Origin: Elainella sp. Prado103
Lineage (GTDB): Bacteria; Cyanobacteriota; Cyanobacteriia; Elainellales; Elainellaceae
NCBI GenBank assembly: GCA_025454395.1
Contig: JALOOM010000001.1
Location: 1-64,000, forward strand
Direction: 5' to 3'
Length of the DNA stretch: 64,000 nucleotides
How positions within the stretch are numbered: position 1 is the stretch's first letter; every line of letters starts with the position of its first letter. Shown here piece by piece: positions 1 to 64,000 of the stretch. The notes under the pieces were generated by a model. The model was not told the DNA's origin. It did not search any database and saw only the letters and a program-made list of their open reading frames with translations. The translations under genes and the position numbers were made by a program.

Positions 1-81
1 TTGCGGTCAATAGGTTATTGCGGTCAATAGGTTATTGCGGTCAATAGGTTATTGCGGTCAATAGGTTATTGCGGTCAATAA
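1..81. repeat. 17-bp tandem repeat at window edge
   Basis: Four full copies and one partial copy of the unit TTGCGGTCAATAGGTTA stand head to tail. The array begins at the first base of the window, so its true length is unknown. It precedes the SphR-like regulator gene by about 165 bp. No coding potential is visible. Confidence 0.95.
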
Positions 82-247
82 GTAGAGTTGATGAGTATTC
101 AGGGCGAGTTGGCAGCATGGCGTTTTGTATCACAACCATCTGTATCGTAAACAACAGTTAAAAATCTCAATCCTCTGTTTTTTGCCAATAGCAGATTCCA
201 TGCATTCTGCTACGATGAGCTTGGAGCGCTGAACCAAACAAAAAATC

Positions 248-1009
248 ATGCCACTAACAATAACGCCAGAAGCGACCAGATTTCAGCAGGAAGTAAAGCT
301 AGGGCGGGTTTTGATTGTTGAGGATGAAGAACTCATTCGGGAAACGCTTGCTCTTGCCTTAATGGAAGAGGGGTATGAAGTGGCCACGGCTGAAGATGGG
401 CGTAAGGGATTAGAACTGCTCTCCAAATCGAGTGAATCTACTTATGCCAGCCCACCCACTTTTGATCTGGTCATTCTTGATTTGATGTTGCCTTATATCA
501 ATGGTCTGGATCTCTGTCGGCTGATGCGTCATGAAGGGAGTAGTGTCCCCATTTTGATGCTGAGTGCGAAAGGTACGGAAACCGATCGCGTTGTGGGGTT
601 AGAAGTCGGGGCAGATGATTATTTGACAAAACCCTTTGGGATGCGAGAATTGATTGCCCGTTGTCGGGCTTTACTGCGGCGGCATCGTCGATCGCAACTG
701 CAAACCCAAGAATCAGCTCTCCGGTTCCATGAAATTGTGCTGTATCCCCAAGAATGCCGAGTCACCATTCGGGGGGAAGAGGTTAATTTATCTCCGAAAG
801 AGTTCCGCATTTTAGAGCTGTTTATGTCTCATCCGCGTCGAGTCTGGTCACGAGAACAGTTAATCGAACGGATCTGGGGCCCGGATTTTATGGGTGATAG
901 CAAGACAGTAGATGTCCATATTCGCTGGTTGCGTGAAAAGTTAGAGTTAGATCCGAGCCATCCAGAATATCTACTGACAGTGCGGGGGTTCGGCTATCGG
1001 TTTGGTTAG
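248..1009 (+). CDS. sphR: OmpR/PhoB-family response regulator, probable SphR
   Basis: DNA-binding response regulator of 253 residues. A receiver domain (about 19-140) shows the acidic pair E25/D26, the phospho-acceptor D78 in LVILDLMLP and the TKPF lysine. A winged-helix effector domain (about 155-253) ends in the usual TVRGFGYRF. The next gene on the same strand, 117 bp downstream, encodes a histidine kinase. In cyanobacteria this N-terminal extension and a PAS-bearing partner kinase are typical of the phosphate-starvation pair SphR/SphS, which controls alkaline phosphatase and phosphate uptake. The family is certain. The SphR assignment rests on overall resemblance and the partner, since I see no clear Pho box in the 170 bp upstream. 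Confidence 0.8.
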   Translation: MPLTITPEATRFQQEVKLGRVLIVEDEELIRETLALALMEEGYEVATAEDGRKGLELLSKSSESTYASPPTFDLVILDLMLPYINGLDLCRLMRHEGSSVPILMLSAKGTETDRVVGLEVGADDYLTKPFGMRELIARCRALLRRHRRSQLQTQESALRFHEIVLYPQECRVTIRGEEVNLSPKEFRILELFMSHPRRVWSREQLIERIWGPDFMGDSKTVDVHIRWLREKLELDPSHPEYLLTVRGFGYRFG

Positions 1010-1126
1010 AGTCGGCTAATCCGTATTCTCTTTTCTTTAATAAATGTTACGCTTAGGGGTCAGAGCAGTTTCTGCAACTTCTGCAACTGAAGGCAACGTT
1101 AATCAGCAAGTAACGTTAATTAAGCC

Positions 1127-2560
1127 GTGGCATTTTCAGATTTTTTACTTGGCTTATCGATCGGAGTGGCACTGCTCATCTGGCAGCGATTTCAAGCCGA
1201 CAGTCGATTGAAGAAAATTCTGAAAAAGCTCCAGACCGATCAAGCAGAATCACCTTTTTCGTTAGCCTCCCAGCTTTCTTTGGCAATCAGTCAGCAACGC
1301 GAAACCCAATCTCACTTGGAACAGCAAATTGCCATCCTGAAACAGATTATTCAAACGGCTCCGGTCGGCTATCTGCAAGTAGATGACGAAAACCGTCTAC
1401 TCTGGTGCAATCAGCAAGCCCAAAGTATTTTGGGAATTGCCGAAGAATGCAACTGGTCTAAACCCCGACTATTGCTGGAATGGGTGCGATCCTACGAACT
1501 GGATGATTTGATTGAACAAACTCGGCGGGCAGAACAGCCCTGTCAAAGCAATTGGACGTTTTATCCAACCAGTTCCGATCCCTCTGATCTTTCACGCCAA
1601 CCGGCCCTGACGCTGCAAGGATATGGGTTACCGCTCCCGGATAGCCAGGTGGGCGTGTTTTTGGAAAATCAGCAAGAGCTGGTGATGCTTTCCCAGCAGT
1701 GTGATCGTTGGACTTCAGATCTAGCTCATGAGCTGAAAACCCCTCTTACCTCGATCCGTCTAATTGCGGAAACCCTCCAATCTCGCTTAGAACCCTCGTT
1801 GCGTACCTGGATCGATCGCTTGATCAACGAAACCATTCGGTTGAGCGATTTGGTGCAGGATTTGTTGGCCCTCAGCCAAATGGAGCGGGACGCATTTCGA
1901 GATCTGCAACGCCAACCGACTGATCTAGTTCGGTTGATTCACTCGGTTTGGAATAGCCTGGAGCCGCTGGCCCGCCGCAAGCAAATCGAGCTGGATTATC
2001 AGGGGCCTGACCATCTCGTGGTACAGCTTGATGAGTCGCGCATTCACCGACTGCTCATCAACCTGCTGGATAATGCGATCAAATATAGTGCGCCTGAACG
2101 ACCGATCCAGATCAAACTGGAGGTAGAGACCGCAGCGAATGCAACCCCTGAGATGGCTGAGCCGACCCAGGTTGTCTGTTTAGAAGTGATCGATTCCGGT
2201 GGAGGCTTTCCGGAACAATCCTTACCTTATGTGTTTGAACGCTTCTTTCGGGCCGATCCCTCTCGCTCTCGGTTAATCACTGCCCCGGCCACCCGCTCCG
2301 CAAACGATCCTACCCCAGCAACCCTAGAGCCTCAACCTTTCGATGCATCTCTGGGTTCGACCGATCGCCAATCCACCGATCGCCGATCCACCGATCGCCG
2401 ATCGGCTGATAGCTTTGCACAGGGAGGGAATGGCTTGGGATTAGCGATCGTACGGCAAATTGTAGAAGCGCATCAAGGATCGGTGAGTGCAAGCAACCAT
2501 CCTGAAACCGGCGGCGGTTGGTTGCAAGTCCGCTTTCCTTGCCCCATCCATGCCATTTAA
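1127..2560 (+). CDS. sphS: PAS-containing sensor histidine kinase, probable SphS
   Basis: Membrane-bound sensor kinase of 477 residues that would phosphorylate the upstream regulator. It has an N-terminal hydrophobic segment (about 3-20) without a large periplasmic loop, a PAS-like region (about 73-185), an H box DLAHELKTPLTSIR with H201, an N box around N316 (LLINLLDNAIKYS), a G1 box VIDSGGG, an F box (VFERFFRADPSRSR) and a G2 box GGNGLGLAIV. The start is GTG. Between the F and G2 boxes, in the ATP lid, lies an insertion of roughly 50 residues (about 383-431) that contains repeated STDRR units. The short N-terminal anchor plus PAS layout matches what is known of cyanobacterial SphS. The exact signal sensed is inferred. 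Confidence 0.75.
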   Translation: MAFSDFLLGLSIGVALLIWQRFQADSRLKKILKKLQTDQAESPFSLASQLSLAISQQRETQSHLEQQIAILKQIIQTAPVGYLQVDDENRLLWCNQQAQSILGIAEECNWSKPRLLLEWVRSYELDDLIEQTRRAEQPCQSNWTFYPTSSDPSDLSRQPALTLQGYGLPLPDSQVGVFLENQQELVMLSQQCDRWTSDLAHELKTPLTSIRLIAETLQSRLEPSLRTWIDRLINETIRLSDLVQDLLALSQMERDAFRDLQRQPTDLVRLIHSVWNSLEPLARRKQIELDYQGPDHLVVQLDESRIHRLLINLLDNAIKYSAPERPIQIKLEVETAANATPEMAEPTQVVCLEVIDSGGGFPEQSLPYVFERFFRADPSRSRLITAPATRSANDPTPATLEPQPFDASLGSTDRQSTDRRSTDRRSADSFAQGGNGLGLAIVRQIVEAHQGSVSASNHPETGGGWLQVRFPCPIHAI

Positions 2561-2757
2561 TGGTGGTTGCCTCCTTGCAGAGGCTTGTACTGGCGATCCC
2601 GCAAAGCCCTCCATGCTGACAGAAATTTCAGCAAGGATTCTTGCAATAATTAAACAGAAACTCTGGGGAAAGCGTTGAGTCCGGAACTTTCACCTCAAGA
2701 TTTCAATCCTAAACCTTTTATGTCTGGCACCTCTGAACCAGGATTGACCTAACCGCC

Positions 2758-3519
2758 ATGGCTGAACGACTGCAAAAGATTCTGTCTCAATGGGGGATTG
2801 CTTCCCGGCGACAGGCAGAGCAAATGATTTTAGAGGGGCGAGTGCGGTTAAACGGTGCCTTGGGTACCTTGGGGCAGCGGGCCGATCCAGCCGTGGATGC
2901 GATCGAAGTCGATGGTCAACCCATTCGACCTCACCAGCGCCCGGAACTGACTTATCTATTACTCCATAAGCCAGCCAGAGTCGTTTCCACCTGTGATGAT
3001 CCTCAGGGGCGGCGTACGGTACTCGATCTCTTGTCTAATCAGTGGCGCTCCTTGGGGCTGCATCCTGTGGGTCGTCTAGATGCGGCTTCTACTGGGGCCC
3101 TATTACTGACCAACGATGGCGCAGTGACGGCCTGTTTGACTCATCCTCGCCATTCGATCTCTAAAACTTACCAGGTTTGGGTTCAGGGTCATCCTTCACC
3201 TGAAATTTTGCGGCAATGGCGACAAGGTGTGCTGCTAGATGGTCGGCCAACCAGGCGTGCTGAAGTTCGAATTCTTGCAACTCATCCGACGGCAACCCAG
3301 TTAGAAATCATCCTGCGGGAGGGTCGAAACCGCCAGATTCGCCGAGTTGCTGAGCAACTGGGGCATCCCGTTTTAGAACTGCATCGAGTGGCGATCGGTT
3401 CCATCCAACTGGGATCGCTCAAACCAGGACAACATCGTCCCTTATACCCATCAGAAGTTCAGTTTCTGCGCCAGCAAGCGCAATCGGCACAACTGCTATT
3501 AGTAGCTACTTCTATCTAG
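2758..3519 (+). CDS. rRNA pseudouridine synthase, RsuA/RluB family
   Basis: Enzyme of 253 residues that isomerises a specific uridine of ribosomal RNA to pseudouridine. The N-terminal S4 RNA-binding domain (about 2-60) begins RLQKILSQWGIASRR. The catalytic domain has the family signature GRLDAASTGALLLTNDG with the catalytic aspartate, and the later RNRQIRRVAEQLGH motif. Length fits RluB/RsuA/RluE proteins. The sequence does not tell me which rRNA position is the target, so no symbol is given. It reads in the same direction as the SphRS-like pair, about 200 bp after it. Confidence 0.9.
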   Translation: MAERLQKILSQWGIASRRQAEQMILEGRVRLNGALGTLGQRADPAVDAIEVDGQPIRPHQRPELTYLLLHKPARVVSTCDDPQGRRTVLDLLSNQWRSLGLHPVGRLDAASTGALLLTNDGAVTACLTHPRHSISKTYQVWVQGHPSPEILRQWRQGVLLDGRPTRRAEVRILATHPTATQLEIILREGRNRQIRRVAEQLGHPVLELHRVAIGSIQLGSLKPGQHRPLYPSEVQFLRQQAQSAQLLLVATSI

Positions 3520-3550
3520 CGACTGTCATTGAGCCCCTTGAATTTGGCAT

Positions 3551-3624
3551 CTTAAATCTGGCACCTTAAATCTGGCACCTTAAATCTGGCACCTTAAATC
3601 TGGCACCTTAAATCTGGCACCTCA
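3551..3624. repeat. 14-bp tandem repeat, five copies
   Basis: Five identical copies of CTTAAATCTGGCAC follow each other between the pseudouridine synthase and the RodZ-like gene, after a degenerate half copy. The flanking sequence resembles one unit, so local duplication is the simplest origin. Confidence 0.95.
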
Positions 3625-3669
3625 AACACAGTTCAACGCTTTTTATTAGAAAATGGGTAAGCGAGTCAA

Positions 3670-4527
3670 ATGAAGACAATGAGCAGAGAGACGAGCCTTT
3701 TACAACAAGAGCAGGTCGAGCGGCTAATGCAAATTGGCGCTTATCTCCGGCATATTCGTGAGGAGAATGGGTTTTCGCTCGAAGATGTGGCGACTCGCAC
3801 GTTGATTCAGACCCGATCGATCAAGGCGATCGAAGAGGGCAAGCTGCACCAACTGCCTGAACCGGTCTATGTCCAAGGCTTTATTCGTCGCTATGCCGAA
3901 GCCATGGGGTTAGATGGTGCTGAGTTTGCCGAAGCATTTCCGGCTGAAAGAAGTCTGCCAATCGATGTCTCTTGGAAAGACCTGCCTGCAGCGCAACTCC
4001 GGCCGCTTCACCTTTACATTGCCTATATTGCCTTAATCATGGCCTCTGTCAGTCTGTTGTCCTATATTGTGGGGCGATCGGTGCCTTCACAAACAGAATC
4101 CTCTAGCCCCACCCTGCAGGTTTCCCCTGCGAATTTAGGCAATGCGGTGGCTTCTCCCGAAGCGCGCAGTTTGGCAGCTCGACCTTCCCCTACCCAATCT
4201 GTGGTGCCCGATAAACCCGTGCGGGTCGATATCAAACTCACGGGGCAATCCTGGCTGGAGGTTGAGGTGGATGGAGAAGTGAAATTGGCCGAAGTCTTAT
4301 CAGAAGGTACGGAACGAACTTGGACAGCCGATCGCCAAGTGCGGGTCAGAGCCGGGAATGCAGGCGGAGTGACGATCGCCCATAACGGTGGCAAATCAGA
4401 ACCAATGGGTGTACCAGGAGCCGTTGAAGAAAAAACCTACGCACCGACTGCTACTACAAATACTCGCAATGCCACTTCTGCCCCCGATGCGGCTGCCCCC
4501 AATTCGGATGCTAATGTTAACAACTAA
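3670..4527 (+). CDS. RodZ-like helix-turn-helix membrane protein
   Basis: Protein of 285 residues with the RodZ layout. An N-terminal cytoplasmic Cro/C1-type HTH domain (about 20-90) contains AIEEGKLHQLPEPVYVQGFI, the conserved core of this family. A single membrane segment lies at about 117-137, followed by a Ser/Pro/Thr-rich linker. The C-terminal DUF4115-like periplasmic domain (about 175-235) contains SWLEVEVDGE. RodZ links MreB to the cell-wall elongation machinery and helps keep rod shape. That role is inferred from family membership. The last 50 residues are low-complexity Ala/Thr/Asn. The ATG start gives the normal N-terminus of the HTH domain. Confidence 0.8.
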   Translation: MKTMSRETSLLQQEQVERLMQIGAYLRHIREENGFSLEDVATRTLIQTRSIKAIEEGKLHQLPEPVYVQGFIRRYAEAMGLDGAEFAEAFPAERSLPIDVSWKDLPAAQLRPLHLYIAYIALIMASVSLLSYIVGRSVPSQTESSSPTLQVSPANLGNAVASPEARSLAARPSPTQSVVPDKPVRVDIKLTGQSWLEVEVDGEVKLAEVLSEGTERTWTADRQVRVRAGNAGGVTIAHNGGKSEPMGVPGAVEEKTYAPTATTNTRNATSAPDAAAPNSDANVNN

Positions 4528-4677
4528 ACTCGATCAGGCAAAGCAGCAAATCAATAGCGGGGAAAGGGGCAGTTTTGTAGATCCCAATCGCTAGAAAATA
4601 CGCCGTTGATTCATCTCCTGCGGTATTGTGATCAATGTAATCAACTGCATGATTCTAGCTTTTATAGAAGATTTTCA

Positions 4678-5898
4678 ATGACTGCCATTACCCCAAACTC
4701 CAACTCATCACCGATCGCCCCTCACAAGAAGGCAAAGGCGCTCAAACCTAGTAGCCGTCGCCCGGCCAAAGAGCTGTGCAGTGAATGTGGTCTTTGTGAC
4801 ACTTACTACATTCACTATGTGAAAGAAGCTTGTGCGTTTATCAACCAACAGATTCCTGAACTAGAGGTTCAAACCCATGGGCGCAGTCGCGACCTGGAAA
4901 ATCAGGATGATTGGTATTTTGGGGTGAACCAGCAGATGATGGCGGCCCGCAAAACTGAGCCGATCGAAGGAGCCCAATGGACGGGAATTGTCAGCTCGAT
5001 CGCGATTGAAATGCTCAATCGAGGCTGGGTTGAGGGAGTGGTTTGTGTGCAGAACACGAAAGAAGATCGCTTCCAACCGATGCCAGTCATTGCTCGCACC
5101 CCAGCCGAAATTTTAGCAGCCCGGGTCAACAAACCTACCCTTTCACCCAACCTATCCGTACTGGAGCAGATCGAACAGTCGGGCATGAAGCGGCTGCTGG
5201 TGATTGGAGTGGGCTGTCAAATTCAAGCGTTGCGGGCTGTCGAACAAGAGTTAGGGCTGGAAAAACTCTATGTGTTGGGTACGCCCTGTGTGGATAACGT
5301 GACACGGGCTGGGCTGCAAAAGTTTTTGGAGACGACGAGCCGATCGCCTGATACCGTGGTGCATTACGAATTTATGCAAGATTTTCGGGTTCACTTCAAG
5401 CATGAAGATGGTTCCACCGAAACCGTGCCCTTTTTTGGCTTAAAAACCAATCAACTGAAGGATGTATTTGCCCCGTCCTGCATGAGTTGCTTTGATTATG
5501 TCAACTCGCTGGCCGATCTGGTCGTAGGCTATATGGGTGCGCCATTTGGCTGGCAATGGATCGTCGTCCGGAACGATCGCGGCCAAGAGATGCTGGATTT
5601 GGTGATGGATCAGATTGAAACGCAGCCGGTCATGTCCCAGGGCGATCGAAAAAATGCGGTGCAACAGAGTATTCCTGCCTACGACAAAGGAGTGACTTTA
5701 CCCATGTGGGCAGCCAAATTGATGGGGGTGGTGATCGAGCGAGTTGGGCCAAAGGGACTGGAATATGCCCGGTTTTCGATCGATTCCCATTTTACGCGCA
5801 ATTATCTGTATGTGAAGCGTAACCACCCGGAGAAATTGGCGGCTCATGTGCCAGAGTTTGCCAAGCGAATTGTCGGTCAATATAAGTTGCCTGATTAA
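4678..5898 (+). CDS. bciB: Ferredoxin-dependent divinyl chlorophyllide 8-vinyl reductase (BciB type)
   Basis: Iron-sulfur flavoprotein of 406 residues from the F420-hydrogenase beta-subunit family. In cyanobacteria (Slr1923 type) it reduces the 8-vinyl group of divinyl (proto)chlorophyllide with reduced ferredoxin, near the end of chlorophyll a synthesis. Cysteine motifs are visible: CSECGLCDTYY near the N-terminus, GTPCVDN and SCMSCFDYVN, which fit cluster binding. An in-frame upstream TTG at 4606 would add 24 unlike residues. The ATG at 4678 gives the usual family start and length, so I chose it. A large gene on the opposite strand overlaps its 3' end. The related 7-hydroxymethyl chlorophyll reductase is the main alternative. 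Confidence 0.85.
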   Translation: MTAITPNSNSSPIAPHKKAKALKPSSRRPAKELCSECGLCDTYYIHYVKEACAFINQQIPELEVQTHGRSRDLENQDDWYFGVNQQMMAARKTEPIEGAQWTGIVSSIAIEMLNRGWVEGVVCVQNTKEDRFQPMPVIARTPAEILAARVNKPTLSPNLSVLEQIEQSGMKRLLVIGVGCQIQALRAVEQELGLEKLYVLGTPCVDNVTRAGLQKFLETTSRSPDTVVHYEFMQDFRVHFKHEDGSTETVPFFGLKTNQLKDVFAPSCMSCFDYVNSLADLVVGYMGAPFGWQWIVVRNDRGQEMLDLVMDQIETQPVMSQGDRKNAVQQSIPAYDKGVTLPMWAAKLMGVVIERVGPKGLEYARFSIDSHFTRNYLYVKRNHPEKLAAHVPEFAKRIVGQYKLPD

Positions 5899-8307
5899 CC
5901 TAACGGGATGGATCGGGAAGTGCTGCTCCAGTAAAAATTGCCCAGCTTTTGAATGCGCCTGCTCTGACTCGAACTGGCATTTTAGTGACTGCCTGAGGTT
6001 ATTCACCAAAATCAGCAACGGTCGGGAAGCAGGGCTGAATTCAGGGCGATCGATCGTAGCTTGATCTGAAGTTTGATCTGAAATTCGATCTGAAGTTTGA
6101 TCCGCAATAGTCAGCAGCGAGTAGGGTTGCGTCAGATCGCTATAGAGGATCTGACCAGCCGTCGAGCAGATCAGGGTGCGGGGCTGCGGCTCAGTGGGGG
6201 CAGCGATCGATAACAGATATTCGGGAGATTGATCGCCCGTTAATTCCATCGACTGCACTGACCAGTCCCCAATCGCTTGGCTCCACTCGGTGACAGGTAA
6301 CTCGCTGGAAATTAATTGAGCAGCCTGCAAAGCTTGCCAGAGTTGAGGCAGCAGAGTCTCTTGCCAGTGGGCGTGTTGGCTGACCAGATCACGCCAGATA
6401 TGAGTATTCACCACAGGTGTCCAACTGACCGTGTCCGGGGTCAATGCTAAGTGAATCGATCGGTCGATCGGGCGGAGGGGTTCGCTCGCCACCAACAACC
6501 ATAACCGCTGGTTGTGTAACCGCATAGCTTGAAGCTGGGCCGGAACCGTTTGGACTGGGCTGGACTCTTGCCAAGTCGTCAACTCAAGGGAAGTGGACTG
6601 GGCAATCTGAGCGAGGGAGTCAGTAGAAACGGCGGATTGGGTTGAATGGGACTGGGTTGAATGGGACTGGGTGAGCCCCTGTTGCCAGAAGGCTTGATCA
6701 TGCAGGGTGATCACTTCAATTTGATACCAGCGCTGATTGGCAGCCAATTTCAGAGGAGCTGGGGTGGTGATCCAATCAGCAGCGTTGGGTTGGGTAATTG
6801 GCACGATCGCACCGAGCAGTCCAGTTAAGGGGCGGTTGATCGCAGGGGAGTCCGAGGTGGTTGAAACTGCTGAAGCCTGCGCTAGAGCGGGAACGATGGA
6901 GGGTGGCTCCGCGATCGGGGGTTCCATCAAAGCCAAAATCGGGGCAATCTCGGCGGTGGCATGATCCGAGCGCGGTTGGCGACGAAACCAGCTCTCAGCT
7001 TGAGCAGGGGTTTGGCGTACTGACAGCACCAGGGCTCCCCATTGTTGTAGCGCCGATTGGGTCGGATGCACCCGCAAACCCGCCTCAATTCGCTGCCAGA
7101 GTCGATCGGAATTGGTGGTAACTAGATTTTTGACATCGTAGCCACTGCGGTGCGCTGTTTTGAGGGTAGTCAGGGCTTGTGACCAACGATCATCCATCAG
7201 CAGAGCCAGGATTTCTTGCGTTGGACTGGCCCAGTCGCGTTCGGCTTGCGATCGAGTAATAGCTGCATGGAGTTGGATCAAATCAGCTTGGGGCTGGCTG
7301 TGCGTTGGCCAATGATGCTGTTGTTGGGCAGTTTTCAGACGGTTTAGTGCCGTTGCCCATAACCCATGGCGGGCTAGTAACATCGTGTGGGCATAGGTGC
7401 GATCAGACTCAGTTGCAGTTAAGCTAATGGGTTCCAGCCTGACTGCATCGGCCGAATCGAACTGAATTTGAAACACCTGAAATTGTGGCTCTAGCCCGAT
7501 CGATTGATCCACCACTAGCTCGCTACGTCGATCGCCAGTAACCTGTTGCCAGGAGGGAAGCTTACCAGCCACACTGCTCCAACTTTGCAAGATCTGCAAG
7601 CGGGTTCGCTGTGGATCATAGTGCCAGGTTTGGCCATAAACAATGCGGCTGCCCCGCTTCCACTCCCCATGCAGGTGAAACCAGATGCCCGTGGGTGCAG
7701 GATCAGACTGGCTGGGAATCCAGCTCATTTGGGTCAACGGTAAAGCACGAGTTGAGCCTTGAGTAAGCTGAGAAGTACGGCTGAGAGGAGCCAGTACGGT
7801 TAATTCTTCCGGCTCTGTAATGGTAATTCGATCGAGCAAAGCATATCTCAATGGCTCGTTGCCAGTCTCTTGGGGGCGATAAACCTCTTGGGGGCGATAA
7901 ACCCGCAACTCCAGAATCTGACCGCAGTCTTGCCCAGTACAGGCTTTACGGGGGCGGACGATCGACAGTAACAGGTCATGGAAACCTAACTGAGATGAGG
8001 TGAGCCCAGGCGCGCTACGGAAAGACACCACCTGCCCGATCCGATCCCCTTGCTGTTGAATCTCTGCTGTAATCTCGGTTAAGGTTTGGGGTGCATGGTC
8101 GGGGACGGTGCCGATCGGCAATAGGGTTCCTAGCCAGGTGAGCGCGGCCGGATTGACAATCCACTGCACTGCCAGCCAGCCACCTCCTAAAATCAGACTG
8201 CTTGCCGCGATCAGCATAGTGCCCATCAGCATCCGAGTCGTCCAGACCCGTCGAGTGGGCGGTTGTCGGATCACCCATATCCGCACTTTGCCAGTTGTCT
8301 GTTTCAT
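5698..8307 (-). CDS. Large membrane-anchored protein of unknown function
   Basis: Reading frame of 869 residues that I do not recognise. A basic N-terminus is followed by one membrane segment (about 28-50). The rest is probably outside the cytoplasm and rich in Gln, Trp and Ser. It resembles conserved cyanobacterial hypothetical proteins in style only. Short internal duplications occur (YRPQEVYRPQE, HSTQSHSTQS, SDQTSDQ), each matching a duplicated DNA unit. The last part (about residue 765 onward) has different composition, and its final 201 bp lie antisense to the end of bciB. This suggests the original stop was lost or a frameshift occurred near 5990. The N-terminal three quarters are probably a real gene. 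The C-terminus is doubtful. Confidence 0.6.
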   Translation of the reverse strand: MKQTTGKVRIWVIRQPPTRRVWTTRMLMGTMLIAASSLILGGGWLAVQWIVNPAALTWLGTLLPIGTVPDHAPQTLTEITAEIQQQGDRIGQVVSFRSAPGLTSSQLGFHDLLLSIVRPRKACTGQDCGQILELRVYRPQEVYRPQETGNEPLRYALLDRITITEPEELTVLAPLSRTSQLTQGSTRALPLTQMSWIPSQSDPAPTGIWFHLHGEWKRGSRIVYGQTWHYDPQRTRLQILQSWSSVAGKLPSWQQVTGDRRSELVVDQSIGLEPQFQVFQIQFDSADAVRLEPISLTATESDRTYAHTMLLARHGLWATALNRLKTAQQQHHWPTHSQPQADLIQLHAAITRSQAERDWASPTQEILALLMDDRWSQALTTLKTAHRSGYDVKNLVTTNSDRLWQRIEAGLRVHPTQSALQQWGALVLSVRQTPAQAESWFRRQPRSDHATAEIAPILALMEPPIAEPPSIVPALAQASAVSTTSDSPAINRPLTGLLGAIVPITQPNAADWITTPAPLKLAANQRWYQIEVITLHDQAFWQQGLTQSHSTQSHSTQSAVSTDSLAQIAQSTSLELTTWQESSPVQTVPAQLQAMRLHNQRLWLLVASEPLRPIDRSIHLALTPDTVSWTPVVNTHIWRDLVSQHAHWQETLLPQLWQALQAAQLISSELPVTEWSQAIGDWSVQSMELTGDQSPEYLLSIAAPTEPQPRTLICSTAGQILYSDLTQPYSLLTIADQTSDRISDQTSDQATIDRPEFSPASRPLLILVNNLRQSLKCQFESEQAHSKAGQFLLEQHFPIHPVRLIRQLILTDNSLGKLWHMSRQFLRVVTLHIQIIARKMGIDRKPGIFQSLWPNSLDHHPHQFGCPHG

Positions 8308-8409
8308 GGGCTGATTGGCTTCTCGATCGGTTGAATCCAGTGATCTATGGCTGAGTCAAGCGGCCTATGGCTGAGTCAAGCAAACTGTTACAGAGGCTGC
8401 CTCCCCGGT

Positions 8410-8487
8410 GAGCTGTGACATTGAGCTGTGACATTGAGCTGTGACATTGAGCCGTGACATTGAGCTGTGACATTGAGCTGTGACATT
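8410..8487. repeat. 13-bp tandem repeat, six copies
   Basis: Six copies of GAGCTGTGACATT, one with a single change, lie between two minus-strand genes. The array abuts the left target duplication of MITE copy A. A degenerate block built on similar units lies beyond the MITE, so the MITE may have inserted into a longer array. Confidence 0.95.
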
Positions 8488-8492
8488 CAACC

Positions 8493-8615
8493 CTGATTGA
8501 CTGACAAATCTTTTCCCCTCATCCCTCAATCCCTTCTCCCACTAGGGGCGAAGGGACTTGCAATCAAATCCTGGTTCGAAAGCCCCTCGCAGTTTGAGTT
8601 TTGTCAGTCAATCAG
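8493..8615. mobile_element. MITE copy A (123 bp, internally deleted)
   Basis: Non-autonomous element with terminal inverted repeats CTGATTGACTGACAAA. It is flanked by a perfect 9-bp target duplication CATTCAACC (8484-8492 and 8616-8624). It lies in the opposite orientation to copies B, C and D and lacks about 50 bp of their interior. No reading frame is present. Confidence 0.93.
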
Positions 8616-8633
8616 CATTCAACCACAACATGA

Positions 8634-8755
8634 GGCTGCGATATTAAGCGATGACATTTGCCTGTGATATTTAGCTGCGACATTAAGCGATGACATTGAG
8701 CGATGACATTGAGTGATAACATTGAGCTATGACATTGAGCGATGACATTTGCCAG
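8634..8755. repeat. Degenerate 13-bp tandem repeat running into a gene end
   Basis: About eight diverged units built on GAGCGATGACATT. The array overlaps the 3' end of the glycosyltransferase gene. The last few codons and the TAG stop of that gene are made of repeat sequence. Confidence 0.85.
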
Positions 8756-9992
8756 TAATATTTAGCAGTACCTGTTCATAGGCAGCACCGGCTCGCTCCC
8801 AAGTATAGAACTGCTCGATCAAAATGCGACTGGCTTGAGCGAGATGATAGCGTAAATTTGCGTCCTCAAAGGCGCGTTCGATCGCCGTCAGATATTCCGC
8901 CACCGTATTAGCTCGTAAAGCCCGCAAGGGGATTCCATCGCCATCGCCATCGCCATCAACGGCTAATCCTTCCAAGGCCCGATCGCTCCCCACAACAGGC
9001 ACTCCGGCTGCCATCGCTTCCAACGTTTTATTTTTAATGCCAAAGCCGGTGCGAAGGGGAATCACCGCCAGAGTAGATTTGTGCAGTTCTTCCACCATGG
9101 AATCGACCTGACCTGTAACGATCACACCTGGCAAGTGCGACAATTGCTGAACTTCAGGTGTTGGTCTGGCTCCCACAATCCGAAAGGTGGCTTGGGGATA
9201 GCGTTGGCGCAATAGGGGCATCACCTCTCGCGCAAAGAAGCAGGCCGCGTCGATATTGTGAGAGGCATCCATTGCACCGATAAAGATCAGGTCGTAACTG
9301 CTGGGGTCATGGGTGCGGTAAGGGAACAAATCAAGATCCACCCCGTTGGGAATGACGGCGATCGGCTTGTGGGGGCTAAACTTCAGTAGTTCTTGTTGGT
9401 CTTCCTCAGTGGTCACGACAATTTGGGAGAATTTTTGACAGTAGCGTTGCTCATAGCGTTTAAGCAGTGGTAGATAAAGTCGATCGCGCCAAGGATGGAG
9501 CGATGCCCCCATTTCTAGATGGTTGCGTGTCCAGGCATAGACCGAACTGTGAACATCGACGATCGTAGCTAGCGACTGGCGAAAAGCAGGATGAATGTAA
9601 ATTTCGTTGACGCTATGTTCGCAGGTGATCACATCATAGTTGCCAGCAGTTACAGCCTGATTGACCCAGTCCTGCATGGGTTGCGAATAACGATGGAGGA
9701 CGTTGGGCGGCGTAGTTTGGTTGATCGCTTGGGCAAAGCGAGAGAGGGAGCCAACAGTTTGAACGAACCGATTGGTCGAGCGAGCTGGCTCTGGCAAGGG
9801 AAAAATCACCAGCTCAGTGACCGCCGATCGTAAGGCTTCAACCTCAGCATCAGTAACGGCTGTATGACGCTGGGTGACTAACGTAACCAAATGATGTTGG
9901 GACAGATATTTCAGGAGATTATAGGTGCGAATCTCCGTGCCTCCCCGACTAGGCGGGTAAGGGAAGGTGGAAGATAACATCAAAATATTCAT
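8727..9992 (-). CDS. GT4-type glycosyltransferase
   Basis: Glycosyltransferase of 421 residues with a GT-B fold. The N-terminal domain begins MNILMLSSTFPYPPSRGGTE, with the glycine-rich acceptor-side loop. The C-terminal nucleotide-sugar domain carries VIPNGVDLDLFPY, DLIFIGAMDASHN and the conserved GFGIKNKTLEAMAAGVPVV with its catalytic-site glutamate. It probably transfers a sugar to a cell-surface or exopolysaccharide precursor. Donor and acceptor cannot be read from the sequence. Residues near 345 contain DGDGDGDG, encoded by a six-base microsatellite. The extreme C-terminus (GKCHRSMS) is encoded by intergenic-type tandem repeat and is probably not part of the original protein. Confidence 0.85.
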   Translation of the reverse strand: MNILMLSSTFPYPPSRGGTEIRTYNLLKYLSQHHLVTLVTQRHTAVTDAEVEALRSAVTELVIFPLPEPARSTNRFVQTVGSLSRFAQAINQTTPPNVLHRYSQPMQDWVNQAVTAGNYDVITCEHSVNEIYIHPAFRQSLATIVDVHSSVYAWTRNHLEMGASLHPWRDRLYLPLLKRYEQRYCQKFSQIVVTTEEDQQELLKFSPHKPIAVIPNGVDLDLFPYRTHDPSSYDLIFIGAMDASHNIDAACFFAREVMPLLRQRYPQATFRIVGARPTPEVQQLSHLPGVIVTGQVDSMVEELHKSTLAVIPLRTGFGIKNKTLEAMAAGVPVVGSDRALEGLAVDGDGDGDGIPLRALRANTVAEYLTAIERAFEDANLRYHLAQASRILIEQFYTWERAGAAYEQVLLNITGKCHRSMS

Positions 9993-10129
9993 CGATCGAT
10001 CAGCCCCTCAGCAATCATAAGGTCTTTTTTAGAGTGCCAAGGTCGCGATCGAAACTATCAACCTGACTAGAACTCGATTAATCCGGTAGAATAAATTTGA
10101 CTCATCCCCATCAACTCCAGTTGCTCTCC

Positions 10130-10181
10130 GAGTGCTGATGGGTCACTCAATTGATGAGTGCTGATGGGTCACTCAATTGAT
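10130..10181. repeat. 26-bp direct duplication
   Basis: Two adjacent identical 26-bp units that begin GAGTGCTGATGGGTCACTC. MITE copy B was inserted at the end of the second unit. The gap 9993-10564 otherwise contains only that MITE and some loose ATGAATG-type repeats near 10370-10410. I see no gene in it. Confidence 0.9.
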
Positions 10182-10182
10182 G

Positions 10183-10335
10183 CTGATTGACTGACAAAAC
10201 TCAAACTACCCTCACCCCAACCCCTCGCCCGCTCTGGGAGAGGGGCTTTCGAACCAGGATTTGACTGCAAGTCCCTTCGCCCCTAGTGGGAGAAGGGATT
10301 GAGGGATGAGGGGAAAAGATTTGTCAGTCAATCAG
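10183..10335. mobile_element. MITE copy B (153 bp)
   Basis: The ends match the same 16-bp inverted repeat as the other copies. A perfect 9-bp target duplication CAATTGATG flanks it (10174-10182 and 10336-10344). Two internal hairpins are visible, one around a GCTCT loop and one around TAGT. It lacks a 24-bp stretch present in copies C and D. Confidence 0.95.
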
Positions 10336-10564
10336 CAATTGATGACTAACCCAATTGATGAATGAACTGAAATGCACTGAATGAATGCACTGAATGAATG
10401 AACTGGATGACAGTGCCGGTGCTGCATAAATCCAGGGCTCAATCAATTATTTCAATTGATGATTTCTAAAAGATTTGATATATCGCTCAGATGATTATCG
10501 GTATGTCTTCAATATATTTGATTTATATCCTTTAAGCTTAAATTAGCTCTGAGGCAATTAACCT

Positions 10565-11767
10565 ATGGTGGCACCCCTAAGCTGGTCAGAATTAGAAGCA
10601 CTCACTGACTTCCAGATTGATACGGTTCATGGACTCACCAATGCCCAGGCTCGTCTGCGGTTATTTGGACATTCTGAATCAGATGTGCGCGTAACCCTCT
10701 ATCGCGATAATCACGCCTGGTGTCCCTATTGCCAAAAAGTTTGGTTGTGGCTCGAAGAAAAGCAAATCCCCTATCGGGTTGAAAAAGTCACAATGTTTTG
10801 CTACGGGGAGAAAGAAAGCTGGTACAAGCGCAAAGTCCCTTCTGGCATGTTGCCTGCGGTAGAACTGGATGGTCGCCTGATTACGGAAAGTGATGATATT
10901 TTGATCGCCTTAGAACGAGCGTTTGGGCCGTTAGGGCAGGGCATGGAAGATCCAAGTGTTTTGCCCCTGCGTCGATTAGAACGCTTACTGTTTCGGGCTT
11001 GGTGCGCCTGGTTATGCTACCCAACCCTCTCGGCTCAGCAGGATCGACGATCGCGTGACCAGTTTGTGGAAGTGGTAGATAAGGTGGAATATGCGCTGGC
11101 TAGCACCCCCGGAGCCTACTTCCTGGCAGAGTTTGGTACCGCCGATGTGATTTTCACGCCCTATGTGGAGCGGATGAATGCCAGCCTCTACTACTACAAG
11201 GGGTATTCTCTACGCGAAGAAAATCCACGCTTTTCAGCCTGGTTTGATGCCATGGAAAGCCGTCCCACCTATCGCGGTACCCAGAGCGATTTTCACACCC
11301 ACGTCCATGATTTACCGCCACAAATGGGAGGTTGCTGGGCCAATGGCGAGCCGCAAACCCAGATCAATCAAACGCGGGTAGATCAAGGGCCTTGGCTGGG
11401 ACTGCCCGATGTAACCTATCCCGAACCGGCCAATTCACGCCAGGAAGCATTGCAACGAGTGATCAAACATCGATCCAACATTATTCGAGTGAATCCAGCC
11501 GATCCAACTTTGTTTGATCAAGCGCTGCGTTGTGCCCTCACAACTCTGATGACGGGAGAAGCCTGCCCACCGCCATCGGGTACCGATCCGGCCTTGCGAT
11601 ATTTGCGCGATCGGATTAATGTGCCGCGAGATATGTCCATTTATGCTGCCAAACGGTTACGAGCAGCCCTGGAGTCAACGGCCGCTCTGGTCGGCGAAGG
11701 ACAGGGAACCCCAATTCCGATGAAACATCGTCGAGATCAGGATCCGGCTAACTTTCTGCAACGATAA
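10565..11767 (+). CDS. Glutathione S-transferase-like protein with CPYC thioredoxin-fold domain
   Basis: Protein of 400 residues. A glutaredoxin/GST-N thioredoxin fold (about 35-125) begins [20 protein letters not shown], with a redox CPYC motif and the cis-proline segment [13 protein letters not shown]. It is followed by an all-helical GST-C domain (about 140-230) and a C-terminal extension of about 160 residues not found in ordinary GSTs. Long forms of this kind are known as conserved proteins in cyanobacteria and plastids. A role in thiol chemistry or detoxification is likely but not specified by the sequence. It stands alone between two intergenic gaps. Confidence 0.85.
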
Positions 11768-11956
11768 GTTGGTGCAAAGTGTTGCAAAGTGTTGATGCAA
11801 AGTGTCAAAAGCCTAACTCTGGGGAACTTTGCCTGGCGAGTCTAGTCGGGAAAATTCAACCGGGTCAGTTCGTCAGACGCGATAAAATCAGGATAGATTG
11901 AAATTTGCGCAAAATTTGGTCAAAAAGATTGCCAGTCGTTCAAATCTAATGATTGT

Positions 11957-13447
11957 GTGAGTACGTTGCCGTCTAAGTCTCGATCGCCTGAGTTTCTCAG
12001 TTCTATTGCATCCATGCCTTGGTGGCGCAGGTTTCTCGGTGAAGCGCGGACACGCATCTTATTGTTGTATCTGCTGCTGATGTTGATCGTCACAATGGCA
12101 TCAGTGCCGCTATTTTTGATGTTGTTTTTCAACAGTGTGCGCGATCGCGTACAGGCAGATCTGGAATCCGAAATGACCCGGTTTCGCGGGGCCTACCTGG
12201 ATTGGGAGCGATCGAATGCTCGCTCGGAGACTGAGCTGCGCCAATTTTTGCGAGATTATCTGGCGGTGCAGTTGCCGAGTAATGATAATTTTTTGATCGC
12301 GTTGATCGACAATCGGGTTTTTCAGTCGAATCCGGCGGCACTTCCGGCTGAACTGACTCCAGAGTCTGAATTGGGCAAACGTTGGCTCGATCTGACCCAA
12401 CCGATCGCCGGCCAAATGCCAGTTAATAATGAACAGATCGGCAGCATCCTCTACATTGCCCAGCCACTCGTGGTTCAAGGAAAAATTCGCGGCACTTTTG
12501 TGGCGGTACATACCACTGCGGGCGAACAAGAAGAGGCTATGCAAGGAGTCCGTATCTTTGTGCAGGTAGCTCTGGGCGTGGTTGGTGTCTCGTTCTTACT
12601 GGCTTGGGTGGCCACGGCTCAAGTGCTGGCTCCGGTGAAAAAGCTGGCCGCGACAACGCGATCGATCAGCGAGTCCGATCTAACCCAGCGGATTCCAGTG
12701 AAAGGGACGGGTGAAATGGCCGAACTGGCTGCCACCTTTAATGCCATGATGAATCGGCTGCAAGAGGCATTCACCAGTCAGCGCAATTTCATCAACGATG
12801 CTGGGCATGAACTGCGAACTCCGATCACGATTATTCAAGGGCATCTAGAACTGTTGGGGGATGATCCAGACGAACAAGCCGAAACCCTCAGCATTGTGAT
12901 GGATGAATTGGCGCGGATGAGCCGCATGGTGAATGATCTGATTCTGCTGGCCAAAGCAGAGCGTCATGACTTTTTACGGCTGGAAACGATCGAAGCCCAG
13001 ACCTTTACGGAAGAACTATTTAGCAAAGTCTCCAAACTCGCCGATCGAGATTGGGTGTTGCACTTACAGGGCAATGGGCCTTTTGTGGGCGATCGACAGC
13101 GCTTAACTGGAGCAGTGATCAACCTGGCTCATAATGCGGCACAACATACCCAACCCGGTGCCCAGATTGAACTGGGGTCGAGCCTTTCGCGACAGGAAGT
13201 GCGGTTCTGGGTGAGCGACAGTGGGGAAGGGATTGCACCAGACGATCAACCCCGGATTTTTGAACGGTTTGCTCGGGTCAAAGGGAGCTTTCGCAAATCG
13301 GAAGGATCGGGGTTGGGATTATCGATCGTACGGGCGATCGCTGAAGCCCATGGCGGACGAGTTGAACTCACCAGCACCGTTGGAGTGGGTTCCACCTTTA
13401 CGCTCATTTTGCCTCTAGAACCCCCTCAGGAGAAATGGTCGGTATGA
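11957..13447 (+). CDS. HAMP-domain sensor histidine kinase
   Basis: Inner-membrane sensor kinase of 496 residues. A first membrane segment (about 34-58) is followed by a periplasmic sensor region (about 60-196), a second membrane segment (about 200-222), a HAMP domain (about 223-275), a HisKA box NDAGHELRTPITIIQGH with H284, and a HATPase domain with VINLAHNAAQHTQ, VSDSGEGIAPDDQPRIFERF and GSGLGLSIVRAIAEAHGG. The start is GTG at 11957. It precedes a response regulator on the same strand and is almost certainly cotranscribed with it. The stimulus is unknown. The stop TGA overlaps a duplicated copy of the regulator's start codon. Confidence 0.9.
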   Translation: MSTLPSKSRSPEFLSSIASMPWWRRFLGEARTRILLLYLLLMLIVTMASVPLFLMLFFNSVRDRVQADLESEMTRFRGAYLDWERSNARSETELRQFLRDYLAVQLPSNDNFLIALIDNRVFQSNPAALPAELTPESELGKRWLDLTQPIAGQMPVNNEQIGSILYIAQPLVVQGKIRGTFVAVHTTAGEQEEAMQGVRIFVQVALGVVGVSFLLAWVATAQVLAPVKKLAATTRSISESDLTQRIPVKGTGEMAELAATFNAMMNRLQEAFTSQRNFINDAGHELRTPITIIQGHLELLGDDPDEQAETLSIVMDELARMSRMVNDLILLAKAERHDFLRLETIEAQTFTEELFSKVSKLADRDWVLHLQGNGPFVGDRQRLTGAVINLAHNAAQHTQPGAQIELGSSLSRQEVRFWVSDSGEGIAPDDQPRIFERFARVKGSFRKSEGSGLGLSIVRAIAEAHGGRVELTSTVGVGSTFTLILPLEPPQEKWSV

Positions 13448-13470
13448 GTCACATTTTATGAGTCACATTC
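13444..13470 (+). repeat. 14-bp duplication over the regulator start codon
   Basis: The segment ATGAGTCACATT occurs at 13444 and again at 13458. The first copy overlaps the kinase stop as ATGA but is out of frame with the regulator. It would give only the peptide MSHIL before TGA. The second copy is the working start. Confidence 0.9.
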
Positions 13471-14129
13471 TAATTGTTGAAGATGAACCGCGCATTAGTG
13501 CCTTTATCGAAAAGGGGTTGCAATCGAACGGGTTTACAACCACGGTGGTGCCAGATGGCAATAGTGCAATCGATCTGGTTTTAGCAGGTGAGTTCGATCT
13601 GGTGGTGCTCGATTTAGGATTGCCAGGTAAAGATGGGCTGATGGTGGTGGAAGAATTGCGCGGGCAGGGTGTGCAAATTCCGATTCTGATTCTGACGGCA
13701 CGGGATGATATCAATGACAAAGTGAGTGGGTTTGAATCAGGAGCTGATGATTACCTGACCAAACCATTTCGGTTTGAGGAATTGCTGGTGCGGATTCGGG
13801 CCCGGCTCCGATCGGCCACACCCACGACCCAGGCTCAGGCAGACATGGTGATCCGATTTGGTAATATTACCCTCGATTTACGAACCCGACGGCTACGGGT
13901 GGACGATCGATTAATTGAGCTTTCGGCGCGTGAATTTACGCTGGTTGAAATTTTTCTCCGGCATCCAGGGCAAGTGATGAGCCGCCAACAGTTGCTCGAT
14001 CGGGTCTGGGGCTACGATTATGACCCTGGCTCGAATATTGTCGATGTCTATGTCGGCTACCTCCGTAAAAAGCTGGGCAATGATGCGATCGAAACCGTGC
14101 GGGGGATGGGGTATCGGTTGCGCACCTAG
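13458..14129 (+). CDS. OmpR-family response regulator
   Basis: DNA-binding regulator of 223 residues, the partner of the upstream HAMP kinase. The receiver domain (about 2-118) has E8/D9, phospho-acceptor D52 in LVVLDLGLP, the LTARDD threonine and the TKPFRF lysine. The winged-helix domain (about 128-222) ends VRGMGYRLRT. The start lies 10 bp after the kinase stop. An out-of-frame duplicate of the first codons lies just before it. The genes it controls cannot be read from this window. A receiver-only paralogue follows 160 bp downstream. Confidence 0.92.
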   Translation: MSHILIVEDEPRISAFIEKGLQSNGFTTTVVPDGNSAIDLVLAGEFDLVVLDLGLPGKDGLMVVEELRGQGVQIPILILTARDDINDKVSGFESGADDYLTKPFRFEELLVRIRARLRSATPTTQAQADMVIRFGNITLDLRTRRLRVDDRLIELSAREFTLVEIFLRHPGQVMSRQQLLDRVWGYDYDPGSNIVDVYVGYLRKKLGNDAIETVRGMGYRLRT

Positions 14130-14288
14130 CCGATCGTTTCGTTAAAAGGCCACTTGAGGTTGTCAGGGGCAAGACCAGCAGATATCACCACGATAAGAAA
14201 GCTCTCATCGGAATCTCATCCCGGATTTACAGCGATCTGCGATCGTAAAACTATGCCGGAATCGCAGGGGTTAGCCGCCTGAACCACA

Positions 14289-14690
14289 ATGTATCAAATT
14301 CTGATTGCTGAGGACGAATCGCGAATTGCTGCATTTTTAGAGAAGGGTTTACGCCGCCAAGGTTACTATACCCAAGTTGCTCAGAATGGCAGAGAAGCGC
14401 TCCAAATAACCCAGACCCAGGGTGTAGATTTGCTCCTGCTTGACCTGGGTTTGCCAGATCAAGATGGATGGGAGGTATTGGCAAAGATTCGTGCTGCCCG
14501 TGGGGCTACTCCAGCGGTGATTGTTGTCACTGCCAGAGATGACGATCGGGACGCGATCAAGCGCCTGGAATTGCAAGTTGCAGATTATATCACCAAGCCC
14601 TTCCGCTTCAATGACTTGCTTGAGCGAATTCAGCATCAGTTGGCTGAACGATCGATCGGCCAACCCGCTCAAACGCCGAATTGTCGCTGA
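14289..14690 (+). CDS. Receiver-only response regulator
   Basis: Stand-alone receiver domain of 133 residues with acidic pair E8/D9, phospho-acceptor D52 (LLLLDLGLP), the VTARDD motif and TKPFRF lysine. There is no output domain. It closely resembles the receiver of the regulator just upstream: EKGLRRQGY against EKGLQSNGF, and the same DLGLP and KPFRF segments. It probably arose by duplication of that gene with loss of the winged helix. It could be a phosphate sink, a phosphorelay part or a protein-interaction regulator for the same kinase. These roles are inferences. Confidence 0.88.
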   Translation: MYQILIAEDESRIAAFLEKGLRRQGYYTQVAQNGREALQITQTQGVDLLLLDLGLPDQDGWEVLAKIRAARGATPAVIVVTARDDDRDAIKRLELQVADYITKPFRFNDLLERIQHQLAERSIGQPAQTPNCR

Positions 14691-14699
14691 GCGATCGGG

Positions 14700-14808
14700 T
14701 AATTACTGGTAATCACTGGTAATCACTGGTAATTACTGGTAGTTACTAAATCATTACTGGCAATCACTAATATTTATAAACCTGTTACCTATTTATAAAC
14801 CTGTTACC
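14700..14808. repeat. 10-bp and 19-bp tandem repeats
   Basis: About five diverged units of CACTGGTAAT are followed by two perfect copies of a 19-bp unit, TATTTATAAACCTGTTACC, at 14771-14808. The second 19-bp copy contains the stop codon of the minus-strand gene that ends at 14804. Confidence 0.9.
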
Positions 14809-15520
14809 GCAATCGATCCTGCATCCGGCGGGCAAAATTGGCATTTTCGGCAGCTTTAGCAGCGGCTTCCGTTTGGATCTGTTGGCGACCATTGCGGATC
14901 ACCCGCATCATTTCCGAAAACTGCACTTCTAGATCGCTGAGTACCCGATCGGCATAGTCATCAGCTCCGCGCTGGATCTCCTCGCATTCGGCGATCGTCA
15001 TCCGCTGGATCTCTTCAAACTCCTGGCGAGCCTGCCGCCGCATTTGATCAATATCCATCATCACTTGCTGCTGCATGGCTTCACATTCTTGCTGTACCTG
15101 CTGGCGAATCTGCTGGGCTTCATGCTCGGCTTGCCGCACAATATCCATGTCGTTGAGGATCTGGGCGGCCCGCTGTTCGGCGGCGGTGATGATCTGCTGG
15201 GCGATCTGTTCGGCATCCTGGATCACTTCTTCTTTGTGCATCAGCAGCTCAGTAGCTTCCTGAAAGGCGGCAGGCAGATTGAGCCGCACCAGGTCGAGCT
15301 GATCGAGCAACTGTTCCTCATCAACCACTGTACGGCGGCTGAGGGGAATGCGCGGACTATCCAGGATGATTTCTTCCAGCTTGTTGAGTTCGCGCTGGAT
15401 ATCTACACCCCCAATCCGAGGGGCATCTCCCTGGGGGACGCGATTCGAGAAGCCTCCCGTTGAATTTATCGAGGCTCTTCGGCGATTGGCTCCGATTCGA
15501 TCGGTGTCTTGGCGTAGCAT
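14804..15520 (-). CDS. DivIVA-like coiled-coil protein
   Basis: Protein of 238 residues dominated by a long Gln/Glu-rich coiled coil (about 85-225), after an N-terminal segment with [21 protein letters not shown]. No membrane segment is seen. Such proteins in cyanobacteria are often automatically named ATP synthase subunit B-like, but the early segment and coiled coil fit the DivIVA/Cdv3 type of cell-division or pole-organising protein better. The gene overlaps the end of coaD upstream by 55 bp, so the two are probably cotranscribed and perhaps translationally coupled. The cell-division role is an inference from the family style and carries moderate certainty. Confidence 0.75.
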
Positions 15521-15981
15521 TTGTAGATATCTAGAGCAACAGCTTGTGGAACGAGATGATCAACTGGCCCGCCAAATCGGGCAATTTCCTTGACGACGCT
15601 ACTACTCAGGAAGCTATGTTCCGTCGAAGTGGCGAGAAAAACCGTTTCCAGGTCATGGTCAAGGGTTTTGTTGGTATGTGCCATTTGCAGTTCCATCTCA
15701 AAGTCTGAAACCACTCTCAGACCTCTCAACAGCACTTTAGCCTGATGCAACCGCGCATAGGTGACTGCCAAACCGTCGAAGCTATCTACTTTCAGGTTGG
15801 CCAGATGCTGGGTTGAGCGCCGGATCTGATCGATCCGCTGAGTCACGGGGAACAATGGCATTTTGTTTGGATTTTGAAAGACTACCACAATCACTTGCTC
15901 AAAGAGACGACAGCCCCGCTCAATGACATCAAGATGACCGCGTGTGATCGGGTCGAAACTGCCTGGATAAATTGCAATCAC
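15466..15981 (-). CDS. coaD: Phosphopantetheine adenylyltransferase
   Basis: Enzyme of coenzyme A synthesis that transfers AMP from ATP to 4'-phosphopantetheine, giving dephospho-CoA. The start [20 protein letters not shown] carries the nucleotidyltransferase T/HxGH motif. Later motifs include [22 protein letters not shown] and the [17 protein letters not shown] segment with the ISSS-like signature. The open frame reaches a TTG at 16011, but the GTG at 15981 gives the standard family N-terminus and 171 residues, so I chose it. The C-terminal 15-20 residues extend past the family norm and overlap the next gene. Confidence 0.95.
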
Positions 15982-16011
15982 GATTCTATGCCAGCGATCG
16001 GGTTGGATCAA

Positions 16012-16360
16012 ATGTGAACTGAGGCGATTATACCGAACTGGCTTACCCCGATCCCATTTCTGGGTTCCGATCCCCGCTTGATCTCCAGTTCAAGGGATTT
16101 GGCTTCGCTGAATTCGTTCTCCCTGTTGTCTTAAGTCGCTGGGCGTAATGGAATACAAGATAGGTTTGGGGGTAGAGGGGGCATTTTGCAGTTCATTCCA
16201 ACCCCAGACTCAATTCCTGTGCCTTATTCCTGTGCCTTATTCCTGTGCCTTAACTTTTGCCAAGTCCAATCTTTGACGATCGATTTCAAGATAATTGTCT
16301 TGCAATTGTATGACTTCAGGAGTAGCATGGGTACCTAATTTTAGTTTCGCTTCCGAAAGC
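16012..16360. other. Intergenic gap with 13-bp tandem repeat
   Basis: Divergent gap between coaD and the methylase gene. It holds three copies of ATTCCTGTGCCTT at 16213-16251. Promoters for both sides must lie here, but I cannot place them convincingly. An in-frame ATG at 16295 would lengthen the methylase by 22 unlike residues. Confidence 0.8.
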
Positions 16361-17791
16361 ATGACTGCTCCATACCTGTCTGTGAAGGAAACCTCTGAAA
16401 TCCTCAATTGTTCTGAGCAATATGTTCGCCAGTTGCTGCGATATGGGGAGATCAGTGGTGAAAAAATCAGCAGTCGGTGGCTGGTGGCCTCAGAATCGAT
16501 TCAGGAGTATCGCATCAAGGGTGAGGATGCCAGCTCCCATATTCCAGATCATGGGCGGCGATCGTGGAGTAAGCCTGAACTCAAAGCCCTCAGCTTTTTT
16601 TCCGGCTGCATGGGACTCGATTTGGGGTTAGAAAAAGAAGGAATTAAGGTACTTCTGGCCTGCGAAATTGATGGGGCTGCTCGCAAAACAATCGAAATCA
16701 ATCGACCAGATATGGCGCTGATTGGCGATATTCGCGATTATTCAGCCGCTGAAATTCGAGCAAAAGCCGGATTGAGTTCAATGGATAAGATTGATGCCAT
16801 CATTGGCGGGCCGCCTTGCCAAGCCTTCAGTAGCGCCGGAAAACGGCAGGGATTTCATGACGATCGAGGTAATGTGTTCTTGACTTTCATCGATTTAATC
16901 ATTGAACTCCAGCCTCAATTTGCTGTGATTGAAAATGTACGAGGATTATTGTCAGCTCCGTTAAAGCATCGACCCCATGACCTGAGAGGAAAGAACTTTC
17001 CACCCTTAACTCAGGATGAACAAAGAGGAGGGGCGCTGCTTTTCATCATGCAAAAACTGAAGCAAGCGGGATATGGCATTTCTTTCCATTTGTATAATGC
17101 TGCCAATTTTGGATCGCCTCAGCAACGAGAGAGGGTTGTGATTGTTTGTAGCCGTGATGGGGCGAAACTGCCCTATCTCACCCCGACTCACTCTGAAAAA
17201 AGACTATACGGTTTACTGCCATGGCGAACATTGCGCGAGGCTTTGATAGGTCTTCCGCCAGAGGGACATCATTTTGTCACGTTTCCAGAAAAACGACTCA
17301 AATATTATCGGCTGCTGAAGCCTGGTCAATATTGGCGAGATTTGCCGGAATCCTTGCATCAAGAAGCATTAGGAGCTTCTTATCACGCGGGGGGAGGCAA
17401 AACCGGGTTTTATCGGCGCTTGGCTTGGGATAAACCTGCTCCTACCTTAGTCACCCATCCAGCAATGCCTGCTACCGATTTGGCTCACCCAGAAGAGGAT
17501 AGACCGTTGAGTATTGAAGAGTACAAGCGGATTCAAGAATTGCCTGATGATTGGGTGATTGCAGGAAAGCTATTGGATCAGTATCGACAGGTTGGCAATG
17601 CAGTTCCCTGCTCGTTAGGACGGGCAATTGCCAGAATGTTACTGACGCATCTAAGCGGAGAAAACCCGATCGTTTATCCAGATTTTCCCTATTCTCGATA
17701 TCAGAAGACGGATGATGTCAGTTGGCTGGCTGATACGATCGGTTGTTTTGAAGCCTCTTCAGCCCAGCAGTTATCTCTCGATTTAGTCTGA
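16361..17791 (+). CDS. C5-cytosine DNA methyltransferase with N-terminal excisionase-type HTH
   Basis: Type II modification methylase of 476 residues. An N-terminal MerR/excisionase-like helix-turn-helix (about 3-52, SVKETSEILNCSEQYVRQLL) precedes the methylase proper. Motif I is ALSFFSGCMGLDLGLEKEG, motif IV GGPPCQAFSS with the catalytic C153, motif VI ENVRGLL, motif VIII QQRERVVIV and motif X QVGNAVPCSL. A target-recognition region lies between VIII and X. The start ATG at 16361 is chosen because the HTH begins at once. It converges with a SinI-like endonuclease gene 32 bp away. The pair most likely recognises GGWCC. The HTH could let the methylase repress its own operon. Confidence 0.93.
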   Translation: MTAPYLSVKETSEILNCSEQYVRQLLRYGEISGEKISSRWLVASESIQEYRIKGEDASSHIPDHGRRSWSKPELKALSFFSGCMGLDLGLEKEGIKVLLACEIDGAARKTIEINRPDMALIGDIRDYSAAEIRAKAGLSSMDKIDAIIGGPPCQAFSSAGKRQGFHDDRGNVFLTFIDLIIELQPQFAVIENVRGLLSAPLKHRPHDLRGKNFPPLTQDEQRGGALLFIMQKLKQAGYGISFHLYNAANFGSPQQRERVVIVCSRDGAKLPYLTPTHSEKRLYGLLPWRTLREALIGLPPEGHHFVTFPEKRLKYYRLLKPGQYWRDLPESLHQEALGASYHAGGGKTGFYRRLAWDKPAPTLVTHPAMPATDLAHPEEDRPLSIEEYKRIQELPDDWVIAGKLLDQYRQVGNAVPCSLGRAIARMLLTHLSGENPIVYPDFPYSRYQKTDDVSWLADTIGCFEASSAQQLSLDLV

Positions 17792-17823
17792 ACCGATTTA
17801 GTCTGAAGGCGAGGATTGCCCAA

Positions 17824-18570
17824 TTAGTCTGAAGATGAAGATCGCCAAGGATTATGGAGTTCAACAGCTAATGCATTGGGATTGTGGCTTAAAACCTGCT
17901 GTACAAAAATGACAAAATTTATTTCAGAGAATCGATCCGTCTTATATTTCTCATTGAAATAAAACCATTGATCACGCCCAGTTTTGGCATCCACTCTATA
18001 CCATTTTTCGATCGGTTGATTAATTCTGACTCGGGAAGATGAGCTATTTTCTGAGTTGCTGCGGTTCTTAACTTGTAGAAGAGAACCATCAGTATGACAA
18101 AAATCGACATGGCGAATCGATTCTCCCCAACAGCAATACCAGCCGTAATCCGCAAGTTGCTCGGCTAAAAATTCTTCTAAGAGCAATCCTTGAATGTTCT
18201 CGGCTGACATCGATAACCTGTGGGCAAATTTGATTTGCTCAAGATGCTCTGTTGTCAGATCAGTCAATCGAGCCTTGATGATCGTATCAACAATTGGATC
18301 GGCCACCGTACTCGGTGGCTGTGAAGTACGCTTTGAAATTCGATTTTCATAGCTATTGTTGTACCGCTTCAACCAAGCCTGAGCCAGCATTTCTGGCTTA
18401 TTGGCTTTCAGAGCTGGAGAAAGTCCTGGATTTCGGTAGCAGGCGGCTAGAATAGTGCGGTGCGCTTCCAGAAATGGCTGATTCTTTTGAGAGAATGTAT
18501 CTTGAAAGATCCGCAAAAAGCTTTCTTCAGACCCTGAATTTTGAATAAGAGTATCAAAATTAACAGCCAC
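17824..18570 (-). CDS. Type II restriction endonuclease, SinI-family-like
   Basis: Protein of 248 residues convergent with the methylase gene. The C-terminal half has GWYCCWGESIRHVDFCHTDG followed by LLQVKNRSNSENSSSS. This gives an acidic residue and Q-x-K arrangement typical of the PD-(D/E)xK nuclease fold, and the KNR-NSENSSSS run is what I associate with the SinI family (recognition GGWCC). No other domain is visible. The scarcity of GGWCC in this window supports that specificity independently. Together with the methylase it forms a complete type II restriction-modification system. The family call is by pattern memory only. Confidence 0.75.
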   Translation of the reverse strand: MAVNFDTLIQNSGSEESFLRIFQDTFSQKNQPFLEAHRTILAACYRNPGLSPALKANKPEMLAQAWLKRYNNSYENRISKRTSQPPSTVADPIVDTIIKARLTDLTTEHLEQIKFAHRLSMSAENIQGLLLEEFLAEQLADYGWYCCWGESIRHVDFCHTDGSLLQVKNRSNSENSSSSRVRINQPIEKWYRVDAKTGRDQWFYFNEKYKTDRFSEINFVIFVQQVLSHNPNALAVELHNPWRSSSSD

Positions 18571-18610
18571 TCATGGTATACACTACTTAGAAAGTTGAGA
18601 ACTAACAGAT

Positions 18611-18643
18611 CTGGGGCTGTCCCCCTTGTGACAGTCTCCCCAG
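18611..18643 (-). terminator. Strong hairpin between hydrolase and endonuclease genes
   Basis: CTGGGG and CTGTC pair with GACAG and CCCCAG around an eight-base loop, with a small TCT bulge. It lies after the alpha/beta hydrolase stop and before the endonuclease start, both minus strand. There is no clear T run, so it may be a factor-dependent stop or an RNA-processing hairpin. Confidence 0.5.
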
Positions 18644-18649
18644 TGAGGT

Positions 18650-19498
18650 CTAAACCACCTGCTGTCGTAAAAAGGTGAGTAAGGACTCGTTGACCTTCTC
18701 ATGCCAATCTTCCTGAGGGTAATGCCCCACCTCTGCCAATTCCACCAACTTGGCATTGGGCACCTGTTGGGCAAAAGTTTGGGCTTCTGAGACGGGCACC
18801 CAGGGATCGCGAATTCCCCAGGCGAGCAGGATCGGCTGCTGCCAATCTTTGAAGCCAACATCGATCGCGCTCAGCGCGGGAGCGAGCTTCAGATTTTGCA
18901 GCAGGACAAACAGCGATCGACCCGCCGCAGAACTTTTCAAAAATGGGCGACGATAGACATCCAGGTCAGCATCTTCGACCCGATAGCCGCCACCACCTTC
19001 CAACGTCCGATCCACCAATAGCGGATCCTGCGTCATCATTTCTCCCATGAGCGGTAAACCCATCTGCTTGATCTTCCAGGGCAACTTGCCCGCCGGAGTC
19101 AGAGGCACATTCAAAATTGCCAACCGATCGATCTGCTGCGGATATTGCAAGGCATACTGCAACCCAAACGTACCCAAGAAGCCCTGAACCACCAGATGAA
19201 ATCGATCGATTTCCAACGCTGCTAGCCAGTCGGCAAGGGCTTGAACGTAGGCTTCGGACTTGTAGTTAAACTCTCGACGATCAGGGGTGGCGGACTTACC
19301 GAAGCCGATCCAATCAGGAGCTAGGGCGCGGAACCCTTGTTCAGCTAGAGCAGGCAAGACATTCCGCCAACTGTAACTTTGTGCGGGCAGATCATGCAGC
19401 AGCACCACTGGCAGCTTATCGGATGCAAAGGACGGTTGCGCTTCTCGATAGAACCAGTCCAACCCCTTAACCACGATCGAATGTTCTTGAATGGTCAC
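18650..19498 (-). CDS. Alpha/beta-fold hydrolase with replaced nucleophile
   Basis: Protein of 282 residues with the haloalkane-dehalogenase/epoxide-hydrolase type of fold. The oxyanion-side motif is VVLLHDLPAQSYSW, then PDWIGFGKS. The nucleophile elbow reads VVQGFLGTFG, so the expected Ser/Asp/Cys position is occupied by F107. The late acid (GIRDPWVP) and histidine (VGHYPQED) remain. Cyanobacteria have related proteins of this length that are annotated only as hydrolases. Loss of the nucleophile suggests a binding, cofactor-type or different catalytic role. This is an inference from the alignment in my head and depends on where the elbow is placed. Confidence 0.85.
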   Translation of the reverse strand: MTIQEHSIVVKGLDWFYREAQPSFASDKLPVVLLHDLPAQSYSWRNVLPALAEQGFRALAPDWIGFGKSATPDRREFNYKSEAYVQALADWLAALEIDRFHLVVQGFLGTFGLQYALQYPQQIDRLAILNVPLTPAGKLPWKIKQMGLPLMGEMMTQDPLLVDRTLEGGGGYRVEDADLDVYRRPFLKSSAAGRSLFVLLQNLKLAPALSAIDVGFKDWQQPILLAWGIRDPWVPVSEAQTFAQQVPNAKLVELAEVGHYPQEDWHEKVNESLLTFLRQQVV

Positions 19499-19575
19499 GA
19501 ATCAAACCTGATGATGAAAGTGAAGATCAGTTTACAGCATGGACTGATTGAACCAGAGCTGACCGCTGAATGGGT

Positions 19576-20205
19576 TTACTCAGCCAGGGTTCCTTTTAAG
19601 CAAGCTCCAGTCAGGTTGGCTCCGTCCAGATTTGCCCCAGTTAGATCGGCGCAGAGGAGATTAGCACTGTTCAGGTTGGCTCCTGCCAGGTTCGCTTCTC
19701 GCAGATCGGCATCTTCCAAATTGGCAGTGCTCAAACTTGATCCTTGTAGATCAGCTTGACATAGATTGGCCCCACTTAAGTTAGCCCCATTGAGATTTGC
19801 TCCCCGTAAGTCGGCTCCGCGGAGATCCACACCTTGTAAATTCACACCGATCAGGTTGGCCCCACTTAAAAAAGCCCCCATCAGGGACGTTTGGCTCAGT
19901 TTAGCTTGCATCAAGTTAGCCCCTCGCAGATTCGCACCCCGCAAGTCGGCCTGAGTCAGGTCAGCTTGCATCAAATTAGCCCCCAGTAAATTGCCCCGCA
20001 GGTCGGCTCCAACCAACTGACAACCCGTGAGATTGGCTCCATCCAGGATGGCTCCGGTCAGACGGGCCTGTCGCAAATTGGCTCCGCTGAGTTTGGCTCC
20101 GGCTAAGTTCGTTCGGCTCAGATCAACTTGCGAAAGATCCTCATCTTCTAACTCGGCACCTGCCAATTGTTTGAGTTGCCCCGATCGCACTGCTGCTAAA
20201 TCCAT
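19576..20205 (-). CDS. Pentapeptide-repeat protein
   Basis: Protein of 209 residues made almost wholly of A(D/N)LxX repeats, for example AGANLNSANLLCADLTGANL. About thirty repeats would form a right-handed quadrilateral beta-helix of roughly seven to eight coils. A short unlike N-terminus (MDLAAVRSGQLKQLAG) precedes them. The open frame extends to 20358, but that would overlap the previous gene heavily. The ATG at 20205 has a good ribosome-binding site (GAGGATAGG), just after the stop of the upstream gene at 20210. The two genes are therefore probably one transcript. No signal peptide is present. The function of such proteins is usually unknown. Confidence 0.88.
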   Translation of the reverse strand: MDLAAVRSGQLKQLAGAELEDEDLSQVDLSRTNLAGAKLSGANLRQARLTGAILDGANLTGCQLVGADLRGNLLGANLMQADLTQADLRGANLRGANLMQAKLSQTSLMGAFLSGANLIGVNLQGVDLRGADLRGANLNGANLSGANLCQADLQGSSLSTANLEDADLREANLAGANLNSANLLCADLTGANLDGANLTGACLKGTLAE

Positions 20206-20209
20206 CCGC

Positions 20210-21697
20210 CTATCCTCTCGCTGCCAGTGGTGAATCAGACTCAGACGGTGCATCAGATGAGGTTGACTTGGAGAGGGAGGATCCGGCTGCAACGGCGGCT
20301 TCTGGGTGATCCAATAGCCACAACCCGGCGGCAATTTTAGGTAGGGTAACAGGCACACTCACGCCTTGTTGCAGGGCCACCACTAACAGCTTCAAAGTAT
20401 CTAAGACTTTAGGATCCCAGCGATCTGCTGCGGTTGCTTCACAATCCGTTAATGCCTGAGAGAGCATGGCTTCTGGGCTGAGGTTGGGTTGGGTTGATCG
20501 TAACTGAGCCAAGCGAGCCTGAAAATCGGCCAGCAAAGCCAAAATTCGCGACTCGATCGGAATTTCATCCCCGCACAGTCCGGCTGGTTGCCCAGCGCCA
20601 TTCCACCACTCACTCTGATGCATCAAAATGGTGGCGATCGCTCGCAGACGCGGCATTTTGCGGAGGGCTTGAATCCCTGGAATCAAAGGACAGGCAGGAG
20701 GTTGATCAGGCGACTCGGCATACTGTTGCACCGAAGTGCCAGTGGTGAGTAGCAAATCTGGATGTTGCAGGAAAGCCATCCGGTGGAGTAGCCCTGCCAA
20801 GCGCAAGCGATGCAGTTGCCAAGCCGGGAGATCGAGAAGCTGCCCCATGGCTTCTGCTAAACTAGCAACTTCCGCAGCGGCTAAAGGATTACTGAGATCG
20901 GTTTGATCCATCAACTGAGAGACTCTCAGGAAGGCCTGCAACTCATTGGAGAGTAAGTTGACATCAAGCGCATCAGAAAGGGTGAAATCCAGATCTTGCT
21001 GGCGCGTTTGCAGATAGTCTACGACCCGTTCCACCACTTCACTCAGATGCTCAGCGGCTGGCATGGCTGTTGCTTCGACTGTCATCCGATCGACAATTGC
21101 CTGCCGTTGCATGATCAACTGGGATTGCAGGGCTGGATCGTACTGCCCAATATGCTCGATCGCCAGATCGACGGTTTCTAGCACCAAATTGGGCTCAAAA
21201 GTCCAAAAACCGTAGAATTTACGCTCTAAATCGGCTTGCGGCACCCCGGCAACCGCATAGTCTGCTTCTGACAGCTCTTGGCAAAGCACCATGGCAGTAT
21301 AAGTCGGTGACAGAATGATCAAGTGCCACTCTTGGGCTACTGGATCGCCTGGATCCAGATGAACGAGGGCAACATTTGATCGCTGGCTAGTGGGATGTTC
21401 GGCAAATCCCGACTCTGAGGCAGCCATAATGGCGATCTGTCGCGATCGATCGGCAATTTCACCGTATCGTTCGGCTTCTTCAAGGTACCATTTACCCCGC
21501 TGAAATGCGGTAATCATCAGCGGTTGATAGTCAGCGTGTAAGATGGCATCTTCGAGGGCATGACAGAGCGCCACCAAGGTGTTTTTGTAGTAAACCCCAA
21601 AATTGAGTGGGCGCTGGGTCGGTTGGGGCGATCGATGGGGCGATCGAACCGATCGATGGGAATCGTGCAGTTTTTGTAGAATCGAACCTGGAAGCAT
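20210..21697 (-). CDS. DICT sensory domain protein with degenerate HD-GYP-like domain
   Basis: Protein of 495 residues. The N-terminal half (about 30-240) matches the DICT sensory domain seen with cyclic-dinucleotide signalling and light-sensor proteins (NTLVALCHALEDAIL, WHLIILSPTYTAMVLCQEL, RKFYGFWTFEPNL). The C-terminal half resembles an HD-GYP module, with LHRMAFLQHPDLLL and HQSEWWNGAGQPAGLCGDEI recalling the HHE..DGsGYP..L.G..I region. The GYP triplet is replaced by GQP and the HD pair is not obvious, so catalysis is doubtful. It is the first gene of a probable two-gene transcript with the pentapeptide-repeat protein. Confidence 0.8.
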   Translation of the reverse strand: MLPGSILQKLHDSHRSVRSPHRSPQPTQRPLNFGVYYKNTLVALCHALEDAILHADYQPLMITAFQRGKWYLEEAERYGEIADRSRQIAIMAASESGFAEHPTSQRSNVALVHLDPGDPVAQEWHLIILSPTYTAMVLCQELSEADYAVAGVPQADLERKFYGFWTFEPNLVLETVDLAIEHIGQYDPALQSQLIMQRQAIVDRMTVEATAMPAAEHLSEVVERVVDYLQTRQQDLDFTLSDALDVNLLSNELQAFLRVSQLMDQTDLSNPLAAAEVASLAEAMGQLLDLPAWQLHRLRLAGLLHRMAFLQHPDLLLTTGTSVQQYAESPDQPPACPLIPGIQALRKMPRLRAIATILMHQSEWWNGAGQPAGLCGDEIPIESRILALLADFQARLAQLRSTQPNLSPEAMLSQALTDCEATAADRWDPKVLDTLKLLVVALQQGVSVPVTLPKIAAGLWLLDHPEAAVAAGSSLSKSTSSDAPSESDSPLAARG

Positions 21698-21911
21698 GGA
21701 TATGGAATGATAGTGCCGCGATTGAGTGCTTAGTTAGGAGTGTAACTTAAAAATATCTTTGACTTGAGTTAGTCCTAACTTATCGATCGATCGATTACCG
21801 CATAACGATGTAGCTGTTTTCAATGATCATCTTGGTGTTTATATAACTTAGCGGCTATCTAACTTAGTGGTTATCTAAATAGCTGCCTTAATGAATGACT
21901 GTCTTAATATG

Positions 21912-22085
21912 CTGATTGACTGACAAAACTCAAACTACCCACTGCTACGCAGAAGCAAGCTACACCCCAACCCCTCTCCCAGAGCGGGCGAGGGGCTTTC
22001 GAACCAGAATTTGATTGCAAGTCCCTTCGCCCCTAGTGGGAGAAGGGATTTAGGGATGAGGGGAAAAGATTTGTCAGTCAATTAG
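21912..22085. mobile_element. MITE copy C (174 bp)
   Basis: Inverted ends CTGATTGACTGACAAA and TTTGTCAGTCAATTAG differ by one base. A perfect 9-bp target duplication CTTAATATG flanks it (21903-21911 and 22086-22094). It carries both internal hairpins and the 24-bp stretch missing from copy B. Confidence 0.95.
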
Positions 22086-22133
22086 CTTAATATGACTGTC
22101 TTAAATATGACTGTTTTAATCGGAGTATTTAGA

Positions 22134-22204
22134 GTATGCAGTGTACAACGGTAATGGCTGTCTTAAGTTTTGTCTAAAATTCGGAGTATGCAGTGTACAA
22201 CGGT
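22134..22204. repeat. Repeated 19-bp motif GTATGCAGTGTACAACGGT
   Basis: Two perfect direct copies begin at 22134 and 22186. The first 15 bases occur again, inverted, at 29513-29527. The surrounding gap 21698-22700 has no credible gene. It holds MITE copy C, loose TATCTAACTTAG and GACTGTCTTAATATG duplications, and the palindrome listed next. Confidence 0.85.
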
Positions 22205-22527
22205 CTAGATTTCCAGACAATTGTCAAATTCGGACTGCAATCATTCTTCATGCCTGTGCGCTAGGATACGAGATTCTCTACAGACCCTGGACTGAGGCGG
22301 TATTTCAGGGAATTCCTAGCAGCAGAACAGGCGTTTGGCAGGGCGAAGATGAACCTTAAATTGCCTGAATGTTGGATGATATCTCTGTTGTCGGTTGATT
22401 GCAAGGATGGCTAAACCCCTCGATCGGCAACCGCTGTGCTCTTTTGTACATCAGGGCTTCAGGGATCTTCGCTGGGATTAATACCTGGTGTTTCGCCCCC
22501 GCTCTGGTCGCAGTTAACCACAACTCT

Positions 22528-22544
22528 TTTTAAGATTCTTAAAA
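22528..22544. promoter_or_regulatory. Perfect palindrome and possible -35 upstream of ATP-grasp gene
   Basis: TTTTAAGA and TCTTAAAA form a perfect inverted repeat around one T. A TTGACA hexamer follows about 12 bp later, but no good -10 is seen at the usual distance. It could be an operator for the ATP-grasp gene that starts about 155 bp downstream. Confidence 0.4.
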
Positions 22545-22700
22545 TTGCCTTATTGACATCCCTGAGTGCAATGCAGAGGATGAACTAGGAGTTCGAAGTT
22601 TTTACAAAATCAATCGTCACGATCGCCTGAGGAGGTTTCCAACATTCCCTTAGACGATCTTGTTTTTGTGTGACCCTGCATTCATTTAATGAGGCTCTAT

Positions 22701-23867
22701 ATGAATTCAACCAGCCTGCTGTCACATCAAGGCGGCGATTTGGTGCGCCCTCGAATCTTCAATCACGACATCATGAACTGCACCCATGAGGCAGTATCAG
22801 GCAACTATCTCTATGGTGGTCGAGCCCTTGGTTTAACCGAACCAGCAGACATCATTCAACTACATCCTGACCTTAGCTCAGAGTGGCCGTTTATTACTGC
22901 TCACTATGAACGAATTGGCTTGAGCCATAGTCAAACTGCAATCTGGAATGTTTCACGTCATCGGTTGACCCAGTTCCCAATCTGCGACATTTCGGTATTT
23001 TATTTCGGTGATGCGATGGCGGCCCATAGTCCGACTCGTGACTGGTTTTATCATCTTGATCCCCAATGGTGTGAGGTGGTTGAGTATGTAAATTGCAAAA
23101 ATAGCTTTACCCAGTTGGCAGAAATTTTAGAGATCGCAATCCCCAAAACAATGCGGTTTCCGAGTAAAGCCGAAATTGAACGATTTGATTTTCTCCCCTA
23201 TCCCTGCTATGTCAAACCGGCTGTTTCAGTGAATGGGGTGGGTATCACTCGTTGTCAGAATGAACTGGCTTTGCGACAAGCTCTGCTGAATATTGAAGAG
23301 AATGTTCCTCTACAAGTGCAACAAGAAATTGTCGCTTCTAAATTCCTGAACTTGCAATATCAAGCCACTGAACAAGGGGCAGAACGACTTGCTGCAACTG
23401 AGCAGATTCTGGATGGCTGTGCTCATTTAGGAAATCGCTATCCAACGATCCATCAACCTTGGGAATTGGTTGACCCCATGGCTCATTGGATGGTGAATCA
23501 AGGCATGAAGGGGATTTTTGCCTTTGATGTGGCGGTAGTTGAGCAGGCAGGTCAAACTCATTATTTTGCGATCGAGTGTAATCCACGTTTTAATGGAGCT
23601 TCTTATCCGACTGGCATTGCCCGCAAACTTGGCATTTCTGAATGGTCGAATGAGTCCTTTAAAACCGATCACCGCAGCCTGAGTACGATCGATTTAACGG
23701 GATTGGAATATGATTCATCCTCCGGTTCTGGTGTAATTGTAGTGAACTGGGGCAGTGTGCTAGTGGGGAAATTGGGGATATTGATCGCAGGCTCAGTCAG
23801 TGAGCAACAAGTAATTCGATCGCATCTACAGGATCGTCTAAAGCAGCGAGTGTTACAAGAAGCCTAG
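22701..23867 (+). CDS. ATP-grasp enzyme of unknown substrate
   Basis: Protein of 388 residues with the ATP-grasp fold. A central segment FLPYPCYVKPAVSVNGVGIT carries the ATP-binding lysine and flexible loop. The later FAFDVAVVE and FAIECNPRFNGASYPTG match the Mg-binding E-x-N-P-R signature. The N-terminal third (about 1-150) is a pre-ATP-grasp region that I do not recognise. ATP-grasp enzymes join a carboxylate to an amine or thiol through an acyl phosphate, so a peptide- or amino-acid-ligase role is likely. No partner gene lies beside it. The ATG at 22701 is preferred to 22689 because GAGG lies about 7 bp upstream. Confidence 0.75.
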   Translation: MNSTSLLSHQGGDLVRPRIFNHDIMNCTHEAVSGNYLYGGRALGLTEPADIIQLHPDLSSEWPFITAHYERIGLSHSQTAIWNVSRHRLTQFPICDISVFYFGDAMAAHSPTRDWFYHLDPQWCEVVEYVNCKNSFTQLAEILEIAIPKTMRFPSKAEIERFDFLPYPCYVKPAVSVNGVGITRCQNELALRQALLNIEENVPLQVQQEIVASKFLNLQYQATEQGAERLAATEQILDGCAHLGNRYPTIHQPWELVDPMAHWMVNQGMKGIFAFDVAVVEQAGQTHYFAIECNPRFNGASYPTGIARKLGISEWSNESFKTDHRSLSTIDLTGLEYDSSSGSGVIVVNWGSVLVGKLGILIAGSVSEQQVIRSHLQDRLKQRVLQEA

Positions 23868-24187
23868 TTGATAAATATCAGGAATTGTTAGAGGCTAAAT
23901 AGCAGGGTGCATCTCTGTTGATTAAATGCTCAATTCTCTAACTCTGTTCATGATTTAGCCTTCCCCCTGCTGCTTGGGTTTCCGCATTGTTTCGCGTAAA
24001 TTAAGAGTTTTGAAATCAGCACCAGGGTAGATGGGCAAAATGCAATAGTGTGCTGATTTAAGCGTTCAGATTTTAGTCAAGAAAAACCTCAGAAATTGCT
24101 CCCATGCTGCCAAAGATTTGGCAAGATCTGGGTAGTGAGTGCCGTTGTACCTGCTCACCATCCTGTTAGCTGAGAAATTACTAAACT
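23868..24187. other. Intergenic gap, no gene seen
   Basis: The 320 bp between the ATP-grasp gene and the dienelactone hydrolase hold no good frame. Weak inverted similarity exists between GGCTAAATAGCAGGG near 23892 and the later GATTTAGCC...CCCTGC near 23955, which might form a terminator-like stem. Confidence 0.5.
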
Positions 24188-25018
24188 ATGAATCGAGGCT
24201 TGAAGCGACGAGATATTATGATGGGAACGCTAGCGGTTGGTTTTGCAATCGCCGTTCGCCCTGTGTCATCTCAGACGATTAGCACGAATTCTCAAGGGTT
24301 AATGGCTGGTGAAACTAGCATTCCCACTGCCGATGTTGAAATTCCGGGATATTGGGCAAAACCGGCAATCGGTCATCATTTTCCCGTTGTCCTGGTTGTG
24401 CAAGAGATTTTTGGCGTTCATGAACATATTCAGGATGTTTGCCGTCGCTTGGCTCAATTAGGCTATTTGGCGATTGCTCCTGAACTGTTTAGCCGTCAAG
24501 GAGATGTTTCGCAACTGACAAGTATTGATGAAATTCGCCCGATTGTTGCGCAGGTGCCGGATGCACAAGTGATGTCTGATCTAGATGCAACCTTGGCATG
24601 GGCAGGACGATCGGGTGGAGATCTCGATCGAGCAGGTATTACAGGGTTTTGTTGGGGCGGGCGGATCGTGTGGTTATATGCGGCCCATAGCCCTCAGATT
24701 CGGGCTGGGGTAGCTTGGTATGGCCGTTTAGTCGGAACTCCCAACCCCCTTCAACCCCAGGCTCCGGTGGATGTGGCTGCCTCTCTCCAAGCTCCCGTGC
24801 TAGGGCTCTATGGTGGTGCAGATGAGGGCATTCCGGTCAGTACGGTTGAACAAATGCGACAAGCGATCAGCCGTGGCAATAGCAACTCGGAAATCATCAT
24901 TTATCCCGACGCTCCCCATGGCTTTCATGCCGATTATCGCCCCACCTATCGTCAAGCTGCGGCTGAGGATGGTTGGCAACGGCTCCAAGCTTGGTTTAAG
25001 CAACATGGCGTGGTGTGA
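24188..25018 (+). CDS. Exported dienelactone hydrolase-family protein
   Basis: Hydrolase of 276 residues. The N-terminus MNRGLKRRDIMMGTLAVGFAIA has a twin-arginine pattern followed by a hydrophobic stretch, which suggests Tat export. The mature part has the dienelactone hydrolase triad: Cys in GITGFCWGGR, Asp in YGGADEGIP and His in PDAPHGFHADYR. An early VVQEIFGVHEHIQD motif contributes the conserved glutamate. The family opens lactone rings in aromatic degradation, but many bacterial members have other ester or lactone substrates. The substrate is unknown here. It is a single gene with a convergent neighbour. Confidence 0.88.
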   Translation: MNRGLKRRDIMMGTLAVGFAIAVRPVSSQTISTNSQGLMAGETSIPTADVEIPGYWAKPAIGHHFPVVLVVQEIFGVHEHIQDVCRRLAQLGYLAIAPELFSRQGDVSQLTSIDEIRPIVAQVPDAQVMSDLDATLAWAGRSGGDLDRAGITGFCWGGRIVWLYAAHSPQIRAGVAWYGRLVGTPNPLQPQAPVDVAASLQAPVLGLYGGADEGIPVSTVEQMRQAISRGNSNSEIIIYPDAPHGFHADYRPTYRQAAAEDGWQRLQAWFKQHGVV

Positions 25019-25083
25019 ACGATCTGAACCAGTTGAAGGCGTGAGTAGAAACCTCGGCGCGGTGGAAAGCGATATCGACTGGC

Positions 25084-25815
25084 TTAGCGCACTTCTTCAT
25101 AAAATCGTTTGAGGGTTGTGGCTGAAACGCCAAGCCCCCAGAGTACACCGATCGCTAGATAAATCCCGGTTGCCTTCCAAGCTCCCCATTGGGCTACCCG
25201 CCGATCGGAGGTTTGGACAATTCGGTTGAGCTGGCGAATTTTGCCATAGCGATTGAGTTTCAAACAAAGATCCGCTTCCTCCATAATCGGCAGGGTAGGA
25301 TCGTAGCCTTGACAATCTAGAAACTGTTGCCGCCGACAAAAAATCACCTGATCGCCAAACAACAACCGCATTCCTCGCCAGAAAAACAGATGGGGACGAA
25401 AAATCAAGGGGGCATAATAGGTTTTCAGCCAATTATGCAGTGAAATCCCCCAGCGCGTTGTTTTGCCAGTCATTAAAGCGGTAAAGCCCCCGGCAGCGAT
25501 CGTCGGGTCGGTTAGAGTCGATGTGATCACGGCGATCATATCTGTTGGGACTAAAGTATCTGCATGGACAAAACAGATCAAATCGCCGGTTGTGGCGGCC
25601 ACACCCTGATTCATCTGGATCGAACGACCCAGGCGATCGGTTTCTACCACAATGACTCCAGCGGCTTTGGCGATCACAAGGGTTTCATCCTGACTGCCGC
25701 CATCCACCACACAAATTTCCCAGGCAGGTGGATCCAACTGGTTGAGACGATCGAGTGTATCACTCAAAACCGTGGCTTCATTCAAAGTGGGAATGACGAT
25801 CGAAACGTGCGTCAT
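25084..25815 (-). CDS. Family 2 glycosyltransferase, TIGR04283 type
   Basis: Glycosyltransferase of 243 residues with a GT-A fold. MTHVSIVIPTLNEATVL opens it, ICVVDGGSQDET and the FVHADTLVP segment (DxD-like metal site) follow, and GDQVIFCRRQQF lies in the C-terminal half. A hydrophobic stretch is near the C-terminus (about 215-235). This subfamily is often found with radical SAM/selenodomain or arsenosugar genes, but none are adjacent here. The ATG at 25815 has a strong ribosome-binding site (GAGGAGAG), so I prefer it to the first ATG of the frame at 25842. Confidence 0.85.
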   Translation of the reverse strand: MTHVSIVIPTLNEATVLSDTLDRLNQLDPPAWEICVVDGGSQDETLVIAKAAGVIVVETDRLGRSIQMNQGVAATTGDLICFVHADTLVPTDMIAVITSTLTDPTIAAGGFTALMTGKTTRWGISLHNWLKTYYAPLIFRPHLFFWRGMRLLFGDQVIFCRRQQFLDCQGYDPTLPIMEEADLCLKLNRYGKIRQLNRIVQTSDRRVAQWGAWKATGIYLAIGVLWGLGVSATTLKRFYEEVR

Positions 25816-25842
25816 CCGGCTCTCCTCAACTCGGTATTCCAA

Positions 25843-26412
25843 TGCGGTTCAACGGATCGCAAGCTCAGTGGATCCATTGGCAGGAACCACCTGAAATGAT
25901 CCTAAAGCGATGCCTAGAAATGCGGGTGAATCCGAGAGCGATCGATAGAAATTTTCCGAATCCAACAATTTGATCATTCAATTCTGTGACCTGATCTGTG
26001 GCTTGATCGGTGACCTGATCTGTGGCTTGATCGGTGACCTGATCATTGAATTCTGCGTAATCCTGCGACCTGAATCCTGCAGTTTTGCAACTTGATCATT
26101 CGAGGCTGCGAGTAATTGCTGCGACCAGTCGCCGGTAGGCTAGTCCGATCGCCGTTTCGACTGCATGGCTGATTTCGCTGGTCTGCCGAAATTGACTATG
26201 CCCCGATTCGCTACGACCTGATTCGCCATAGCCAGATTCGCCATTTGCCCTTAAGATTTACTTCATAAACAAGCATTTCCATTGGTAAACTAATTTCAAG
26301 ACCCGGTTAAGAATTTTCAAAATGAATCAACTTTGATTCAAAGACGGTTAACAGAGTTTGCGTATTTATGCGATTTTCTTCATTATCTCTCTACAGGATT
26401 CTCTAGAAGACT
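25843..26412. other. 570-bp gap with 24-bp tandem repeat
   Basis: No gene is visible. At 25987-26045 a 24-bp unit beginning TGACCTGATCTGTGGC is present twice plus a partial copy. Near 26200-26245 a GATTCGCCATAGCCA-type motif is repeated loosely. Confidence 0.8.
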
Positions 26413-27405
26413 ATGGCCCCCCTTGTTGCAAATTACTACCTAACCTATCGCTGTAATGCTCGTTGTCATTTTTGCGATATCTGGGCACTTGAACCCAAAC
26501 AAGAAGCCAGTTTGGCAGCCATCCAGCAGAATCTCAAGGATCTGCGACGACTGGGTGTCAAATATGTAGACTTTACAGGTGGTGAGCCGCTATTGCGATC
26601 GGATGTGGCAGAAGTGTTTGCCGAAGCCAAGCGGCAGGGCTTTACCACTAGCATGACCACCAATACGATCCTCTATCCCAAAAAGGCCGAGGACATGCGG
26701 GGGTTGGTCGATTTCCTAAATTTTTCGTTGGATGGGGCAGATGCGGAGACTCACGATCAGTCTCGTGGGGTCAAGATCTTTGATACTCTGGTCGATTCAG
26801 TCAAGATCGCCCTGTCGCTTGGGGAATATCCGGTTCTCAACCATACGGTCACGGCTCAAAACTACCAACGGATCGGGGAAGTCGCTGCCTTGGGAGCTCG
26901 GTTGGGGGTGCGCGTGTGGCTCAATCCTGCCTTTACTGCCCACAGCAACTACAACAACAAGAAAAACCCTACCCCGGAAATCGCGAAGGCGATCGAGGAT
27001 GCAGCCAAGCAGTATGACAATGTTGGTTACAATAGGGCTGCCCTAGCGTTCATCGCGGCCGGTGGAAATGATACCCAAAATCCTCGCTGTAAGGCGGTGG
27101 ATGCGGTAATCGCGATCTCCCCCCACGATGAGCTGCTGTTGCCTTGTTATCACTTCGCCCAAACTGGCATTCCGATCGAAGGTCGGCTTTACGAGCTTTA
27201 TCGCGAATCCGAGAAGGTCGAAGAGTATCGTCAATCTCAGGGCAAACTATCCGTGTGTGAAGGCTGTACGGTGTGGTGTTACCTCATCCCCAGCTTCTTC
27301 AAGGGTGTAGACAAGTACTGGTTCCTCAATCAAATGACCTATGCAGGGGAATTCCTGGCAAGAAAACGATTCCTACGGCGAGCCAATCAGCTCACTCCTG
27401 TCTGA
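26413..27405 (+). CDS. Radical SAM protein
   Basis: Radical S-adenosylmethionine enzyme of 330 residues. The [4Fe-4S] motif is CNARCHFCDIW (CxxxCxxC, about residues 14-21). FTGGEPLLR supplies the SAM-contacting GGEP, and LNFSLDGADAETHD follows. The C-terminal part has further cysteines (RCKAVDA, PCYHF, VCEGCTVWCY) that resemble a SPASM/twitch-type auxiliary cluster region. The reaction is not predictable. The 3' end overlaps the start of mgdA by 65 bp, so coupling to glycolipid synthesis is likely at the level of expression. Whether it acts on lipids is speculation. Confidence 0.88.
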   Translation: MAPLVANYYLTYRCNARCHFCDIWALEPKQEASLAAIQQNLKDLRRLGVKYVDFTGGEPLLRSDVAEVFAEAKRQGFTTSMTTNTILYPKKAEDMRGLVDFLNFSLDGADAETHDQSRGVKIFDTLVDSVKIALSLGEYPVLNHTVTAQNYQRIGEVAALGARLGVRVWLNPAFTAHSNYNNKKNPTPEIAKAIEDAAKQYDNVGYNRAALAFIAAGGNDTQNPRCKAVDAVIAISPHDELLLPCYHFAQTGIPIEGRLYELYRESEKVEEYRQSQGKLSVCEGCTVWCYLIPSFFKGVDKYWFLNQMTYAGEFLARKRFLRRANQLTPV

Positions 27406-28786
27406 GCTTTCCGTTTCGCTGGATGATCCAGACCTGGATGATCCGGAGCTGATCCTGGAGCGATTCAGTGATGGGTTTGTGGGGCGACGGCGGAAGGCCG
27501 CGATTTTGCTGACCATGATTTGGAGCAGCACGATCGCGTTGCATTTATTTGCCTGGGGCACCTGGTTGGTGATGGCGTTGACCGCAGTGATGGGAGTTCA
27601 TGCGCTGCGAGTCTTATTTGCACGTCCCATTCCCGTGCCTCCCCCGCTGACTGGCGAAAATCTGGATGCTTATCCCTATGTGTCAGTGTTGGTAGCGGCT
27701 AAAAACGAAGAGGCTGTGATCGGTTCACTGGTTGAGAATCTCTGTAATTTGGATTACCCCACCAGTCGCTATGATGTCTGGATCATTGATGACAACAGCA
27801 CCGATCGCACCCCTCGCCTCCTAGATCAGCTATCCACTCGCTATCACCATCTCAATTTAGTGCGCCGATCGGCCAACGCAATGGGGGGCAAATCGGGGGC
27901 GCTGAACCAGGTTTGGTCTACAACGCAGGCAGATATCATTGCGGTGTTTGATGCTGATGCTAAGGTGCCCAAAGATTTGCTGCGGCGGGTAATGCCGCTA
28001 TTTAACCGCGAGCAGGTAGGGGCCGTGCAGGTGCGTAAGGCGATCTCCAACGGCATGGTGAATGGCTGGACACGCGGCCAGGTTGCCGAAATGGCGATCG
28101 ACAGCTATTTCCAACGCAAACGGATTGCTCTCGGTGGCATCGGCGAGTTGCGCGGCAACGGGCAATTTGTGCGGCGAGCAGCTCTAGAAAGCTGTGGGGG
28201 CTGGAATGAAGAAACCATCACCGACGATCTAGACTTAACCATTCGGCTTCATCTCGATCGGTGGGATATCGATTTTCTCAACCTGCCTGCTGTGGGTGAG
28301 GAAGGGGTGATCAATGCTGTCGGGCTGTGGCATCAACGCAATCGCTGGGCTGAGGGCGGCTACCAACGCTACTTAGACTATTGGCGATTAATTGCTCGCA
28401 ACCGCATGGGGACAGCAAAGACCTTTGATCTGGTCATGTTTGTCATTACTCAGTATTTGCTCCCAACGGCAGCCGTGCCGGATGTGCTGATGGCGATGCT
28501 GCGTAGTAGTTCCCCCATGCTGATGCCGATCACGAGTTTGGCGATGACCCTCTCGCTGATTGGCATGTATACCGGATTGCGTCAGACGACGGTGCCGCAA
28601 AACCTCTCGAAGCGATCGCGCTTGCTCTCGCCGGTTACCACCCTCATGCATACCCTATTTGGCAACTTTTACATGCTGCATTGGATTCCGGTGATGGCCA
28701 GCACGACGGCCCGGATGTCGGTGCGACAAAAGCGGCTGAAGTGGGTGAAAACGATCCACCATGGGACTGCGGAACCCAGTCATTAG
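27341..28786 (+). CDS. mgdA: Monoglucosyldiacylglycerol synthase
   Basis: Membrane glycosyltransferase (GT2) of 481 residues that transfers glucose from UDP-glucose to diacylglycerol. This is the first step of cyanobacterial galactolipid synthesis, before epimerisation to MGDG. It matches what I recall of Synechocystis Sll1377 along its length: the N-terminus (MQGNSWQENDSY), WIIDDNSTDRTP, TGGKSGALNQ-like AMGGKSGALNQV, FDADAKVP, EETITDDLDLTIRLHLDRWD, LWHQRNRWAEGGYQRYLDYW and MSVRQKRLKWVKTIHHGT. Membrane segments lie near 53-88 and in the last 120 residues. The conserved N-terminus supports the start at 27341 inside the radical SAM gene. Confidence 0.93.
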   Translation: MQGNSWQENDSYGEPISSLLSELSVSLDDPDLDDPELILERFSDGFVGRRRKAAILLTMIWSSTIALHLFAWGTWLVMALTAVMGVHALRVLFARPIPVPPPLTGENLDAYPYVSVLVAAKNEEAVIGSLVENLCNLDYPTSRYDVWIIDDNSTDRTPRLLDQLSTRYHHLNLVRRSANAMGGKSGALNQVWSTTQADIIAVFDADAKVPKDLLRRVMPLFNREQVGAVQVRKAISNGMVNGWTRGQVAEMAIDSYFQRKRIALGGIGELRGNGQFVRRAALESCGGWNEETITDDLDLTIRLHLDRWDIDFLNLPAVGEEGVINAVGLWHQRNRWAEGGYQRYLDYWRLIARNRMGTAKTFDLVMFVITQYLLPTAAVPDVLMAMLRSSSPMLMPITSLAMTLSLIGMYTGLRQTTVPQNLSKRSRLLSPVTTLMHTLFGNFYMLHWIPVMASTTARMSVRQKRLKWVKTIHHGTAEPSH

Positions 28787-29412
28787 CCTGCCGATTCAGC
28801 GCCAATTTGCTGGATCAAGAACCGAGCAGTACCATGGGGAGTCAAGATCATGCTGGGATCGATCGACTGATTAGCTTGAGCTTCCAAGTGGGCTCCTTGC
28901 CGAAGCAGATCAGCGATCGTTGGATCATGGGTCTGATGGATCAAACTGAGATGGGCATCGTTCAGGTAGAGCAAGGCCGCAATTTCGTTCTGAGGAGTGG
29001 GTTGACCTGACAGGCAGGCATTGAAGCCTACTAAGTAGTAGGGCAGGTCTTGATGGGCCATGCTGCCATAGGGGGAATGAATGCGCTTTTCTAAAATTAA
29101 TCGGGGTCGAATCGCCTCATTGACTAGGTTGATTGATTCAATCTGACCATTGGCATGTAAAAAGTAGGTCTGAGTCGCGGTTTCTAGATGGGAAATCACG
29201 GTGCCAATTTCCTCTTCTCCTTCTCGCAGAGCACAATTCACTAACGACTCGGTCGCATCCTGCCGCTTCCCTCCCACCCCGAAAAAGCGGACTCGATCGG
29301 CCGTGGGGCGCAATTCTCGACTTGGAATCGAAAAAACATGGTAGCCTTCCCACCACAGAAACAAGGCAGTTCCGGCTGGGGTTTCAGGCTTAATCAAATC
29401 GGCAAGATTCAC
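28783..29412 (-). CDS. Nudix-like hydrolase
   Basis: Protein of 209 residues. The segment GVGGKRQDATESLVNCALREGEEEIGT (split across about residues 46-72) is a near-complete Nudix box (E-x7-R-E-x2-E-E-x-G), with the leading glycine displaced by one residue. Nudix enzymes hydrolyse nucleoside diphosphates linked to another group, and the substrate here is unknown. It converges with mgdA, and the two stops overlap by 4 bp. An NtcA-type box lies about 70 bp upstream of its start, but that box could serve either flanking gene. Confidence 0.75.
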   Translation of the reverse strand: MNLADLIKPETPAGTALFLWWEGYHVFSIPSRELRPTADRVRFFGVGGKRQDATESLVNCALREGEEEIGTVISHLETATQTYFLHANGQIESINLVNEAIRPRLILEKRIHSPYGSMAHQDLPYYLVGFNACLSGQPTPQNEIAALLYLNDAHLSLIHQTHDPTIADLLRQGAHLEAQANQSIDPSMILTPHGTARFLIQQIGAESAG

Positions 29413-29479
29413 AGCAGTTTAATCGCTAAGTTGGGTAAAATTTGAATCAATCATGAACTCACTTCTCCCTTCGTAGACC

Positions 29480-29493
29480 GTAGCCCAGACTAC
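29480..29493. promoter_or_regulatory. NtcA-type box GTA-N8-TAC
   Basis: GTAGCCCAGACTAC fits the NtcA consensus exactly. It lies between the Nudix-like gene and the GntR regulator. On the minus strand a CATGAT hexamer follows at 24 bp, which is a weak -10. A single box of this kind is expected about every 4 kb by chance. Confidence 0.4.
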
Positions 29494-29755
29494 AAAAATG
29501 AGAGATTCGAGTTTGTACACTGCATACGAATCTAGCCTTAAACAGCGATCGATGAGTTCTTGATGGCTCATTGAACTTGATTGCTCATTTAATCAGAGTA
29601 CCTGTCATCCCCGGTCGGCTCTCATGTCGGATAGCAGCGGTCGTTGTCACTCCTTGGGGCGTGTTATGGTCTTGATGGAATCGATCGCAGTGGCACACCA
29701 TGATTCTGTTGGGTTACGTCCGCCGATCGATCGCATGTAAGGAGGATCCCCTGCT

Positions 29756-30448
29756 TTGACCCTAGCTGTACCCCCAATTCAGCGTAGCAAGTCGCTTCAC
29801 GAACAAACCTATGAGGCTCTGAGAACCAGCATTTTGTCGGGAGATTTACCACCTGGCGAACGGTTGGTGGAAACGCAACTGGCTCAGTGGCTTCAGGTCA
29901 GTCGTACCCCCATTCGGGAAGCCATTCGTCAGCTTCAGAAAGATGGGCTGGTGACTGTCGATGGCATGGGAAGCTTGCAAGTTGCCTCGATTTCTGTGGC
30001 TGATGCAGCCCAACTCTATGATTGTCGGTTAGCCCTAGAGGAACTCTCTGTTTCGCAGGCTTGCCTCCATGCCAATGCGAATCAACTCAAGCAACTAGAA
30101 GGCTATGTGATGCAGGCCGAGAAACTGATGCAGCAGGGCGGAGCCGATCTCAATGTCATGCAGCTTCTGGATCTAGATTATGGCTTTCACCGGCTGATTG
30201 CTGAAAGTTCTGGCAACCGTTGGCTGGTTACCCTGCTCGATCAGGTGTTTGATAAGATGATTCTGCTGCGGGTTCAAACCACACGCCACAATCCAGAAGT
30301 GCTGGAAATTCGGATTGAGCACCGTCAGATTTATGAAGCGATCGCTCAAAGCCAGCCTGATCGAGCCGTCGAGATGATCCGGAGTCACCTTCATGCCAGC
30401 CGCACCCGAGTGGTCAGCGATTTGCAGCAACAGTTCAATCAAGCCTGA
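29756..30448 (+). CDS. GntR/FadR-family (FCD) transcriptional regulator
   Basis: Regulator of 230 residues. The N-terminal winged helix (about 10-80) contains LRTSILSGDLPPGERLVETQLAQ and VSRTPIREAIRQLQKDGLV, typical of GntR. The C-terminal all-helical FCD domain (about 85-220) has LDLDYGFHRLIAESSGN and RIEHRQIYEAI, with the Asp/His residues that bind a metal in this family. The start is TTG behind an excellent ribosome-binding site (AAGGAGG). It heads the nucleoside-utilisation region and is the obvious candidate for its local, probably ligand-responsive, regulator. The ligand is unknown. Confidence 0.88.
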   Translation: MTLAVPPIQRSKSLHEQTYEALRTSILSGDLPPGERLVETQLAQWLQVSRTPIREAIRQLQKDGLVTVDGMGSLQVASISVADAAQLYDCRLALEELSVSQACLHANANQLKQLEGYVMQAEKLMQQGGADLNVMQLLDLDYGFHRLIAESSGNRWLVTLLDQVFDKMILLRVQTTRHNPEVLEIRIEHRQIYEAIAQSQPDRAVEMIRSHLHASRTRVVSDLQQQFNQA

Positions 30449-30473
30449 GGCAAAATCAACGGCAAGATTAATG

Positions 30474-30695
30474 CCCAGATGAATTCACCCAGATGAATTC
30501 ACCCAGATTAATGAGTCAAGATCAATACCCAGATTAATGCCCAGATCAACGAGTCACGGCCATCACCGATCGCGGCAACAGAGCGGACTAAGTGTCAGGC
30601 TGGGCTTGGACTGGAGAGGATGGTGTTTCGTTCAGCGCTCTTTGTTCGGCTCTCTTTGTTCGGCTCTCTTTGTTTAGCACTCTTTGTTTAGCGCT
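30474..30695. repeat. Two 14-bp tandem repeat blocks
   Basis: CCCAGATGAATTCA is duplicated at 30474-30501 with degenerate copies to about 30555. CTCTTTGTTCGGCT-type units repeat at about 30638-30695. The second block contains the stop codon of the nucleoside hydrolase gene. Confidence 0.85.
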
Positions 30696-31686
30696 CAATG
30701 CCATTCTGGATCAGCAGTTTCAAATCTTCAATCATGACTGCCAACAAATTTCTAGCATCAACTTCCAATGCTACCCAAGCATTCGCGGAAGATTGTACCC
30801 CATGGCGGCGATCGAGCAGTGTTTTGCCGCGTGTCCAAATGCCCTGAGTTTCGATCTCCACTTGAGCATGGCGGAAGCGTAGGGTTTCTGGGTAAAACAA
30901 GTAGGCTAACGTGGCAGCATCATGCACCAGAAAGCCCGCTTGCCCTCCTGTTTCTCGATAAGCCATGGCAGTGCCAACCATAAACTGACATAGTGCAGTC
31001 ACAAATTGAGCGATCGGACTCGCTGGATTCACCGCACTGATCTGAGCAGCCATCTCTGGCGTAAAAATGAGCTGATGGGTGACATCTAGCGGCATCACCA
31101 CCAAATGTTTACAGGTGTCAAATACCAGTTTGGCGGCTTCCGGATCGTAGGCGATATTAAATTCTGCTTCAGGAGTGATATTACCATAATGCAAAAAAGC
31201 ACCGCCCATAATCACGATCTCCTTAGCCAGGTTTAAAACGCCAGGAGATTTTTGTTCTGCTGCCGCTAGATTGGTTAAGGGGCCGATCGCCACGATCGTA
31301 ATTTCGCCAGGAGTAGACTGTAATTTCTCGATTAAAATCTCATCTGAAAATCGAGCCGCCTCGTAACTCTGTTGCGCTTCCGGTAATGTATGGGAAAGAT
31401 TACCCATCCCATCTGCGCCATGGATCGCACCGGCATCTTCGACATCTTCACTGTTCGATCCACCAATCACACCCCGCCCGACTTCAATGTCGCTGAAGCC
31501 ACCGAGCTGAAGCAGCTTACAGGATCCAACAAATGTATCCTTTGCATGAACATTCCCATCTACGGCAGTCACAGCGACAATTTCTGCAAAGCCTTGTTTG
31601 GCCAAACTCTGAAGCCACAGAAAAGCGAAAGAATCATCGCCACCTGGATCGGTATCAAGGATGATTTTGATCGGATGATTTGCCAT
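30688..31686 (-). CDS. Inosine/uridine-preferring nucleoside hydrolase
   Basis: Enzyme of 332 residues that splits nucleosides into base and ribose. The N-terminal calcium-binding signature DTDPGGDD (about 11-18) is complete. Other family landmarks are VTAVDGNVHAKDT, the IHGADGMGNL segment, TIVAIGPLTNLAAA, IVIMGGAF and EFNIAYDPEAAK. Length is usual for the family. It lies in a block of nucleoside genes: GntR regulator upstream on the other side, and a deoxyribosyltransferase-like protein and CNT transporter behind it on the same strand. An NtcA-type box lies 57 bp before the start. Confidence 0.93.
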   Translation of the reverse strand: MANHPIKIILDTDPGGDDSFAFLWLQSLAKQGFAEIVAVTAVDGNVHAKDTFVGSCKLLQLGGFSDIEVGRGVIGGSNSEDVEDAGAIHGADGMGNLSHTLPEAQQSYEAARFSDEILIEKLQSTPGEITIVAIGPLTNLAAAEQKSPGVLNLAKEIVIMGGAFLHYGNITPEAEFNIAYDPEAAKLVFDTCKHLVVMPLDVTHQLIFTPEMAAQISAVNPASPIAQFVTALCQFMVGTAMAYRETGGQAGFLVHDAATLAYLFYPETLRFRHAQVEIETQGIWTRGKTLLDRRHGVQSSANAWVALEVDARNLLAVMIEDLKLLIQNGIER

Positions 31687-31742
31687 AGATGAGTCCTTTA
31701 AGAAAGATTGTTTGAAACCATGACAAAGGATAAATGGTGAAG

Positions 31743-31756
31743 GTAATTCGGATTAC
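31743..31756 (-). promoter_or_regulatory. NtcA-type box upstream of nucleoside hydrolase
   Basis: GTAATTCGGATTAC is a perfect GTA-N8-TAC with additional dyad symmetry. Reading toward the nucleoside hydrolase, CATGGT follows after about 20 bp, one base from the TA-N3-T form of a -10. The start codon lies 57 bp away. Activation by NtcA under nitrogen limitation is inferred. Confidence 0.55.
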
Positions 31757-31815
31757 CGCATTGCTTAGACGCAAGAATAACTTAAAATCGCCATCGAAAT
31801 AATTTGGAAATCCAT

Positions 31816-31876
31816 CATATATTTCACTAATTATTTCAACGATTTATTCCACCATATATTTCACCAATTATTTCAT
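31816..31876. repeat. Imperfect direct repeat ATATATTTCACYAATTATTTCA
   Basis: An AT-rich segment of about 22 bp around CATATATTTCAC is present twice about 37 bp apart, between the nucleoside hydrolase and deoxyribosyltransferase-like genes. It could be a local duplication or a pair of operator sites. Confidence 0.5.
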
Positions 31877-31939
31877 TTTGATTTCCCACCCCGCATTCAC
31901 CGACTCTTTAGTGGCTTCTACTTTTGAGAGTATCAGAGG

Positions 31940-32476
31940 TTACAATAGCCTCTCTGCGGCAATTTGCACGGCTGCTTCAAACAGGGTGAGATCGGTGTAA
32001 TAGAATTCAGGATGAACGGATTGACGGGTGAGGACTCCACCGCTGCTGAAGATGGCACCTTCTAGCATCAGATTATCCGCCATTTCGAATTGTTCGATCG
32101 TCAGCCCATCAGGATCCAGACCCGGTTGGGAGACTGGAACGCGATCGACATAGAGTCGTCCATCATTGCTATAGCCAAATATAGGTTTGCCTTGGGCTGC
32201 CATGTAGCCCATTTCGAAGGCGGTGCCGACATCCATACTAGAGCCGCGAAACGGAGTCATATTAGCCACAACCAGGTTACAGCTATCCATCAACTCAATA
32301 TTACTTTTGTAGATGGCAATACCCATCTCATAGGGAGATAAATGGGTCAAGTCTAAACTATTATCCCAAGGAAACATGCCGACAAAGCCATACTTTTGAC
32401 AAACTTCTTGCTTCAATCGAGCAATTTTAAGGGGATCGGGCAAGAATACATCAGGGCCAGCTAGATAAAGTTGCAC
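31940..32476 (-). CDS. Nucleoside 2-deoxyribosyltransferase-like protein
   Basis: Protein of 178 residues of the nucleoside 2-deoxyribosyltransferase family. It starts MQLYLAGPDVFLPDP, has NIELMDSCNLVVANMTPFRG with the family aspartate/asparagine, and SSMDVGTAFEMGYMAAQGKPIFGYS with the catalytic glutamate. The family exchanges or hydrolyses the base of deoxynucleosides. It starts 58 bp after the stop of the CNT transporter gene, so the two are probably cotranscribed. That gives a transport-and-cleavage unit for deoxynucleosides. Confidence 0.9.
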   Translation of the reverse strand: MQLYLAGPDVFLPDPLKIARLKQEVCQKYGFVGMFPWDNSLDLTHLSPYEMGIAIYKSNIELMDSCNLVVANMTPFRGSSMDVGTAFEMGYMAAQGKPIFGYSNDGRLYVDRVPVSQPGLDPDGLTIEQFEMADNLMLEGAIFSSGGVLTRQSVHPEFYYTDLTLFEAAVQIAAERLL

Positions 32477-32534
32477 ACGATGTCTCCCAAGTGAGTCTAG
32501 AGGTGAATGCAGCCGTCGGTTTTAACGAATATCT

Positions 32535-33812
32535 TTAGGGTACGTTGAGTAATAACCCAGCAATGCAAGCGCTGACAAAATTAGTAAAAGAACCAGCCAC
32601 CATGGCCCGAACCCCCAGTTTGGCCACATCATTACGCCGCTGGGGCACCATGCCACCGATCGCACCAATCTGCTGACCGATCGAAGAAATGTTGGCAAAA
32701 CCGCAGAGCGCAAAAGTGGCAATCACTTCGGCGCGGGGTGAAATCGTACCAGCCTGAATGGCTTCTGCCAGACTAGTATAGGCAATAAATTCATTCAAAA
32801 TAATTTTCTTGCCGAGAAACACCGCCACTTGGCTACAGTCGGCCAAGGGCACACCCATAATCCAGGCTAGTGGGAATAGTAAGTAGGATAAGATCAGTTC
32901 AAGCGAGAGCTGAGGGAAGCCGAATAGGCCACCGAACCAGCCGAATAGAGCGTTGACAAAGGCAATTAAGCCTAAAAATACGATCAAAATTGCCATAATT
33001 GCCAGCACTAATTGGATCCCTTGAATCGCCCCATCCGCAATCGCGGCAATTGGATCGGTGGCCGTTGAGGCGGCTTCAGGGGGAATCACAACGGTATCAC
33101 CTTCTTCTTGCCGTTTGGCATGGGCCAGCCGCAATTCTTCGTCTAGTTCCGGCACATAGGAAAATCGATCGGTTTGCGGGAAAAAGACTTTTGACATGGC
33201 CAAGGCACCGGGCGCGTTCATCACCGAAGCGGCAATCAGTTGTTCGGGAGAAATGCCAAACCCAATAAACGCTGCTAAGACTCCACCTGCCACAGTCGCA
33301 AAGCCACCAGTCATGACGGCATGGAGTTCAGACAGGCTAATCCGACCAACGAATGGACGAATCAGCAAAGGAGCTTCGGTTTGGCCAATAAAAATGTTGG
33401 CCGCACAGGAGGTGGTTTCCGGCCCGGAGGTTCGCATGGTTCGCTGCATGACTGAAGCGATCGCCTGCACCACTTTTTGCAAAACGCCTAAATAGTAGAG
33501 CAAGCTGATCACACCGGCAAAAAAGATCACGGTTGGCATCACTTTAAAGGCGAAAAAGTGATCGCGAAAGTCCGCCCCAAAGACAAATTCTGCCCCAGCA
33601 TCGGAGAAATTTAAGAATGTGTTGACCGCACTCCCGATCGCATTAAAAATCGTAAAGCCAAAAGGCACTAGCAACACAAACACACCAAACAAAAACTGGA
33701 GCGCAAAGCCCCAGGACACCGTGCGCCAATTAATTGCTCGGCGGTCTACGGAGAGCAGATAGGCAACTGCAAAGAAAACGAAAATTCCAATCAGCGAAAT
33801 CAAGCGTTCCAT
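32535..33812 (-). CDS. Concentrative nucleoside transporter (CNT/NupC family)
   Basis: Inner-membrane, cation-coupled nucleoside importer of 425 residues with about ten membrane segments. Family landmarks are GQTEAPLLIRPF (the nucleoside-binding Gln-x-x-Glu region), SELHAVMTGGFATVAGGVLAA, SVMNAPGALAMSKVFFPQ and LCGFANISSIGQQIG near the C-terminus. The gene faces away from the porin and shares with it a 650-bp gap containing a palindrome and two NtcA-type boxes. With the outer-membrane porin and the cytoplasmic hydrolases it completes an uptake route. Confidence 0.95.
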   Translation of the reverse strand: MERLISLIGIFVFFAVAYLLSVDRRAINWRTVSWGFALQFLFGVFVLLVPFGFTIFNAIGSAVNTFLNFSDAGAEFVFGADFRDHFFAFKVMPTVIFFAGVISLLYYLGVLQKVVQAIASVMQRTMRTSGPETTSCAANIFIGQTEAPLLIRPFVGRISLSELHAVMTGGFATVAGGVLAAFIGFGISPEQLIAASVMNAPGALAMSKVFFPQTDRFSYVPELDEELRLAHAKRQEEGDTVVIPPEAASTATDPIAAIADGAIQGIQLVLAIMAILIVFLGLIAFVNALFGWFGGLFGFPQLSLELILSYLLFPLAWIMGVPLADCSQVAVFLGKKIILNEFIAYTSLAEAIQAGTISPRAEVIATFALCGFANISSIGQQIGAIGGMVPQRRNDVAKLGVRAMVAGSFTNFVSACIAGLLLNVP

Positions 33813-33868
33813 GACAACCCCGGTTCAGTGAATACCATAAAGCAGACTAATTGATAGATAGAGGGACA

Positions 33869-33884
33869 ATCAAATGTTTGATTA
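33869..33884. promoter_or_regulatory. Perfect palindrome upstream of CNT gene
   Basis: AATCAAATGTTTGATT has 7-bp arms around TG and lies 57 bp upstream of the transporter start. ATTAGTACCAAT follows it and contains the GT-AC core typical of GntR operators. It is a candidate site for the GntR regulator of this region. Confidence 0.45.
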
Positions 33885-34034
33885 GTACCAATTGATCGAA
33901 CCACGAAACTGCCATAGTGAATGTCACATCCTCAGCTCTGGTGCTCTTAAATTGAGGCAATCTAAATCAAACTATCTTGCGACAAGTTCAGCTAGACTGA
34001 GTTTAATTTTTGAGAAGATTTTTGTAGTTTTGCC

Positions 34035-34048
34035 GTAATTTATCCTAC
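34035..34048. promoter_or_regulatory. NtcA-type box, upstream copy
   Basis: GTAATTTATCCTAC fits GTA-N8-TAC exactly. I see no TA-N3-T hexamer at 20-24 bp in either direction, so it is probably an auxiliary site for the promoter 55 bp downstream, or chance. Confidence 0.45.
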
Positions 34049-34089
34049 GGTGCCATATTTTGAATGAACTTACCTGATTGAACTAAATC

Positions 34090-34131
34090 GTAATCAAAGC
34101 TACGAATAATCCATTCACAACCCACTATATT
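34090..34131 (+). promoter_or_regulatory. Class II NtcA-activated promoter
   Basis: GTAATCAAAGCTAC at 34090-34103 is a perfect NtcA box. It is followed after exactly 22 bp by TATATT (34126-34131), the TA-N3-T form of -10. This is the textbook layout of NtcA-activated cyanobacterial promoters and predicts transcription starting near 34138, 41.5 bp from the box centre. Confidence 0.75.
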
Positions 34132-34137
34132 GCTGCC

Positions 34138-34237
34138 ATGCCAAGTGCTGTAATCAAGTGCTGTAATCAAGTGCTGTAATCATTTCCAAGCAGAAACCCT
34201 GATTTTGTCTTAGCTGCCGAGTCGGTGCAGCTTTTTT
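34138..34237 (+). ncRNA. Candidate nitrogen-regulated small RNA or leader (~100 nt)
   Basis: The transcript predicted from the NtcA promoter would run about 100 nt to an intrinsic terminator with no credible gene between. It contains three perfect copies of CAAGTGCTGTAAT at 34142-34180 and an unpaired purine-rich stretch. A 13-codon frame (MPSAVIKCCNQVL) without a ribosome-binding site is also present. It may be a functional counterpart of NtcA-controlled sRNAs such as NsiR4, but I cannot confirm homology. The alternative is an attenuated leader of the porin gene, now separated from it by a MITE. Confidence 0.55.
34212..34237 (+). terminator. Intrinsic terminator
   Basis: AGCTGC pairs perfectly with GCAGCT around a nine-base loop (CGAGTCGGT) and is followed by a run of six to seven T. 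The plus-strand orientation has no protein gene upstream of it for more than 400 bp. Confidence 0.75.
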
Positions 34238-34283
34238 CGATTAATTGATATGTTCATCTACCCATTGGTGTGAGAGATAGAGT

Positions 34284-34457
34284 CTGATTGACTGACAAAA
34301 CTCAAACTACCCACTGCTACGCAGAAGCAAGCTACACCCCAACCCCTCGCCCGCTCTGGGCGAGGGGCTTTCGAACCAGGATTTGATGGCAAGTCCCTTC
34401 GCCCCTAGTGGGAGAAGGGATTTAGGGATGAGGGGAAAAGATTTGTCAGTCAATCAG
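34284..34457. mobile_element. MITE copy D (174 bp) at the porin start
   Basis: Inverted ends CTGATTGACTGACAAA/TTTGTCAGTCAATCAG are flanked by a perfect 10-bp target duplication GAGATAGAGT (34274-34283 and 34458-34467). Its internal hairpin CCCCTCGCCC/GGGCGAGGGG is perfect. The right end falls 11 bp before the porin ATG. The last bases of the MITE plus the target duplication form AGGAG. Confidence 0.96.
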
Positions 34458-34468
34458 GAGATAGAGTG

Positions 34469-36259
34469 ATGATTTCAAAACCCAGCTTGAGTGCTTTGGT
34501 CATCGTTCAAGCGCTTTTTGGGGTGCTTACCCTTGCGTCTAGTGCGATCGCTAATCCGAGAGTAGAGACGGTGGAGACAGTAGAGATAGGAGAAGCAGCA
34601 GAAATAGATGATACGACCTATGCTCCCGAGCAGTCGTTGGATACATCTAGAAAGCCATCCATGGTTAAATCTGATTCAATATCAACACCGTCATCAGATT
34701 TGGCATCTCAGTTGGTGTTTGAGAGAGAACCTGGAAATCCTAATTCTCACGTGACTGAATCGGGTGATGCACCAGTTCCCCTCGATCCGGCAATCCCATC
34801 CTCTGCCCTGGATCAACTCACCTCTGTGACTCAGCTCTCTGATGTGCAACCGACCGACTGGGCCTATCAGGCTTTGCAATCTCTGGTCGAACGCTATGGC
34901 TGTATTGTCGGTTATCCAGACAGTACTTATCGGGGACAGCGGGCGTTAAGCCGATTTGAATTTGCGGCCGGCATGAATGCTTGTTTGGATCGAGTCAGCG
35001 AGTTGCTGGCAGCCAGCACATCCGACCTAGCCACCAAAGAAGATCTAGCGACACTTCAGCGCTTGCAAGAAGAATTTGCCGCCGAGTTAGCAGCCCTGCG
35101 GGGTCGCGTCGATGTGCTTGATGCCCGCGTTACAGAACTGGAAACCAACCAGTTCTCGACCACCACCAAACTGACGAGCGAAACTATTTTCTCGCTCTCG
35201 GATATCTACGGGGGCAACGGGGTCAGTGATGCCAATCAGACGATTTTCCAGAGTCGGGTGCGGCTCAACTTTGACACCAGCTTTTACGGCAACGATCAAC
35301 TGCGGGCTCGGCTACAATACCGCAATACTGGCTTTTTCAACTTAGGCGACAATGAGGAACCCCTCAGCTTCACCGATGGCGATGTGGTACCCATGGTGGC
35401 TTACCCCAGCCCCTACGTGCGGCAATCTACCCTCTATTATCAGTTTGGTGATGATGGGACAGATATTAAACTCTCGCAACTGTTCTATCGCTTTGCAGTC
35501 GGCGATGGTCTACAAGTGGTGCTAGGCGCAACCGGAACTGGCATGAGCGATGTCGTCTCAACTGTGAGCCCGATCGATGCCGGTGGTTTTGGCTCAATTA
35601 GCTTATTAGCATACAACCCAATCTATGACGCAGGCGCAACCGGAACAGGGCTGGGCATCACCTACGACTTCACAGACGATATCCAGTTGGGTTTGGGCTA
35701 CCTGACTGGGGATGCGGGGAATCCGTTGCCCGGACGAGGCTTATTTAATGGTGGTTATACTGCTTTCGGCCAGCTCACGTTCAGTCCTGGCAATTTCACG
35801 GCGGCCCTATCCTATGCCAACGCTTACCTGAATACGCCAGTCGCTTTTCAACCGGCTGCCGTTAGCAACATTTATGCTCTGTCGCTCAACTATGGGATCA
35901 CCCCTCGCATCAACCTAGGTGGCTGGTTTGCCTATGAAGACGGTAAGTTGCTGAGTCGGGCTGACTATCAGTCGTTTGGCTATGCGGGGTATCTAGCGAT
36001 CAATGATCTAGGGGCAACCAACAATCAACTGATCCTGGCTTTGGGTGTTCCGCCTCGTATCTCAGACTATCAGATTGGTGATGAACGGATCGGAGAATTT
36101 ATCGATGATGCGGCATTAAATGCTGAAATCTCTTATCGGATCGCCGTTAATGAAAGCATCTATGTCACACCTGGTTTAATTTGGACGACCGATCCCGGTA
36201 ACGATAATGAAAACGCTGATATTTTCTTACCAGTGATTCGCACCACTTTTTACTTCTAG
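34469..36259 (+). CDS. SLH-domain outer-membrane porin (OprB-like, cyanobacterial iron-uptake porin family)
   Basis: Outer-membrane channel of 596 residues. A signal peptide is followed by a low-complexity Glu/Thr region. An SLH domain (about 130-190, VQPTDWAYQALQSLVERYGCIVGYPD) binds the cell wall, a coiled coil (about 195-235) follows, and a long beta-barrel ends in the aromatic TTFYF. The automatic name iron uptake porin is common for this family, but these channels carry many small solutes. Its position between a CNT transporter and ribokinase suggests nucleoside or sugar entry. ATG at 34469 is chosen over GTG at 34466. The ribosome-binding site AGGAG is formed at a MITE junction. Confidence 0.88.
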   Translation: MISKPSLSALVIVQALFGVLTLASSAIANPRVETVETVEIGEAAEIDDTTYAPEQSLDTSRKPSMVKSDSISTPSSDLASQLVFEREPGNPNSHVTESGDAPVPLDPAIPSSALDQLTSVTQLSDVQPTDWAYQALQSLVERYGCIVGYPDSTYRGQRALSRFEFAAGMNACLDRVSELLAASTSDLATKEDLATLQRLQEEFAAELAALRGRVDVLDARVTELETNQFSTTTKLTSETIFSLSDIYGGNGVSDANQTIFQSRVRLNFDTSFYGNDQLRARLQYRNTGFFNLGDNEEPLSFTDGDVVPMVAYPSPYVRQSTLYYQFGDDGTDIKLSQLFYRFAVGDGLQVVLGATGTGMSDVVSTVSPIDAGGFGSISLLAYNPIYDAGATGTGLGITYDFTDDIQLGLGYLTGDAGNPLPGRGLFNGGYTAFGQLTFSPGNFTAALSYANAYLNTPVAFQPAAVSNIYALSLNYGITPRINLGGWFAYEDGKLLSRADYQSFGYAGYLAINDLGATNNQLILALGVPPRISDYQIGDERIGEFIDDAALNAEISYRIAVNESIYVTPGLIWTTDPGNDNENADIFLPVIRTTFYF

Positions 36260-36460
36260 GCGCTTCGGGTCAGTAGGCACTTGGCATAATACGGGCTTCG
36301 GATGAATAGGGGCTTCGGATACCCCCCGCTCAGAATTGCACTAAGTTTTTTGAAGCTTCCTCCAACCCCGATCGAGCCCGCATCGTATACTAGAGCGCAT
36401 CCCCAATGAGGGGTTTGAGAGTCCGCCTTCTTCGTTCATCTATATCTCCCACCTTGTGTT

Positions 36461-37378
36461 ATGAGTGTGATCGTCTTTGGTAGCATCAACATGGATCTGG
36501 TGGCTCGCACGCCCCGGATTCCAGTTCCAGGCGAAACCTTGATCGGTCATAGTTTTGAAACGGTGCCAGGAGGTAAAGGAGCGAATCAGGCTGTGGCCGT
36601 GGCACGACTAGAGATCCCAACCGCTCTGATTGGACGAGTGGGTGGAGATGCCTTTGGCGAAACGCTGTTGAATGGCTTAGTGAGTAGCGGAGTGGATTGT
36701 CAGGGCGTGTTGATCGATCGCACCACGCACTCTGGGGTGGCGATCATTACGGTCGATGATGCTAGCGAGAATAATATTGTGATTGTGCCAGGGGCAAATG
36801 GTCATGTCGATGCCACGGATGTCGATCGGCTGCCAGCAATTTTATCTGGAGCGAAAGTCTTGCTCCTCCAGTTAGAGGTGCCCCTACCAGCGGTCGTTGC
36901 GGCTGCCAAAGTGGCGAAGCAAGCCGGACTTACCGTAATTCTTGACCCGGCTCCGGCCCGATCGGATCTGCCCGATCAGCTTTATCCCTTGGTGGACATT
37001 ATCACGCCAAATCAGGTGGAAACCAGTCAGCTCGTTGGGTTTGAAGTTTCTGACTTGACTACTGCACAACAGGCGGCTCAAACGCTGCATCAACGCGGTG
37101 TCGGCACGGTGATTACCAAACTGGGTAAAGCAGGTGCCCTCTGTATGACAGCTACTGAAACCTTCGAAATTCCCGTGTTTCCGGTTAAAGCAGTAGATAC
37201 GGTGGCGGCAGGGGATGCGTTTAACGGTGGACTGGCGGCCGGATTGGCGGCCGGGTTGGATCTGCGCCCAGCAACTCGCCAAGCTGCGGCTGTGGCTGCT
37301 CTTTCGGTCACCAAAGCCGGTGCTCAGCCTTCGTTGCCGACTCGATCGGAATTAGATGATTTTTTGCGATCGGTCTAG
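36461..37378 (+). CDS. rbsK: Ribokinase
   Basis: PfkB-family sugar kinase of 305 residues that phosphorylates ribose at O5. The N-terminal signature GSINMDLVARTPRIPVPGET leads into PGGKGANQAVAVARL, and the C-terminal catalytic signature DTVAAGDAFNGGLAAGLAAG contains the base aspartate. Length and both PfkB signatures are complete. In this setting it would trap ribose released by the nucleoside hydrolase and feed it to the pentose phosphate pathway. It follows the porin by 200 bp. That gap contains GGCTTCGGAT duplications near 36291-36320 and no clear terminator. Confidence 0.93.
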   Translation: MSVIVFGSINMDLVARTPRIPVPGETLIGHSFETVPGGKGANQAVAVARLEIPTALIGRVGGDAFGETLLNGLVSSGVDCQGVLIDRTTHSGVAIITVDDASENNIVIVPGANGHVDATDVDRLPAILSGAKVLLLQLEVPLPAVVAAAKVAKQAGLTVILDPAPARSDLPDQLYPLVDIITPNQVETSQLVGFEVSDLTTAQQAAQTLHQRGVGTVITKLGKAGALCMTATETFEIPVFPVKAVDTVAAGDAFNGGLAAGLAAGLDLRPATRQAAAVAALSVTKAGAQPSLPTRSELDDFLRSV

Positions 37379-37467
37379 TCATTTGCTGGTCGATCTTATC
37401 CCTCTACCTATCTTGATGCACGCCACCGAAAAGCCACTCTACCAAGTTTTCTTCACCTCTCCCAGAA

Positions 37468-37497
37468 ATGAGGGGAAAAGATTGGTCAGTTAATCAG
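37468..37497. mobile_element. MITE remnant (one end)
   Basis: ATGAGGGGAAAAGATTGG followed by TCAGTTAATCAG matches the right end of the MITE family with two changes. The other end is missing. The stop codon and last residues of the minus-strand gene that ends at 37486 lie in this remnant. Confidence 0.8.
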
Positions 37498-38130
37498 GTC
37501 TTTGCCCACAATCAGCCATACTAGCCAGCCCAAATAATGCATCACCACAACCAACCAAAACGCAAATTGATAGGAAGGTTTACTCACTTTGTGACGAAAC
37601 ATTCGCTGAGCTATAAATCCACCCATCCAGCCGCCGAAAAGATCCCATAGAATTAATGTCTTCTCCGACGTTCTCCAAGCTTTTTGTCTTGCTCGGTCTT
37701 TGTCATCTCGATACAGCAGAAAACTGATACATCCGACCCCTGGGTAAAGCAGTAAAACCCAAAAATATCCCGTTGTGAAAGCAAAATGAATGGCTCCAAT
37801 CACTGGGAAAATCGCCAGCAGGAGTATGGGCAAAATAGGTAGTGGAGCGTCCGATCGGGCTGATGGATCTCTGGTAGAACGCACTGAAGCCGATGCACCA
37901 GAACGTTGCAACCTGGCTCCTAGAATAAAGGCGTTAACTGCCCGCACCTTACCCGCTTGCTCGATCGCGTGATAGTAAATTGTGTCACCTACCACAGGAC
38001 GGCGGCTAGCATCTTTGAGTTCGCTCACATGTAAGAAAACTTCTGAACTGCCATCTACAGGTTGAATGAAGCCAAACCCTCGCTCATCCTTCCAGGTTTT
38101 CAGTTGTCCTCTACGCAGTCCAGGCTTCAT
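37486..38130 (-). CDS. Cold-shock domain and DUF1294 membrane protein
   Basis: Fusion protein of 214 residues. An N-terminal cold-shock/OB domain (about 5-70) contains GQLKTWKDERGFGFIQP and VFLHVSEL, the RNA-binding motifs RNP1 and RNP2. After a short basic linker, DUF1294 occupies about 105-214 with four membrane segments and the family landmark WDLFGGWMGGFIAQRMFRHK. This fusion is known in many bacteria but its job is unclear. ATG at 38130 (GGGAGAAG upstream) is chosen over 38154. The last residues LIN and the stop are encoded by a MITE remnant. Confidence 0.88.
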   Translation of the reverse strand: MKPGLRRGQLKTWKDERGFGFIQPVDGSSEVFLHVSELKDASRRPVVGDTIYYHAIEQAGKVRAVNAFILGARLQRSGASASVRSTRDPSARSDAPLPILPILLLAIFPVIGAIHFAFTTGYFWVLLLYPGVGCISFLLYRDDKDRARQKAWRTSEKTLILWDLFGGWMGGFIAQRMFRHKVSKPSYQFAFWLVVVMHYLGWLVWLIVGKDLIN

Positions 38131-38226
38131 CTGTCTTCTCCCTACGCTCAGCAAGTTTTATGCCATCAGGATGGCTTCACTATACTCTCGCTGAGTCGTC
38201 CTGGCAGGATGCAACTGCTTCAATAC

Positions 38227-38302
38227 TAGGGAGCAATATTAGGGAGCAATATTAGGGAGCAATACTAGGGAGCAATATTAGGGAGCAACATTAGGGAGCA
38301 AC
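38227..38302. repeat. 13-bp tandem repeat, about six copies
   Basis: Units of TAGGGAGCAATAT with single-base changes lie in the divergent gap 38131-38655. The rest of this gap shows no gene. A GTG-started extension of the ABC1 kinase frame begins at 38551 but looks unlike coding sequence. Confidence 0.9.
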
Positions 38303-38655
38303 TTGATCATGCAATACTCAGATTCATAATTGATCGATCGGGCTCATCAACTCAACCGATCGGAGCAGGATAGAGCCAGAGAAGACTGTTACAATGCTTT
38401 ACATAGGTCTAATTTCTGAAACATTCTCTTGACGACCACCCGTAACTGGCGGTCAGAAGACAATCATCAGAAATCCACACCTTTTGAGGTTGGTTTTTGC
38501 GATCGAGCGTTCATCCTTGTGGCTCAGCAAACTGACTAGAGTAGGAAGAAGTGGCGTTGACCTGCAATTCCCCTGTCACCTATCCAATGTCGCCTATCAA
38601 ACCTCAGTGGCGATGGCTGAATGGCTACCCTGACCGATCGATTATCTGGAGAGTT

Positions 38656-40662
38656 ATGCAAACCTACACCTCGTCTGAATCTGATGTCGTTCAAGGGATT
38701 GTGATCGAAAGCGAACTCAATCCTCTACCCCAAGAACACTTGAAGTCGGTGCCGGTGAATGAACTGGATCCAGATGCTGTGGCTCAACGGTATGATCCGG
38801 AGGTGATTTCAGCCTACTATCGAGGTCGGCTGTTCCAAGTGGTGGGTCGTACAATCACCATCTTCTGGACTTTTATCGTTTTTCTACTCTCTCTCTGGTG
38901 GGATCGGCAAACAGGGCGAATTGATAAGAACCAGGGCAAGCGCGCCATTCAACTGCGGGAAATTTTGACCCGTTTGGGGCCAGCCTACATCAAGGTGGGA
39001 CAGGCTCTCTCAACCCGCCCAGACTTGGTGCCGCCTCTATATTTAGAAGAATTAACCCAACTGCAAGATCAACTGCCGCCGTTTCCGAACGAAATTGCCT
39101 TTCAGTTTATTGAAGAAGAGTTAGGCGATCGACCGGATCAAATCTATGCGGAACTGTCCGAACAGCCGTTGGCAGCCGCATCTTTAGGACAGGTTTATAA
39201 GGGTAAGTTGAAAAGTGGTGAAACGGTGGCTGTGAAGGTGCAGCGACCGGGATTGGCGCAGCGGATCACGCTGGATATTTATATTTTGCGGCAACTAGCG
39301 CTCTGGGCGACCCAAACCTTCAAGCGTATCCGCAGTGATCTGGTCGGCATCATGGATGAGTTTGGAGCCCGCATCTTTGAGGAGATGGATTACACCCAGG
39401 AAGGGCGCAATGCGGAGCGTTTTGCCCAGCTCTATGGTCATTTGCCTGACATTTATGTGCCGCGCATCTACTGGCAATATACCCAGCGTCGGGTGCTGAC
39501 GATGGAATGGATTACTGGCACCAAACTAACCCAACTGCAAGAAATTCGAGCTCAGGGGATTGATGCGGGCTATCTAGTAGATGTAGGAGTTCAGTGTTCA
39601 CTGCGGCAATTACTGGAGCATGGCTTTTTCCATGCCGATCCCCATCCAGGCAATTTGTTGGCCACCCCGGACGGTAAGCTGGCTTATCTTGACTTTGGCA
39701 TGATGAGCGAAGTTCAGCCCCCTCAACGCTACGGGCTCATCGAAGCGGTGGTGCATTTGGTGAATCGCGATTTTGAGTCGCTGGCGCAGGATTATGTCAA
39801 TCTGGAGTTTCTCTCGCCTGAAACCGATCTAACTCCGATCGTGCCAGCCTTTGCCAATGTGTTTAACGATGCTTTGGGCGGATCGGTCGCCGAGATCAAT
39901 ATTAAGAGTATTACCGATCAACTTTCGGCGATCATGTACGAGTTTCCGTTCCGGGTGCCAGCCTATTATGCGCTAATCATTCGATCGCTGGTGACCCTGG
40001 AAGGGATCGCAATTAATGTCGATCCCAACTTCAAGGTCTTAAGCAAGGCTTACCCCTATGTCGCCAAACGACTGCTCACGGATCCGGCTCCGCAGTTACG
40101 GGCTTCTCTACAAGACCTGTTGTTCAAGGACGGTGGGTTCCGCTGGAATCGTCTAGAAAACCTCTTGCGGAATGCCAGAGATAGCTCTGACTATGACATT
40201 AACCGTGTACTCGATCAAACGGTGGAGTTTCTCTTCTCCGAGCGGGGCGCTTTTATTCGCGAAAATCTGGCTGACGAAATTGTCAAAGGGCTCGATACCG
40301 CCGGCCGCAATGCCATCGACCAAATGAAGCAGCAACTTTGGGAATTCGCTGGTCTATCTACGCCTGCCTCGGCTTCTCCTATCCCGTCCGAGGCACCTAC
40401 TCCCACCACGTTAGATCATGTTGCCCGCATTATCGATTTGCTGCGAGAAACCCCAGGGTTTGATCCTTTGCGATTTGTGCCTTTGGTGCCCCGCATTCTG
40501 GCGAAACCTGAAACTCACCAATTGGGGCAACAAATTGTGGGTGGATTGGCACAAAGGGTGGCAGCTCGGATGATTCGAGAATTGCTGTTACGAGATCAAG
40601 CAGCCCAGCCCGCGCTCAGCCCTCCTACCAGCCTGCCTCGATCGCTGCCCGCTGCCCGATAA
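38656..40662 (+). CDS. ABC1/UbiB-family atypical kinase
   Basis: Protein of 668 residues of the ABC1K (AarF/UbiB/COQ8) family. The family-specific KxGQ motif is in LGPAYIKVGQALSTRPDLVP. The Ala-rich nucleotide loop is LAAASLGQVYKGKL, VAVKVQRPG supplies the lysine, and the catalytic and metal loops are HADPHPGNLL and YLDFGMMSE. A C-terminal extension of about 200 residues follows. Plastid and cyanobacterial ABC1 kinases are tied to prenylquinone metabolism and membrane stress, and a thylakoid location is likely. The ATG at 38656 has GGAG 5 bp upstream. The open frame reaches a GTG at 38551. Confidence 0.92.
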   Translation: MQTYTSSESDVVQGIVIESELNPLPQEHLKSVPVNELDPDAVAQRYDPEVISAYYRGRLFQVVGRTITIFWTFIVFLLSLWWDRQTGRIDKNQGKRAIQLREILTRLGPAYIKVGQALSTRPDLVPPLYLEELTQLQDQLPPFPNEIAFQFIEEELGDRPDQIYAELSEQPLAAASLGQVYKGKLKSGETVAVKVQRPGLAQRITLDIYILRQLALWATQTFKRIRSDLVGIMDEFGARIFEEMDYTQEGRNAERFAQLYGHLPDIYVPRIYWQYTQRRVLTMEWITGTKLTQLQEIRAQGIDAGYLVDVGVQCSLRQLLEHGFFHADPHPGNLLATPDGKLAYLDFGMMSEVQPPQRYGLIEAVVHLVNRDFESLAQDYVNLEFLSPETDLTPIVPAFANVFNDALGGSVAEINIKSITDQLSAIMYEFPFRVPAYYALIIRSLVTLEGIAINVDPNFKVLSKAYPYVAKRLLTDPAPQLRASLQDLLFKDGGFRWNRLENLLRNARDSSDYDINRVLDQTVEFLFSERGAFIRENLADEIVKGLDTAGRNAIDQMKQQLWEFAGLSTPASASPIPSEAPTPTTLDHVARIIDLLRETPGFDPLRFVPLVPRILAKPETHQLGQQIVGGLAQRVAARMIRELLLRDQAAQPALSPPTSLPRSLPAAR

Positions 40663-40885
40663 ACCATTTCCGCAGCAATTCCCGCAGCAATATATCTAGC
40701 AGCATATAGCCATCAGTATTGGGGCTGGGACAAGGGGCATGCCTGTTGATTCCAGCCTTTGCAAAGTTCTCACGATCGGAAATACTGCTATATTTCCTAG
40801 CCCCATCCACTTGTTGGAGCAGCCAATCGAGGAACGATACCCATGCGTGGCTCGATCGACTCATCTCTGACTAATGCTCATGATT

Positions 40886-40953
40886 CAGACAGTTCGCCAA
40901 ACCAGACAGTTCGCCAAACCAGACAGTTCGCCAAACCAGACAGTTCGCTAAAC
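40886..40953. repeat. 17-bp tandem repeat, four copies
   Basis: Four copies of CAGACAGTTCGCCAAAC (one with a single change) lie between the convergent ABC1 kinase and coiled-coil genes. The remainder of the 310-bp gap holds no gene. Confidence 0.95.
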
Positions 40954-40972
40954 CAGGCACTGAGCCAGACAT

Positions 40973-41464
40973 TTAGTCTGACTTTGCACTGCCTAACGTG
41001 TCTTCTTCGCCGTTCAGGTTGGCACGATACTGAGCCGCGAGCTGTTCTAGCTGCTCCTTTTCGGCCTTGAGGTTTTCCTCCAATTCCTGAATTTGCTCGC
41101 GCCGAGCCTCCATTTCCAGAGTGCGGCGTTGCAGTTCCTGACTTTTTAGGGTTAGCGACTGCCGCCACTGTTCAGCCCGTTGCACTTCCTCTTGCAAATC
41201 CGTCGGCGTAATCCCTGCTACCAAGTATTGTTCAATGATTTCCAGAATCCAACTGGTGGCATCTTGCACCTTCTGGACTTGCCGCGTGGCATTCAGCTCC
41301 ACCAGCAGCAGCGTGCCTTCGGGATGATGGTTATCCTCCAGATAGAGATCGGTAATTTCTTCCGTCACCACTGTCCATGCATATTCAGCCCTTTGTTGAG
41401 CAAGGAGCTGCAATTGCGCCTTACCCCCAGGATCACACCTTTTGACCTGAGCCAGATGCCACAT
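40973..41464 (-). CDS. Coiled-coil protein of unknown function
   Basis: Protein of 163 residues that I do not recognise by family. The N-terminal half (about 1-85) looks globular (MWHLAQVKRCDPGGKAQLQL, EGTLLLVELNATRQVQKV). The C-terminal half (about 90-155) is a strongly charged coiled coil. No membrane segment or signal peptide is visible. It lies 75 bp downstream of valS on the same strand, so it may be cotranscribed. Proteins of this style are conserved in cyanobacteria without an assigned role. Confidence 0.75.
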   Translation of the reverse strand: MWHLAQVKRCDPGGKAQLQLLAQQRAEYAWTVVTEEITDLYLEDNHHPEGTLLLVELNATRQVQKVQDATSWILEIIEQYLVAGITPTDLQEEVQRAEQWRQSLTLKSQELQRRTLEMEARREQIQELEENLKAEKEQLEQLAAQYRANLNGEEDTLGSAKSD

Positions 41465-41539
41465 CGTTGTGCTTGTTCGATCGTTGAGAAAAGTATATCC
41501 CTTGATTTGGGCGTTGAGTGTTGTCTAACTCACGAGCGG

Positions 41540-44500
41540 CTAATCAGACAGCCCTTTCAGCCTATTTTGGAGGATTTCCGCCTGTTTTTCAGCTTCGGCT
41601 AATGCAGTTCTAGCATTTTGCACGACCTCTGCGGGGGCTTTGTCTACAAAATTAGGATTACTCAATCGCTGCGTGAGGGATTGCCGCTCCGCTTCTGCTT
41701 TAGTCAGATCCTTTTGCAGCTTGGCTCGCAGCAGATCCAGATCCACCACACCGGCGAGCGGGATAGAAACCTGCACTGTGCCGATCACCCCTACCGCTTG
41801 TTGTCCTGCCGTTGGAGTGGCCACCGTTGGAATCGTATCGGTCGGAGTTGCCGCCACTGTCGGCTGCACATCGTTGATGCTGCCGCTAATTTGTTGGCGT
41901 AAATGGTGAATTTGATCGGCTAAGGTCTGACGACTTTCGGCAGTGCGTAAATAGCGATAGATGAACCAGATCGTGTAGCCCATACCGATCAATTTCAGGA
42001 TGGGTGAAATCAAGAATAACCGATTCATCGATCCCACCACTGCCAGCAGTACCTTAGCGCTCAAAAGCACGATCACCAGATATAGCAAAGTAAAAGCCGG
42101 TTTACGGTAGGCTGCCAGCCCAATATCCGCCAGCGTATCGGTTAGGTCTTCGGCAAAATCACTCAGATCAGGAGTATCAGCAGCCACGGCATGGGCGCTA
42201 GTAGCGGGTTGGGCCACTGGAGATTGGATCGTCAGACGCTCAACACGAGCCAGATCTTGAATATAGGATTGACCTGCGGTCAGGATCTCCTGCTCACTCG
42301 GATCCTCGGTTTCCAGAATCGTCTGAATTTTCGCACCGGGCTTGATGTCCGACTCGGCTCGCAGGTTGCGGATCGTGCGAATTGTGCCAATCAGCAGCTC
42401 AAACTGCTGTTCCAAATCTAGATTGATCAGCGAGTCGATCGTCTCTGGATAGGATTGCAGCGCCAAATAGCTGTGGGCATCGGCTTGAGTCAGGGTATGC
42501 CAGACCTCCTCAGTCAGGTGGGGCATAAACGGATGCAGCAGTCGGAGGGTGCCTTCCAGCACGTAGGCCAACACCTGTTGCGCCACCCGCCGCGAGGCCG
42601 AACCGGGCTGCTGGAGCCGTGACTTCACCAGCTCAATATACCAGTCGCAGAAATCGCCCCAGATGAATTCATACAGCCCCTTAGCAGCTTCGCCCATGCC
42701 ATACTGATCGAGGTCGGCGCGAGTTTGCTGGATCGTGCGGTGATAGCGGGACAGAATCCAGCGATCGGCCAATTCCAGTGCGGCTGGATCGGGTAAGCCT
42801 AATTGGGCTGGGGTTTGACCCTCCAGGTTCAGCATCACAAATCGGGAAGCATTCCAGATTTTATTGGTGAAGTTGCGAGAGGATTCGACGGAGGGTGATT
42901 CGTCGGTTTTGCGATCGTACTCTAGCTTAATATCTTGCCCGGCTCCAGCCACTTCTTTCACTAGGGTAAACCGCAGCGCATCCGTGCCATATTTGGCGAT
43001 CAAAATCAGCGGATCGATGCCGTTGTTGGCCGATTTCGACATTTTCTTGCCGTTTTCATCCCGTACCAACCCGTGGATGTAAACCGTGCTGAAGGGCATC
43101 TGGCCGGTGAAGTGACCCGCCAGCATCGTCATTCGTGCCACCCAGAAAAAGATGATGTCAAAGCCAGTCACCAAAGTGGTGGTGGGATAGTAGGTGGATA
43201 GATCGGCCGTTTGATCGGGCCAGCCCATGGTCGAGAAGGGCCAAAGCCCGGAAGAGAACCAGGTATCCAGCACATCCGGATCTTGTTCAAGCTGTACGGC
43301 TTCGCCCCACTGAGCCACCGCCTGCTGTCGTGCTTCTGCCTCATTCATGGCCACAAACAAAGGGGTTTCGTCGGTGATTTCGCCGTTTGTTTCACTGACT
43401 GCATACCAAGCGGGAATTTGATGCCCCCACCAGAGCTGCCGCGAAATACACCAATCCTTCAGGCTAACCAGCCAGTCGCGGTAGACCTTCGTCCAGCGTT
43501 CCGGCACGAAAACCGGATCCTGCTGCTGATCGAGAAACTCTAAAGCCCGATCGGCCAGAGGGCGAATTTTGACAAACCACTGGGTGGAAAGCAGCGGCTC
43601 CACCGGCACCTTACCCCGATCGCTGTAGGGCACGGTGTGCTTGTAGGGTTCCACTTTGACCAATGCCCCCAACTCTTCCAGGCGTTTCACCACATTTTTG
43701 CGGGCCACAAACCGATCTTGCCCCTGAAACTCGCCGCCGTTTTCGTTGATCGTGCCGTCTTTGTGGAGCAGATTGATCATGGGCAGATTGTGGCGCTTGC
43801 CCATCTCAAAGTCATTGGGATCGTGGGCCGGGGTCACCTTAACGCAGCCCGTACCAAAGGCAGCATCGACATACTCATCGGCAATGATGGGGATCTGCCG
43901 CTCCATGATCGGTAGCTGTAGGGTTTTGCCCACGAAATCTCGATAGCGATCGTCATTGGGGTTGACTGCCACCGCCGTATCCCCCAGCATGGTTTCTGGG
44001 CGAGTTGTTGCCACTTCCACGTAGCCCGATCCATCCGTGAGGGGATAGCGGAAATGCCAGAGATTCCCTTCAACTTCCTTGTTTTCCACTTCCAGATCCG
44101 ACACCGCCGACTGGCTGGACGGGCACCAGTTGACCATATACTTGCCGCGATAGATCAACCCTTCCTGGTAGAGCTGGGTGAAGGCCGTCAGCACGGCTTT
44201 AGACAAGCCTGCATCCATGGTGAAGCGCTCGCGGCTCCAGTCTACTGAAACCCCCAAACTGCGGAGTTGTCCGACGATCGTGCCACCAGATTCCGCTTTC
44301 CACTGCCAAGCTCGCTCCAAAAAGGCCGATCGCCCCACTGCATCTCGACTCTTGCCCTCGGCTTTGAGCTGCCTTTCCAGGATCGTCTGCACAGCAATGC
44401 TGGCGTGATCGGTGCCCGGCAGCCAGAGCGTATTGCGTCCCAACATGCGTTGATAGCGCACCAACGTATCGATCAAAGCATTCTCGAAGGCATGACCCAT

Positions 44501-44668
44501 GTGGAGGCTACCCGTGACGTTGGGCGGCGGAATCACCACACAGTAAGGCTCCCCCGGATGATCGGGCTGGGACTTAAACACCTGATCGGCTTCCCAAGCG
44601 GTTTGCCACTTATTTTCGGTTGCGGAGGCATCGTACTGGCTGGCGAGAGACGGGATCGTTGCAGTCAT
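41540..44668 (-). CDS. valS: Valyl-tRNA synthetase with CAAD membrane domain
   Basis: Class I aminoacyl-tRNA synthetase of 1042 residues that charges tRNA-Val. The HIGH-type motif is [14 protein letters not shown] near residue 50, and KMSKS occurs as [12 protein letters not shown]. An editing domain and anticodon-binding domain follow. Near residues 840-925 lies an insertion with two hydrophobic segments, predicted amphipathic helices and the [12 protein letters not shown] coil. This is the CAAD domain known to anchor some cyanobacterial synthetases to thylakoids. The usual C-terminal coiled-coil arm ([19 protein letters not shown]) comes after it. ATG at 44668 is preferred to the first one at 44725, which adds 19 unlike residues. 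Confidence 0.96.
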
Positions 44669-44934
44669 GAACTCAATCAAAAAGAGGGCGGAGGCAAAAA
44701 CACGGGCGATGTCTGGATCGGACAACCATCAAGGGAAAGGAGCGTTGATCGATCGGAGGTTATTGTATTGAATCGAATCTGGCCCAAATCATGTTCCCGA
44801 TATTCTGATCAAATCTGATCAAAGCAGACATCTTCTCTTAAAGATATCTGAATTTCGCCCATCGGGTAGGGGTAGCCAGGTTTCTTGCTATGCTGAAAGA
44901 CTGGAGATTTACCGAACATTCATTGGTTTCAGCC

Positions 44935-47007
44935 ATGCCTGCGCTTGCGAATCCTTCCATCAGCAGCCCTGCTCTCAGTGCCTTTCCCCTCACGGCGGTA
45001 GTAGGGCAGGCCGCGATCAAATTAGCCTTACTGCTAGCGGCGGTTGATCCAGGCTTGGGCGGCGTAGTAATTGCTGGACGCAGGGGCACGGCCAAATCGG
45101 TGATGGCGCGGGCGATCCACGCTTTACTGCCGCCGATCGAAGTCATCCAGGGATCTTGCTGCAATTGCGATCCGACCCGCCCGTCGGAATGGGATGATGA
45201 GACAATCGAGCGATTTCAAGATTGCTCTCTGGAGAATCTGCCGACCGAGATCATGCCATCTCCCTTTATCCAGGTGCCGCTAGGGGTTACGGAAGACCGG
45301 CTGCTGGGATCGGTGGATGTGGCCCAGTCGATCAAACGGGGCGAAACCGTCTTTCAACCCGGACTGTTGGCCGAAGCCCATCGAGGGGTGCTCTACATCG
45401 ATGAAATCAACCTGCTAGATGATCAGACCGCCAATCTGCTGTTGGGATCGCTCACCGAAGGACGCAACCAAATCGAGCGGGAAGGCATCAGCTTTCAACA
45501 CCCCTGCAAACCCTTGTTGATCGCCACCTACAACCCGGAAGAAGGCGATCTGCGAGAACATTTGCTCGATCGAATTGCCATTGCCCTCTCGGCCGATGCG
45601 GTGCTGGGGCTGGATGAACGGGTGCAGGCGGTGGATCAAGCCACCCAGTTTGCCGAGTCGCCGCAAACCTTTTTAGAACAATATGCCGAAGATACAGACG
45701 GACTGAGAACCCAGATTTTGCTGGCGCGGGAATGGCTGAAGGAAGTGCAGATTTCAGCCGATCAAATTGCCTACCTGGTGAATGAGGCGATCCGGGGCGG
45801 CGTGCAAGGGCATCGGGCTGAACTGTTCGCGGTGCGGGTGGCTAAAGCTCATGCAGCCTTGGATGGCCGGAATGCCGTGATCGCCGATGATCTGCGCCGT
45901 GCAGTGGAGCTGGTGATCGTGCCGCGATCGACGATCATCCAAACTCCCCCTGACGAAATGCAGCCACCACCGCCACCGCCGCCACCCCAGAGCCAGGAGG
46001 AACCGCCCCCAGAAGACGAGCCGGATGAGCCGGACGAGGAGGATCAGGACGATCAGGACGATCAGGAAGAGGAGCCGCCTCAAGAGCCGCCCAGCGTGCC
46101 GGAAGAGTTTGTGTTTGATCCAGAAGGGGTAATTCTTGATCCAACGGTGCTCTACTTTGCTCAAATGGCTAACCGGCAGGGTAAATCTGGAGCCCGTAAC
46201 ATCATCTTCTCGGAGGATCGAGGACGCTATATTAAGCCGATCCTGCCCCGTGGGCCGGTGCGTCGCATTGCGGTGGATGCGACCTTGCGAGCGGCCGCTC
46301 CCTACCAAAAAGCCAGAAAACAGCGACAAGAGCAGCGGCAGGGCACATCTCGTCGGGTCTATGTAGAGCAGGGCGATCTACGCGCCAAACGCTTAGCTCG
46401 TAAAGCTGGATCGCTGATCGTGTTTGTGGTGGATGCCTCTGGATCAATGGCGTTGAACCGAATGCAGTCTGCCAAAGGAGCCGTGCTGCGCTTACTCACA
46501 GAGGCTTACGAAAACCGCGATCAGGTGTCCTTGATTCCGTTCCGGGGCGAACAAGCCGAGGTGCTGCTGCCCCCTACCCGATCGATTACTTCTGCCCGTC
46601 GTCGCTTAGAGCGCATGCCCTGTGGTGGTGGATCGCCCTTAGCCCACGGTTTAACCCAGGCGGTGCGAGTCGGTATGAACGCACGGCAATCCGGTGACAT
46701 CGGGCAGGTAATGATCATCGCGATCACCGACGGCCGCGGCAATATTCCCCTGGCCCGATCGCTGGGGGAACCCATGCCGGAAGGTGAGAAACCCGATATT
46801 AAAGCCGAACTGCTCGACATTGCGGGCAAAATTCGCCTCACTGGTTTCCAGCTTTTAGTGATCGATACCGAAAATAAGTTTGTCTCTACCGGCTTCGCCA
46901 AAGAAATCGCCAAGCAGGCAGGCGGCAAATATTATCACTTGCCCAAAGCCAACGATCAGGCGATCGCTGCCATGGCACGCGGGGCCCTGCAAGATGCCAA
47001 GCGCTAA
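44935..47007 (+). CDS. chlD: Magnesium chelatase subunit D
   Basis: Subunit of the chelatase that inserts Mg2+ into protoporphyrin IX, the first committed step of chlorophyll synthesis. An AAA+ module holds GRRGTAKS (Walker A) and [26 protein letters not shown] proline-rich, acidic linker ([20 protein letters not shown]) follows, and then a von Willebrand A domain with the MIDAS motif [12 protein letters not shown] near residue 500. From 44935 the protein has 690 residues, close to the family. An upstream in-frame ATG at 44890 would add 15. It is divergent from valS. Confidence 0.96.
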
Positions 47008-47190
47008 GGTCTAGCGATGAGAGGCTGGATTAGCTGATCGTTCCGGGATCATTCCGGCCCAATCTGCATCTATCTGCATCTGTCTAGGGTAAGGCAACGA
47101 TCGCGTTGGGCTGCCCAGAATTTTGGCAGACCAGTCTAGACTATAGAAGAATCTGAAGAAGAATCTGAATCCTCCAACCGAAGCCAAGAG

Positions 47191-47967
47191 GTGTCTATGA
47201 ATCCATTGACTCAACTGCTGCATCTCGTCGGATCGGGAGCAGTGGCCTATATTAGTGCGCGGAATTTGCGCGATCGGCAAACCCGCCCTAACGTGCTAGC
47301 AGGCTTTCAGTTGGCAGAAGCTGGTGCCGTGCCGTTTTTATCAGCTTTGTCGGAGCGAGCGAGCACTGAAGGCGATGATTGGCTGGCCGAGAGTTTGGCA
47401 CGCCATGCCCAAGATGAACGGCGGCATAGCCAGATTTTTGCTCACGCCCTCAAGCAACTCAACAAGCAGGTCATCGACTTTAGCCAGGTGCCTGAACGCG
47501 ATGCGGCTGGCAACCCTGACAAACGACGACGCAGCCCGTTTTTTGAAGCCTACTATCGCGGATTTGAGCAGACCGACCTCGCACCGCAAACCATTGACTG
47601 GATGGCGTTTTTCATCAGCACCCACATTTTGGAACTGGATGCCAGTAAAGACTTTGCTCGCATGGCGTTGACTTTACCTGACAGCGATCCGGCCAGCTCT
47701 AACTTGAAGAAGGGCCTACTCAGCATTGCCGAAGATGAAAAACGACATGCTGCTTACCTCTTAGAAGCGGCCCAGCGGCGGTTCTCCTATGCCGCAGTCA
47801 GTCATCAGGTGGATGAATGGCGATCACGCAAAGTAGATGCCTTGATCGCCATGGTGGGTAATCTGGTGCAGCAGGGAGGCGAAAGCCCCTCGTTAGTGCG
47901 GGATGGTGCACCGGTGGATATGGTAGAGGACATGGTAGAGGACACGGCAGAACTGGCAACGGTTTAA
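47191..47967 (+). CDS. Ferritin-like di-iron protein
   Basis: Protein of 258 residues with a four-helix ferritin-like fold. Metal-binding motifs are visible as AEAG (Glu, about 43), ARHAQDERRHSQIF (D-E-x-R-H), HILELDASKD and AEDEKRHAAYL (E-x-x-H). This gives the two ExxH-type halves of a carboxylate-bridged di-iron site. The substrate is unknown. Related fold members include hydroxylases such as MiaE and peroxide-handling rubrerythrins. The tail contains MVEDMVED, matching a 12-bp DNA duplication. It follows chlD on the same strand by about 180 bp, but cotranscription is uncertain. Confidence 0.8.
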   Translation: MSMNPLTQLLHLVGSGAVAYISARNLRDRQTRPNVLAGFQLAEAGAVPFLSALSERASTEGDDWLAESLARHAQDERRHSQIFAHALKQLNKQVIDFSQVPERDAAGNPDKRRRSPFFEAYYRGFEQTDLAPQTIDWMAFFISTHILELDASKDFARMALTLPDSDPASSNLKKGLLSIAEDEKRHAAYLLEAAQRRFSYAAVSHQVDEWRSRKVDALIAMVGNLVQQGGESPSLVRDGAPVDMVEDMVEDTAELATV

Positions 47968-48210
47968 GCTTGGTGCGATCTGGTTTTCATATCCCAAAGG
48001 AGTGCAAAGCATGGCTCTGCTGTGGGGAAAGAAAACGGTTGAACAATTTGGAAGCCTGGACAGCGCGTTCTCCCGTTCGATCGTTTGGCAGCATAGAAAA
48101 ATGGTTGAACAATTTGCCTCGTTTTCGGTGGTCGCTCAGTCCAATTTAGTGATAAAACGGTTGAACAATTCCTCAAAGCTTTACCCAAAGCAGCTTTCAA
48201 ACGCTGCATT
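47968..48210. other. Gap with three GGTTGAACAATT motifs
   Basis: At the broken end of hsdR, GGTTGAACAATT occurs at about 48037, 48103 and 48159, with unrelated sequence between. The motif is too short and too loosely spaced for CRISPR. It may be a remnant of whatever replaced the rest of hsdR. Confidence 0.6.
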
Positions 48211-49182
48211 TTAGACGATAGCTGTTGCCGGATGCTGGATGATTTTTCCGGCGTAGAAAGTCATGGATAGGCTTTTGCCGGAACCCTGGGTATGCCAGAT
48301 CACCCCGGCGCGTTTGTCGCCCTGGGGAGAGACTGCATCGAGGGTGGCGGCGATCGCCTTATTCACGGCATGGTATTGATGGTAGCCTGCCATCTTTTTG
48401 ATGACGGTATCACCATCGACCTCAAACACCATGAAGTAGCGGATCAGGTCGAGGAAGTGAGTGGGTTCAAACACCCCTCGGATGACCACTTCCAGATCGG
48501 GGGTGTTGGGTGGGGCGATGTCGATGCCGTCGATGGTGCGTCAGGGCATGAAGCGTTCGCGGTTGGCGGTGAGGGTGCCAATGCGGGTGGTGAGGCCATC
48601 GGAGATGACCAGGGCTTCGTTGTAGGTGAAGAGGCTGGGGATATCTTTTTTGTAGGTCTGGAGCTGGTTGAAGGCGGCGGCAATGTCGGCGTTTTCGGAT
48701 GCAGCGTTTTTCAGTTCCAGGACGGCGAGGGGGATCCCGTTGATGAAGAGGACAATGTCGGGGCGGCGGTTCTGGTGTTCGATGACGGTGAATTGGTTTA
48801 CGGCTAGCCAGTCGTTGTGGGTGGGGTTGTCCCAGTCGATCAGCCATGCCTGGTCGTGGACGGTACGCTCTCCCTGCTGATAGCTGACGGGCACTCCATC
48901 CACCAGGAGCCGATGGAAACGGCGATTGTTTTCGATCAGGTTTTGGGTTTCGGAGCGGAGCACCTGCCGCACGACTTCATCGAGGGCTTCACCGGGAATC
49001 TGGGGGTTGATCTGCGCCAGGGCGGAACGGAGGCGACCTTCCAGAATCACATCGCCGGGGGTGTTGCGTTCGGCGTTGGGTTCGCCGGGGGCGATGTCGG
49101 ATCCATGCAGGGGGGTATAGCCCAATTCCTCCAGGTAGGACAGGGCCACCTCTTCAACATCTGACTCGGTAAACTTGCTCAT
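48211..49182 (-). pseudogene. hsdR: Type I restriction subunit HsdR, interrupted and truncated
   Basis: The N-terminal part of the type I restriction translocase. The nuclease domain has RRPDIVLFINGIPLAVLELKNA, the PD-(D/E)xK core, followed by FTYNEALVISDG. After RERFMP a TGA at 48541-48543 stands where the family has Trp (MPWRTIDG). The same frame then continues RTIDGIDIAP through FLDLIRYFMVFE to the Walker A HTQGSGKSLSM, and ends at TAA soon after. About two thirds of a normal HsdR (motor and C-terminal domains) is missing. No cleavage-competent enzyme can be made. The frame is otherwise clean, so inactivation looks recent. Confidence 0.9.
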
Positions 49183-49257
49183 GGGCTATTCTGGGGCGCG
49201 GCTTGTCCAGATGGGCTTCTCTCTTAGTCTGGTTGTACGCGATCTCTCCTATCAATG

Positions 49258-49846
49258 TCAGGGGTTATGCAGAATCTGGCGGGCTTCTTTGATGGAGTAA
49301 CCAAAGACATGGGCGGCTAATTCTCCAGAGGGGAGGTGCTGATTCAAGACTTCCGAGTCGCTCAGATAATCTGGGCTATCGACATCATTTTGTTCTGAGC
49401 TGAGGCTGCTACGCCAGAGGTTGATGAACAGACGGCAGCGATTTCTCAAAGCTATTTTCTATTGTTTCGATAACAGATGGGCTATAGCGGTCGAGGAGAA
49501 CGGCTAATCCCTCCTGGTAGAAGATATCTGGATCTGTTTCGTCGTCCAGGATATCTGGGCCAACCAACTGGCCGATTTGAAACCCATGAATGGGAAAGGT
49601 GGATGCCCAGTCTACGCATTCGGCTTCTAAGTATTCACCTCTATACATTGTGCAGAAGCCGTAATAGTAATCCCCCAGGCACAGCAAGCAAAGCACCGAT
49701 TGGCATCGTTCGAGTTCTGTCGAATCCTTGACCAGCCCTGTCTGATTCAGAGTCGTCCAGCTTTACTTGGCCCACTCTAAATCTCCTCCGTAGTACCAGA
49801 CCTTAAAGATTCGCTCGGCAACATGTACTACGTCTTCCCAATCCAT
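49258..49846 (-). pseudogene. Decayed small gene in the restriction island
   Basis: A clear ribosome-binding site (AAGGAGG) and ATG at 49846 start MDWEDVVHVAERIFKVWYYG. After 27 residues a TAA at 49763-49765 intervenes. The same frame then continues for about 115 codons (including DYYYGFCTMYRGEYLEAE and DPDIFYQEGLAVLLDRY) to 49409. An overlapping frame carries on with SPDYLSDSEVLNQHLP and GYSIKEARQIL to 49258, which suggests one frameshift near 49450. I do not recognise the family. It follows the DUF4926 gene by 10 bp, so the two were probably a pair. Confidence 0.6.
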
Positions 49847-49856
49847 CGTCCCTCCT

Positions 49857-50069
49857 TCATGGTTCTGACATCCTTGGGGGGTGCTCGTAAAGTCGCATCA
49901 ACTGGTTCCCGCCCAAGGTTTCCAGGGCATAGGTTTTGCCATGCAGGTCAACAAACTCGACTTCAAAGGCTCCCGGCTCATAGATTTCAACAATCGTGCC
50001 GATCTGCCCCCGGTACAAGTTGAGATCAGGCAAATCTTCAGTTAGGGCAACGACATCTAAACACTTCAT
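49857..50069 (-). CDS. DUF4926 protein
   Basis: Small protein of 70 residues. MKCLDVVALTEDLPDLNLYRGQ and GTIVEIYEPGAFEVEFVDLHG are the complete DUF4926 pattern, a small beta-rich domain. DUF4926 genes usually sit beside another small gene, and the pairing has suggested toxin-antitoxin or immunity-type roles, but no function is established. Here the partner immediately downstream is broken. It lies 15 bp after the 172-residue E-x-K protein gene and may belong to the same transcript. Confidence 0.8.
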   Translation of the reverse strand: MKCLDVVALTEDLPDLNLYRGQIGTIVEIYEPGAFEVEFVDLHGKTYALETLGGNQLMRLYEHPPRMSEP

Positions 50070-50084
50070 TTTCTGATGGGTGAG

Positions 50085-50603
50085 CTACTGAATCAACCCT
50101 TGCGATCGCGCCAATACGTCATTTAGGACAACAACAGAAGTTGGTGACAAATTCCAGGTTTTTACCATAGGTTGGAGAGCTTGTTTGAGCGCATCCTGTA
50201 ACGGTGGTAGCCAGTCTGTTTGATGCCCATTGACAACCAGTATCAAACGAAATTTGGTTGTTTTTAGATCAAGCATTTGAAATGAGTTAGGCAATTCTCC
50301 ACAGGTAGAATGTCGCTTTAGGCAAGTTGCTACACTTAAAGTGAGCGCATTTACCAATTTCTCTCGAATTTCTGCAATAAAGTTATCGAAGTTTGGTTGG
50401 GTTTCAGGACGAGGTGTACTGGATTTTGCCTCAACAATCCAAACTGTGGGATCATTTTGGGAGTGACGAAGCAATAAGAATTCTGCAATCTTCACCCCAT
50501 CCTGAATGCTTTGGTAAGTTTCACACCTTTCAATGTAGAAACAACTTCCTTCTGGATAAGGGCCAAATATCATTCCAGACTCATGAATTGGTTCAGTCGT
50601 CAT
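50085..50603 (-). CDS. Small protein with nuclease-like E-x-K motif
   Basis: Protein of 172 residues, not a family I can name. The N-terminal half has GVKIAEFLLLRHSQ followed by DPTVWIVEAKSSTP. E41, E58 and K60 in a predicted helix-strand-strand setting resemble the PD-(D/E)xK nuclease core. The C-terminal half has a hydrophobic strand (FRLILVVNGHQTDW) and a helical tail. Its ATG overlaps the TGA stop of the upstream ATPase gene (ATGA), the arrangement of tightly coupled two-gene systems. With the ATPase it forms the only intact pair inside the restriction island, so a defence effector role is likely but unproven. Confidence 0.75.
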   Translation of the reverse strand: MTTEPIHESGMIFGPYPEGSCFYIERCETYQSIQDGVKIAEFLLLRHSQNDPTVWIVEAKSSTPRPETQPNFDNFIAEIREKLVNALTLSVATCLKRHSTCGELPNSFQMLDLKTTKFRLILVVNGHQTDWLPPLQDALKQALQPMVKTWNLSPTSVVVLNDVLARSQGLIQ

Positions 50604-51616
50604 TGCAATGCCAGCTCCACCTCTTCTTTATAAAGCTGGATTGACTCGTCAATAATTGGGTTGCTTGGCAAACCTTCCCTTAAATTAAACGTTTTCCAGT
50701 GATCATCCACCGCAGAAATGATTGGAATTGAGAGATTCTCTTTCTTCTGGGAAACAAGAAACAGCTTTTTGATCACAAAGTAAGAATGGCTGGCCATAAA
50801 AAATTGGATTCCAGACTCAGCCAACATGGCAATAATGTCAAGAAACTTCGAAATAGCAGTTGGATGTAGTGCTGATTCTGGTTCGTCAATAAAAATAACC
50901 GAATCTGGATCGAGATAACGATTTCCTAACAAGGTATCAAGAATAGAAATTTTCTTAATTCCTTCTGCCGTTACACCAATTGGAAACTTTTGGTTTCCTT
51001 TCTTAAACTGCCAGCGCCTAGTCTTGTCATCATATTCAATCTTGCCGTCCAGAATCTCATTTAAGTGCTTACGGGATGAAGCAAAGCTTTGGTGGTTTTT
51101 ACCTCGTTGGGGAGGTTGTGTTAATGCTCGTGCTAAATCAACATAGGTATCATCGAAGCCGAAGGTTTTCTCCAGGTCACGAGATTCTAAAATAACTTGA
51201 TACAGGGAGAGAACTTCTTTTGTGGGTAGAAAAATTGAGTTGCTACTCCGGGGGGGAAGGTGATTTTCTAAAGACTGAATATTTCTAGTAGTATCTTTAC
51301 CGAATCCATAGCAGAACTCCTTCCCATCAAAACTGAACCTGAAAGATAGGGGTTCCTCTGCTCCTTTACTTACAAGATCACCAATTTTATCTACTTCAAA
51401 AGTCCAATATAGTTTTTCTGCAAGAATTTCGGAGGCATTGCGCGGCTCGTTCCCTCGCCTGTAGCCTTCTAACGTTCGTATAGCACTATAAAGAGCTTTG
51501 AGCAGAATGGTTTTACCTGTCTCATTACCACCAATAACCAAGTTAATATGGCCCAAGTTGTCACACTTAATATGATGAATTGGCCCAAAGTTTTTAAGTT
51601 CAAAACTGTTTATCAT
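50600..51616 (-). CDS. OLD/RecF-like AAA ATPase
   Basis: ATPase of 338 residues of the ABC-type (SMC/OLD) group. INLVIGGNETGKTILLK is Walker A (G29, K35, T36). SVIFIDEPESALHP near residue 240 is Walker B with the catalytic glutamate. FFMASHSYFVIKKL supplies the H-loop histidine. The middle region is short and lacks a long coiled coil. No TOPRIM domain follows, unlike true OLD proteins. ATPases of this type drive many phage-defence systems by gating a nuclease partner. Its coupled neighbour carries an E-x-K motif. It sits between hsdS and hsdR, where accessory defence genes are commonly found. Confidence 0.85.
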   Translation of the reverse strand: MINSFELKNFGPIHHIKCDNLGHINLVIGGNETGKTILLKALYSAIRTLEGYRRGNEPRNASEILAEKLYWTFEVDKIGDLVSKGAEEPLSFRFSFDGKEFCYGFGKDTTRNIQSLENHLPPRSSNSIFLPTKEVLSLYQVILESRDLEKTFGFDDTYVDLARALTQPPQRGKNHQSFASSRKHLNEILDGKIEYDDKTRRWQFKKGNQKFPIGVTAEGIKKISILDTLLGNRYLDPDSVIFIDEPESALHPTAISKFLDIIAMLAESGIQFFMASHSYFVIKKLFLVSQKKENLSIPIISAVDDHWKTFNLREGLPSNPIIDESIQLYKEEVELALQ

Positions 51617-51670
51617 TAGTCATGTCCAAACTATCGGGTATGATTGCCAGCGATCGCGATATGGATCTCG

Positions 51671-51862
51671 CTAGACAGCAATTTTGGAGATATTACTGAT
51701 TTTAACTAAGTCTCGGCTGTGACTCTGGCTGCTGAACAGTTCAATATTTTCAGATTCAACCAGCCAGGGGGTAAAGCCGATATCTTCGCGCTCCCAATAG
51801 GTGCGAACGTCAATCTTCTCAAGTCTGCCGAGAATGGGCTTGCCGGGAGTGTTGACCATCAC
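51671..51862 (-). pseudogene. N-terminal remnant resembling DUF4268 proteins
   Basis: A 63-residue frame starting GTG at the hsdS stop. ILGRLEKIDVRTYWERED and FTPWLVESENIELFS match the start of DUF4268-type proteins, which are predicted endonuclease-fold proteins of several hundred residues. After about residue 42 the similarity ends, and a short unlike tail reaches a stop. The body of the gene is missing, perhaps removed when the ATPase pair entered. Confidence 0.6.
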
Positions 51863-53226
51863 GCTACCTCCGCCACAATTTTTTCGGCTTCTTTGACGCG
51901 AATCTCACCAGATAGTAGTTTTGGCAGTAGGGCATCACGAGTATTAATAAGAAATTGCTTCTCATTATCATTGAGTGACATTTTCTCAAACAGAGAGCCG
52001 ACAATTGCATCAAACTTTAAGGAGAGATCGGCAGATGGAGTACAAAATCTAAATGCCTGAATTCGTCCTGGGGAGGTGTGTTTTACAGTTGTCCCTGTTG
52101 CACCTGCCAAAATTTCATGTCGATATTCATTAGTGCAAAGCAAGTAATAGAGATATAGCTTTCCAACAGTGGTCTCATTCTTGATAAGAACTTTTCCTAA
52201 TCTCTGATTATGCAAATATCGACATTCTTGTTCTGCTGGGACAATGGCTGGATAACCGAGAGTATCACCAAGCTTACTCAAGTCGGTCATCGTAACAAGT
52301 AAATCCCCCTTGTTAAGTACAAATTCCTCTGGAACTGCTCCAATGTAGTATTTGAGTTTGTCATCTTTGAACCCCCCACCGATCGCAAAATTTCCTGGAG
52401 TTAGAAGAATGTCACCTGGGGGTTGATCACGGAAGAACTCACCTTTGAAAGCGTATCCATGCTTGATATCGATAAAATCACCAAGCATTCTAACCTGCCA
52501 TCCTTTCGGAATCTGCCCGATCGCCCCTCCATCCTCGAACTCATCAGGAAACAGAGCCGCAGTTTCCGCATCCATGCCTGCGGGTTATCGTCCATCCAGC
52601 TTGGCACGGACGGGGTCAAAGTCGATGAACCAGGATTTGAAGAGGGCGCGGGCTATGCCTTCCAATGTCCGGTTCATCTGCTGATTGAGTTCGATTTTAT
52701 CGTCGAGGGAAGAGAGGATGTGGGCGATCGCCTTCTGCTCTTCAAGTGGTGGACGGACAAACTTAAATTCCTTGATCTGACTGCTGCTAATATGTGGAAC
52801 CGCTGTTCCCGTTTGAATGCCTAGCACATGCTGAGTAAACGCCGAACTACCAATGATGTATCGTAAGAATCTTTGATCTAAACGTTCCAAAGTCCTCATT
52901 CGAGCTACTCGTTAAACCAACAAGCAGGGAAGATCTTTCTGAGATAAACAAGCGTACTTCAGCCCAGCCTCAATCCAAGGATGATCCATTGCAACGACAA
53001 TATCACCTGCTTTCAGAAAATAATTTTCAACTCCTTCTAATTCGTTACTTGACCATCGTTTTGCGTTATCCCACCGTAAATAACCTTGAGCAAGATTGTC
53101 TCCTCTTAGAAGTAGGATGTCATGTGGGTCTTCTGTATATCGGGCACTTTTGAAAGGAAAACCTGTTAGCAACTCAACCTCATCCCCAAGAGTTGTCCAG
53201 CACCAGTCATCACACTTCATAGCCAA
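51859..53226 (-). pseudogene. hsdS: Type I specificity subunit HsdS with two in-frame TAA codons
   Basis: One continuous frame of about 455 codons with the normal two-half HsdS layout. Target-recognition domain 1 begins [21 protein letters not shown], the central conserved region has FKFVRPPLEEQKAIAHILSS and ELNQQMNRTLEGIARALFKS, TRD2 begins IPKGWQVRMLGDFIDIKHGY, and the end is RDALLPKLLSGEIRV. TAA at 52912-52914 falls after LPCLLV, and TAA at 52582-52584 falls after KLDGR. Both stand where relatives have Gln (LVQRVA and GRQPAGMD), so each is a CAA-to-TAA change. No frameshift is seen. The start overlaps the hsdM end by 17 bp. Confidence 0.9.
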
Positions 53227-54700
53227 GTCCCTTCAGGTTGAGCCGAATTGCCTTCTTTAAACGTGCCGATTCCTTAAATTGCTCCTCCAACTTTGCCGTC
53301 AACCGTTGCATCTTCTCCTCAAACTGCTCATCGTCATCCTCCGCTTCCTCCGCCCCCACATAGCGCCCCGGAGTCAGCACATACCCATGGGATTGAATTT
53401 CCTCCAACGTTGCGCTCTTGCAAAACCCTGGCACATCGGCATAGGTGCCCACTCCTGGCTCCCCGCGCCATGCGTGATAGGTATCGGCAATCCGTGCCAG
53501 TTCTTCTTCCGATAGCTCCCGGTGGGTGCGATCGATCAACCCCCCCAGCTTGCGGGCATCAATAAACAACGTCTCACCCCGGCGATCGCGCAATGCCTTA
53601 AATCCCTTGGCTCCCACCACGCTCTGCTTATTCCGCGTCACAAACCACAAACAGGCGGGAATCTGCGTCGTGTAAAACAACTGCCCCGGCAGCGCAATCA
53701 TGCAATCCACCAGATCCGCTTCAATGATCGCCCTGCGAATCTCCCCTTCCCCCGACTGGTTAGAACTCATCGAGCCATTCGCCAACACAAACCCTGCAAT
53801 CCCATTCGGCGCGAGGTGATGGATCATGTGCTGCACCCAGCCATAGTTAGCATTGCCCTTTGGCGGCGTGCCGTACTGCCAGCGCACATCTTCAGCCAAC
53901 GACCCATTCCACCAATCGCTGATATTAAACGGCGGATTGGCCAGGATGTAGTCTGCCTTTAAGTCTTTGTGCAGGTCATTGGTAAAACTGTCTGCTTGCC
54001 GGTCTCCAATATTGCCATCAATCCCCCGAATCGCCAGGTTCATCAAACACAGCCGCCGCGTCGTCGGGTTCGACTCCTGCCCATAAATGGCAATGTCGCC
54101 CTTGCGCCCCCCGTGCGCCTCCACAAACTTCTCCGACTGCACAAACATCCCACCCGACCCACAGCAGGGGGCATAGATCCGCCCTTTGTAGGGTTCAATC
54201 ATGGCAACCAGCAGCTTCACCACCGACTGCGGCGTATAAAACTCCCCGCCCTCCTTGCCTTCCTTCTCCGCAAACTGCCCCAGAAAACACTCATACACCC
54301 GCCCCAGAATATCCTTCGATCGACTGGAAGAATCTCCCAATCCTAGGGTGCTAATCAGGTCGATCAGTTCCCCCAACCGCTGCTTATCGAGATCCGGTCG
54401 GGCATACTGAATCGGCAATCCCCCCTTCAGGCGTGGGGTCTCCTGCTCGGTCGCCAGCATCGCCTCATCAATCAGCTTGCCGATCGTCGGCTGCTTGGCG
54501 TTTGCCTGGATATGCGACCACCGTGCCTCCTTCGGCACCCAAAACACATTCATCCCCAGATACTCATCCCGGTCTTCTGGATCGGTATAGTCGGTTTCTT
54601 GCCGGGCTGCCAAGTCATCGTAGAGTTCCTGGAACGCATCTGAGATGTACTTGAGGAAAATTAGCCCCAGCGCAACATGCTTGTACTCAGCAGCATCCAT
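53210..54700 (-). CDS. hsdM: Type I DNA methyltransferase subunit HsdM
   Basis: N6-adenine methylase subunit of 496 residues. [15 protein letters not shown] introduces the SAM-binding region, motif I is [15 protein letters not shown], and motif IV is [13 protein letters not shown]. The helical N-terminal domain begins abruptly at [15 protein letters not shown]. Relatives have about 20-30 residues before this point, and an in-frame TAG blocks extension, so the N-terminus may be clipped. Motif I has Ala where Asp is common. The frame is otherwise intact. With HsdS interrupted, methylation by this locus is doubtful. Confidence 0.9.
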
Positions 54701-54890
54701 GTGACCGTTAATAGCGGCTTCAGTGGTCAGCCTGTTGTGGAAAAAGCGGCGATCACTGCTAGCCTAACCGAACTTGTTTATCCCATTCACTTCTTTGACT
54801 TTGCAGCCCTACGAGCAGTTGTACTTTCAATGTTGTACTTTCAATGTTGCACTTTCAATACAGTTGCCACATCCTCTACTGCAATTAAAA

Positions 54891-54961
54891 GCCGGTGATG
54901 AGATTTGAACTCACGGCCGCTCGATTACGAATCGAGTGCTCTACCACTGAGCTACACCGGC
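54891..54961 (-). tRNA. tRNA-Thr (anticodon CGT)
   Basis: Read on the minus strand, the acceptor stem is GCCGGTG/CACCGGC. The D arm is AGCTCAGTGGTAGAGC, the anticodon stem is CTCGA/TCGAG around TTCGTAA, and the T arm contains GTTCAAATC. The anticodon CGT reads the Thr codon ACG. Its 3' end faces the type I restriction island, a usual arrangement for islands integrated at tRNA genes. I found no second copy of the tRNA 3' end near 48 kb. Confidence 0.95.
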
Positions 54962-55033
54962 AATCACAGTTCATCAGTATAGCAAGTGAAAACCATTCCG
55001 TCACTAGCACCCCTGCGATCAAATCCAATTGGT

Positions 55034-56275
55034 TTAGCAACCTAACCCCAGAATTGAGACCGGAGTTCCAGCCGGACAATAGGTTTGACCGATCGGCAAC
55101 ACCGCCAGAGCGTTCGTTTGAGACAAATTAATTAAGTTGCCGGAGCTAGCAGATCCACTAGCCAGATCAAAGGTCAGTTCCCCCTGGCTCCAGGTAGCCC
55201 GTCCCCACAGATAGGTTTCCCGTTTGCCGTCCGATCGCAGGTCTTGCAGCGTGCGTCCCTGGCTCCAAGTCGGTAGCCAGTGGTCAGATAAACCCGATAA
55301 TTTGCGTAAAGCGGGCTGGACAAAGCGCCAGAAGGTAACAAAAGCGGAAACTGGATTGCCCGGTAACCCAAAATAAAGAGTGGGGAACTGGGGGGGTGGG
55401 AAGGTGGCAACTGTCAACGGCTTACCCGGTTTAACCGCCACAGCTCGGATGGCAATCTCAGCCCCTAACTCAGCCAAAATCCGATCGATATAGTCATAGT
55501 CTCCAACCGAAACCCCACCGGAGGACAATACCACATCCGCCATGGAGAGAGCTTGGGTGATCGCCTCGCGGGTCGCCTCCGGATCATCGCGGACAATCCC
55601 CAGTGGCAATGGTTCTGCTCCAGCTTGAGCCACGAGAGCTGCCAGGGCATACTGATTTGAGTCTACAATCTGTCCGGGTTGCAAGGGTTGCTCGGGGCTG
55701 ACTAACTCATCACCCGTTGAGAGAATCGCCACCCGTACCCGGCGGTAGACCGGCACCTCCAGACATTGTACGGTTGCCAAAATGGCCATATCTGCCGCAG
55801 ACAGCAAAATGCCAGCCGGTAACAACGGTGCTCCCGCCTGATAAAACGCGCCTCGATGACGCACAAAGGCTTGCGGCTTGGGGGCAGACAGAATCGTTAC
55901 CCGATCGCCCTGATGTCGAGTTTCTTCCTGCATCACGATCGTGTCTGCTCCGGTCGGGAGCATCGAGCCGGTCAAAATGCGAGCCGCCTGACCTGCCTGC
56001 ACCGGAAGAGTAGGCACCGCTCCCGCCGGAATTGCTTCGATAATTTCTAGCGTCACTGGCTGATCCGGATGGCAATCCTGCACATCGGCATAACGCACGG
56101 CATAACCATCCATCGCCGAGTTGTGCCAATGGGGGATGTCTAACTGTCCGGTGACGGGAGCGGCCAGAATGCGACTAAGAGCCGCCCTCAAGGGAACCAC
56201 TTCTCGATCGCGTTGGGGATCGAGCGGTTGAGTGAGATTCAGAATGATTGTTTCAGCTTCGGTCGCAGATAGCAT
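55034..56275 (-). CDS. moeA: Molybdopterin molybdotransferase
   Basis: Enzyme of 413 residues that inserts molybdenum into adenylated molybdopterin, the last step of molybdenum cofactor synthesis. Landmarks in order are IPHWHNSAMDGYAVRYAD, ARILTGSMLPTGADTIVMQEE, RVAILSTGDELVSP (the MPT-binding domain), DVVLSSGGVSVGDYDY and LPGNPVSAFVTFWRFVQPAL. The C-terminal MoeA domain IV follows. Length is normal. In this organism the cofactor would chiefly serve nitrate reductase. No other moa/moe gene lies in the window. Confidence 0.95.
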   Translation of the reverse strand: MLSATEAETIILNLTQPLDPQRDREVVPLRAALSRILAAPVTGQLDIPHWHNSAMDGYAVRYADVQDCHPDQPVTLEIIEAIPAGAVPTLPVQAGQAARILTGSMLPTGADTIVMQEETRHQGDRVTILSAPKPQAFVRHRGAFYQAGAPLLPAGILLSAADMAILATVQCLEVPVYRRVRVAILSTGDELVSPEQPLQPGQIVDSNQYALAALVAQAGAEPLPLGIVRDDPEATREAITQALSMADVVLSSGGVSVGDYDYIDRILAELGAEIAIRAVAVKPGKPLTVATFPPPQFPTLYFGLPGNPVSAFVTFWRFVQPALRKLSGLSDHWLPTWSQGRTLQDLRSDGKRETYLWGRATWSQGELTFDLASGSASSGNLINLSQTNALAVLPIGQTYCPAGTPVSILGLGC

Positions 56276-56442
56276 GGTTGAGTAATGAGGCGGATCATCA
56301 CCATCAAGATCTATTCTGCATCTTAATGCCAGACCCGCCTGATCGGATCGGAGAGTTGAATCAGAACTTCAGTGTGGATCAGAACCCAGTCGGTTTCCTA
56401 CATGCCAAACCCTGGAGCCGAAGACGAAGTTAAAAATATTGA

Positions 56443-57408
56443 CTAGGAAGCTCCGTAGATTGCGTTAGAAGTGCCCGTAATGGATCGATCGAACGTGCCT
56501 TGACCCGTCACCGGATCGATCCGAATTTGCTGCCGACCCACGGTATACCCATAGAAGGTGCCATTCACTTCAGACAGCCCAAACACATTGCTGAAGCCAA
56601 TATTGCCAATTAAGCTACTTGTGCCATCCAGGTTAATCCCATAAAGTTGATCGGTGCCAGTCCCTTGCTTCGAGCTGGCCAAAAATCGGTTACGAACTGG
56701 ATCAAACACGAGATCGCCGCTGCTCAGAAAACCAGGGATGTTAGCGACCAAAGTGGCTGCTCCCGTCTGTGCATTGATGCTATAAAAGCCGCTATTGCCA
56801 GTGCCGTAGAGTGCGCCAGTGGGGGAGAACGCCAACCCATTCATACCGAACGTATTTAACGAACCGATCTCGGTGATCGCGCCTGTTGTAGAATCCACAC
56901 GGTTTAAGCGATTCGAGGTAATGCCAAATAATTCGCCCTGGTTGGATCGGGCAATATCTGTTAGCACGCTCGTGGTATTGAGTGGGGTCAGCACCCCAGT
57001 GGCGCGATCGAGCCAGCCAACTTCAGCATTGCTGGTTGATAAAAAGGTAAGGGCTTGAGGTTGAGGTTGAGGCTGAGGAGAAGCAAGCCCATTCGCGCCT
57101 AGTTGCAACCGATAGGGCGTATCCTTGCCCCGTCGCTTCACCTGGAGATAGTAAGTGCCTGGCTCCAAAGCGGTAGTGATTGACTCAGCCGATCGACCAG
57201 GCTTGCGGGAAGCAGCGATCGGACGACGATTTTGATTGAGCAAAAGTAAGTCAGCATTTTGCTTTAATCCTTGGAGCCGGGCTGAAAAACTGCTGCGATT
57301 ATTTAGTGAAAAGCGATATAAATCAGCCGATTCTTTAGGACGTAAAGCATTGTTCAGATTGCGTGAGCGATTCAGCAACCCTAAATTTTTGACGCGGTTT
57401 TGTGCCAT
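56443..57408 (-). CDS. PPC-domain and DUF4394-like propeller protein
   Basis: Protein of 321 residues. The N-terminal part (about 20-105) resembles a bacterial pre-peptidase C-terminal (PPC) domain: ESADLYRFSLNNRSSFSA, LLLLNQNRRPI and LEPGTYYLQVKRR. A Pro/Gln linker (SPQPQPQPQ) leads to a repeat domain (about 118-321) with NAEVGWLDRATGVLTPL, NRVDSTTGAITEIGSL and similar blades. These match DUF4394-like beta-propellers. No classic signal peptide is evident, although such proteins are usually exported. No protease domain is present, so it is probably a binding or adhesion-type protein. It is monocistronic. Confidence 0.75.
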   Translation of the reverse strand: MAQNRVKNLGLLNRSRNLNNALRPKESADLYRFSLNNRSSFSARLQGLKQNADLLLLNQNRRPIAASRKPGRSAESITTALEPGTYYLQVKRRGKDTPYRLQLGANGLASPQPQPQPQALTFLSTSNAEVGWLDRATGVLTPLNTTSVLTDIARSNQGELFGITSNRLNRVDSTTGAITEIGSLNTFGMNGLAFSPTGALYGTGNSGFYSINAQTGAATLVANIPGFLSSGDLVFDPVRNRFLASSKQGTGTDQLYGINLDGTSSLIGNIGFSNVFGLSEVNGTFYGYTVGRQQIRIDPVTGQGTFDRSITGTSNAIYGAS

Positions 57409-57641
57409 GAGGGATTTCGATCTAATTCAAATCTAACGAGCAGAACGACTCTACCCAAGTTTTACAAATAGAGCATTCCCGCAGATCAACCAGCGGATCC
57501 AACCGCTTTTCACAAAAAGTTCAAAAAAGTAAATTGTCTTCAAGGGGTTGGGCTACCTGGGATGGCCAACTGGCTCAAATTAATTCCCCAGAAAAATTGC
57601 AGCTTCAAAATTTGTGTGCTATGATAATAACTCGTGAGCAA

Positions 57642-57715
57642 GGGCTTGTAGCTCAGTGGACTAGAGCACGTGGCTACGGACCACGGTGTCGGGGGTTCGA
57701 ATCCCTCCTAGCCCG
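57642..57715 (+). tRNA. tRNA-Arg (anticodon ACG)
   Basis: The acceptor 5' strand is GGGCTTG and the 3' strand ends CTAGCCC plus discriminator G. The D arm is AGCTCAGTGGACTAGAGC, the anticodon stem CGTGG/CCACG closes the loop CTACGGA, and the T arm has GGGTTCGAATCCC. The anticodon ACG reads CGN codons. The anticodon arm contains the only GGWCC site I found in the window (57678-57682). Confidence 0.95.
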
Positions 57716-57801
57716 TTCAAATCTAGCAGGTGTGTCTTGAAAGGCATTTGAAAGGTGTCTGAGAAGCATAGTTTACCTGCACCCAACATCTGTATCTAGT
57801 G

Positions 57802-57843
57802 GACTCGATCGCTTCTTAACAGGGGATCGGGTCTTCTTGTTTT
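57802..57843 (+). terminator. Terminator after tRNA-Arg
   Basis: GACTCGATC pairs with GATCGGGTC (one G-T pair) around a 14-base loop and is followed by TTCTTGTTTT. It lies about 85 bp after the tRNA end and just before the dioxygenase gene. Confidence 0.6.
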
Positions 57844-57885
57844 ATCTGCTACCCCGCTCATTGCTTCTCCCACCTCCGATCCGAT

Positions 57886-58677
57886 ATGTCTCTCCTACCC
57901 ACGCTGTTCATTTCCCATGGCGCGCCCGATTTGTTGCTGCACGCCAGTCCTGCCCGCGATTTTTTACAACAGTTGGGGGGTCAATTAGAAAAACCGCAGG
58001 CAATTCTAGTCATCTCAGCCCATTGGACTGCTCAGCATTTAAGCGTGAGTGCAGCTCCCCAGCCGAAAACCATTCACGATTTTTCGGGCTTTCCGGCTCC
58101 ACTGTATGAACTAACCTATCCGGCACCGGGTGCGCCTGAGTTAGCCATCGCCTTACAGGAGCGTCTCGCCCAGTTTGGGCTGCCATGTCAGGTCGTGACC
58201 GATCGGGGTCTAGACCATGGGGCTTGGGTGCCGTTAATGGCGATCTATCCGGCTGCCGATATTCCCGTGATCCAACTGTCGATCCAACCCCACTTAGATC
58301 CGCAATACCATTGGCGGTTAGGAGCTGCTCTGCGAACACTGCGATCCGCCGGAGTATTGATTTTGGCGAGCGGTGCGATCACCCATAATTTGCAGCATTT
58401 TCGTGGGCAGGATCTGGATGCTGAGCCCCCTACCTGGGTGAAGCAGTTCGATGATTGGATGGCTGAATCTCTGACTGCAATGGCAATCGATCGCCTGTTG
58501 CAATATCGCCAGGTGGCTCCCTACGCTGTCGAAAATCATCCGACTGAAGAGCATTTGCTGCCGTTGTTTGTGGCGTTAGGCGCAGCAGGTGACCGCCCCC
58601 AGAGTCAGCAACTCCATACCAGTTTTACCTATGGCATTTTGAGTATGGCAGCCTATGCATTTGAGAATCAGGACTGA
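57886..58677 (+). CDS. DODA-type extradiol ring-cleavage dioxygenase
   Basis: Non-haem iron dioxygenase of 263 residues of the LigB/4,5-DOPA dioxygenase family. Landmarks are LPTLFISHGAPD with the first metal histidine, ILVISAHW with the second, the GLDHGAWVPL segment and ILASGAITHNLQ, and NHPTEEHLLPLFVALGAAG near the C-terminus. The family cleaves catechol-type rings, and the natural cyanobacterial substrate is not known. Length is standard. A tRNA-Arg gene and its terminator lie upstream. Confidence 0.9.
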   Translation: MSLLPTLFISHGAPDLLLHASPARDFLQQLGGQLEKPQAILVISAHWTAQHLSVSAAPQPKTIHDFSGFPAPLYELTYPAPGAPELAIALQERLAQFGLPCQVVTDRGLDHGAWVPLMAIYPAADIPVIQLSIQPHLDPQYHWRLGAALRTLRSAGVLILASGAITHNLQHFRGQDLDAEPPTWVKQFDDWMAESLTAMAIDRLLQYRQVAPYAVENHPTEEHLLPLFVALGAAGDRPQSQQLHTSFTYGILSMAAYAFENQD

Positions 58678-58703
58678 TCAACCGTGAATGATGGCGTGAA
58701 AGC

Positions 58704-59237
58704 TCAACTGGCAGACCCGATCGATTTCACCATCCACATAGATTGAGTGTGATAGCCCAGCTTTTCATAGAGTTGGCGGGCCGGTTGGTTCTGCTGAAAC
58801 ACTTGCAGCCCAATTTGTCGATCGCCCCGTTGGCGGGCCCACGCTTCCACCTGTTGCATCAGCGCTGAGCCAATGCCTTGCCGCCGAAACGCCGGATCGA
58901 CATAGAGCAAGAAAATATGAGGATGCCGCCAGCCAGTAACTTGGTCGATCGCCATTCCCAGCCAAACGCAGCCGATCGGATTAGGAAGGGGAGTCACCTG
59001 CTGATCATTGACCTGCTGATCTGGGCAAGCTTGATCGACCCGATCGACCCACCAGAGAGGTGTTTCAGCCGAAAAATACTGCTCCACCGTCTGCGCCAGA
59101 TGCGCAAAACTTGCACTGGGGTATAACTCCTGATAGGTGCGCTGCATAAACTTGACCAGGAGGGCGCGATCGAGCCCCGCCCCTTGCCGCAATTGATAGC
59201 CGGGTTTGAGCATAACGGAGGAAAGGGAGGATGACAT
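58704..59237 (-). CDS. GNAT-family N-acetyltransferase
   Basis: Acetyltransferase of 177 residues. The acetyl-CoA loop is RRQGIGSALMQQVEAWARQRG (motif A, R/Q-x-x-G-x-G/A), with FLLYVDPAF before it and QVFQQNQPARQLYEKLGY (motif B) after it. The N-terminal half (LDRALLVKFMQRTYQELYP) resembles a conserved cyanobacterial GNAT group. The substrate amine is unknown. A second ATG at 59213 (MLKPGYQLRQG) may be the true start, since the first eight residues are Ser-rich and unlike relatives. Confidence 0.85.
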   Translation of the reverse strand: MSSSLSSVMLKPGYQLRQGAGLDRALLVKFMQRTYQELYPSASFAHLAQTVEQYFSAETPLWWVDRVDQACPDQQVNDQQVTPLPNPIGCVWLGMAIDQVTGWRHPHIFLLYVDPAFRRQGIGSALMQQVEAWARQRGDRQIGLQVFQQNQPARQLYEKLGYHTQSMWMVKSIGSAS

Positions 59238-59274
59238 GCAGCAGGCAAGGGAGGGAAGGTCAACGTCGGCAAGC

Positions 59275-59553
59275 CTAATCGACAGACATCTTGCTGGGCG
59301 AAACCCCCTCTACCGTATCGAGGGGCAAGCCTTTCACTAATGCTTCCAGTCCAGAGGGAAGGTCTGCCACAGGCGTGAGCGCAGGAGTAAGGGACTGCTC
59401 AGCCGCTGGAATATTCGCGTTTTGGATGTCCTCAATCGGAGCCGGAGCGGCCATATCGTTGGGTAGGAAAGTACGCGCCCCGACTGCCACGAGAGCGATC
59501 ACAAATACGATCACGATGAGTAAGGGTGCAATGTATTGACGGAAAATAGCCAT
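59275..59553 (-). CDS. Small single-pass membrane protein
   Basis: Protein of 92 residues, not recognised. MAIFRQYIAPLLIVIVFVIA begins one membrane segment (about 7-27). A Pro/Ala-rich tail follows, with DLPSGLEALVKGLPLDTVEG, probably outside the cytoplasm. The open frame reaches 59613, but ATG at 59553 gives a normal membrane-anchor N-terminus. It lies 37 bp upstream of the GNAT gene on the same strand and could be cotranscribed with it. Confidence 0.65.
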   Translation of the reverse strand: MAIFRQYIAPLLIVIVFVIALVAVGARTFLPNDMAAPAPIEDIQNANIPAAEQSLTPALTPVADLPSGLEALVKGLPLDTVEGVSPSKMSVD

Positions 59554-59818
59554 AGTGCAATAAAACGCAGTATTAATGCTGGGCTGAATGAAAGCTGGAC
59601 AAGCCAGAGCCATGATTGGAAATCATGATTAGAAATATAGAACTTTCTGTCTCAGCTCACCTGTGCATTCAGTGAGATTCGATCTGCTCCAATCCTGATC
59701 CGGGTCAAACGCTCCCTCTGCAGCCAGGAAAACGTCTTCCTGAGCAATCTCGGTCGTGATTGAACGGATCGATCAAAAGGTGCCAGCCCCAAAAGATGCC
59801 TCAAATACTATCCTACCG

Positions 59819-59891
59819 CTCAATTACTCTACTGCTCAATTACTCTACTGCTCAATTACTCTACTGCTCAATTACTCTACCGCTCAATTAC
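59819..59891. repeat. 16-bp tandem repeat, 4.6 copies
   Basis: CTCAATTACTCTACTG is repeated four times, the fourth with one change, followed by a partial copy. It lies just after the stop of the symporter gene. Confidence 0.95.
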
Positions 59892-59907
59892 AACTTCCGC
59901 GTTGACC

Positions 59908-61707
59908 TCAGTAGGGCAGATCCTCGTGGTCGAGCCCAGGACGTGTCACAACAACACTGTGCGATCGGCCTAGCTTGCGCAGCCAAACGCCTCCCACCAC
60001 CGCCATGATCAGGGCAATCCAACCCGTGAGAGATTGCAGCAGCAGGAAGCCTCCACAGGCAAACATGGTGCCAAACAACAATAAACAAGCCGCTACCACT
60101 TTCAGCAGCGATCGAGCTAAATCTTGGGCCGGAGGCAAGCCAGTTCGTAATTGCTGGGGCCGCCAACCCAAGCCACCAGGACGAATTTTGCTGTAGAAAG
60201 CGTCCAGGGTTTCATCGGTTTCGGGGGGAGTGAGAAACATGACGGTAAGCCAAATTGCCGCCGTCAGCCCAGAGGTGACAATCAGCCGCCAGCCAAAATC
60301 CTCAATCTGCAAAACGGGTACCACACTGGTGAATAACCCGATCACAAACCCTGCTAGCATGGCTGCCAACTCTGCGGCGGCATTAATCCGCCACCAAAAC
60401 CAGCGCAGAATTAATACCAGCCCTGGCCCCGTGCCGATCGCAATCACCAGCCGAAACACGGTTGTAATGTCTTGCGCAAAAAAAGCCGCCATGGCTCCTA
60501 AAACCGTCACTAGCACAGAAGCAAGCCGACCGGCATTCACCAACTCAGATTGACTGGCATGGGGACGGATGAATCGCCCATAGAGATCGTGGGTGAGATA
60601 CGATGCCCCCCAGTTGATCAGCGTTGAAACCGTGCTCATGAAGGCTGCCAGCAACGAAGCGACAACGAGCCCCAACAAGACCGGGGGAAGAAAATCCAGC
60701 ATCAGGCGGGGATAGCCCAACTCTCGATCCTCCAGATTGGGATAGAGCACCACGGCTGCCAGCGCCACCACGATCCAGGGCCAGGTGCGAATCACATAAT
60801 TCAGCACATTGAAAAACCAGGCTGCTTTCTCGGCTTCGGCTTCGTCCTTCGCCGCTGCCAAGCGCTGGATAAATTCACCGCCGCCATCACTGCGCCGGAA
60901 TGACCACCATTGCACTAAGGTATAAGCGGCAAAAGTACTGGCGGTGATTCCAGCTCCATCTTTCCAGGTCAGTCCATTGGTTCCCCACCCGATCGGCCAA
61001 AAAGATAGAAGATCGACCGCAGTAGACTGTTGAGCCTGCTGGAGCAAATTGGCCATACCTCCCACTTCATGCACCGCCGCTCCTGCCACAATGACGGCAC
61101 CGCCGATCGCTAGAAAAAACTGAAAAAAGTCTGTAATCACTACGCCCCACAGCCCTGAGAAACCGGCGTAGAGCAAGACAAACCCACTAATGCCAATTAC
61201 ACTCCAGAGCTTCAGGTTTTCACCCGGCGTGATGCCAAACCCTTGCCAGATTTGCAGGGCATCCATCACTTTCACCATCGCCAACATGGCATAGCCGATC
61301 CCAATACAGTTGATGGGGACAGCAAACAAAAATGCCTTTGTCGCCCGCAGGATCGCGGCCATCCGCCCACCATACCGCAGCTCGATCAGCTCTGCATCGG
61401 TGACAATTTCCGATCGTCTCCACAGGCGGGCAAAGACATAAATCATCACCACATGGGCAATGCCGAAACTCCACCATTCCCAGTTACCGGCGATTCCCCG
61501 GTTGCCGACAACTCCAGCCACATACAGGGGGGTATCGATCGAAAAAGTAGTGGCTGCCATGCTGGTTCCTGCCAACCACCAAGGCAAGGATCGCCCCGAC
61601 ACGAAGAAATCCACCATACTGCCTGAGGCTTTCCGGGTCAGGTATAGTCCTAGTCCCATGCTCAATGCCAAATAAACCAGCACAATTAGCCAATCAACCC
61701 ACTGCAT
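59908..61707 (-). CDS. Sodium:solute symporter (SSS family)
   Basis: Inner-membrane transporter of 599 residues with about 13-14 hydrophobic segments and the LeuT-like SSS fold. Landmarks are VDFFVSGRSLPWWLAGTSMA, FSIDTPLYVAGVVGNRG, VLLYAGFSGLWGVVITDFFQF and LLGLVVASLLAAFMSTVSTL, the last with the Na2-site Ser/Thr residues. The family moves sugars, amino acids or carboxylates with sodium, and the substrate is not evident. A TRAP transporter is divergent from it across a 440-bp gap. Confidence 0.9.
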   Translation of the reverse strand: MQWVDWLIVLVYLALSMGLGLYLTRKASGSMVDFFVSGRSLPWWLAGTSMAATTFSIDTPLYVAGVVGNRGIAGNWEWWSFGIAHVVMIYVFARLWRRSEIVTDAELIELRYGGRMAAILRATKAFLFAVPINCIGIGYAMLAMVKVMDALQIWQGFGITPGENLKLWSVIGISGFVLLYAGFSGLWGVVITDFFQFFLAIGGAVIVAGAAVHEVGGMANLLQQAQQSTAVDLLSFWPIGWGTNGLTWKDGAGITASTFAAYTLVQWWSFRRSDGGGEFIQRLAAAKDEAEAEKAAWFFNVLNYVIRTWPWIVVALAAVVLYPNLEDRELGYPRLMLDFLPPVLLGLVVASLLAAFMSTVSTLINWGASYLTHDLYGRFIRPHASQSELVNAGRLASVLVTVLGAMAAFFAQDITTVFRLVIAIGTGPGLVLILRWFWWRINAAAELAAMLAGFVIGLFTSVVPVLQIEDFGWRLIVTSGLTAAIWLTVMFLTPPETDETLDAFYSKIRPGGLGWRPQQLRTGLPPAQDLARSLLKVVAACLLLFGTMFACGGFLLLQSLTGWIALIMAVVGGVWLRKLGRSHSVVVTRPGLDHEDLPY

Positions 61708-61930
61708 CGCTTTGCTCCGGTTCTTCTGATCATCCTGATGATGCTAGCCCTTCTTGAGGCTAGTCACGCTAATGACTTCAATCACGCCGCTTGGTTTGAT
61801 CGCTGCGATCGCTCTCATAACGGCAATTGCAGCGATTATGGCGATCGTGGAGTGACTCTGATGACTTTAGAAACTCACTTCAGAAATTCACTCTAGAAAT
61901 CCTGATAGCCCCAATCGAATGGGGCTCATT

Positions 61931-61966
61931 GTCGCATGAAGTCGCATGAAGTCGCATGAAGTCGCA
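61931..61966. repeat. 10-bp tandem repeat, 3.6 copies
   Basis: GTCGCATGAA is repeated in the divergent gap 61708-62151. That gap also holds loose CTCATCTACTGCT and CTCAACCCTCAAG duplications and no gene. Confidence 0.9.
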
Positions 61967-62151
61967 GTGGCAATCACACGAAGTCGCGTGAACCGGCACA
62001 ATACTCATCTACTGCTCTACCCATCTACTGCTCATGCTGACCTCAATGCAAATTAACCCCACCCCTCGATCGAATTTGGTATTATCATGACCGCTCATTA
62101 AGTCCCCTCGACTGGCTCAACCCTCAAGCTCAACCCTCAAGGAAGTCTCCC

Positions 62152-62745
62152 ATGAATCGACTGCTGAGATTCGCAGAATGGATCGATCGCCTCACTGAAC
62201 AACTCGGTAAACTGGCGGACTGGCTGGTAATTTTCACTGTGGCAGTGGGATTTTATAACGTGATTGCCCGCTATATTGGACGTTTTCTAGGACTAAAATT
62301 ATCTTCTAATGCGCTGATCGAATTACAGTGGTATTTATTCTCCGTCATGTTCCTTCTGGGATTTGCCTACATTCTCAAGCATGGAGCCAATGTACGAGTT
62401 GATTTTCTCTATAGTCATTGGAGTGATCGGCGTAAAGCCTTAGTTGATTTACTCGGAACTGTCTTCTTTCTAATTCCATTTTGTATTTTAGGATTAGTTG
62501 TAACCTGGAATCCAGTTCTGTTGTCTTGGGGGCGGTTGCCTGATGGCAGTTGGGGGCAGTGGGAAATGTCTGCGGATGCGGATGGATTGCCCCGAGCACC
62601 CATCAAAACCATGATTCTGATCTCGTTTGGCTTATTACTCTTGCAAGCGATCGCCCAAGCGATTAAATATTTTGCCATTCTCAAAGGTTACCGTGGTGTC
62701 GCCCAATCCCTGGCGGCAGATACAGAGCAAGTACCATTTGAATGA
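62152..62745 (+). CDS. TRAP transporter small permease (DctQ-like)
   Basis: Small membrane subunit (197 residues) of a tripartite ATP-independent periplasmic transporter. Four hydrophobic segments lie at about 20-42, 58-75, 95-118 and 160-180. [20 protein letters not shown] is the conserved DctQ signature around the second segment. It is followed at 83 bp by the large permease gene. A substrate-binding protein must be encoded elsewhere or beyond the window. In cyanobacteria the characterised system of this type carries glutamate (Gtr) or other carboxylates, and the substrate here is not shown. Confidence 0.9.
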
Positions 62746-62828
62746 GAGAAATAATTAATGAAATAACTGTTTGAGTATCATTCAGATAGATTTGATTAAA
62801 CCTAAATTAGAGCATCACTAAAAATATT

Positions 62829-64000
62829 ATGGGATATGAATGGTTGGCAATTGCTATGTTTGTCGGCTTCTTCATCATTTTGATGAGTGGCTATCCCGTA
62901 GCGTTTTCGTTTGCAGGTACCGCGATCGTGTTTGGCGGTATTGGGTTGGCAGTAGGTGCATTTAATTTGAACTTACTCTTGTTGTTGCCCAATGTTTGGT
63001 TTGGCACCATGTCTAACTTTACACTGCTGGCAATCCCATTCTTTGTGTTTCTGGGGGCAGTGTTCGAAAAATCAGGGCTGGCGGAAGAATTGTTAGAAAC
63101 GATCGGGATTGTATTAGGCCCGATCCGAGGTGGGGTAGCACTAGCCGTTGTGGTTGTGGGTACCCTGTTGGCCGCTACAACGGGCGTGGTGGCAGCCACT
63201 GTGATTATGATGGGCATGTTGTCTCTGCCGGTAATGTTGCGCTATGGCTATGACAAACAGTTGGCTACCGGGATCATCGTTGCTGCGGGAACCCTGGCCC
63301 AGTTGATTCCCCCGAGCCTGGTTTTAGTGGTACTCAGCGATCAAATTGGCGTATCGGTTGGAGATTTATTTCTGGGTGCCTTAATTCCGGGGTTAATGCT
63401 CTCAGGTTCCTATGCGCTCTATGTGCTCGGGCTGGCGATCTTACGACCGGAAACTGCTCCTGCTCTGCCTTTAGCCATGCGTTCAATGGGGCGATTGGTA
63501 TTGTTGCGTCGGGTGGTAAAAGCGGTCGTGCCGCCAATGGTTCTCATTTTTGCCGTTTTGGGTAGCATCTTTTTTGGGATCGCTACTCCTACCGAGGCCG
63601 GTGCAGTCGGTGCGGTCGGTGCTTGTATTTTGGCTGCTTTAAATCGGCGCTTGAACTGGAATTTGATCAAAGACTCTGCCCATGCTACTGCAACAGTTAC
63701 GGCCTTAGTGATTATGATTTTGTTTTGTTCCTCCTTCTTTAGCCTGGTATTTGATGGATTAGGGGGCAAAACTTTAATTACCAATCTGCTCTTGAGTTTG
63801 CCGGGTGGTTTTGTCACTTTCATGATTGTTAGTAACATTGCCATCTTCTTATTGGGTGTCTTTTTAGAGTTTGTTGAGATTTGTTTTATTGCCATGCCTT
63901 TGTTTGTTCCTGCGGCTCAGCAATTGGGGATCGATATGGTTTGGTTTGGTGTTGTGATGGCAATTAATTTGCAAACGGCGTTTATTTCTCCGCCAGTTGG
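62829..64000 (+). CDS. TRAP transporter large permease (DctM-like), cut by window end
   Basis: Reading from ATG at 62829 ([21 protein letters not shown]) the frame stays open to the end of the window, about 390 codons. It has dense hydrophobic segments and the DctM landmarks [71 protein letters not shown] and [16 protein letters not shown]. It forms the transport channel with the small permease directly upstream. The C-terminal part is missing only because the window stops. Confidence 0.93.

Follow-up and report, generated by a model that had tools for sequence, protein, structure and literature searches.

Restriction-modification and the GGWCC content of the genome

Within the 64,000-nucleotide stretch of Elainella sp. 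Prado103 DNA analysed here (the window), a gene for a DNA methylase and a gene for an endonuclease lie side by side, and the sequence GGWCC is nearly missing from the DNA around them. This raises the question of whether the resident pair acts on GGWCC and, if so, whether it is this pair that emptied the genome of its own target, as a preliminary description of the window had proposed, or whether the avoidance of the site and the genes now present have separate histories. We therefore analysed the two proteins, counted the site within and beyond the window, compared the locus with that of relatives, and compared the depletion across 195 related genomes.

A predicted AvaII/SinI-type cassette

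The two genes are found where the preliminary description had placed them, at 16.4-18.6 kb. They are convergent and separated by a gap of 32 bp:

16361..17791, + strand: M, C5-cytosine DNA methyltransferase, 476 aa from the ATG at 16361 (PF00145, E 9.6e-58)
16373..16510, + strand: N-terminal HTH of M, of the HTH_17/excisionase type (PF12728, E 6.6e-7)
17824..18570, - strand: R, type II endonuclease of the AvaII/SinI family, 248 aa from a GTG start (PF09570, AvaII structure match)

R matches the RE_SinI profile PF09570 over residues 43-228 (E 1.9e-37, 129 bits against a cut-off of 22), with no difference seen in the defining features of the family. It also matches, in a phmmer search, the solved structure 6g3b of AvaII (E 4.6e-33), the R-M enzyme of Anabaena that recognizes GGWCC and for which the crystal structures 6G3B, 6S48 and 6S58 are available (PMC7337904). 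When the residues that the AvaII study singles out (PMC7337904) were mapped onto R through the alignment, the PD-(D/E)XK catalytic residues proved to be kept, with AvaII E123, D147 and the lysine of QVK corresponding to E132, D156 and K168 in R. The base-reading residues N116, N167, N170 and S171 of AvaII are likewise found as N125, N172, N175 and S176, while H108, M112 and E115, which in AvaII bind the metal ion responsible for the preference for W over S (PMC7337904), correspond to H117, M121 and E124. As judged by sequence, R is therefore alike to AvaII in fold family, catalytic residues and base-contacting side chains, the W-reading trio included, although the sequence as a whole has diverged and T168 of AvaII, which makes a main-chain contact, is a Ser in R. 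The profile match and the conserved W-selecting residues bear out the SinI/AvaII-like specificity suggested previously for the endonuclease, and this strong sequence evidence makes GGWCC the likely target of R, which would cut the site in its unmethylated state.

In M, the motifs GGPPCQAFS, ENVRG, QQRERV and GNAVP are intact, retaining the conserved PCQ, ENV, QxRxR and GNAVP, and M is the only PF00145 match in this genome. An in-frame TTG at 16295 would extend the protein to 498 aa; orthologs begin at the ATG. From its family, M is expected to produce 5-methylcytosine, and it is predicted to methylate GGWCC. A SinI-type R lies beside the close orthologs of M, but relatives with 55-60% identity pair with GGNCC-type nucleases of the Eco47II, EcoO109I and TdeIII types, which makes this specificity less certain for M taken alone than it is for R. 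Together, M and R would constitute a type IIP restriction-modification cassette of the AvaII/SinI type.

Depletion of GGWCC is genome-wide

GGWCC occurs once in the window, against 111 +/- 11 sites expected from 100 dinucleotide-preserving shuffles. Our recount agrees with the preliminary description in both the number and the position of this site, which spans the last anticodon base and the loop of a tRNA and extends into the stem:

57678..57682, + strand: GGACC, the sole GGWCC of the window, inside tRNA-Arg(ACG) at 57642-57715

The shortage was upheld when the count was carried beyond the window. The source genome comprises 5.84 Mb in 157 contigs, and our depletion figures derive from a 408-kb sample and from sampled whole-genome pattern counts. 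In 344 kb elsewhere in the same genome (20 stretches), we found 10 sites where 581 were expected, so that the combined 408 kb of window and stretches holds 11 against 693, or 1.6% of expectation. The sampled whole-genome count of GGWCCN5RRR gave 71 oriented hits, which extrapolates to ~280 GGWCC sites in 5.84 Mb. GGWCC depletion is thus genome-wide. With S as the middle base the deficit is far smaller: GGSCC was counted 73 times against 166 expected in the window (~0.44) and 396 times against 978 in the 408 kb (~0.41), a contrast of ~25-fold. The earlier assertion that the shortage is specific to W consequently stands, though less cleanly than it was put, as GGGCC/GGCCC cannot be called common at 0.41-0.44 of expectation.

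Other extreme gaps in the 408 kb were CAGCTG (1 observed, 135 expected), GGCGCC (1 and 119), GACGTC (0 and 60) and GTCGAC (0 and 60). ACGCGT, at 1 against 51 in the window and L120-L139, is similarly scarce, and together with GACGTC, GTCGAC and GGCGCC it is depleted as GGWCC is.

The cassette occupies a site that is empty in related species

The genes flanking the pair are neighbours in relatives that lack it:

15466..16011, - strand: coaD-like gene to the left of the insertion, next to the hydrolase gene in pair-less relatives
18650..19498, - strand: alpha/beta-hydrolase gene to the right of the insertion

In G001, G003, G014, G017 and G010 a distance of ~180-250 bp separates the hydrolase gene from coaD and neither R nor M is present, and the site is thus empty in other species of both the genus and the family. 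In addition, the convergent M-R unit recurs at unrelated loci in many cyanobacteria, with M being 74-87% and R 65-81% identical. Since M is more similar across cyanobacterial families than the flanking hydrolase is within the genus (just 67-76% identical), and since the site is empty in relatives, we conclude that the cassette moves horizontally. These comparisons are most economically read as an arrival of this copy once the lineage had separated from its sister species, presumably by entry into the gap between the hydrolase gene and coaD. Since close relatives without the two genes avoid GGWCC equally strongly (see below), the pair gives the impression of a mobile newcomer rather than of the sole cause of GGWCC avoidance.

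Depletion without the pair

Among the 195 genomes, and with relatedness uncorrected, the median GGWCC/CCWGG ratio was 0.069 in genomes carrying R compared to 0.267 in those with neither gene (Mann-Whitney p = 1e-5). Within genera, however, the relationship between R presence and depletion was not significant (11 genera with both states, Wilcoxon p = 0.10). Moreover, 32 of the 166 genomes without an R or M ortholog were at or below the median of the R-carrying genomes. The congeners G002, G003 and G004 have no R or M ortholog and a depletion equal to that of the present genome, and G014, also without the pair, is depleted as deeply as the R-carrying genomes; a further congener without the pair, G001, is not depleted. 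Depletion is hence no reliable sign of this pair. The lowest GGWCC density of all 195 genomes, ~13 sites per Mb, was seen in G117 and G135, two members of the same genus (g71), and a SinI-family R was not found in either of them.

We consider it probable that a horizontally mobile AvaII/SinI-type cassette has recently arrived in this genome and that the avoidance of GGWCC stems from this cassette together with other or earlier GGWCC systems. Selection would act against GGWCC sites that now and then escape methylation and are cut, the cutting being attributable to this pair and to earlier or other systems that the lineage and its relatives may have gained and lost. A cause of the restriction type is favoured by the lower average ratio of the R-carrying genomes and by the synonymous-level effect described below. 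Avoidance is known to outlive the systems that have been lost and to be common to relatives whatever their current genes (Rusinov et al. 2015, PMC4687349), and the present case is a clean, extreme example of this known biology. It resembles the cases of Rusinov et al. 2015 (PMC4687349) in combining a depleted site, a resident type II system and depleted relatives without the system, and it differs from them in that the depletion is very deep and was examined across 195 related genomes. What it adds is an autoregulation footprint at the M gene and evidence of nuclease exchange, both presented below. As a clean case of near-total recognition-site loss, it separates the current restriction genes of a genome from the sites that its ancestors were selected to lose, and the existence of both undepleted and depleted congeners makes that separation testable.

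Several flanking proteins are ~70% identical within the genus, which marks the genus as deeply diverged. Simple ancestral memory is therefore unlikely to suffice for the pair-less depleted species, whose depletion calls for either an unrecognised GGWCC system or recurrent gain and loss. It is conceivable, if doubtful, that in this cyanobacterial group GGWCC avoidance is actively maintained even in species without a recognisable system, either by a restriction enzyme family that has escaped recognition or by cassettes that circulate in the community and turn over rapidly. That the pair-less depleted genomes are kept clean specifically by another, unrecognised GGWCC system (different R, divergent or m4C methylase) we regard as unlikely. 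Such a system would fit the finding that G002-G004 and G014 are as deeply depleted as R-carrying genomes despite the divergence of the genus, and the partners of the M lineage do swap (SinI, Eco47II, EcoO109I, TdeIII and a 263-aa protein). However, a protein search of G003, G004 and G014 found no sufficiently similar C5 methylase, although a very divergent one could escape such a search, the PF00145 profile having been applied to the window's own genome. The m4C methylase matches there were mostly of one conserved type that is present in undepleted G001 too, and from this m4C search we rejected a second GGWCC methylase as the explanation for the depleted congeners.

Less probable again is the original proposal that the genome was purged solely by the resident pair, as a system of long standing in the lineage. 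Both genes are intact, with conserved motifs and a conserved promoter element, and the depletion of this genome is near the lowest level in any genome, as this proposal would lead one to expect. Nevertheless, the insertion site is empty in the sister species, G002, G003 and G004 are equally depleted without either gene, and the effect of R within genera is not significant, and the reading of the avoidance as a sign of long-standing restriction by the resident pair is accordingly not supported.

GGWCC is avoided at synonymous sites

When synonymous codons were shuffled within genes, using the 262 open frames with 150 codons or more, ~404 GGWCC sites were expected compared to the 10 seen, and even the lowest of 30 shuffles contained 380. 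Avoidance of GGWCC thus operates at synonymous sites, and neither protein sequence nor codon usage is the explanation. In this genome GGA and GGT account for 7% of the Gly codons ahead of CCN versus 46% elsewhere; their share ahead of CCN was 8% in stretches of G002, G003 and G014 and 78% in the undepleted congener G001. We estimate that, under a simple mutation-selection-drift model, scaled selection of ~4 per site would be required for a 60-fold deficit.

Deamination of 5-methylcytosine at GGWCC, which would have eroded the sites without any cutting, is very improbable as the main cause. A C5 methylase is present, and GGWTC/GAWCC, the product of deamination, shows a mild enrichment, with an observed/expected ratio of 1.22 here and 1.05 in G001 (up 1.16-fold). 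Yet the transversion product GCWCC/GGWGC is equally enriched relative to G001 (up 1.14-fold), which argues against deamination alone. In addition, GGW ahead of CC has been swapped for the synonymous GGS, a change that deamination does not make, and avoidance is mostly absent at the sites of systems that lack an orthodox nuclease (PMC4687349). The product-word comparison and the Gly-codon pattern together thus disfavour this route. An artefact of composition or codon usage with no relation to restriction, for which the depletion of several palindromes in this genome might speak, has a negligible chance of being correct, since it is rejected by the dinucleotide and synonymous shuffles as well as by the Gly-codon test, and congener G001 holds GGWCC at 0.57 of expectation.

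The suggestion that leftover sites persist in functional RNAs holds for the window, where the single site lies in tRNA-Arg, but not for the genome, as only 1 of 63 distinct residual sites in the genome-wide sample overlaps an Rfam-detected RNA gene, that of the small SRP RNA. RNA genes are hence ruled out as the general keepers of residual sites, and the tRNA site plausibly reflects a local constraint. An exact match to the tRNA-Arg arm of the window was not found in the loci examined, which contained few tRNA genes.

A conserved operator-like element precedes M

Immediately upstream of M we identified two elements:

16300..16328, + strand: sigma70-like promoter of M (TTGCAA at 16300-16305, 17 bp, TAGCAT at 16323-16328)
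16330..16358, + strand: operator-like element GGTACC...AGTTTCG-N4-CGAAA, between the promoter and the ATG

The promoter layout and the rough distance to the start codon are the same in most of 21 cyanobacterial orthologs, and the core TTTCGN4CGAA is shared by the window and every one of the 21. In other phyla, most HTH-bearing relatives have the element in the form GGTAC-N-GTTTCG...GAAAC-N-GTACC, whereas it was not found upstream of five M homologs that lack the HTH. The HTH itself is conserved in proteobacterial relatives. An RNA hairpin in place of a DNA operator was ruled out, as the region folded no better than shuffles. The HTH of M is probably an autorepressor domain that would repress M's own promoter through the conserved GTTTC...GAAAC, and by analogy with the M.SsoII and M.EcoRII systems the element is likely a DNA operator for this putative autorepression. 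Autorepressing, HTH-bearing methylases have been reviewed (PMC3874152), and M.SsoII, M.EcoRII and M.Ecl18kI likewise combine an N-terminal HTH ahead of the C5 methylase with an inverted repeat that is conserved at the M promoter. In contrast to these three, the HTH here is of the HTH_17/excisionase type, the operator-like GTTTC...GAAAC lies within GGTAC...GTACC, and repression is a prediction. The footprint upstream of M provides a concrete operator candidate for a large group of GGWCC/GGNCC methylases.

One methylase lineage is joined to several nuclease families

Relatives of M in other phyla are accompanied by nucleases of the TdeIII type (L189, L191, L193 and L210), the Eco47II type (L204) and the EcoO109I type (L211 and L214), so that one methylase lineage is joined to at least four nuclease families. 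The variety of nucleases beside a single lineage shows that R and M change partners. Both G054 and G096 carry an M ortholog without the HTH (73-74% identical), convergent with a 263-aa protein that had no significant Pfam or NCBIfam match and only a sub-threshold similarity to EcoO109I; we regard this protein as a candidate GGWCC nuclease. It is encoded at L033 2729-3520 (-) and L034 657-1448 (+), and both genomes are strongly depleted. As the missing enzyme of the depleted genomes in general it was rejected, since beyond G054 and G096 it turned up only in G150, and there distantly.

In several Halomonas (L209, L212, L215 and L226), M is present and a partner R was not detected. In all of these, M is flanked by one and the same gene pair, probably carA and dapB, and at L211 and L214 this very position is occupied by M together with an EcoO109I-type R.

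A second resident system shows the same pattern

The present genome (G000) also contains a PvuII R-M system on contig C5 (L129, 473-1408 (+) and 1440-2460 (-)). Its methylase matches M.PvuII (E 1.1e-132) and its nuclease matches PvuII (E 3.2e-89), with a C-protein-like N-terminal HTH fused to the nuclease. This PvuII-type methylase was also returned by the m4C search, which gave relatives of it in G117 and G135. The PvuII site CAGCTG, with its single occurrence in 408 kb, follows a pattern like that of GGWCC, and for each of the two resident systems found, the AvaII/SinI-type and the PvuII system, the genome retains the system's own site at 1-2% of expectation.
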